DNA from: a virus
Strand: one strand, 5' to 3'
DNA length: 25,231 nt
Virus record (IMG/VR): IMGVR_UViG_3300031351_000489
Coordinates: 1-25,231 of that record
In this document: positions 1 through 25,231 of the stretch, one piece after another
How positions within the stretch are numbered: the stretch's first letter is position 1
Layout: each line of letters begins with the position of its first letter
Made by a program: the position numbers and the translations under genes
The notes under the pieces: model-generated
What the model was told of the DNA's origin: nothing
The model's database searches: none
What the model saw: only the letters and a program-made list of their open reading frames with translations

Positions 1-198
1 ATGGACACCTCGTTAAACACTAAGCCAAACACTAAAAAATACAGAGACGACGGCTACCACATCAGGAGCTTCGCCATCGAGGCCAGACGCATGGCCAAAG
101 CAGGAGCGACAGTGGCCGGCGTCGACATTGGTACCTGGATAGCCCAGGCTGTAAAGGAGAAGTTTGCCCGCGACGTAACGAACAGAACGGGGGATTGA
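1..198 (+). CDS. Small hypothetical protein, possible ribbon-helix-helix type
   Basis: A 65-aa basic protein whose ATG is the first base of the window, so the upstream ribosome site cannot be seen. The C-terminal half (roughly residues 35-57, containing VDIGTWIAQAVKEKF) reads like the strand-helix part of a small Arc/MetJ-like DNA-binding protein, but the match is by eye and weak. It lies 4 bp before another small ORF and shortly upstream of the terminase genes, where phages often carry small regulators. The function is not established. It could also be the C-terminal part of a longer protein beginning outside the window. Confidence 0.6.
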   Translation: MDTSLNTKPNTKKYRDDGYHIRSFAIEARRMAKAGATVAGVDIGTWIAQAVKEKFARDVTNRTGD

Positions 199-202
199 TA
201 TC

Positions 203-352
203 ATGGCGGTTAAATTAAATTTGCTGCAGGTAGCCCTATCAAATCAGAACTATGACCTTGCCGCCCACGCCTTGGTCTACGGCATGGTCAAGGTGAAAGC
301 AGAACAGAATGACAAAAAGAGGCGGACAAAAGGGCAACCAAAACGCTCGTAA
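203..352 (+). CDS. Small phage protein (49 aa), unknown function
   Basis: Reading from ATG 203 gives 49 codons and a TAA at 350-352. The product starts MAVKLNLLQVALSNQNYDLA, has a helical, alanine-rich centre and ends in a very basic tail (KKRRTKGQPKRS). It starts 4 bp after the preceding stop and overlaps the start of the small terminase gene by 44 bp in another frame, which fits compact phage packing. I do not recognise a family. The reasonable composition, tight spacing and same-strand context support it as a real small gene, but it could be a chance ORF. Confidence 0.5.
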   Translation: MAVKLNLLQVALSNQNYDLAAHALVYGMVKVKAEQNDKKRRTKGQPKRS

Positions 353-659
353 GCACGGCTTTTATAGCCGCGCACTGACCGAGGCGGAGCAGGTTGAGCT
401 CGACGAGGCAGCTTGCGTCGAAGGGCTTGACCAGGAGATCGCTTTGCTCAGGGTAAAGCTCAGGGAGCTAGCCGAGAACGAGCCGGACCGCATCGACCTG
501 CACTTGGAGGCAGCCAATACCATAGCCCGCCTGGTAAGAACCCGGTATCAGATCACCAGCGAGCAAAAGCGGTCCTTGAAGGATGCCATCGCCAAAGTCC
601 TAACAGAGGTGGCCGTTCCCCTGGGGATTACCGTAGCAACGAAAGCGTTAACAAAATGA
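309..659 (+). CDS. Terminase small subunit-like protein
   Basis: A 116-aa protein that opens with the basic motif KGNQNARKHGFYS (about residues 8-20), seen at the N terminus of many phage small-terminase-like and HNH-adjacent proteins, followed by a helical region (residues 24-100). Small terminases bind the packaging site on phage DNA and hand it to the large subunit. The stop codon overlaps the ATG of the large terminase (ATGA at 656-659), which supports translational coupling and the assignment. No helix-turn-helix can be certified by eye. The ribosome site in front of ATG 309 is weak, so coupling to the overlapping upstream ORF is plausible. Confidence 0.7.
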   Translation: MTKRGGQKGNQNARKHGFYSRALTEAEQVELDEAACVEGLDQEIALLRVKLRELAENEPDRIDLHLEAANTIARLVRTRYQITSEQKRSLKDAIAKVLTEVAVPLGITVATKALTK

Positions 660-2014
660 AGCTAAGACCCTACCAACAGGAAGTAGCAAAGGCGGTACTC
701 GATAGCGTTCAGCACCGCAGCGGATTAACCCTATCGGTGGAGATCTCCCGCCAGGGCGGCAAGAACGAACTGTCAGCTCACCTTGAAGTCCTGTTATTAA
801 CCCTTTACATGGCCCAAGGCGGTAACCTGGTTAAATGCTCACCCACCTTTAAGCCGCAGACGATCATCTCCATGCAGAGGCTAAAGGAACGCCTTGATGA
901 GTTCGGCTTCGGCGGCATCTATCACACCGAAATGGGCTACATCATTGCCCTGGGGGCAGCCAGGCAGATCTTCCTCTCAGCCGAGGAGTCGTCTTCCGTC
1001 GTAGGCCATACCGCCGACATCCTCTTGGAGGTGGACGAGTCGCAGGACGTAGCCAGGGAGAAATACACCAAGGAGTTCCGACCAATGGGATCATCCACCA
1101 ACGCCACCACGATTCACTACGGGACAACCTGGGACGACGCCACCCTGCTAGAGGAGATTAAGCAGACCAACATTGAGCTTGAGCGGAAGGACGGCATCAA
1201 GCGTCACTTCCGATATGACTGGCAGGAAGTATCCAGGCACAATCCAGATTACAAGAGATATGTCGAGAGCGAGCGGGCTAGACTAGGTGAAGAGCATCCT
1301 CTCTTCAGAACCCAATACATGTTATTGCCTATTAGTGGAGGGGGAGGCTTCCTGACCCGCCAGCAGATTGTTTCAATGATGAGCTCACACCCCCGCCTTA
1401 AGGAGCCAGAGCCCGGTAAGATTTACACCGCTGGCATAGACCTGGCGGGGGAGAGGGAGCAGACCAAGGACGAAGCCTTAGCGGCAGCCAGGCAAAAGCT
1501 CGATTCTACGGTCATCACTATCGCAGAGATAGACACCACCCGCACCGAGCCATCCCTTCATGTAGTCGAGCACTACCAGTGGACAGGCATGCCGCACAGC
1601 CAAGTCTACAGCCAGACGGTGGATATACTAAAGCGGTGGAATTGCCGCAGAGTCACCGTTGACGCTACCGGTATCGGACAGCCCGTAGCCAGCTTTCTCA
1701 GAAAGGAGCTCGGCAGCCGTATACAACCGTTCACATTCACGCAGAAGAGCAAGTCAGACCTCGCTTTTGAGGTGTTGGCCTTCATTAACAGTTCGAGACT
1801 GAAGCTCTATAAGCAGGACGGCAGCCCCGGGTATAAGCAGCTTATGTTTCAGCTAGAGAAAGCACGGCAGCAATTCCGCCCCAACCAGACGATGAATTTC
1901 TACGTTGACCCATCGGAGGGGCACGACGATTATTTGATGAGTCTCGCCCTGCTAGTCGAGGGGGCAAAAGACTTTATTCCGAGAATAGCCAAGGGAGGCT
2001 TACGAAATGAATGA
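656..2014 (+). CDS. Phage terminase large subunit (ATPase and nuclease)
   Basis: A 452-aa DNA-packaging motor. The N-terminal ATPase shows a Walker A-like loop SRQGGKNE (residues 31-38), a Walker B run ending in VDE (about 122-128) and a coupling-type segment HYGTTWD (154-160). The C-terminal RNase H-like nuclease has the expected acidic residues D262 in AGIDLAGE, D336 in VTVDATGIG and D425 in GHDDYLMSLAL. The enzyme cuts concatemeric phage DNA and pumps it through the portal into the prohead. Length is in the normal range for large terminases. It overlaps the small terminase by 4 bp and the portal gene by 8 bp, typical of a head operon. All key residues are present, so it is probably functional. 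Confidence 0.95.
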   Translation: MKLRPYQQEVAKAVLDSVQHRSGLTLSVEISRQGGKNELSAHLEVLLLTLYMAQGGNLVKCSPTFKPQTIISMQRLKERLDEFGFGGIYHTEMGYIIALGAARQIFLSAEESSSVVGHTADILLEVDESQDVAREKYTKEFRPMGSSTNATTIHYGTTWDDATLLEEIKQTNIELERKDGIKRHFRYDWQEVSRHNPDYKRYVESERARLGEEHPLFRTQYMLLPISGGGGFLTRQQIVSMMSSHPRLKEPEPGKIYTAGIDLAGEREQTKDEALAAARQKLDSTVITIAEIDTTRTEPSLHVVEHYQWTGMPHSQVYSQTVDILKRWNCRRVTVDATGIGQPVASFLRKELGSRIQPFTFTQKSKSDLAFEVLAFINSSRLKLYKQDGSPGYKQLMFQLEKARQQFRPNQTMNFYVDPSEGHDDYLMSLALLVEGAKDFIPRIAKGGLRNE

Positions 2015-3374
2015 ATTTAATCCTTCAGAATTAGCCCGTATCGACACAAACAGGTTGGCAGACTACACCAATAACCTCAATTTCTACAACGGCAGCCAGT
2101 GGGAGAAACAAGGGAGGCACCGCCAACTGGTATTTAACTATGCTAAGGTGGCCATCGATAAGGTCACCAGCTATCTAATGCAGGGATTGACCTTCGCCTG
2201 TTACCCTGCCGAGAACACCGACGAGCTCAAAGAAAAGGTTGTCCGTGCCGAGCACCTACTCCAGGATGTTTACGAAAGCAACAACCTTCAGCAGCTCGAT
2301 TGGGAGACCGAGATAGACACCGCTATCCTGGGAGACGGCTGCTATAAGGTTATCTGGGACCCGGACGAGAAGCGCATCAAGATAACCGCCCCCGATATCC
2401 GGGGTATTTACGCCTGGTGGCTTGGTGACGACTTGAGTAACGTGTGGCGGGTGGCTTCCAGGTATAAGCTCAGTAAGGCCGAGGCCGACCTTCTTTATGG
2501 CGCCACAAAAGCGGCCACCGTCACAGAGCTGTGGACAGCCAAGGACTTCGAGCTCTTCCTGGATAACGACCGCATCGAGTCAAAGCCCAACCCCTACGGT
2601 TTCATCCCGTTCATCATCTTCCCCAACTTGAGGGAGCCTAAACAGTTTTGGGGGACTTCCGATATCCCCTCAGTTAAACAGCCGCAACGGGAGCTCAATC
2701 GAGCGGTCAGTCAGTTGTCTCGTATCTTAGAGCTGTCAGGCAATCCCATCGCTGTACTCGAGAACATCGGCGAATCAGAAGATATCCAGGTCCAACCAGG
2801 AGCGGTGTGGACCATACCCGAAGATGCCAAGGCCTACTTGCTAGACCTACTCCAGGGCGGCGGCATCAGACTCCATATTGATTACATTGATTTGATTTAC
2901 CGCTGCCTTCACGATATCTCTGAAACGCCTCGAGCAGCCTATGGCGGCACCGAGAGGGACTTATCAGGAGCAGCGATGCAGATTGAGCTCGGGAGTTTAA
3001 TTCAGAAGGTCACCAGGAAAAGGACCATCAGGACTAACGCCTATCACCAGAGAACCGAAATGATATTGAAGCTTGCTCAGAAATACCTGGGCGAGAACCT
3101 TGACGGCATTACCCACCGAGTTGTGTGGGGAGAGATACTTCCCCAGGATACCCAGCGGCAGGCTCAGAACGAGCAGCTCCTCGTCCAGGCAGGAGTCCAC
3201 AGTAGGAGGACGGCTATGGACGAGATGGGCATTATGGACCCCGATGAGGAGTTCACCAGGTGGCTTGAGGAGAGGGAGAAGATCCTCACAATGAATCAGG
3301 AGTTTAGGGCAGCCTCCACTCGTGGCGGAGCGAGAGAGAGAGCGGTTGCCGCGGACATGGAAGTGCCTGAATGA
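2007..3374 (+). CDS. Phage portal protein (SPP1 gp6-like)
   Basis: A 455-aa protein matching the SPP1-type portal family in layout. It has an N-terminal segment with LNFYNGSQW (about 24-32) and FNYAKVAIDKVTSYLMQG (residues 43-60), a beta-rich middle with an aromatic wing region, a PNPYGFIPFI motif near residue 195, and a long helical region (about 225-375) that would form the stem and clip. Twelve portal subunits form the ring at one capsid vertex through which the terminase pumps DNA. The ATG at 2007 overlaps the terminase stop and has GGGAGG a few bases upstream. The C-terminal tail is charged and helical, as usual. Confidence 0.92.
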   Translation: MNEFNPSELARIDTNRLADYTNNLNFYNGSQWEKQGRHRQLVFNYAKVAIDKVTSYLMQGLTFACYPAENTDELKEKVVRAEHLLQDVYESNNLQQLDWETEIDTAILGDGCYKVIWDPDEKRIKITAPDIRGIYAWWLGDDLSNVWRVASRYKLSKAEADLLYGATKAATVTELWTAKDFELFLDNDRIESKPNPYGFIPFIIFPNLREPKQFWGTSDIPSVKQPQRELNRAVSQLSRILELSGNPIAVLENIGESEDIQVQPGAVWTIPEDAKAYLLDLLQGGGIRLHIDYIDLIYRCLHDISETPRAAYGGTERDLSGAAMQIELGSLIQKVTRKRTIRTNAYHQRTEMILKLAQKYLGENLDGITHRVVWGEILPQDTQRQAQNEQLLVQAGVHSRRTAMDEMGIMDPDEEFTRWLEEREKILTMNQEFRAASTRGGARERAVAADMEVPE

Positions 3375-3398
3375 TAACTCAATAACAAGGAGGAATTT

Positions 3399-3920
3399 AT
3401 GGCAGAAGCCAACAACCAGGAAGACCAGGAAAATAAGGAAGTCCCGGAGAACCAGGACAAAGCCCCAACGGCAGAGGACATCGCCGCCATGAAGGCTCAG
3501 CTCGAGGAGGAGCAGAAGGCCAAGACCACCCTGGAGGAAGCCATGGCCGAGAAGGACGCCAAGCTCGCCGAGCTCGAAACGGCGTTAAGCGAAGCGAAGC
3601 AGGGAAGCGAAGCATCCACTGCAGAGCTCGCATCGGTGAAGGAAGCCAGAGATCAGGCCGTTTCCAAGTACCTCGGCATGGCCAAAGCCTCTAATCCCCA
3701 GGTTCCCGAGGACATGATCAGCGGCGAGACCATCGCTGAAATCGACACTTCAGTCGAGAAAGGCAAAGGCCTGGTAGCCTCGGTTAAGAAGACCCTGGAG
3801 TCGGAAACTGCGGCAGCCAAAGTACCTGCAGGAGCTCCAACCAGGGGAGAAACGACCGAAGGCATGTCCAATAAGGACATGATCGCCGCGGGACTTCGTC
3901 AAAAAGGAGGAACTAGCTAA
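3399..3920 (+). CDS. Capsid scaffold protein
   Basis: A 173-aa, very acidic, Glu/Lys/Ala-rich protein with an almost continuous coiled coil over about residues 25-85, a typical scaffold composition. Scaffolds fill the prohead during assembly and are lost before packaging. It lies between portal and major capsid genes, the canonical place. A strong ribosome site (AAGGAGG) sits before ATG 3399. The tail end (residues 150-173, with GLRQKGGTS) is basic, consistent with a capsid-binding helix. The coding DNA at about 3588-3617 contains repeated GCGAAGC units, the same short motif that appears elsewhere in this window. Confidence 0.85.
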   Translation: MAEANNQEDQENKEVPENQDKAPTAEDIAAMKAQLEEEQKAKTTLEEAMAEKDAKLAELETALSEAKQGSEASTAELASVKEARDQAVSKYLGMAKASNPQVPEDMISGETIAEIDTSVEKGKGLVASVKKTLESETAAAKVPAGAPTRGETTEGMSNKDMIAAGLRQKGGTS

Positions 3921-3922
3921 CT

Positions 3923-5005
3923 ATGAGTATATCTTTAGCAGAAGCAAGTAAACTCTCTACCGATATCCTTCTTAAGGGGATCATAGAGACTATAATCAAG
4001 GACAGCCCTATACTGCAGGAGCTGCCCTTTATTCAGATTGTAGGTAACAGCCTTAAGTACAACCGTGAGAAGACGTTGCCTACCGTTGGGTGGTATGCAC
4101 CTGTATCGGGTAACTGGACAACTTCAGAGCCAGAGTTCGAGCAGGTAACTGCTACCCTTCAGATCCTTGGCGGAGACGCCGACGTCGACAATTTCCTTAA
4201 GTCCACCAGGAGTAATGTTCAGGACCTCGAGGTTGCCGTCATCGAGCAGAAAGCCAAGGCGGTCCAGCACGAGTTCGAGAACGCCTTCCTTAACGGGTCG
4301 GGTGCCAGTGAACAGCCCTCGGGGTTGTATGTCCTGCTTTCGGACACAGCCTGGGTAGCCGATACCGTCACAGAGGTGGGTGATATCGTTATCCCGACCG
4401 AAGGCCTGGAGAACGGCTTCCGGTATGAATGCACGGCGTCAGCCGGCGATAAAAAGACTCATGCCACTACCGAGCCTACCTGGCCAACCCAGGAGGGAGC
4501 CACCGTCGTTGATGACCAGGTAACGTGGACGTGCAAGTACGGCCACCACCTGGGAACGGGAGCCAACGGTGCCACGTTGAGCCTTAACAATCTGGATAAG
4601 CTCATTGACCTTGTCAGGGGCGGCAAGCCCGACATGCTCTTGATGAGCAAGAGGAGCCGGAGGAAGCTCCAGTCCCTTATCAGGGCGTCAGGTACAGTCC
4701 TCGAGACCCGACCAGGGCTGTTCATGGAGCAGATCCAGATGTATAACGGCATCAGGATAGCCGTCTCCGATTGGATCAAGGACAACTACACCGTCGGCAC
4801 TTCCACGGGAGTTTGCTCGGCTATCTTCGCCTTCCAGATGGGCGAGGGTGGCGTGTGCGGGCTATCGAGCCCCGAGATGCTGCAGGTGGAACGGCTTGGC
4901 TCACTGGAGACCAAGGACGCCACCAGGACGAGGGTGAAATGGTATGTGTCGCTTGCCCTCTTTTCCAATGTTAAAGCGGCCATGATGACAGGGGTGAAGG
5001 ACTGA
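3923..5005 (+). CDS. Major capsid protein, HK97-type, with inserted domain
   Basis: A 360-aa major head protein. The N-terminal arm and E-loop region (residues 1-130, including LPTVGWYAPVSGNW) and the later segment around residues 220-350 (LDKLIDLVRGGKPDMLLMSK, then the IRIAVSDW region) resemble HK97-fold capsid proteins that bind a scaffold. Between them, residues about 142-210 form an extra module with a TTEPTWPTQEGATVVDD core, a small beta-sandwich-like repeat often found in tail and decoration proteins. It begins 2 bp after the scaffold stop. Several hundred copies would build the shell. A hairpin pair follows the gene, as is common for this highly expressed protein. Confidence 0.9.
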   Translation: MSISLAEASKLSTDILLKGIIETIIKDSPILQELPFIQIVGNSLKYNREKTLPTVGWYAPVSGNWTTSEPEFEQVTATLQILGGDADVDNFLKSTRSNVQDLEVAVIEQKAKAVQHEFENAFLNGSGASEQPSGLYVLLSDTAWVADTVTEVGDIVIPTEGLENGFRYECTASAGDKKTHATTEPTWPTQEGATVVDDQVTWTCKYGHHLGTGANGATLSLNNLDKLIDLVRGGKPDMLLMSKRSRRKLQSLIRASGTVLETRPGLFMEQIQMYNGIRIAVSDWIKDNYTVGTSTGVCSAIFAFQMGEGGVCGLSSPEMLQVERLGSLETKDATRTRVKWYVSLALFSNVKAAMMTGVKD

Positions 5006-5011
5006 TAAAAG

Positions 5012-5043
5012 CTTGCCAGAATTGCCTGGCAAGGCCACATTTT
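5012..5043 (+). terminator. Hairpin after the capsid gene, possible partial terminator
   Basis: CTTGCCA at 5012-5018 pairs with TGGCAAG at 5027-5033, giving a perfect 7-bp stem with an 8-nt loop. A short T run (5040-5043) lies 6 nt further on, so termination would be weak. It may partly stop transcription after the abundant capsid message or stabilise its 3' end. Confidence 0.45.
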
Positions 5044-5057
5044 ACACCTCCTGCGCT

Positions 5058-5088
5058 AGGGGAGGGGGATATCGACCTCCCCCTCCCT
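5058..5088. other. GC-rich hairpin between capsid and connector genes
   Basis: A G-rich arm (5059-5068, GGGGAGGGGG) faces a C-rich arm (5079-5088, CCCCCTCCCT) across a 10-nt loop, forming a 10-bp stem with one G-T pair. No T tract follows. It could pause polymerase or ribosomes, or protect the capsid mRNA, about 20 bp before the next gene. Confidence 0.5.
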
Positions 5089-5108
5089 CTAACTGAAAGG
5101 ATGAGATT

Positions 5109-5693
5109 ATGGATCTAGCAACAATGAGAGCGAGAGTCCGTCAGGACCTCCAGGACGAAGATGCACAGAATTACCGTTGGACCGATGACCAGGTGGACGG
5201 AGCCATCCAGAGGGTGGTGAGGGAGTTCTCCATCGTCTACCCCATCCAGCAGCAGGACGACATCGCTACCGTGGAGAGCAGCAGGGAAATCGATATCTCC
5301 AGCCTGTCAGGATTGATCAGGGTGGAGTCCGTTGAGTTCCCCATCGGCGAGAACCCCACCTACTACCAGAAGTTTCGACTCTGGCAGGATACCATCGAGA
5401 TGACCAACGAAGGAGACGGCAGCGATGCCCGGGTAAGGTGGTACAAGGAGCACACCCTAAACGGATCATCGTCGACCATCCCCGCTCAGTTCGAGGAGCT
5501 CATCGTCCTGGGAGCCACCGGATATCTTGCATCATCAGCATCAGTCTATACCGTTGACAAAGCCACCATCGCTGGCAAGTGGGCAACGATTAACTTCTTG
5601 AAGTGGGGAGAACAGAGGCTTGACCGCTACGACAAGAAGCTCAAAGCCCTCAAAAGCCGAGTGATCACCAGGGAGTTCTACACTGACAGCTGA
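5109..5693 (+). CDS. Head-tail connector / adaptor protein
   Basis: A 194-aa protein directly behind the capsid gene. The N-terminal region (MRARVRQDLQDED, then WTDDQVDGAIQRVVREFS at about 25-42) has the helical pattern of gp6/gp15-like head completion proteins that dock under the portal ring. The middle is beta-rich and the C terminus is a long helix (about 130-190). Ribosome site AAAGGA lies in front of ATG 5109. The last residues (TDS) and the stop codon are encoded inside a tandem 7-bp repeat at 5683-5712, so the original C terminus may have been altered. Confidence 0.75.
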   Translation: MDLATMRARVRQDLQDEDAQNYRWTDDQVDGAIQRVVREFSIVYPIQQQDDIATVESSREIDISSLSGLIRVESVEFPIGENPTYYQKFRLWQDTIEMTNEGDGSDARVRWYKEHTLNGSSSTIPAQFEELIVLGATGYLASSASVYTVDKATIAGKWATINFLKWGEQRLDRYDKKLKALKSRVITREFYTDS

Positions 5694-5712
5694 TAGCTGA
5701 AGACTGATAGCT
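5683..5712 (+). repeat. Tandem heptamer tract, CTGATAG family
   Basis: Four 7-bp units stand in phase: CTGACAG (5683), CTGATAG (5690), CTGAAGA (5697) and CTGATAG (5704), plus CT. The tract supplies the stop codon of the connector gene (5691-5693) and fills the whole gap to the ATG of the next gene at 5713, leaving no normal ribosome site. Confidence 0.85.
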
Positions 5713-6528
5713 ATGTTGCATCTCGGCATTCTGAAGACCTTCGACAGCGTGAACCACAAGGCGGGAGTCCAGTTAGCGGGCTCGCTAACCACCTACCTGG
5801 ATGATATCGCCGTTGCCACAAACATCGCACCGGAGGCGATGAGCGTCGGCAACTATGTCCTGATAGCCATTCCCGAGGGAAATCCCCGGGACGCCTGCGT
5901 CGTGGCTTCCTGGCCAGCAGGCAACGCAGGGATCACGGACCATGGAGAGCTCAGCGGTCTAGCCGACGATGATCATACCCAGTATCTCAATATCGCCAGG
6001 CATGACCTTACAGCTCGGCATCCTTTAGGAACGGTAGTCCCCCATGAGTCAGCCCTCAATAACATTGGCAACGTCAACGCCCCGTCACCTTCAGATGACC
6101 AGGCTCTTGCCTGGGATGCCGCTACCTCTAAATGGATTCCTCAGACCCTTGGTGGTGGAGGAGGGGGAGGCACTACCAGTATCACCTTTGTTATAGATGG
6201 TGCGGGTTCAACGATCACCACAGGACAGAAAGGTCACCTGGAAATACCGTTCGCCTGCACTATCCAACGAGTAACCATGCTGGCTGATAAGTCAGGATCA
6301 ATCGTCGTGGATATCTGGAAGGACACCTATGCCAACTTTCCGCCAACCAGTGCCGACTCGATAACGGCGTCAGCTCCCCCAACGATATCCTCAGCTCAGA
6401 AGTCTCAGGATTCCACCCTTACGGGTTGGACAAAGTCCATATCCTCGGGTGACATCCTGGCTTTTAACGTCAACTCATGCAGCACGATAACCAGGGTAAC
6501 CATTAGCTTGAAAGTGGACAGAACATAA
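5713..6528 (+). CDS. Phage tail/fibre protein with carbohydrate-binding-like C terminus
   Basis: A 271-aa structural protein. Residues 1-70 (LKTFDSVNHKAGVQLAGS, then GNYVLIAIPE) look like a small OB-fold domain found at the start of phage baseplate or fibre proteins. Residues 72-95 carry the fibre-type motif TDHGELSGLADDDHTQYLN. A seven-glycine hinge (147-153) then leads into a beta-sandwich-like domain (155-271) with GHLEIPFACTIQRVTMLAD, a pattern common in receptor-binding proteins. It probably belongs to the adsorption apparatus. No ribosome site precedes ATG 5713 because the gap is a heptamer repeat. The stop overlaps the next start by 1 bp. Confidence 0.75.
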   Translation: MLHLGILKTFDSVNHKAGVQLAGSLTTYLDDIAVATNIAPEAMSVGNYVLIAIPEGNPRDACVVASWPAGNAGITDHGELSGLADDDHTQYLNIARHDLTARHPLGTVVPHESALNNIGNVNAPSPSDDQALAWDAATSKWIPQTLGGGGGGGTTSITFVIDGAGSTITTGQKGHLEIPFACTIQRVTMLADKSGSIVVDIWKDTYANFPPTSADSITASAPPTISSAQKSQDSTLTGWTKSISSGDILAFNVNSCSTITRVTISLKVDRT

Positions 6529-7397
6529 TGAGAGAGAAGCTAATCAAAGCCAACCAGGCCGAAAAGGAATACTTGAAAGCCAGGAGGGGTAAGTGCGACG
6601 ACGCCCTGGCAGCGGTTGAGGAAATCTTCTTTGCCAAACTGCGTGAGGCTGGCTTCCAGTCCGTTGATGATTACTACGACAATGTCCGTAACTATGGCCA
6701 CCGCTGGAGAACACTAACCTTTGGAAGGTACAACACTGCGGACCAGATAACCTACGGAATAGACGAAGCTTATGCCACCGGGAACGACATTATCGCCTAC
6801 ACCATCTTCGACCACACAATGGCTGTGCTTCCAGACGTCAAAGACGCAGAAAGCCTGGTAGACGTGGACTATTGTCAGAACCATGGCGTAGAAATCGTTT
6901 CACACGGGGCAGGAGAAACTGGATGCTATGTAGCAGAGGCAGGAAATGTAGGAGTGCTCCTTGTGCTTCATAGACCCTGCTATGCCCGAGCTATGGAATT
7001 GGAATTGAAGAAGGTTATCCAGAATGTTCTCTTGAATCACTATGGCGTCACAACTTACCTGGATAAAAACGAAATTATGACCAGGCACTTCCCGCAGCAT
7101 CCCGACGGCGTCAAGATCTGGGGTGATGCCCAGGCCGACATCGGCAGAGTTAGCATGGCAGTGGGAGGATTGACGTTAGAATTTCACAAAGAAGAAGCCG
7201 AACGCATATTGAAGCTCAGGCCAGATCATCCCACCCTGAAAGAACCACACGGACTCAATCACCTGCTTGGCTATAAGATCAATCCAGGTCAATGCCTTAT
7301 ATTCATTATAGAGGAGTGGCTCAAACAAACCGAGAGCCAAGTCACAGATAGGAAATGGCGAACGAGATTTTCAGACCAACTGCGAACGGCGACCTAA
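6528..7397 (+). CDS. Phage protein resembling the lipoate/biotin ligase (LplA/BPL) fold
   Basis: A 289-aa protein in the tail module, unlike its structural neighbours. Residues 108-150 (VDVDYCQNHGVEIVSHGAGE, then a hydrophobic strand) follow the order of lipoate ligases, where VNLEYC-type text precedes an RRxxGGGAVYH substrate loop; here the Arg pair is replaced by SH. Residues 193-219 (DGVKIWGDAQ, then a VGGLTLEF strand) match the ligase DGxKIxGxAQ motif with K196 as the candidate essential lysine. The N-terminal 75 residues are helical and extra. It might modify a protein, bind a cofactor, or use the fold structurally. The fold assignment is by motif only, and loss of the Arg pair argues against normal lipoate activation. 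Confidence 0.5.
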   Translation: MREKLIKANQAEKEYLKARRGKCDDALAAVEEIFFAKLREAGFQSVDDYYDNVRNYGHRWRTLTFGRYNTADQITYGIDEAYATGNDIIAYTIFDHTMAVLPDVKDAESLVDVDYCQNHGVEIVSHGAGETGCYVAEAGNVGVLLVLHRPCYARAMELELKKVIQNVLLNHYGVTTYLDKNEIMTRHFPQHPDGVKIWGDAQADIGRVSMAVGGLTLEFHKEEAERILKLRPDHPTLKEPHGLNHLLGYKINPGQCLIFIIEEWLKQTESQVTDRKWRTRFSDQLRTAT

Positions 7398-7861
7398 CCG
7401 AGCTTGAGGGCGTCGGGCTGGAAAACTGGGAAGCAGTCAACGACGTAAAACCCGATGGATATGGCACCTTTATTCGCAGCACTAGCATCAACCTGCAAAG
7501 GGATTTGTATTTGCACCAAAACCACCAGCAGAGCGGCACTATCCTGCGAGTTGATATCTATTTCCGCACAACGCACCACGGCGAGGCTCTAATAAAGCCC
7601 AACCTGAATATCTACAATGGCCCGCTCATAAATCCAAATCCTGGATACTGGACGACCTCCGTCCAATTCTGGCTAATAAATCCCGAAACACAGCAGCCCT
7701 GGACATGGCAAGACATAGACAACCTCCAGTTCGGCGTCGCTATGTGCAGCCACTCAGCAGGAGGCAAAGGCGGCGGATATGACCCCTCTAACTGCACCCA
7801 GGTCTTCATGCTAGTCCGCACCGAAGGCTTACCAAAAAGCTACGGCTACATCATAACCTAG
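7355..7861 (+). CDS. Phage minor structural / fibre protein
   Basis: A 168-aa beta-rich protein. It starts with MANEIFRPTANGDLTELEG and later has NPETQQPWTWQDIDNLQFGV (about 109-128), a phrase typical of phage minor structural proteins in which a Trp-rich strand precedes a lectin-like sheet ending near a CTQVF strand. It is probably a fibre or decoration component. The gene overlaps the preceding one by 43 bp in another frame and has AGGAAATG at its start. Its stop codon TAG is the first triplet of a heptamer repeat tract (7859-7879). Confidence 0.7.
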   Translation: MANEIFRPTANGDLTELEGVGLENWEAVNDVKPDGYGTFIRSTSINLQRDLYLHQNHQQSGTILRVDIYFRTTHHGEALIKPNLNIYNGPLINPNPGYWTTSVQFWLINPETQQPWTWQDIDNLQFGVAMCSHSAGGKGGGYDPSNCTQVFMLVRTEGLPKSYGYIIT

Positions 7862-7879
7862 AATTTTGAACATTGAACG
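7859..7879 (+). repeat. Tandem heptamer tract, TAGAAC/TTGAAC family
   Basis: Units TAGAATT (7859), TTGAACA (7866) and TTGAACG (7873) run in phase. The first triplet is the stop codon of the upstream gene and the second unit begins with a possible TTG start for the next ORF. The same family recurs at 8162, 9111 and 9234. Confidence 0.8.
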
Positions 7880-7892
7880 AAAAAGAGGGAAT

Positions 7893-8159
7893 GTGCTAAA
7901 TAGCCAGGAGAACCCGAAAGCCCGTTCGTGCACGTTTTTCGCGGGGATTAACCTAAAAGAGCTATTCAGCACCAGCGAGGAGTGGCATGTCTTCCTTATC
8001 GGCTTCTTCGAGATCCTCTGTCCCTGGCCACCAAGGATCCCAGTCTCCAACCCCCAGTCCCCAGTCTCCGCCGAATACCACTACTACCTCGGCGGCAGAG
8101 CCTCCGGAGTCCTCGCCTGGATCGCCATCGCCAAGCTCATCCAGGTGACCTTCTTTTAA
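7893..8159 (+). CDS. Hypothetical small protein, partly repeat-derived
   Basis: An open frame of about 88 codons from GTG 7893 (a TTG at 7866 lies inside the heptamer repeat) to TAA 8159. It has two hydrophobic stretches, EEWHVFLIGFFEIL and a C-terminal ASGVLAWIAIAKLIQVTFF, so a small membrane protein such as a holin-like product is conceivable, but no family is recognised. Residues in the middle (PVSNPQSPVS) are translated from the CCAGTCT heptamer tract at 8040-8067. The competing frame from ATG 7982 is Arg/Leu/Pro-rich and less protein-like. Start and even reality of the gene are uncertain. Confidence 0.4.
   Translation: MLNSQENPKARSCTFFAGINLKELFSTSEEWHVFLIGFFEILCPWPPRIPVSNPQSPVSAEYHYYLGGRASGVLAWIAIAKLIQVTFF
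8040..8067 (+). repeat. Tandem heptamer tract, CCAGTCT family
   Basis: Four in-phase 7-bp units: CCAGTCT (8040), CCAACCC (8047), CCAGTCC (8054) and CCAGTCT (8061). The family is unrelated in sequence to the CTGATAG and TAGAAC tracts but has the same unit length, and it lies inside the small ORF between the fibre and baseplate genes. Confidence 0.85.
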
Positions 8160-8161
8160 CG

Positions 8162-8182
8162 TAGGACATAGAACATGAGAAC
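8162..8182 (+). repeat. Short heptamer tract at the baseplate gene start
   Basis: TAGGACA (8162), TAGAACA (8169) and the degenerate TGAGAAC (8176) are units of the TAGAAC family. The ATG of the next gene (8175-8177) is formed by the end of the second unit and the start of the third, again without a ribosome site. Confidence 0.6.
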
Positions 8183-10160
8183 CCTAAGCGCCAGCTTAAC
8201 CGCAAGCCAGAAGAAACCCGACCGCCTTCCCTACGTGGAGGCCAAGGTCTACGACTTCGAGCAGGGCATCAAGAGGTTGTCCTGGGAAAGACTCTACACC
8301 GGCTCAGAAGCCGACAACCACCACGGCATCGCCTTCGACGGCCAGGGAAGCATGCACCGTATCAGGGCAGCCTCCAGTAACAAGCTCTATCGCCAGAAGG
8401 TTACCAGCCCTGATGATCAGTCCGACTATTCTCAGTGGACGCAGCTAGCTACGGATTGCCAGGGACCGTGTGCTATCGCAGCCTATGGGGCGAAGGTCTA
8501 CATCTTCTACCGCACCACGGCAAATGTCCTGTGGAAGTACTACAGCCACAACTACGGCCAGGACTGGTCAAATAGCCAGCTCGTAAGCTACGCCGATGTC
8601 CTGTCTATGGCAGCCACATGGTGGGGAACGGGAAACATCGTAGTTTGCTTCTGTTGCAAGGCAGCCGAGCTCAATGCTATCGTCCTGGATTCCTCGGACC
8701 AGTCCACCAGCCAGCACACCCACAGCGAGCCGATAACCCATCCCTTAACAGCCACCTACGGCATCGGAGCCTCTTATACCCCCAACCATATTGACGTTGT
8801 CTTCGCTGCTAAGCAGACGGCGGAGCCGTACAGCTTCATCGCCCTGTACCGCACCGAGCTTGACAGCAACTACGACTGGCTGGCCTTCCAGTATTTCATC
8901 ACAAGCCCCGATGGTGAAGACGTCACCTATGAGTACCCCGATTGCCACAACCCTGCATCTGCCCAGGACTACGAGAACACCCAGCTCACCGCGGTGGAAA
9001 AGTATGCCGGCACAACCGCCTACACGTTACCCCTCACCTGTCACGCCGTCAGAGGCTCAGCCTTCAGCTCCATGGCCTTCACCGAGCCAAAGCCCTTCTT
9101 GAATATAACCTCGAACTTTGGACTTAGAACATCCTCAACATCCGCTTATTGGTGGCTGGAACGCCCCGACGGAGTGTGGAGAGCCGCCAGACCAGCAGGA
9201 ACCCCGTTAGATCTAACCCCCGACATCCTCTCCTTGAACCTAGAACGTAGAACATTGAACGTAGAACTTGATAACAGTTCCGCTCAGTACGCCACACCAC
9301 CCGCAAAGCGAAGCGAAGTGGTCTTGAAGTTGGGCTATAGGACTTCCCAGGGAAACGAAGCGGTGGAGGTGGGGAGGTACTGGATCGACTCTTGGGAATA
9401 TTCCTCTACTCCCAACACATCAACCCTCACCCTGGTTTGCCTGAACGGGCAGGGACTGGCGGAGAAGTGGTCCGCCCGTTTTCAAATGAGGTGGCCCGCT
9501 GATAAGAGAGTGTGGGAGATCATCCAGGAGATTATCTGCAGGTGGGGAATCAACCTTACCAGCCCTGGGGGAGTCCCCAGGAGCTCAGCGGTTGATAACC
9601 TCTATCCCGACTTCACCCTCCAGCCAGGAACCCAGGGAACTCAAGCACTCAACAAACTCTTATCCTTCATACCCGACGCCCTCATCTTCGACGGCAACGA
9701 GGCCTATGTTAAGGACCTCAAAGACGACGAGGCAAGCTCATATTCCTACGGTACAGGCCACGTCATCCTCCAGGGTGAATATGCCGAAGCCGTCCCGTTA
9801 ACCAGGGCAAGAGCCATAGGGAGGGACGGTGAGGATAACCGTATCGTCGAGGACGCCTTCGACTGGCCTAACTTAGAACTCGGTATTGATAACTTAGAAC
9901 AATCTTATGACCCCAACCTTCAATCAGCCGCCAGGGCTCAGGAGAGAGCCGATGCTATCCTGAGAAAGGCGTCATTGCGAGCGGAGCGTGGCGATCTCGT
10001 CGTCCCCACCAATGTCGGTCAGGAGCTCTACGACGTCATCACCGTCACCGATGAGAGGTGCGGGATCTCGTCTAAGAAATACCGGGTACTCGATATCGAG
10101 ACCACCCTCAGCCTTCGTCAGTGGCTCTATCAGCAGAGGTTGACCATTGGAGCCCCGTAA
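8175..10160 (+). CDS. Large tail/baseplate protein: propeller-like N terminus, hub-like C terminus
   Basis: A 661-aa protein. After a short lead (MRTLSASLTASQKKPDRLPY) residues about 40-330 contain repeated beta strands with an Asp-box-like SHNYGQDWS (about 127-135) and other Trp-rich repeats, suggesting a sialidase-type propeller. From about 365 to 661 (EVGRYWIDSWEYS, then WEIIQEIICRWGI) it resembles baseplate hub or tail-tip proteins of the gp27/late-control type. It is likely part of the adsorption tip. Two repeat elements are translated within it: the TAGAAC heptamers as residues 354-365, in the linker between the halves, and an interspersed element at 9971-9999 as residues about 599-608. 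Confidence 0.75.
   Translation: MRTLSASLTASQKKPDRLPYVEAKVYDFEQGIKRLSWERLYTGSEADNHHGIAFDGQGSMHRIRAASSNKLYRQKVTSPDDQSDYSQWTQLATDCQGPCAIAAYGAKVYIFYRTTANVLWKYYSHNYGQDWSNSQLVSYADVLSMAATWWGTGNIVVCFCCKAAELNAIVLDSSDQSTSQHTHSEPITHPLTATYGIGASYTPNHIDVVFAAKQTAEPYSFIALYRTELDSNYDWLAFQYFITSPDGEDVTYEYPDCHNPASAQDYENTQLTAVEKYAGTTAYTLPLTCHAVRGSAFSSMAFTEPKPFLNITSNFGLRTSSTSAYWWLERPDGVWRAARPAGTPLDLTPDILSLNLERRTLNVELDNSSAQYATPPAKRSEVVLKLGYRTSQGNEAVEVGRYWIDSWEYSSTPNTSTLTLVCLNGQGLAEKWSARFQMRWPADKRVWEIIQEIICRWGINLTSPGGVPRSSAVDNLYPDFTLQPGTQGTQALNKLLSFIPDALIFDGNEAYVKDLKDDEASSYSYGTGHVILQGEYAEAVPLTRARAIGRDGEDNRIVEDAFDWPNLELGIDNLEQSYDPNLQSAARAQERADAILRKASLRAERGDLVVPTNVGQELYDVITVTDERCGISSKKYRVLDIETTLSLRQWLYQQRLTIGAP
9111..9131 (+). 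repeat. Heptamer tract inside the baseplate gene
   Basis: TCGAACT (9111), TTGGACT (9118) and TAGAACA (9125) are three in-phase degenerate units of the TAGAAC family lying within coding sequence and read without a stop. Confidence 0.6.
9234..9268 (+). repeat. Five-unit TAGAAC/TTGAAC heptamer tract inside a gene
   Basis: TTGAACC, TAGAACG, TAGAACA, TTGAACG and TAGAACT follow each other without a gap (9234-9268). The frame used avoids the TAG and TGA triplets and gives LNLERRTLNVEL, placed in the linker between the propeller-like and hub-like halves. Confidence 0.9.
9971..9999 (+). repeat. Interspersed GTCATTGCGAGCGGAGCG-type element inside the baseplate gene
   Basis: The segment begins GTCATTGCGAGCGGAGCG and ends GGCGATCTCG, a form I recognise as a dispersed element that occurs between genes in many bacterial genomes. 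Here it is read in frame as part of the hub-like domain (about SLRAERGDLV). Copy number in the host cannot be judged from this window. Confidence 0.55.
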
Positions 10161-10222
10161 TGATTCGTTTTCCGAAAAAAAGTTCGGGACCGCAACCACC
10201 CCGAATTTATGATATACCTTAA

Positions 10223-10396
10223 ATGAGACTTCAACCCCACTACTTTTGCCCCAAAGGAGTCAAAACCCGCAAGCGGAAAGGCGAGCCCAAAACCCGCAAG
10301 GGCGACATCAAAGTCTGCTATGTCCGAATCAAGCGTCGGTGGGTGCGAGTCGGAACGATATGCCTCCACTGCCGCCAATTCACCGTCGAAATATGA
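10223..10396 (+). CDS. Small basic protein with Cys pairs (57 aa)
   Basis: Reading from ATG 10223 gives 57 codons and a TGA at 10394-10396. The product is strongly basic (KTRKRKGEPKTRKGD) and has Cys at residues 9, 32, 47 and 50, the last two as CLHC, so a small zinc ribbon is possible. It lies 62 bp after the baseplate gene on the same strand. Composition and the conserved-looking ends (YFCPKG at the start, RWVRVGTICLHC near the end) support a real gene. The function is unknown; a DNA- or RNA-binding role is only a guess. Confidence 0.55.
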   Translation: MRLQPHYFCPKGVKTRKRKGEPKTRKGDIKVCYVRIKRRWVRVGTICLHCRQFTVEI

Positions 10397-10521
10397 CACC
10401 CCCTGGATTATTAATACACGGATACAATCACTAGAGATGTTAAAACGATTTAGGGAGAGTCAAACAAGGGAGAAATAAGGAGAGACGAAAGAAAAAGGTG
10501 TACTTCACCCACTTAACCTCA

Positions 10522-10550
10522 TTGACACAGCAGACCCGTAGCAGTACAGT
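10522..10550 (+). promoter_or_regulatory. Sigma70-type promoter for the Ntn-hydrolase gene
   Basis: A perfect -35 TTGACA (10522-10527) and -10 TACAGT (10545-10550) are separated by exactly 17 bp. Transcription would start near 10557, about 40 nt before the ATG at 10599. An own promoter in mid-phage marks the gene as separately expressed cargo. Confidence 0.6.
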
Positions 10551-10598
10551 GTAGCCCAAGTGCCCTAGGATATATCTTTCTGAGCAGGGAAACAGAAT

Positions 10599-11945
10599 AT
10601 GACTACAGAAATTGCCATAATGAATAAGGAGGCTGTTGCTCTCGCGGCAGATAGTGCAGTTACAACAGGCAGAGTCCAAGACAAGATCTTTAATTCTGCC
10701 AACAAACTTTTTCCTCTCGGTAGGGACCACTCTGTAGGAATAATGATCTATCAAAATGCCGACTTTATGGGCATACCTTGGGAATTTCTGATCAAAATCT
10801 ACAGGGATAAGGTGCTGCGACAGAGAAGCTTTAAGACCCTTAAAGCTTATGGTGACAGCTTCATCAGGTTTCTCAACAACCCCAATAGTGCATTTAAGGA
10901 TCTCGTCTCTCAATCAGAGCAAGAAAGATACTTCGGTTTGTTTGTCGACTACCAATTCGACCGCATTGTCGATTACACTATGAAGCAAGCATTCTCCGAG
11001 AGGCACCCCAACCGTGAAGCGCTGCTCACCAAACTCAGAACAACAGCGCAAGCTGCTATACAGGCCGCTCTGGACGTTTCCACAGATAATCTCAAAAACG
11101 ACAAGAAATATCAGTCTATACCAAACAGTTACTTAACAAATGTAGAGCGTAGATATGGAAAGATCACCAGGGAAGCTGCAAAACGAATTTTTGGCAAACC
11201 ACCAATTTCTTTACAAATTTCTCAAGCATTACAAGGTACTATAGACAAAATGGTTATTAATGCATTCGCTGCTCACTACTTGTACCCAGACATGATTTGG
11301 AAAGATTTTACTAACTACTCTGGCGTGGTGATTGCAGGTTTTGGCGAGGACGACAAGTTTCCCTCCCTCGACTCATATAAAGTTGGCGGGGTAGTAGGTG
11401 ACAGGCTTATAAGTGTGAAAGACAACCACTACAAAAGCAACAGAATCACCCCCTCGAACAGAGGTAGGATTTTGACCTTTGCACAGGAAAGAACAATACA
11501 AACATTTTTGACCGGAATCGATCCAACTTATGAAGAAAAGTTAGTCGACTACTTTGAACGAAAAACAAAGGACTTGTCTAAAGGTATTATCGCCAAAGTA
11601 GGTAGCATCGGCAACAAACAAAGGCAAGGGTTACAGAAACAAATAGAGGAGAACATAAAGAAAGCCAAAGACGATTATCAGGGCTACGTATGGAATCTCG
11701 GCTTTGACCATAGCCTTCCAATTGAAGCTTTTATTGTTTCAGTGTTGCCTAAAGGCGAGCTTGCTTCTATGGCTGAGACGCTGGTCAGTTTGGCTTCGTT
11801 TGAGCGTAGGGTTTCTCCAGGAAGGGAAACAGTAGGTGGACCAATAGACGTCGCCGTAATCTCCAAAGTGGATGGATTTATTTGGGTAAAGAAGAAGTCC
11901 TACTTCACGCTAGAAATGAACCCTGACTATTATGAGGGCACATAA
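10599..11945 (+). CDS. Proteasome-like Ntn (N-terminal nucleophile) hydrolase
   Basis: A 448-aa protein whose first 40 residues align with proteasome beta subunits. After Met removal Thr2 would be the catalytic Thr1, EAVALAADSAVT places D18 exactly at the D17 position, and ANKLFPLG puts K36 where beta subunits have the K33-L-F triplet, with a 2-residue insertion. VGIMIYQNADFMG (46-58) fits the following strand with its glycines. At 448 aa it is about twice the length of HslV or Anbu, with a helical middle (about 75-240) and a C-terminal section (about 300-448) of unknown role. It has its own promoter and is more AT-rich than the structural genes, so it is likely horizontally moved cargo. Substrate, oligomer and partner ATPase are unknown; host takeover or defence are inferences. 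Confidence 0.65.
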   Translation: MTTEIAIMNKEAVALAADSAVTTGRVQDKIFNSANKLFPLGRDHSVGIMIYQNADFMGIPWEFLIKIYRDKVLRQRSFKTLKAYGDSFIRFLNNPNSAFKDLVSQSEQERYFGLFVDYQFDRIVDYTMKQAFSERHPNREALLTKLRTTAQAAIQAALDVSTDNLKNDKKYQSIPNSYLTNVERRYGKITREAAKRIFGKPPISLQISQALQGTIDKMVINAFAAHYLYPDMIWKDFTNYSGVVIAGFGEDDKFPSLDSYKVGGVVGDRLISVKDNHYKSNRITPSNRGRILTFAQERTIQTFLTGIDPTYEEKLVDYFERKTKDLSKGIIAKVGSIGNKQRQGLQKQIEENIKKAKDDYQGYVWNLGFDHSLPIEAFIVSVLPKGELASMAETLVSLASFERRVSPGRETVGGPIDVAVISKVDGFIWVKKKSYFTLEMNPDYYEGT

Positions 11946-13347
11946 GGGCAAACGGTTCGCCAGCGATTCGCACCATCCACCAGTAAAAACCCCATAGTCT
12001 CCCATCATCGTGCCAGTCCTGCACCAACCCTAGGAACAGACAACCACCACCCCACCCGAGAACCACCCGAGAGGCGGGAACGGCTACGCCGCCCGCAGGC
12101 TCGCCGATGCCGTGGACGGCTCAAACCGTCGCCGCCACCGCACGGCTCGAAGGTTAGGAATTTATACTATCCACCACCTACCTACCAACCAGCCCAGTTA
12201 ACTATCCCAGGTGTCCCCGGTCCAGTGAATGATTCCATGAACGGTTCTTTCCTTTAGCCGGCGGGGTGACCACTGGCTTCGCGGGCGGGAGGGGGAAGGG
12301 TGCGGGCATCGCCGCCGCCAAAGGTAGCTAGCTCGTCAGCACAGCTCTTCTCCTGGAGGCTCAGGGTAACCGCCTTGAGGCTCGGCGGTGGCTCTGGCCC
12401 GCTGGAGGGACAGTGTCCGCCAAGCTCCGCCAGCGGCACCACCGCCGTCCTTCGTTGGTTCGCAGTCTGCCTCACTTGCCCTGACAAGTGTCGAGCCAGA
12501 GCCCGACTATCACCTCTCGGTGATTAGGCAAACTGCTTACCGGGAACGTCACCGAATACGCAGGGAGCTGTGAGGAAGGGGCAGCTCCGTTAAGGTCGCA
12601 AAGCCATTCTGGAAATTGCTTCCACCTGTCACTGCCTGTGACCACTACCTCCAAGCCACCAATCAATTTGCAGAACCTTCGCTACACTCAGGCGAGTGGC
12701 TTTGCTTCGGTGTGGGAGCGTCCAGCCAGCCGTAAAAAGCCCGCCTGGCTTTTGCGGTAAACCGTCGGCTGTCTGTCCTTAACACACGGTTTCGCTGCAC
12801 CTGCAGACATGGTTCGCTTCACAGAGAAGGTCGCTTCGCTCCGTTTCGGGCGGTGCGAAATCGCTTCGCTTACTTTCTATACAGCTTGCGTCGCTTGCTC
12901 TTCGCATCGCCCTCCAGGTTTCACGGGAACGGAGGGCATAACGGAACGGCTTCGTGGTTCGCTTCGCTCACGGCGGGATGTCCCGCACCCATAAGGTGTT
13001 CTATTGCCTGCTGCTTTCCTATTGTCCACGACCGCATCGTCGGCATCGTAATATGGGTCGCCGATGCTCCGTCGCTTCGCGTTCGGCAAGGGTCACGATT
13101 CTGTGCCCAGAGGCATTGCTTCACGCAAGGGAACCCAACCCTTGCCTTCAGCAACTTTCGTCGGAAAAGAGCAGCCATTTCCTGGAAGGACTCCTTCTGC
13201 TTTTTCTGCCGAAAGCAGAACGGCGTGCGAAGCCCGCCGCCCCTGCTTTTGCTACGGCATCCCTGGCTGGTCCTCAATCACCCGCTCTTTCACCAGAGTG
13301 AAAGCGCCAGCAGGCAATCTGCTGAGTTTAAGTCAGGAGGTGTAGTC
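11946..13347 (+). other. 1.4-kb stretch without credible genes, rich in hairpins and short repeats
   Basis: Open frames here are short, overlap on both strands, and are Arg/Ser/Pro/Gly-rich, so I call no gene. Hairpins include TCGGTGA/TCACCGA (12517-12523 with 12549-12555), AGCCAG/CTGGCT before a TTT (12724-12753), GCGGGA/TCCCGC (12973-12986) and CTGCTTT/AAAGCAG (13197-13218). CGCTTCGCT-type units recur around 12832, 12862, 12958 and 13073. It may hold a structured RNA, an origin, a packaging region or decayed genes. I see no tRNA or CRISPR in it. Confidence 0.6.
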
Positions 13348-13719
13348 ATGTCTCAGTCACACGTTCTCGCTCAGTATCCTTATCTGGCCCCGGGTCTTTG
13401 CGGCGTTCTGGAGTGTCCTCGGCTCTGTGTCAGGTCCCAGCATTGTCCGGCAGGTCAGCGTCGCGCTCGGCGTCTTATGGCAGCTCAGTCTCGGCGTCGG
13501 CTCAATGTGAAGCCCAACCGTCAGCAGCTCCGTGTCTGCAAGCTCATTCAGGACGAAGCCCTGTGTCCTATGCTCTGCAAGCAGTGTGGTGGCTGCTTTC
13601 TGCCACAGCCTCACGATTCAGAGTCACAGCTCAAACGCAAAGCACACAGGCCCCAGTCCGTAATCGGAGCCCTGGTCAGGCTCCGTGAAGATCAACAGGA
13701 AATGAAGGACGTGGCGTAA
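13348..13719 (+). CDS. Cysteine-rich hypothetical phage protein
   Basis: A 123-aa basic protein. ATG 13348 is chosen because AGGAGG (13335-13340) stands 7 bp upstream; the frame is open further upstream but that part reads as non-protein-like. Cys clusters occur near the N terminus (GVLECPRLCVRSQHC) and at about residues 75-84 (CPMLCKQCGGCF), suggesting bound zinc. The end is charged and helical (RLREDQQEMKDV). The TAA overlaps the ATG of the RadC-like gene by one base (13717-13719), implying translational coupling. I recognise no family. A nucleic-acid-binding helper is plausible from context. Confidence 0.6.
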   Translation: MSQSHVLAQYPYLAPGLCGVLECPRLCVRSQHCPAGQRRARRLMAAQSRRRLNVKPNRQQLRVCKLIQDEALCPMLCKQCGGCFLPQPHDSESQLKRKAHRPQSVIGALVRLREDQQEMKDVA

Positions 13720-14135
13720 TGAATGTAGTCAAAGTAACTTACAAGGTATCAGAGAAGCCAGGTCACCGCGTCATCTCGTCACAGGACGCCTACGAATTGC
13801 TCAAACCTCTGTTTAATCCCCTGCAGGAAGAGTTTTACCTTCTTCCCGTGGTCGGTCAGGAGACTATTCCAGAGAAGCTGTTCGTAGGCGGTCTCGGGTC
13901 AGCAAACGTCGACATGAAGCTCATCTTCCACAAGCTCCTCACTAACTACCCCAACTGTGGAAACTTCGTGATCGCTCACAATCACCCGAGCGGACAGCTT
14001 GAGCCTTCCCAGGAGGACAGGCTCCTCACCAAGAACACCAAAGAGGTCGCCAAGCTCTTTGGCTACCACTTGCTCGACCACATCATCTTCGCCAACACGG
14101 GTTACCACAGCTTCGCAGACGAGGCTGAATTTTAA
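13719..14135 (+). CDS. RadC-like JAB/MPN-domain protein
   Basis: A 138-aa protein with the metal-binding JAMM pattern of the RadC family: H87-N-H89-P-S-G, S97 and D100 in HNHPSGQLEPSQED, with E38 in PLQEEFYLL as the partner acid. It lacks the helix-hairpin-helix half of full-length RadC (about 220 aa), like the many single-domain forms on phages and mobile elements. All ligands are present, so a zinc-dependent hydrolase is expected, but the biological role of RadC is unresolved. It is translationally coupled to the Cys-rich gene upstream and leads a run of small phage genes, consistent with a DNA-metabolism or anti-defence module. Confidence 0.85.
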   Translation: MNVVKVTYKVSEKPGHRVISSQDAYELLKPLFNPLQEEFYLLPVVGQETIPEKLFVGGLGSANVDMKLIFHKLLTNYPNCGNFVIAHNHPSGQLEPSQEDRLLTKNTKEVAKLFGYHLLDHIIFANTGYHSFADEAEF

Positions 14136-14155
14136 GTAACGAAAGGAGGTATGCA

Positions 14156-14344
14156 GTGAAAATAGTAGTGGCACAGCCACAGAAGGCAAAGGAGTATCAG
14201 CACGTCGGCCCAATCTCCGTCATCGTCCCTGAAGCCGAGTACATCGGTTTCTGCCGGTTAATTATGGACGGCGGGTGGGTCATAACTGATAGCGAAGAGG
14301 AAGCACAGGCAGTCGAAAGGGTCATGAACGAGGTGAATAAATGA
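14156..14344 (+). CDS. Small hypothetical protein (62 aa), GTG start
   Basis: The start is GTG 14156, 6 bp after AGGAGG (14144-14149). An ATG at 14151 in another frame leads to an immediate stop. The product is an alpha/beta miniprotein (MKIVVAQPQKAKEYQ at the start, EEEAQAVERVMNEVNK helix at the end). The stop overlaps the next ATG (ATGA, 14341-14344), so the two genes are probably coupled. I do not recognise a family. Confidence 0.7.
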   Translation: MKIVVAQPQKAKEYQHVGPISVIVPEAEYIGFCRLIMDGGWVITDSEEEAQAVERVMNEVNK

Positions 14345-14979
14345 TAGACACGGCAGAGAATTACAACCCACAAACCGCGGTCGAGGAGCTCGAATCCCAA
14401 CAGGAGATCCTCTTAAGGTGGCTTGATAATCCCCAGGTCACCACCGATGCCGAGCAGAAACAGGCGGAGGATCTCCTGATCTCTGCCAGGTTCGCACTGA
14501 AGCAGGCAGAGGAGAAGCGGAAGGACCTCACCCGCCCCCTTGATGAATCCAAGAGGAGGATCATCGACCTCTTCAAGCCCTACGTTGACAAGCTTAGCAA
14601 CGGCATCAACAGCCTCAATACGGCGCTTCACCACTACCACGCCGACAAGGTAGCTGCCGCCGAAGCCGCAAGGCTGGCGGCACTTGCCCAGGAGGCGGCT
14701 CGCATCAAGGCAGCCAGGGACAACGGCGAGCTCATACAGCCGTTGTCCAAGCCAGTTGTCCCGGAGTTACCCAAGACGTCACGCGCCCACCTGGGAAGGG
14801 TGACGTACCGGGAGGACTACGATATCCAGATCGTCGATCCTGACCTCGTCCCTCGTGACCTCTGTGAGCCATCACTGCCCAAAATTCGAGCCAGGGTGAA
14901 ATCAGGTGTCACCGACATCCCTGGCGTCTTGGTATCCAGGAAGTATGTGCCCTCAGCCAGCCTGCAGGGAGGCAAGTAG
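14341..14979 (+). CDS. Phage coiled-coil protein, recombination-module type
   Basis: A 212-aa protein. Residues 10-130 form a long helical, coiled-coil-like region rich in Glu, Lys and Ala (LKQAEEKRKDLTRPLDESKR, then AAAEAARLAALAQEAARIKA). The C-terminal part has DPDLVPRDLCEPSLPKIRA followed by VKSGVTDIPGV, a motif (VxxxLVPRxxxxPxxxxIRxxVKxGxxxIPGV) that I know from phage proteins often near RecT/Erf-type recombinases or single-strand-binding proteins. No recombinase is present in this window. Role is probably accessory to phage DNA replication or recombination. Confidence 0.7.
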   Translation: MIDTAENYNPQTAVEELESQQEILLRWLDNPQVTTDAEQKQAEDLLISARFALKQAEEKRKDLTRPLDESKRRIIDLFKPYVDKLSNGINSLNTALHHYHADKVAAAEAARLAALAQEAARIKAARDNGELIQPLSKPVVPELPKTSRAHLGRVTYREDYDIQIVDPDLVPRDLCEPSLPKIRARVKSGVTDIPGVLVSRKYVPSASLQGGK

Positions 14980-15041
14980 CCCAAAACGCCCAAGGCGCTC
15001 GAGCCAATCGAACCGCCAAATAAAAATAAAGGAGGTTTCCA

Positions 15042-15482
15042 ATGAACGGAAACACAAAGTACCACGCTGAGCTGAAGCTCACCATCGAAGGCCGTGAGGC
15101 TAGAATCAACGTCTTCGCCGATACCCTCAACGAGATCTTCGTCGATTTCGGCACCATCTGCAGCCAGTTCCAACCAGAGTGGAAGAACCCCGCTAGGAGC
15201 CAGGCGATGAACAACGAGAACATCGCCAGGCGCCAGCCTGTCGCTGCAACGGTCGGCAAACCCACCACCGCCAGCTCACAGCCAAAGCCTCAACCAGACG
15301 ACTTCCTCGGCGAGGAACAGCCATTGGAGACGGGCGAAATCCCGGTCTGCAAAGGTTGCGGCACGGACGAGTTCATGGAGCTCATATCCTTCGGCGACAA
15401 GAAGACTGGTCAGCAGCGGAAGGCATGGAAATGCCAGGCCTGCGATAAGTGGCACTGGAACGGCAACGGGAGGGGGCGCTGA
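15042..15482 (+). CDS. Phage protein with C-terminal zinc ribbon
   Basis: A 146-aa protein with a strong AAAGGAGG ribosome site before ATG 15042. Residues 1-50 form a small folded domain (AELKLTIEGREARINVFADT), 55-98 are a Pro/Gln/Ser-rich linker, and residues 103-134 form a zinc ribbon with C103-x2-C106 and C131-x2-C134. The organisation suggests a DNA-binding accessory factor for phage replication, but the family is not identified. It is the last gene of its transcription unit: its final codons form the first arm of a terminator. Confidence 0.7.
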   Translation: MNGNTKYHAELKLTIEGREARINVFADTLNEIFVDFGTICSQFQPEWKNPARSQAMNNENIARRQPVAATVGKPTTASSQPKPQPDDFLGEEQPLETGEIPVCKGCGTDEFMELISFGDKKTGQQRKAWKCQACDKWHWNGNGRGR

Positions 15483-15499
15483 GCCCCTTCCCTTTTTTT
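15468..15499 (+). terminator. Rho-independent terminator ending the phage operon
   Basis: GGGAGGGGGC (15468-15477) pairs with GCCCCTTCCC (15483-15492) across a 5-nt loop with a single G-T pair, followed directly by seven T (15493-15499). The stop codon of the zinc-ribbon gene lies in the loop. Confidence 0.9.
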
Positions 15500-15567
15500 C
15501 ATTGCCGAAACACTCCCCCCTTGCCCGATGAGTAGCTAAGCTGAGTGGATTTGGAGATGTGACTTCT

Positions 15568-15602
15568 CACAATTCTCACACTGGAAGTGCTATAATCACG
15601 AT
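15568..15602 (+). promoter_or_regulatory. Extended -10 promoter, repeated copy 1
   Basis: TGCTATAAT (TATAAT at 15591-15596) is an extended -10 box. The surrounding 35 bp are nearly identical to 17930-17964. No good -35 is seen. It lies about 80 bp before the 142-aa membrane protein gene. Confidence 0.65.
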
Positions 15603-15682
15603 ACCTATGCGAACATCACCTTTGTCTGAGGAGTAGATAAGCCAGTCGATTTGGGGAACGTGAAGTGAAAGGAGGTTAAGAG

Positions 15683-16111
15683 ATGGCAGAAGAACAAGCT
15701 CAGAAGCCTAAAACAGAGAAGAAGAATATTTTTATTGGGTGCGGCGTATTATTAGTAATTGCCATAGTGATAGCAGTGGGGATAGGTAGTTGTTTAGAAG
15801 GTGAATCTGAAACTACCGAAGTAAGTCTAAATGCTAAGGTTGTTTATGATGATGGCCAGTTTATAATAACGAACAATGATGACTTCGTATGGACTGATGT
15901 TGCGTTTGATTTGAATTATGGAACATGGTCATCAGGCTATACATATCATGCAAATCGTCTTGATGCTAATACTGTCTACACTGTAGGCTCAATGCAGTTC
16001 GCTAAGAGTGACGGAACAATGTTTAACCCTTTTACGCAGAAGCCTTTGAAAATGTCCATTCATTGTCAAACCCCCGACGGTAAAGACGGCTGGTGGTTTG
16101 GTAGCTGGTAG
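15683..16111 (+). CDS. Membrane-anchored extracytoplasmic protein
   Basis: A 142-aa protein with a charged cytoplasmic start (residues 1-14), one transmembrane helix (about 16-36, IFIGCGVLLVIAIVIAVGIG) and an outside beta-rich domain (45-142) with IITNNDDFVWTDVAFDLNYG, the look of an Ig-like FxLYD-type fold. AAAGGAGG precedes ATG 15683. Base composition is distinctly more AT-rich than the phage genes, marking the start of the accessory block. It is preceded by a promoter whose copy also drives the 194-aa membrane protein at 18001. The function is unknown; a surface or lysogenic-conversion factor is possible. Confidence 0.7.
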   Translation: MAEEQAQKPKTEKKNIFIGCGVLLVIAIVIAVGIGSCLEGESETTEVSLNAKVVYDDGQFIITNNDDFVWTDVAFDLNYGTWSSGYTYHANRLDANTVYTVGSMQFAKSDGTMFNPFTQKPLKMSIHCQTPDGKDGWWFGSW

Positions 16112-16327
16112 TTATCCTTGAATTCTTGCTTTCTGAATTTACGTGTAAATTGACCAAAGGCTTGGTCATTCCTTGGTCGCGGGTGTGCTAGTGTCTCCAA
16201 ATGAATTAGCCGTGTAGTCTATCTACCGGTGAATAACGTTTGTGATTCTATATTGCGTCATAACTTCCAACGGCCTGACAGTAGCGATTAGCCATCGTTA
16301 AGCCTCCGACAAACCCTCAAGCTATCC

Positions 16328-16428
16328 CCAACCTTAGCAGACCTTCCAGCAGTATCCCCCAGGCCCCCTAATGCCCACGCCAGTCATCCATATCAGCATG
16401 ACGCAAAGCGTAAACGAAGATTGCCACC
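16328..16428 (-). repeat. Dispersed repeat, copy A (truncated)
   Basis: This segment matches 17759-17860 along its length and 21129-21215 in part. On the minus strand it retains only the C-terminal half of the microprotein frame (VAIFVYALRH, then a variant of DVDDWRGH). The left part of the frame is lost at a junction near 16428, next to the terminator. Confidence 0.8.
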
Positions 16429-16444
16429 CCGAGGGCGGAGTCCG

Positions 16445-16465
16445 AAAGGGCTTCGCCCTTTTTTT
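16445..16465 (+). terminator. Rho-independent terminator
   Basis: AAAGGGC (16445-16451) pairs with GCCCTTT (16455-16461) around a TTC loop and T continues to 16465. It would end plus-strand transcription from the 15683 gene and insulate the DUF3800 gene. Confidence 0.8.
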
Positions 16466-16486
16466 ATTGAGGCAAACCCCGACCCC

Positions 16487-16504
16487 GTCCGTCAGCTGAC
16501 GGAC
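16487..16504. other. Perfect 18-bp palindrome
   Basis: GTCCGTCAGCTGACGGAC is fully self-complementary with no spacer. It lies about 105 bp upstream of the DUF3800 promoter and could be a repressor site or a recombination remnant. Confidence 0.6.
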
Positions 16505-16609
16505 TCCTTTCCCTTGGCCTTTGCCAGCGGACAGGCAAAAAGGCCGAAGAAACGGTGGTGTATCATTTTGAATGAATACGAATATTACATGTCGTTGTGT
16601 TTTTTGCAT

Positions 16610-16622
16610 TATAATTGTCTCA
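16610..16622 (+). promoter_or_regulatory. -10 box giving a probable leaderless DUF3800 mRNA
   Basis: TATAAT (16610-16615) ends only 6 bp before ATG 16622, so transcription should start at or next to the A of the start codon. There is no ribosome site. TTACAT, 19 bp upstream of the box, is a weak -35 candidate. Confidence 0.5.
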
Positions 16623-17386
16623 TGGCTTTCAACTGTTATATCGATGAATCAGGCGACGAAGGGATTGACACTGGTGGCACACGCTGGTTTATTCTAGGTG
16701 CAATGATTGTTGCTGACAATGTTGACTTAAAAACTAGCGAAATGATAACTCGGATTAAATTAAAGTTGGGTAAAGACCCCCGAAAACCTTTACACTGGAT
16801 AGCTATTCGTAACCACGACAAGAAACTGTATGTCTGCAGTGAATTACTTACAGAGGACTGGATATTTTCTTGCGTTGCGACGGACAAAACACATCCATTT
16901 ATTCAAACGGCAAAAGGTTTACCAGAAAAATGGAACTTATATTTTTATTCAACTCGTCTATTACTTGAACGTTTGTCTTGGTATGCTCGTGATAATGGCG
17001 GCGAAAAAGCTACTTTAACTTTTGAGAAGCGCACCAATATGGATTACAAGGCATTGAATGAATACCTATCACATTTACGTCGCTGGATACCCCCGCTAGA
17101 GATTCAATGGGATTATCTCAATTGGCAATATCCTGAGATTATTGCAAAAGAGAAGAATCGTATGCTCCAAGCTACTGATTCTGTTTGCGGTGCTCTTAGC
17201 GATGCCCTTGAATATACTCCTTTGGGTAATATAGAGCCGAGGTACATCCTAACTTTGAAAGACAGATTCTACAGAAGGGGAAGTAATCTTTTTAGTTATG
17301 GACTAAAGCTCTTACATATACAAGGGGACAAAAGCGCTATACTAGGCCAACATGGAAATGAATATCCGTGGCTAAATATGATTTGA
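16622..17386 (+). CDS. DUF3800 family protein
   Basis: From ATG 16622 the 254-aa product begins MAFNCYIDESGDEG, the signature of DUF3800 (RNase H-like fold), with D8, E9 and D12 as candidate metal ligands and a following TRWFILGAMIV strand. DUF3800 proteins are widespread on phages, plasmids and defence-rich islands; a nuclease activity is suspected rather than proven. An upstream in-frame extension would run through a terminator and a promoter and is rejected. The gene is clearly AT-rich compared with its flanks, and the GC-rich DNA just after its stop looks like an interrupted older gene, so it was probably acquired as a cassette. Confidence 0.8.
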   Translation: MAFNCYIDESGDEGIDTGGTRWFILGAMIVADNVDLKTSEMITRIKLKLGKDPRKPLHWIAIRNHDKKLYVCSELLTEDWIFSCVATDKTHPFIQTAKGLPEKWNLYFYSTRLLLERLSWYARDNGGEKATLTFEKRTNMDYKALNEYLSHLRRWIPPLEIQWDYLNWQYPEIIAKEKNRMLQATDSVCGALSDALEYTPLGNIEPRYILTLKDRFYRRGSNLFSYGLKLLHIQGDKSAILGQHGNEYPWLNMI

Positions 17387-17387
17387 G

Positions 17388-17475
17388 CAAGCCCCAGGAC
17401 GAAGGAGCCCACAAACCCGAAGGTTGCTGCCACCTTGACGGTGACCTTCGCTAGACCCTGCGCTTGCTTGCTCAC
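17388..17475 (-). pseudogene. Fragment of a small membrane protein gene
   Basis: From GTG 17475 the minus strand reads MSKQAQGLAKVTVKVAATFG, then a hydrophobic FVGSFVLGLAQ. GC-rich and protein-like, it stops being so exactly where the AT-rich DUF3800 gene begins. I read it as the N-terminal remnant of a small signal-peptide or membrane protein cut by arrival of the DUF3800 cassette. Confidence 0.35.
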
Positions 17476-17610
17476 TTCAATAGTACATAAACTCCATAGT
17501 TTTGTCAATATCTTAATACAGCTAATTTCACGATTTCTTCAACAGTCCAAATATAGTTAGTAAGTCCTGCTGCCATTCCTGGTGTCTTAGGGTAAGGATT
17601 AGCTAGCGAC

Positions 17611-17664
17611 TTATGTTGCCGCCAGCGGAAGCGAAGCGAAGCATATAAAGCGAAGCTTCCCCAT
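17611..17664 (-). pseudogene. Relic of the secreted-peptide gene
   Basis: From ATG 17664 the minus strand gives MGKLRFICFASLPLAAT and a stop. This matches the first residues of the 53-aa secreted peptide at 20957-21118 (MKTLRFICFASLLA). The two share a 29-bp identical core (17628-17656 and 21082-21110) built from GCGAAGC units, so this is a truncated duplicate. Confidence 0.5.
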
Positions 17665-17758
17665 AATATCCCTATTTTACCACTACAATATACTCAATTA
17701 ACATACTCGTCCTTTCACCAACGCGTGCCAACTGGCTTTTTAGTGAATAACATTGTAG

Positions 17759-17928
17759 CCAACCTTAGCAGACCTTCCAGCAGTATCCCACAGGCCCCCT
17801 AATGACCACGCCAGGCATCAACATCAGGATGACGTAAAGCGTAAACCAAGATTGCCACCAGGATAATCAGGCATAGAATAATATCAGGCCTCACTCCCTA
17901 CATCATACGCCAAGACCACTCATTGCCG
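17759..17928 (-). repeat. Dispersed repeat, copy B, with broken microprotein frame
   Basis: The copy matches 21129-21279 over most of its length. On the minus strand the microprotein frame has lost one base near its start and gained a TAG, but from an internal GTG it stays open for 31 codons with mostly silent or conservative changes (MRPDIILCLIILVAILVYAL, ending DVDAWRGH). It could still be made from that GTG. Confidence 0.75.
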
Positions 17929-17929
17929 C

Positions 17930-17964
17930 CACAATTCTGATACTGGAAGTGCTATAATCACGAT
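17930..17964 (+). promoter_or_regulatory. Extended -10 promoter, repeated copy 2
   Basis: TGCTATAAT with TATAAT at 17953-17958. It shares about 32 of 35 positions with 15568-15602. It lies about 40 bp before ATG 18001, with GGAGG (17991-17995) as ribosome site. Confidence 0.7.
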
Positions 17965-18000
17965 GAGTACTTCGAATAGGTATGGCACAGGAGGTTAGCT

Positions 18001-18585
18001 ATGTTTAAGAAACTTGGTATAGGTTTCGGAGTAGCTATCGCTATTGCTGCCATTGTTGTTTGTGCTGCACCACTCAAAACGGTGGCCTACACAGTGATGG
18101 TCGATTATCAGGATACAGAGACCTATTATGTAGATGAGTCTTATGAGGCGCAAGTGGCTGAGCCACTAGACTATCAGGTGGTCGATTCATATGTCGGCGA
18201 AGAAATAATCACTCACGAAGCTAGCACCATCATTGGTGGGATAGGTGAATCTCATGATACTTGGGAAGAGACAATCCCTGTGGCTTGTGTCGTTGTAAAA
18301 AACACAGACACGGTTTCTGGAACATTTACTGTGTCCTTCTCCGTCGCCAACTCTCTCGATGCGTTTTTCCTCACCATACCACTTGATTTAGCCCCTGATG
18401 AAACAAAGACAGCCGAATGCCTTGCTTATGAACTTGGTGATTGGGAATATAGGGTTGCACCGAGCACAAAGACAGTAACAGGCACAGAATACAGACAAGT
18501 AGAAAAGCAAAGAACCGTAACGAAACAGCGTCCTGAAACCCGCTATAAGGAAGTAACCTTGCTTGATTATTTGCTGCACTACTGA
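18001..18585 (+). CDS. Membrane-anchored surface protein, paralogue 1
   Basis: A 194-aa protein with an N-terminal signal anchor (residues 4-24) followed by PLKTVAYTVMVDYQDTE (24-40). The middle is a beta-rich, probably Ig-like domain (about 90-145, VVVKNTDTVSGTFTVSF). The C terminus is Lys/Arg-rich and ends in RYKEVTLLDYLLHY. The gene at 19196 encodes a paralogue with the same ends but a divergent middle. It is expressed from the promoter at 17930-17964 and may form an operon with 18634 (48-bp gap). The function is unknown; the conserved tail could be a docking or sorting tag on the outer face of the membrane. Confidence 0.75.
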   Translation: MFKKLGIGFGVAIAIAAIVVCAAPLKTVAYTVMVDYQDTETYYVDESYEAQVAEPLDYQVVDSYVGEEIITHEASTIIGGIGESHDTWEETIPVACVVVKNTDTVSGTFTVSFSVANSLDAFFLTIPLDLAPDETKTAECLAYELGDWEYRVAPSTKTVTGTEYRQVEKQRTVTKQRPETRYKEVTLLDYLLHY

Positions 18586-18633
18586 AGTTAGTGAAGTGTA
18601 TACCTTAGAAAGCAACGAAAGGAGGAACGATGT

Positions 18634-19146
18634 ATGGAAAAGCTATTCACAAGGTCTTTTGTTAGAGCAATAATAATCACGGTTATCGCTGCTTTAACAA
18701 TTGTGGGTGGAGTCTATGCCTACGAAACTCTTTGGTCTGGCAAGGCACATATAACGATTGAGCCGCCCGCGGGTGAGGCTCAGTTAGAAATAACAGGAGT
18801 TACCACGAGCGACAGCGGCAGCGGTATCTACGGTGGCACCTATGGCACTTGGGATGAGGCTAGCAAAACTTGGACCGTTTCGCTTCCGAGAGGAACTTGG
18901 GCAACTTTGAGGATGAGCTTTAAGAATACTGGGGGCGACCTTGTCGAAATCCAGAAGTGCGTGGGAGATACTTGCTTTGACGCGGCACATAGTGTAGACA
19001 TTGCCCCGGGAGTTATGATAACTGGTAGCGGGTATAATAGCATAGCTGCCGGTGAAACAGGCCCCGTCCAATTTGATATTCATGTGGCCGCGGATGCCGA
19101 GCCAGGAACACTCCCAGAAATCCAATTAGAAATCAGGCAAGGATAG
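18634..19146 (+). CDS. Secreted or membrane-anchored beta-rich protein
   Basis: A 170-aa protein with an N-terminal hydrophobic segment (about 11-30, ending GGVYAYETLW) and an outside domain of beta strands (LEITGVTTSDSGSGIYGG, then LPRGTWATLRMSFKNTGGDL) that resembles Ig-like or cohesin-like surface domains. C109 and C114 could form a disulphide. AAAGGAGG stands before the tandem ATGs at 18630 and 18634; only the second continues in this frame. It lies between the two paralogues with shared tails and lacks that tail, which suggests the three products work in one surface assembly. Confidence 0.7.
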   Translation: MEKLFTRSFVRAIIITVIAALTIVGGVYAYETLWSGKAHITIEPPAGEAQLEITGVTTSDSGSGIYGGTYGTWDEASKTWTVSLPRGTWATLRMSFKNTGGDLVEIQKCVGDTCFDAAHSVDIAPGVMITGSGYNSIAAGETGPVQFDIHVAADAEPGTLPEIQLEIRQG

Positions 19147-19195
19147 CTCCCTAGCCCGCTTCTGAATAGGCAGTCGCCTTGACAGAGAGGTTGAA

Positions 19196-19696
19196 ATGAA
19201 GATCGGTATAGCTATAGGAGTAATAGTAGTAATCTTAGCTCTCGTTGTTTGCCTTGTTCCTCTTAAGACGGTGGCTTACACCGTGACGGTTGACTATCAG
19301 GATACAGAACCACTTAGCTATAAAGACATGGGGGCAGAGATTGTTAGCACTGGAACTTGCTATGGCTATGATAGCTCTACTGATAGAAACCGCATTTTTG
19401 GCTGGACATATGCTTATGCGGTTGAGTTAAAGAACACAGACGAGATTGCTGGAACATTCACTGTCCAGTTTGAGCATATTTCTGGAGGAGCATCATTCGT
19501 GGGCTCACAATCCATCCATCTAGAGCCTGGCGAGGAAGGTAAAGTACTATCTGACAATGTTAGAGGTTGCAGAGTCTATGAGCAAATCCCTGGAGCAAAG
19601 TATGAGGTTATCCCTGGAGCAAAGACTGTAACAAAACAGCGTCCTGAAACTCGCTATAAGGAAGTAACCTTGCTTGATTATTTGCTACACTACTAA
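19196..19696 (+). CDS. Membrane-anchored surface protein, paralogue 2
   Basis: A 166-aa protein with a signal anchor (residues 3-20), then PLKTVAYTVTVDYQDTE (22-38), a divergent beta-rich middle (AVELKNTDEIAGTFTVQFEH) and a C-terminal tail ending RYKEVTLLDYLLHY, matching the 194-aa protein at 18001. The last 70 bases of both genes are almost identical and differ mainly at silent sites, so the tail is under selection or gene conversion. GAGAGG precedes ATG 19196. It follows the 170-aa gene by 49 bp and probably shares its transcript. Confidence 0.75.
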   Translation: MKIGIAIGVIVVILALVVCLVPLKTVAYTVTVDYQDTEPLSYKDMGAEIVSTGTCYGYDSSTDRNRIFGWTYAYAVELKNTDEIAGTFTVQFEHISGGASFVGSQSIHLEPGEEGKVLSDNVRGCRVYEQIPGAKYEVIPGAKTVTKQRPETRYKEVTLLDYLLHY

Positions 19697-19739
19697 GTTA
19701 TGAAAGTCCACTTCCAACCTACGACAAAGCCCCAACCTA

Positions 19740-19813
19740 TCCCCAAACCCAGCCTATCCCCCGCCTAATCATCCGGAAGCGGCGGAGTTATCATCGTGAT
19801 CCGGCCCGACTTC
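19740..19813 (-). repeat. Remnant of the secreted-peptide repeat
   Basis: This segment resembles 20928-21010. On the minus strand a 16-codon frame starts at an ATG overlapping the TGA of the PemK-like gene and reads MKSGRITMITPPLPDD, matching the C terminus of the 53-aa secreted peptide (ITIIMTTPPLPDG). A codon-sized gap keeps the frame. Confidence 0.5.
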
Positions 19814-20261
19814 ATCGTTTGAATATAAGTTCCCAATGCTCATAAGATATATCTTTCCTAAACTTCCTAAGACAATTCCTGAGTTGCGCAAAGCAGTCGA
19901 CTGAAAGTACATTCATTAAATGCATTCTCCCAGAAAGAGTCCCCGCAAAAATTTCTGCTGTCCGTATCTCGAAAACCTGCGGCAGTTGAATATAAGTATC
20001 GAGCGGGAAAGACTCATGCCAATGTAAAGGTACAAAGAATACGCTCTTTTGCGTGTCACAACCTTCTTGACATCCTTCATATCTTTTCGATTGAGAAGTG
20101 GTTTTCAAAACGAGACAAGGTGAATTGATATCAGCAACATACAAGATTACGAATAGTTTGTCTGCCGCCGAACCATCTTCAAATGGGAAGTTATTGTAGA
20201 GTAGAACTTGCCCTGGTTGTGGACTATGCTGCATCGAGTTACTTTGTCGGCTTGAGGTCAA
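19812..20261 (-). CDS. PemK/MazF-like toxin candidate
   Basis: A 149-aa protein, or 140 aa if it starts at the ATG at 20234 (MQHSPQPGQVLLYNN). PGQVLLYNNFPFEDG followed by a FVILYV strand resembles the PGDIVLVDFPF start of PemK/MazF ribonucleases, and DTYIQLPQVFEIRTAEI resembles the later conserved strand. The long start overlaps the antitoxin gene by 23 bp, which suggests coupled translation. The neighbour is a Panacea-type antitoxin, so this would be its toxin. Toxicity and RNase activity are inferences. It could also be an unrelated SH3-like barrel. Confidence 0.6.
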   Translation of the reverse strand: MTSSRQSNSMQHSPQPGQVLLYNNFPFEDGSAADKLFVILYVADINSPCLVLKTTSQSKRYEGCQEGCDTQKSVFFVPLHWHESFPLDTYIQLPQVFEIRTAEIFAGTLSGRMHLMNVLSVDCFAQLRNCLRKFRKDISYEHWELIFKR

Positions 20262-20820
20262 AGCTATATACGGTTTCCCGATGTTCTTTCAAAGATTCCC
20301 TTGCATCCTCTAGGCTAACTGCAGATTCTTCGGAAATGCTGACTAGATAGTCTATGGGTTTGTTTATGCCCTTCTGCCTTTTTGTAATATCCCAAGGTTG
20401 TTTTGGCAGATGCGTGACTTCAGACATATCGCTTGCCGTAGCCTCTTTATACACAAAAGCCAAAGCTTCAAGCATTTTTATTTCTCTTGGCGTAAACACA
20501 GACAAATCGGGCTTCTCCAAAGCACGAACTTCGACCTCTTTGTAATTTGGTGCAAAATCATCCGTTCTTCGTATCAGCGCGATTTTTCCCTTGAAGTCTT
20601 CTGGCACATTAGCATCTCTTATCTCTAGCCAAAAATCTTTTGGTACAGGACCCTTCTCAAATGTGTGATACTTTAATCCAATAGAGGGATAGCCTGTCTG
20701 GTTAAAATGCATGAAGTCAAGAAAGTAGAGAAGCTTTGAAAGTTTGCCAAGGTTTACCCGTTTTGTGCTACCGGCAAAAAATAGTACAGCGTTCAGAAGT
20801 TTCCTTCTGTAGATATTCAT
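20239..20820 (-). CDS. Panacea (DUF4065/SocA-like) antitoxin
   Basis: A 193-aa protein. ATG 20820 is preferred over an upstream GTG because AGGAGG (20831-20826) stands 5 bp before it. Residues 19-63 (LGKLSKLLYFLDFMHFNQTG, then GLKYHTFEKGPVP) are the Panacea-domain signature of GepA/SocA-like proteins. These domains neutralise many different toxins by direct binding. The partner gene overlaps it downstream, a standard type II toxin-antitoxin order. A C-terminal helical tail (about 150-193) may give toxin specificity. Confidence 0.85.
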   Translation of the reverse strand: MNIYRRKLLNAVLFFAGSTKRVNLGKLSKLLYFLDFMHFNQTGYPSIGLKYHTFEKGPVPKDFWLEIRDANVPEDFKGKIALIRRTDDFAPNYKEVEVRALEKPDLSVFTPREIKMLEALAFVYKEATASDMSEVTHLPKQPWDITKRQKGINKPIDYLVSISEESAVSLEDARESLKEHRETVYSFDLKPTK

Positions 20821-20956
20821 TCCCACCTCCTACAACCCTAATACTATACTATCACTTGTCAACATGTAAGAGCAAAATTGTACTAGTACCCCATCCTTAC
20901 TGAACATTCTGACGAAATGTGCAACACGCCACCCCCAAACTCAGCATATCCCCTAC

Positions 20957-21118
20957 CTAACCGTCCGGCAGCGGCGGAGTCGTCATTATGATCGTGATAT
21001 TCGCCGAGCTCGAGAGGGGAGGCTCTTCGGTTGCCATGGTGGGGGAGTCCCCAACCACCAGCAGGCCGAAAATTATCGCGAGAAGCGAAGCGAAGCATAT
21101 AAAGCGAAGCGTTTTCAC
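20957..21118 (-). CDS. Small secreted peptide (53 aa)
   Basis: From GTG 21118 the minus strand encodes MKTLRFICFASLLAIIFGLL, then VVGDSPTMATEEPPLSSSAN and a tail ending TTPPLPDG. The start is a clear signal peptide (Lys/Arg, hydrophobic core) and the mature part is short and Ser/Thr/Pro-rich. Pieces recur at 17611-17664 (N terminus) and 19740-19813 (C terminus) with the frame kept, which supports translation. It starts 27 bp after the stop of the microprotein gene, so they may form one minus-strand unit. No ribosome site is obvious. Function unknown. Confidence 0.5.
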   Translation of the reverse strand: MKTLRFICFASLLAIIFGLLVVGDSPTMATEEPPLSSSANITIIMTTPPLPDG

Positions 21119-21128
21119 AACATTGCAC

Positions 21129-21279
21129 AGTATACCACAGGCCCCCTAATGACCACGCCAGTCATCAACATCAGGATGACGCAAAGCGTAAACGAAGATT
21201 GCCACCAGGACAATCAGGCATAGGATAATATCAGGCCTCACTCCCCACATCATACCACGAAGATTACTCATTGCCGAAA
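21129..21279 (-). repeat. Dispersed repeat, copy C (intact microprotein frame)
   Basis: This copy matches 17759-17928 and, in part, 16328-16428. It carries the unbroken microprotein gene and its upstream segment; a related upstream segment (TTGCCGAAACNCTCC, ending in the ATG) is also left at about 15500-15525, without the coding part. Confidence 0.8.
21146..21271 (-). CDS. Membrane microprotein (41 aa), repeat-encoded
   Basis: From ATG 21271 the minus strand reads MSNLRGMMWGVRPDIILCLI, then VLVAIFVYALRH and DVDDWRGH. The centre is one transmembrane helix and the tail is charged. A GGAGAG lies about 10 nt upstream. The two other copies in the window change mostly at silent or conservative positions within this frame, the best evidence for translation. 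It is transcribed away from the restriction-modification gene at 21389, whose promoter lies just beyond the repeat. No known family is recognised. Confidence 0.55.
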   Translation of the reverse strand: MSNLRGMMWGVRPDIILCLIVLVAIFVYALRHPDVDDWRGH

Positions 21280-21333
21280 CTCTCCGCCTTTGCCCGGGGA
21301 AGTAACCAAGCGGCAGATTTGAAACGAACTTAC

Positions 21334-21362
21334 TTGAATATACTCCCCTAAGATAGTAGTAT
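21334..21362 (+). promoter_or_regulatory. Sigma70-type promoter for the restriction-modification gene
   Basis: -35 TTGAAT (21334-21339) and -10 TAGTAT (21357-21362) with a 17-bp spacer, 26 bp before ATG 21389. AGGAGA (21381-21386) is the ribosome site. Confidence 0.5.
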
Positions 21363-21388
21363 GCTGACAGACGACTTTCTAGGAGAAA

Positions 21389-24385
21389 ATGGTGCTTTCG
21401 TATGGGAAGGATCTGATTGAAGCTCTCGTACATAAGTACGAAGCCCTCACATATAAAGAGAAGAATAGCTACAACGAAGCTAACACTGTTAACGCATTCA
21501 TCAGGCCCCTTTTTGAGGCTCTTGGGTGGGACTTTTCAACTATAGATGAGGTAGAAGCTGAAAAGACCATTTTAAAAGGCAGGGTAGATTACGTATTTAA
21601 GGTTAAGAAGGTTTCGAAGTTCTGTGTGGAGGTTAAGTCTCTCCGCCATGACTTGACCGATGAAGACAGAGAACAAGCCATTAGCTATGCATACAATAAG
21701 GGTCTGACGTGGGCAATCCTTACGAATTTTGGGCGAACACAAGTCTTCAACGCAGAAGTTAAAAGCGATCTGAAGAGCGCCCAGTTTCTGGATTTACGAT
21801 GCGAAGACTACCTGACTGAGTTTGAAGATCTCTCGTTAGTCTCTAAAGAATCAGCGTTAAGTGACGAGTTAGACAAGAAAGCCGAAAAATATGGCAAGTT
21901 AGCACGTCGAATACCTATCGAGAAGAAACTTTATGAACAATTGGCCAAATGGCGCGCTGACCTATTTAACCAGGTGTATGGGTTCAACAAAAGTATTGGC
22001 ATTACGCTCGATCAAACCGACCAATTGATACAGAAGCTGTTCAGCCGCCTCATATTCATACGTACTGCGGAAGACAGAGGCCTAGCAAGTAACCATCCGC
22101 TGTTAGCGGCTGTTCATCAGTGGGAAACTGAGGGGGGACAACTGCTAGAAAAGGTTATGGCTATATTTCAAGACTTTGCCCACACCTTTGACAGTGAAAT
22201 CTTCCCACTAATGGATCCCTGGCAGCAGATCTGGGTAAATGACCATGTTCTTGCAGAAATCATTAATGGGTTGTACCAAGTCCCAGGGGACTATGCTAAG
22301 TACTATTTCAACATAATCGAACCTGACGTATTAGGGCAAGTGTATGAACAATATCTGGGCTACGTGGCAAAAGCTGTCAAGCCTAAACCACAGATTCAAC
22401 AGACGTTCTTTCCGCCAACTGAGGGGCAAATCGAGATATCTGCAAAGAAAGAAAAACGAAAGAAGGGTGGCATTTATTACACGCCAAAATGGGTAACAGA
22501 CTACATAGTTAGGCAAACCATCATCCGCTACTTTGATGAGCATAGTTATAATGAAATTCTAAACATGAAGATTCTTGATCCTGCTTGTGGCTCTGGCTCA
22601 TTTCTTATCAGGGCTTATGATGAGCTTCTGTCCTACCACGCTAAGGTTAAAAGAAAACCAGTGGCCGAGTTGAGCTGGCAGGAAAGGATAGAGATTCTGA
22701 CTCGGAACATATTTGGGGTAGACCTAGACCCCCAAGCAGTCGAGATAGCCCGTCTGAATCTTCTCATCAGGGCTCTAGCACAAAGGAAATTATTGCCTTC
22801 GCTGGAGCACAACATCCAATGTGGTAATTCTTTGATCTTCGGCAAAGAAGAAGAGCTTGAGAAGTCTCTAGGCAGCAATTTCAAAGAGCTTAAACCATTC
22901 GATTGGGATGTGAGATTTCCTGATATCGTAAATTCGGGAAAATTTGACATCGTTATTGGCAATCCCCCGTACGTAATGGAGCTTCGGGATAATAAGGATA
23001 TTTTCAGGCAACTCAAGGCTACGCCTTTGGGCAGCAAGTATTATGAGCCCAAGATGGACATATTTTATTTCTTTATTGAGCTTGGAATCGATTTACTGAA
23101 ATCCGGCGGCTATCTTGGTTTCATAGTACAACAATATTGGGTTTCACGGGCTCACGCCTCGAAGTTGCGGCGAAAGGTCTTCGATGAGACATGTCCCCTA
23201 GCCTTGGTCGACTTTGGTGAATACCAGGTATTTCGAGATGCCCCGGGGCAGCACAATATGATTACCGTTTTCAAGAAGTCCAAAGACAAGGATGCCAAAA
23301 CGCTGACACTGCAACTTAAAGATGCGGAGGTGAGTGAGCAGGCAATCGCAAGAGCACTGGCTTCTGATGTCCAGGACCAAGGTATCTTTGACGGAAGGAT
23401 TGTAGAAACGCCACAGCTATTTGATGCTAAAACAGATAAGGTCTACGTTATCGAAGATTCTGTCTCACAAATTTTAACCAAGCTGTCATCAGATAGCTTT
23501 AACCTTGATGATACGGAGATTCAGCAAGGGCTAGTCACTCCGCAACATTTTCTTACATCCCAAGCAATTTCGAAACTCGCCAAACCCGAAAGTTACAAAG
23601 CGAATGAAGGCATCTTTGTTCTGAGAAAGGCTGAGGTCAACAAGCTTAAATTAACACAACAAGAGGAAAAGCTCTTGCGACCGTTCCACTACGCCGAGGA
23701 AATGGGCAGCTACTATTACAATCCTGAAGTCGGGCATTACCTCATTTACACACCCATAGAGATAGCGAAGGACATTGAATCCAACCCGAACAAGTATCGA
23801 AATATCAGATCTCACTTGGATAAGTACCAGCCGGTCATAACATCAGACCATAAGCCCTATGGAATACACAGGGCACGACAACCCGAATGGTTTGAAGATC
23901 CCAAAAAGATCATCTGTGTCAGAAAAACCAAGTATCCGAAGTTTGCCGTCGTACCTGAAGCCTGGTATGGAGATCAAGCTGTTCTCATTATCCGACTGAC
24001 AAAGCATACGCAAATCTCACCATATTTTGCGGTGGCAATATTAAACAGCAAGGTTGCTCACTTCTGGCTATTTCAACAAAAGAGACAAGGGAACCAGCTT
24101 CAGGTAGATAAGGAAGTTCTGATTCACTTCCCATTTCCCAGTATTGATTTGTCAAACACCGGGAGTAAGAAATTGTATGATGCCATCGTGACCTTAGCGA
24201 ACAAGGTAGTAAAGCAGAGAAGGGAACTAGAGATTATCAAGAGTAGCGGTGAAGATATATTTGGTGAAAAGGCAAAAGAGCTTCAGGCTGATATTGAGAA
24301 AACCAGGCATGAAATTGACCAGCTTGTTTTTGAGCTATATGGGCTGACTGAAGGGGAAATTAAGCGCATAGAAGGCGCAGCATGA
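21389..24385 (+). CDS. Single-chain Type IIG-like restriction-modification enzyme (Eco57I family)
   Basis: A 998-aa fusion. Residues 25-125 form a PD-(D/E)xK nuclease of the HSDR_N type with D67 (GRVDYVF), E81 and K83 (CVEVKS). Residues about 340-620 are an adenine-N6 methyltransferase with motif I DPACGSGSF (397-405) and motif IV NPPY (525-528). The C-terminal region (about 730-960) resembles the TaqI-like target-recognition domain and is followed by a helical tail. It would methylate one strand of its asymmetric site and cut unmodified DNA using S-adenosylmethionine. All catalytic residues are present. It has its own promoter and no separate methylase or specificity gene nearby. A BREX/DISARM-type partner set is absent. 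Confidence 0.9.
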   Translation: MVLSYGKDLIEALVHKYEALTYKEKNSYNEANTVNAFIRPLFEALGWDFSTIDEVEAEKTILKGRVDYVFKVKKVSKFCVEVKSLRHDLTDEDREQAISYAYNKGLTWAILTNFGRTQVFNAEVKSDLKSAQFLDLRCEDYLTEFEDLSLVSKESALSDELDKKAEKYGKLARRIPIEKKLYEQLAKWRADLFNQVYGFNKSIGITLDQTDQLIQKLFSRLIFIRTAEDRGLASNHPLLAAVHQWETEGGQLLEKVMAIFQDFAHTFDSEIFPLMDPWQQIWVNDHVLAEIINGLYQVPGDYAKYYFNIIEPDVLGQVYEQYLGYVAKAVKPKPQIQQTFFPPTEGQIEISAKKEKRKKGGIYYTPKWVTDYIVRQTIIRYFDEHSYNEILNMKILDPACGSGSFLIRAYDELLSYHAKVKRKPVAELSWQERIEILTRNIFGVDLDPQAVEIARLNLLIRALAQRKLLPSLEHNIQCGNSLIFGKEEELEKSLGSNFKELKPFDWDVRFPDIVNSGKFDIVIGNPPYVMELRDNKDIFRQLKATPLGSKYYEPKMDIFYFFIELGIDLLKSGGYLGFIVQQYWVSRAHASKLRRKVFDETCPLALVDFGEYQVFRDAPGQHNMITVFKKSKDKDAKTLTLQLKDAEVSEQAIARALASDVQDQGIFDGRIVETPQLFDAKTDKVYVIEDSVSQILTKLSSDSFNLDDTEIQQGLVTPQHFLTSQAISKLAKPESYKANEGIFVLRKAEVNKLKLTQQEEKLLRPFHYAEEMGSYYYNPEVGHYLIYTPIEIAKDIESNPNKYRNIRSHLDKYQPVITSDHKPYGIHRARQPEWFEDPKKIICVRKTKYPKFAVVPEAWYGDQAVLIIRLTKHTQISPYFAVAILNSKVAHFWLFQQKRQGNQLQVDKEVLIHFPFPSIDLSNTGSKKLYDAIVTLANKVVKQRRELEIIKSSGEDIFGEKAKELQADIEKTRHEIDQLVFELYGLTEGEIKRIEGAA

Positions 24386-24406
24386 TAAAGGCGATAAAGT
24401 GAAAAT

Positions 24407-24611
24407 GGGTGTGGCATTCAATGGGATCACCCTTAGCTTAAGTGGCTAATAAGGAGAATCACTACAGTAATTATTAGGGACAAAGGAATTACTAAGTGGA
24501 TGTTTATCTTTATCATACATGTCTCTCCTGACGCCCGATCAGCGTCTTTACTCTAGGTTATGCCAAATCAGCATAACCGAAGGGTGGAGAGGAGAAAGGA
24601 ATGCCACACCC
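24407..24611. repeat. 205-bp segment bounded by a perfect 13-bp inverted repeat
   Basis: GGGTGTGGCATTC (24407-24419) and its exact complement GAATGCCACACCC (24599-24611) bound a segment with two more hairpins: AGTAATT/AATTACT (24466-24493) and GGTTATGC/GCATAACC (24556-24578). No coding frame is convincing. It could be a MITE-like element or a structured RNA lying between convergent genes. No target duplication is evident. Confidence 0.6.
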
Positions 24612-24658
24612 GCCAACAATTATACAAGAGGAGAACCAACAGCATCAACATGGATGCT

Positions 24659-25231
24659 TTATCTCTTGAATACCAAGGAGATTATGGGACAGCCCTTGGG
24701 AATTTGGACATCTCGGACTTCTTGAATAATCCCTTTGTCAATTGCGTACCCAGCATCCTTAGTTTTGGCTTCCCTAAAAAGCTTAGCGATTTCCTCCTTA
24801 GTGACACTTGTCTCTTGGCAGATAATATTCCCAATTCGTTTCTGGTCATTCAATATTACATCTAACTTTTCTCGTAAAGGCTTTTCATCAAATCTTTGAC
24901 CCTGAGAAACGCTGAATCCGACACCGTGAAACATGAATGTAGCGTTTGCTGTAGCGTAGCGATTACTGCCAGCAAGGAAGATTACAATGCCGGAAGAACT
25001 CACATCACCCACATTATGAATGGTGAGTTCGAATGGCATTCCTTTTAGCACGTTATAAAGATTTATCCCGTCCCTAACCGTACCACCAGGCGTGGCGAGT
25101 AATAAATAGACACCTTGCACTTTTTGATTTGCACAGTTGGACATGACACTAATAAGGCTCTCTGTTGTGCTGTTATTAATCTCAGCAGAAAATGATACAT
25201 AAACTAGAGGTGCGTTTTCTGGTATATTCAT
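24659..25231 (-). CDS. ClpP-like serine protease (head maturation or host type)
   Basis: A 190-aa protein whose ATG is the last triplet of the window on the minus strand. It follows the ClpP/crotonase fold: LLLATPGGTVRDGINLYNVL (about 43-62), a nucleophile elbow GDVSSSG with S79 aligned to the ClpP serine, MFHGVG with H102, and DAGYAIDKGII (159-169) aligned to the ClpP EAxxxGLID segment. The third catalytic acid is not where expected, so activity is not assured. ClpP-like proteins serve as phage prohead proteases, but this one is far from the head genes and on the other strand. A solitary regulatory or defence-associated protease is equally possible. Confidence 0.8.
   Translation of the reverse strand: MNIPENAPLVYVSFSAEINNSTTESLISVMSNCANQKVQGVYLLLATPGGTVRDGINLYNVLKGMPFELTIHNVGDVSSSGIVIFLAGSNRYATANATFMFHGVGFSVSQGQRFDEKPLREKLDVILNDQKRIGNIICQETSVTKEEIAKLFREAKTKDAGYAIDKGIIQEVRDVQIPKGCPIISLVFKR

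Follow-up and report, generated by a model that had tools for sequence, protein, structure and literature searches.

The protein of 289 residues that this phage encodes between two fibre-like genes is, almost certainly, a diverged member of the LplA catalytic-domain family, as judged from sequence and profile comparisons. We tentatively propose, with a confidence a little short of even, that it is an LplA-derived domain that has retained the ligase lysine, has lost ligation and has been repurposed to serve the neighbouring fibre as a putative partner or modifier. Domains of the LplA/BirA type otherwise act in central metabolism, and a limited literature search found no published description of one in a phage fibre module; if true, the proposal would make these phages of the largely uncultured Dehalococcoidia a concrete example of how virion biology has taken over the fold of a metabolic ligase.

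The window, that is the whole stretch of DNA analysed, is a virus record of 25,231 bases, in which the genes for the terminase, portal, scaffold-like, capsid and adaptor proteins all lie upstream of the LplA-like gene and the tail protein gene lies downstream (Table 1). The open reading frame has exactly the coordinates, strand and length given in a preliminary description of this DNA, and the location within a fibre module that was claimed there is borne out by the fibre-like genes found on both sides.

Table 1. Positions in the window of the LplA-like gene, its segments and its neighbours
Feature	Position	Strand	Remarks
Fibre-like gene, upstream neighbour	5713..6528	+	Stop overlaps the start of the LplA-like gene (TAATG)
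LplA-family protein (assignment almost certain), 289 aa	6528..7397	+	Open reading frame, Pfam, hhalign, genome profile matches
N-terminal helical extension (predicted), residues 1-58	6528..6701	+	Phage family only; 57% identical among homologues
Former substrate/adenylate loop, residues 125-133, SHGAGETGC	6900..6926	+	RRxxGGG lost
K196 codon, counterpart of the invariant LplA lysine	7113..7115	+	Within GVKIWGDAQADIGR
Best-conserved block in the phage family, residues 230-248	7215..7271	+	LRPDHPTLKEPHGLNHLLG
Short fibre-like protein, 168 aa	7355..7861	+	Cassette partner; 43 nt overlap with the LplA-like gene
C-terminal tag of the partner fibre, KSYGYIIT	7835..7858	+	RSYGYVMS, RSHGYVMS in sister phages
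Tail protein	8175..10160	+	Homologue in sister phages sits upstream of the cassette
Second accessory slot	10469..12046	+	Unrelated 448-aa gene here; LplA-like and fibre cassette in L002, L004 and L082
448-aa gene, phrog_5990	10599-11945		E 1.9e-98; unknown function

Family assignment and cellular relatives

The motif order reported in the preliminary description (VDVDYCQNHG, a glycine loop, DGVKIWGDAQ with K196, then VGGLTLEF) is present in the protein, and the LplA-type identity inferred there gains support from Pfam matches of the homologues and from profile comparisons with LplA, BirA and LipB. The top Pfam match of the window protein is the LplA-B_cat model (PF21948; E 0.0058, 17 bits), which is below the cut-off of 27 bits, whereas three homologues from sister phages, 47-48% identical to it, exceed this cut-off with 27.3-29 bits (E 1.2e-6 and 4.1e-6). 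Using hhalign, the profile of the phage proteins was aligned with six cellular LplA with a probability of 96.8% and a score of 72.5, the maximum score obtained with 60 column-shuffled LplA alignments being 22.6. The match to LplA is thus beyond chance, since PF21948 is the top match, the homologues lie above its cut-off and the hhalign score is far above that of any shuffled alignment.

The same phage profile was compared with control alignments. The BirA/BPL biotin ligases, which belong to the same superfamily, gave a weaker match than LplA (43.6, 81.8%), and the phage protein has no visible C-terminal BPL domain. The octanoyl transferases LipB, LipM and LipL also share the fold superfamily with LplA; LipB, the only one of the three compared by profile, scored 19.2, no higher than the shuffles, and an unrelated portal alignment scored 21.0. 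A sequence search of the PDB returned LplA 1vqz as its top match, a weak one (E 0.077) in which the lysine and N-D motifs align. AlphaFold models made with one and with three sequences were of low confidence (pLDDT 39.6 and 49.3), so that the fold searches run on them, which gave no confident match, are uninformative; LplA 5ij6, found at rank 9 (E 1.3) with a low-pLDDT model, is not evidence. Matches to MtrB, myoglobin, DUF7260 and DUF3701 were weak and were judged to be due to chance.

A search with the portal protein collected 80 related phage loci, two of which (L002 and L004) encode LplA-like homologues with 47% identity; a third contig, L082, came from a profile scan, and its protein is the same as that of L004. 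Scans of viral contigs with the single protein and with the alignment recovered only four copies, those of the window, L002, L004 and L082. Phage and plasmid records gave no match of useful significance to the LplA-like protein, PHROGs and PADLOC gave none, and scans with cellular LplA queries retrieved no viral homologue. Of the 51 phage records searched with the Pfam model, four have the LplA-like gene, which makes it a rare accessory.

Relatives of the portal protein occur in 21 genome records labelled Dehalococcoidia, Dehalococcoidales or Chloroflexi, and for this reason the host group of the phage family is probably the Dehalococcoidia. Only 2 of 393 Dehalococcoidia genomes match the phage profile with an E value of at most 0.01: the stronger match, L110, is an LplA whose gene adjoins two GcvH-like (GcvH/LbpA-like) genes, and the other, L111, is weak (E 0.003) with an open reading frame that is BirA-like by eye. 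In the Chloroflexota, 22 of 400 genomes match (best E 1.8e-10), and the ten matches examined of these 22 are all LplA with RR-GGG and nearly all with G-[RK]-K-I-x-G. The best cellular matches are the Chloroflexota LplA of L169, L170 and L110, which have an LplB-like C-terminal domain and have in common with the phage proteins an N-D/E motif, the pattern G-[RK]-K-I-x-G-x-G-A-x-x-I-G and the helix region F-[ND]...A/M-x-R-V-L-K...K. By contrast, the phage proteins lack both RRxxGGGxVYxD and the LplB-like domain and begin with an extra predicted helical segment of 58 residues, absent from the cellular proteins compared. In the tree, the phage proteins are placed on the side of LplA and apart from LipB, on a branch of 3.2 changes that was flagged for possible attraction, and this length means that the donor lineage cannot be named.

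The nearness of Chloroflexota LplA, together with the two GcvH-like carrier genes beside L110, would also fit a host-directed protein, the LplA-like surface of which binds or blocks host lipoate carriers or ligases during infection. Such a protein would be predicted at an early, host-takeover location, but the gene is part of the late structural module, overlaps fibre genes and moves with a fibre gene, and we consider this reading improbable.

Conserved and unconstrained segments

The residues that are invariant in 4/4 phage copies, three of which are mutually 94-100% identical, include G139, N140, N181, E182, K196, I197, G199 and K238. K196, the conservation of which had been singled out beforehand as one of two points on which the assignment could fail, the other being the predicted structure, is kept in every homologue found, aligns with the cellular lysine and lies within the G-x-K-[IV]-x-G feature. 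The dN/dS ratio of 0.18 between the L002 and L004 copies indicates that the LplA-like protein is functional and under purifying selection.

In LplA, the RRxxGGG loop holds the lipoyl-adenylate. The corresponding position is occupied by SHGAGET in the window copy and by ADYTDPH or ADHTDPH in the homologues, so that the loss of the arginine pair noted in the preliminary description stands, but the Ser-His in its place is specific to the window copy, Ala-Asp being found in the homologues. The loop is lost in 4/4 copies. If an insertion confined to the window copy is set aside, no segment of the protein is less conserved, 1/9 residues being identical across the phage copies at positions 125-133 compared with 15/27 in the block around K196 and 14/19 in the block at residues 230-248. 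A signature that is kept by cellular LplA is therefore the segment that the phage family no longer constrains. None of the four phage records has a match to PF10437 (Lip_prot_lig_C, the LplB small domain), nor to the Biotin_lipoyl or GCV_H models of lipoyl, biotin and GcvH acceptor domains.

ATP-dependent lipoate ligation would have been lost, as we infer because the phage copies have neither the lipoyl-adenylate loop, in whose place the sequence is unconstrained, nor the small domain, and no lipoyl acceptor is encoded in the phage records; canonical lipoylation by this protein is unlikely on these sequence features. The missing small domain is weak evidence on this point, since the single-domain LplA of sulfur oxidisers with the Hdr-like pathway is active without it (PMC6067878). 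The lipoate ligases HdLplA and TkLplA, the latter shown to be active, are encoded beside their own LbpA acceptors (PMC6067878); the phage protein is like them in having the catalytic domain alone, a likeness drawn without comparison of the loop sequences, and differs from them in that the phage records have no such co-encoded acceptor. Relatedness to cellular LplA would suit an auxiliary metabolic gene that provides the host with a working lipoate-scavenging ligase, but RRxxGGG is lost in all the phage copies, while the cellular LplA copies examined retain it, and there is no small domain and no acceptor nearby, which makes this explanation very improbable indeed.

A serious rival to a fibre partner, even if on balance rather unlikely, is an acyl ligase or acyltransferase of altered specificity that acts on either a protein of the virion or a carrier of the host and in which Lys196 and the remodelled loop bind a different acid. 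The conservation of K196, N181, E182, G199 and G139-N140 weakens the case for repurposing, because a working acyl-transferring or adenylating enzyme would be expected to show it too, and the purifying selection on the sister copies and the activity of single-domain LplA (PMC6067878) are also in favour of an enzyme. Against it, the substrate loop is not conserved even among the phage copies and the phage records have no acceptor domain. LipB and the amidotransferases need a catalytic cysteine, but the phage copies have no conserved cysteine after the lysine, the sole one common to the window protein and its homologues being C116, upstream of K196.

The fibre cassette and its possible role

The LplA-like gene is followed by the same fibre-like gene in all four copies; relative to the tail gene, this pair is located upstream in the window but downstream in L002, L004 and L082. 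The flanks at the slot edges align at about 81-96%, and the downstream slot of the window is taken by an unrelated gene encoding 448 residues. Since the position differs and the pairing is constant in the four records, the two genes stay paired while the slot changes. The partner fibre has 168 residues in the window and about 397 in the relatives, about 220 residues having been gained between. All the partner fibres end in [RK]S[YH]GY[VI][MI][ST], a pattern found in no other among about 1,500 long plus-strand open reading frames surveyed; as the partner fibres are homologous, this tag represents conservation across a domain gain and not independent recurrence. The partner fibre was also considered as a lipoyl acceptor and rejected, as it has no lipoyl domain and the C-terminal tag of the relatives contains no lysine.

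What the comparisons show is a catalytic domain of the LplA type, preceded by a new, predicted helical extension, which a small branch of the probable Dehalococcoidia phage family carries together with the short fibre as a co-mobile cassette of two genes. According to the proposed repurposing, the LplA-like domain would serve the co-transferred fibre, which it may bind as an assembly factor or as a virion component; alternatively, it may modify the fibre through the retained Lys196 pocket, using a non-lipoyl ligand. One candidate for the place where the two make contact is the conserved tag at the C-terminus of the fibre. The link to the fibre is supported by the start/stop overlap with the upstream gene, by the overlap with the partner gene and by the gene pair remaining together despite the change of slot. 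Classical lipoylation or biotinylation of the virion is disfavoured, because the phage records lack lipoyl, biotin and GcvH acceptor domains. A more specific version, in which an LplA-derived phage enzyme covalently modifies the tail fibre, recognises its C-terminal tag and moves with it as a cassette of modifier and fibre, strikes us as having little probability.

Other features of the phage genomes

The phrog_5990 protein type of 448 residues found in the second slot of the window is also encoded by L035 (10457-11788). The major capsid protein contains an insertion domain (window 4340-4537, capsid residues about 140-205) that recurs in sister phages inside the genes for the adaptor and tail proteins (L015 5992-6165; L030 6249-6422; L034 4709-4936 and 7820-8008), and it appears from these sequences to be a mobile, decoration-like domain. 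Two membrane-anchored proteins of the window (18001-18585 and 19196-19696) have a common C-terminal VTKQRPETRYKEVTLLDYLLHY, recognised by eye, which suggests a duplication. A Type IIG restriction-modification enzyme, Eco57I-like (PADLOC E 4e-105), is encoded at 21389-24385, and the right-hand part of the record also contains genes for a RadC-like JAB protein (13719-14135, +), a DUF3800 protein (16616-17386, +), a SocA/Panacea antitoxin-like protein (20239-20826, -) and a ClpP-like protease (24659-25231, -).

Follow-up and report, generated by a model that had tools for sequence, protein, structure and literature searches.

A survey published in 2021 by Fuchs, Alva and Lupas described 22 new proteasome homologues (PMC8665760), including PMI-4 (Proteasome homolog with Multiple Insertions 4), which comprises 501 sequences at a 90% identity filter from many bacterial phyla, Euryarchaeota and phages and was left with neither an assigned function nor a functionally suggestive genomic context. 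PMI-3 and PMI-4 alone combine a long insertion after helices H1/H2 with an insertion between H3 and H4, and such insertions were argued to prevent ring assembly; PMI-3 is a small family, with phages unmarked. Also covered there are Connectase, a proteasome homologue that acts as a monomer with a specific substrate and is a specific protein ligase, and the phage-spread proteasome-type hydrolases PPH and AAH. This was the sole paper on PMI-4 found in the literature.

The DNA analysed here (the window) comprises 25,231 nucleotides, positions 1 to 25,231 of the IMG/VR virus record IMGVR_UViG_3300031351_000489. It encodes a protein of 448 residues that is, with very little doubt, an N-terminal-threonine hydrolase of the PMI-4 type, an assignment made by comparison with the published description of PMI-4 (reference sequence HDY66466.1), with which it agrees in every feature compared. 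The protein matches phrog_5990, which carries no annotated function, over its full length (E 1.9e-98). Searches of it against Pfam, NCBIfam and PADLOC returned zero matches, the PADLOC result placing it in no known anti-phage defence system. An earlier note on this DNA had suggested that such a hydrolase, carried as phage cargo, would be a new kind of host-takeover, superinfection or defence factor; as PMI-4 had already been published with phages among its carriers (PMC8665760), the novelty of the kind is unsupported. The features of the gene are as follows (all on the + strand).

10599-11945, +: hydrolase of probable PMI-4 type with an N-terminal threonine, 448 residues (ORF with ATG start; phrog_5990; model fold)
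10602-10604, +: Thr2 codon, predicted nucleophile once Met is removed, equivalent to proteasome Thr1 (invariant, 114/114; aligned to yeast beta5 residue 1)
10650-10652, +: Asp18 codon, equivalent to proteasome Asp17 (invariant, 114/114)
10704-10706, +: Lys36 codon, equivalent to proteasome Lys33 (invariant, 114/114; K-x-F context)
10911-11300, +: first helical insertion, residues ~105-234, between core helices H1/H2 and the inner strands (model secondary structure)
11523-11711, +: second helical insertion, residues ~309-371, between core helices H3 and H4 (model secondary structure)
11826-11852, +: C-terminal signature ETVGGPIDV, residues 410-418, matching proteasome SGGMIDV (profile match and family alignment)

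Fold and active site of the hydrolase

Structure prediction was carried out with AlphaFold2 using 113 homologues and yielded a model (pLDDT 92.3, pTM 0.89) with the four-layer proteasome-beta fold, in which the strand and helix order of a beta subunit is joined by two extra helical blocks. Proteasome subunits ranked first when this model was searched with Foldseek (E 6.9e-4, probability 1.0), and VIA-align superposed 184 of its residues on yeast beta5 at an rmsd of 3.5 (Z 17.2), placing model residue 2 over Thr1. The predicted fold is therefore the Ntn fold that the earlier note had proposed to look for with AlphaFold and Foldseek. A search of a viral fold library with the model gave zero matches at E 0.001 or better, the weak best being uncharacterised phage proteins. 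The two predicted insertions, which correspond in place to those published for PMI-4, account for the doubled size of the protein, described beforehand as about twice that of HslV or Anbu.

The residues expected of a threonine hydrolase are conserved throughout the family. Thr2, Asn9, Asp18, Ser19, Lys36 and Phe38 never vary in 114 diverse homologues, which upholds the earlier alignment of Thr2, Asp18 and Lys36 (the last in a K-L-F context) with proteasome Thr1, Asp17 and Lys33; homologues not conserving these three, named in the earlier note as the finding that would speak against it, did not appear. A threonine directly follows the start codon in 154/154 complete homologues, so that the propeptide is absent, as in PMI-4. 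The combination of a threonine after the start, an Asp near 18 and a Lys-hydrophobic-Phe near 36 was found in 0/1,993 neighbouring ORFs and is thus not a matter of chance. A profile of 15 homologues found Thermoplasma proteasome beta as its best solved chain, a weak match (E 0.012) that is collinear at the N-terminal Thr/KLF stretch and at the C-terminal GGxxDV stretch. The proteasome helper serines Ser129 and Ser169 are apparently not kept, the family having A/Q and V at the likely places, to go by the sequence and the short profile match alone.

Met-Thr is a good substrate of methionine aminopeptidase, and the threonine behind every start codon fits removal of Met1 by this enzyme, which would expose Thr2. 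The freed Thr2 would then attack an amide bond, with Asp18 and Lys36 assisting and tuning it in the manner of proteasome beta subunits. A proteasome-like ring is probably blocked by the two helical insertions, which would instead confer a specific substrate or partner; with a ring made unlikely in this way, we infer a monomer whose choice of substrate would lie in the insertions and a partner.

Compared with 20S proteasome beta subunits (yeast beta5, Thermoplasma beta), the hydrolase shares the core fold and the three catalytic equivalents but differs in its low identity (~12-20%), two large insertions, lack of a propeptide, apparently replaced serines and stand-alone gene. Other proteasome homologues were considered and set aside. 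In Connectase H1/H2 are missing and two helices are inserted between S3 and S4, whereas the model has helices at residues 61-73 and 81-93 and adjacent strands at 37-39 and 46-53, with no S3/S4 insertion. HslV is a compact subunit without insertions, linked to hslU; the window protein has 448 residues and two insertions, and the loci of its homologues show no recurrent ATPase neighbour. Anbu (5nyw), whose core fold is similar to the model (Z 16.4, VIA-align), has a C-terminal coiled-coil helix H5 and no large insertions, whereas the model has two large insertions and just a short C-terminal helix. Unlike the window hydrolase, PPH and AAH fall in the compact group I without insertions, and PPH has only ~140 residues.

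Genomic setting and mobility

The hydrolase gene lies, as first noted, behind the tail genes, following a head-tail block of terminase, portal, major head protein and a tail protein that ends at 10160. An unlisted, very basic ORF of ~57 codons with a CxxC pair occupies 10223-10396, between the tail gene and the hydrolase. The more AT-rich composition seen earlier was confirmed, the hydrolase having 42.8% GC against 54.1% for the preceding phage genes. The gene had also been credited with its own -35/-10 promoter.

10522-10550, +: candidate sigma-70-like promoter TTGACA-N17-TACAGT (consensus scan, 10/12 matches)

The site exists, but promoter-like sites are no commoner here than in shuffles (3 against 2.3 expected), and this frequency leaves a promoter of the hydrolase's own unproven. 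Position 10522, given as the start of the feature, is that of the promoter-like site, the gene itself beginning at 10599.

The closest relative, 62% identical, is the hydrolase at locus L096, which ends the same block in a related phage (identities: portal 83%, head 73%, tail 56%). The alignment of the two phages breaks at the hydrolase stop codon, and further downstream the two have no recognisable coding sequence in common. A GC-rich stretch (60.5%) without an evident gene, 11945-12853, begins where the homology to L096 ends and may be a recombination or integration boundary; a tRNA attachment site adjoining the hydrolase was looked for and not found.

Relatives were collected using tblastn and alignment-based scans; single-sequence scans of genome and viral collections gave zero matches, an alignment being needed as query. 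Full-length relatives were obtained from 13 phage records and 10 plasmids (9 covering at least 80% of the query), and the alignment-based scans found relatives in 478 bacterial and archaeal genome stretches and 157 viral contigs. This spread over bacterial phyla, Euryarchaeota and phages separates the family from PMI-3. Full-length members occur in Streptococcus satellites and in phages of Streptococcus, Providencia, Stenotrophomonas and Porphyromonas, and the plasmid carriers are rhizobial, Enterococcus and Pantoea. In the satellites the hydrolase lies near the end of the record, Javan103, Javan160 and Javan468 having a single small gene beyond it and Javan421 seven genes; in phage Javan85 it is the last gene. 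Elsewhere in phages it adjoins lysis genes of opposite orientation, separates a DNA adenine methylase from a holin, or has portal/adaptor genes on one side and neck genes on the other. In E. coli, antiterminator Q and the late genes flank it; the cassette has the opposite orientation and is followed by a 12-pair-stem terminator.

This range of settings bears on whether the hydrolase might be an ordinary protease of phage structural maturation or lysis. Its position directly behind the tail genes in the window, and its lysis or neck gene neighbours in several phages, would suit such an enzyme, which is nevertheless very improbable: the gene is found in satellites without structural genes, in plasmids and in chromosomes, its positions vary and can be on the strand opposite to the late genes, and the E. 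coli cassette is present in just 9 of 5,426 genomes although 3,257 carry the common prophage backbone, scored by a match to the Q/RusA region. The hydrolase is, in our judgement, very likely a mobile cargo (moron) gene of temperate phages, satellites, plasmids and chromosomes, neither structural nor replicative. Phage morons are accessory genes placed amid conserved ones, of deviant composition and transcribed on their own; the E. coli prophage loci and the GC offset agree with this description. In 97.6% of 165 loci the GC content of the hydrolase lies below that of its flanks (mean offset 9.7 points), and a 108-sequence tree mixes viral with cellular members, with at least seven forced viral/cellular changes, and places archaeal hydrolases beside those of Bacillota, Planctomycetota and Chloroflexota. 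The description of a separately promoted cargo gene is thus supported across the family, the promoter in the window being unproven. Hotspots of antiviral systems are known from P2 phages and P4 satellites (PMC9122126), and these resemble the PMI-4 settings and other morons in that an accessory cassette lies between conserved phage genes; they differ in that the hotspots hold antiviral systems, whereas for PMI-4 an antiviral activity is only proposed.

Clustering of neighbouring genes of at least 60 residues revealed no recurrent large partner gene. Chromosomal copies show no clear excess of defence families nearby: PADLOC families numbered 103 within four genes against 85 in distant neighbours, a crude count from equal samples; the strongest matches in the distant-neighbour sample resemble housekeeping enzymes. 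On three rhizobial plasmids (L008, 2733-4799; L011, 8699-11187; L012, 7671-10177) multiubiquitin and ThiF-type E1 genes lie within ~5 kb of the hydrolase, and two of these three copies are also near an annotated Clp protease subunit; no multiubiquitin/ThiF neighbours were seen in the other annotated hydrolase loci.

The small downstream gene

Several phage records contain a gene of 55-59 codons directly 3' of the hydrolase, and a corresponding ORF is present, unannotated, in the E. coli genomes. A separate scan was made for small ORFs starting between 45 bases before and 30 bases after the hydrolase stop, and found one in 147/155 loci, against 38% of random positions; the 60-residue cut-off of the neighbour clustering had largely hidden it. 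Its length has a median of 59.5 residues (interquartile range 56-64); among 106 independent cases, 58 overlap the hydrolase and 70 are in the +1 frame. At E 0.01, profiles trained on half of the independent groups recovered 141 of 168 held-out partners; they matched nothing elsewhere in 50,929 six-frame segments, a count that omits three loci with a broken or offset hydrolase frame. The pooled pN/pS of 0.24 (12 pairs) shows purifying selection, and across pairs of loci the identity of the partners rises with that of the hydrolases (Spearman 0.46, Mantel p 0.001). On the strength of its position, the held-out profile, the pN/pS and the identity correlation we regard the small ORF as a real partner gene, co-inherited with the hydrolase, and one that appears new. 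The neighbourhood survey proposed in the earlier note has produced both a moron setting and a conserved small partner, and here the family departs from the PMI-4 paper, which reported no suggestive context: most members have the small gene downstream.

The consensus of the partner in the largest clade is, abbreviated, MKKKKKKKKVYRSIEEFEKKYFPKSF...ELAKESLEKIRKKL, and motifs specific to individual clades (loci L016 to L175) are ExxFFPKS, REWQKKFNP, FFNLP and QPKxxxDFF. The main profile does not reach the partners of the more divergent clades (Enterobacteria, Firmicutes, streptococci), which have sequences of their own, and for this reason a single ancestry of all partners is not demonstrated. 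When a read-through fusion of hydrolase and partner was folded, the partner reached a pLDDT of 57-80, and the pTM was 0.81 against 0.89 for the hydrolase alone, low confidence that lends binding no computational support.

With most carriers having a two-gene cassette of hydrolase and an overlapping protein of ~60 residues, the partner most likely binds and regulates the hydrolase or is its dedicated substrate; it could serve as an inhibitor or sensor, as an antitoxin, or as the protein that is cleaved. The last of these would make the enzyme a specific maturase or a connectase-like ligase, which would cleave the partner, or join it to another protein, at the conserved (F/Y)(F/L)P region of the partner. 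Connectase is a precedent for monomeric proteasome homologues as specific protein ligases (PMC8665760), and the best-conserved stretch of the partner is short and resembles a recognition site (ExxFFPKS in one clade, REWQKKFNP in another). However, the neighbour clustering showed no linked gene for a ligation target, and the second half of the partner, a predicted helix, is also conserved, which would be superfluous in a simple substrate, so that we hold a substrate role to be rather unlikely.

A toxin-antitoxin or addiction module, with the hydrolase as a growth-arresting protease and the overlapping partner as its antitoxin, would stabilise a mobile element, and would agree with the co-inheritance of a small and often overlapping gene and with carriage by plasmids, prophages and satellites. 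Antitoxin genes are usually first in order, but here the small gene comes second, and an intact hydrolase without it is present in the window and at several other loci. We accordingly give this arrangement a low probability.

11932-11997, +: place of the partner in the window, occupied by just a 21-codon ORF without the partner motif (profile search and comparison with L096)

The partner profile had zero matches in the whole window, and the window phage has lost the partner gene. The hydrolase had been called self-contained, a description that does not carry over to the family, since most members have the conserved partner. The window hydrolase may act alone, or the cassette may be decaying. 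If it is stranded, functionless cargo, decay would have followed the loss of the partner, in keeping with the missing gene and the GC-rich downstream region; yet the ORF is uninterrupted, no catalytic or signature residue has been lost, and pN/pS against L096 is 0.41, which makes functionless cargo improbable. An open and somewhat constrained hydrolase without a partner also argues mildly against a lethal toxin that needs an antitoxin.

Possible role of the cassette and other genes of the window

The most likely role of the hydrolase and its partner, tentatively put, is phage defence or competition among mobile elements. This is the best single guess in view of the moron setting, carriage at the accessory end of satellites, rapid exchange, AT-richness and the P2/P4 precedent. 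The hydrolase of a resident element would cleave a host protein or one belonging to a superinfecting phage. That PMI-4 and its partner make up a so far unrecognised two-gene system of immunity or competition, derived from the proteasome and exchanged among bacteria, archaea and phages and with the partner controlling or feeding the hydrolase, is possible but doubtful. A role of the cassette in phage competition, if borne out, would bring a proteasome-fold effector into prokaryotic immunity, and the partner would show control of such a hydrolase without a ring or AAA+ ATPase. We regard the small partner gene, lost in the window, as the most useful new fact. Together with the E. coli prophage moron setting it makes PMI-4, catalogued in 2021 without a functional clue, a testable two-gene system.

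Several other genes of the window were recorded. A Type IIG restriction-modification enzyme at 21389-24385 (PADLOC REase_MTase_IIG, E 4e-105; Eco57I methylase domain) gives the window at least one clear defence gene. A SocA/Panacea-type antitoxin-like protein is encoded at 20239-20826 (- strand), and with the adjacent ORF 19812-20261 (- strand) it forms a possible toxin-antitoxin pair. A DUF3800 protein is encoded at 16421-17386, and a DUF3800 gene also follows the hydrolase by ~1 kb on a Ruegeria megaplasmid (L013). The proteins encoded at 18001-18585 and 19196-19696 have near-identical C-terminal ends (VTKQRPETRYKEVTLLDYLLHY) and an N-terminal hydrophobic segment and are apparently paralogous; between them a third small protein, possibly membrane-anchored, is encoded. 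A protein resembling ClpP and head-maturation proteases is encoded at 24659-25231 (- strand); its gene lies at the edge of the contig, a long way from the head genes, which are on the opposite strand.
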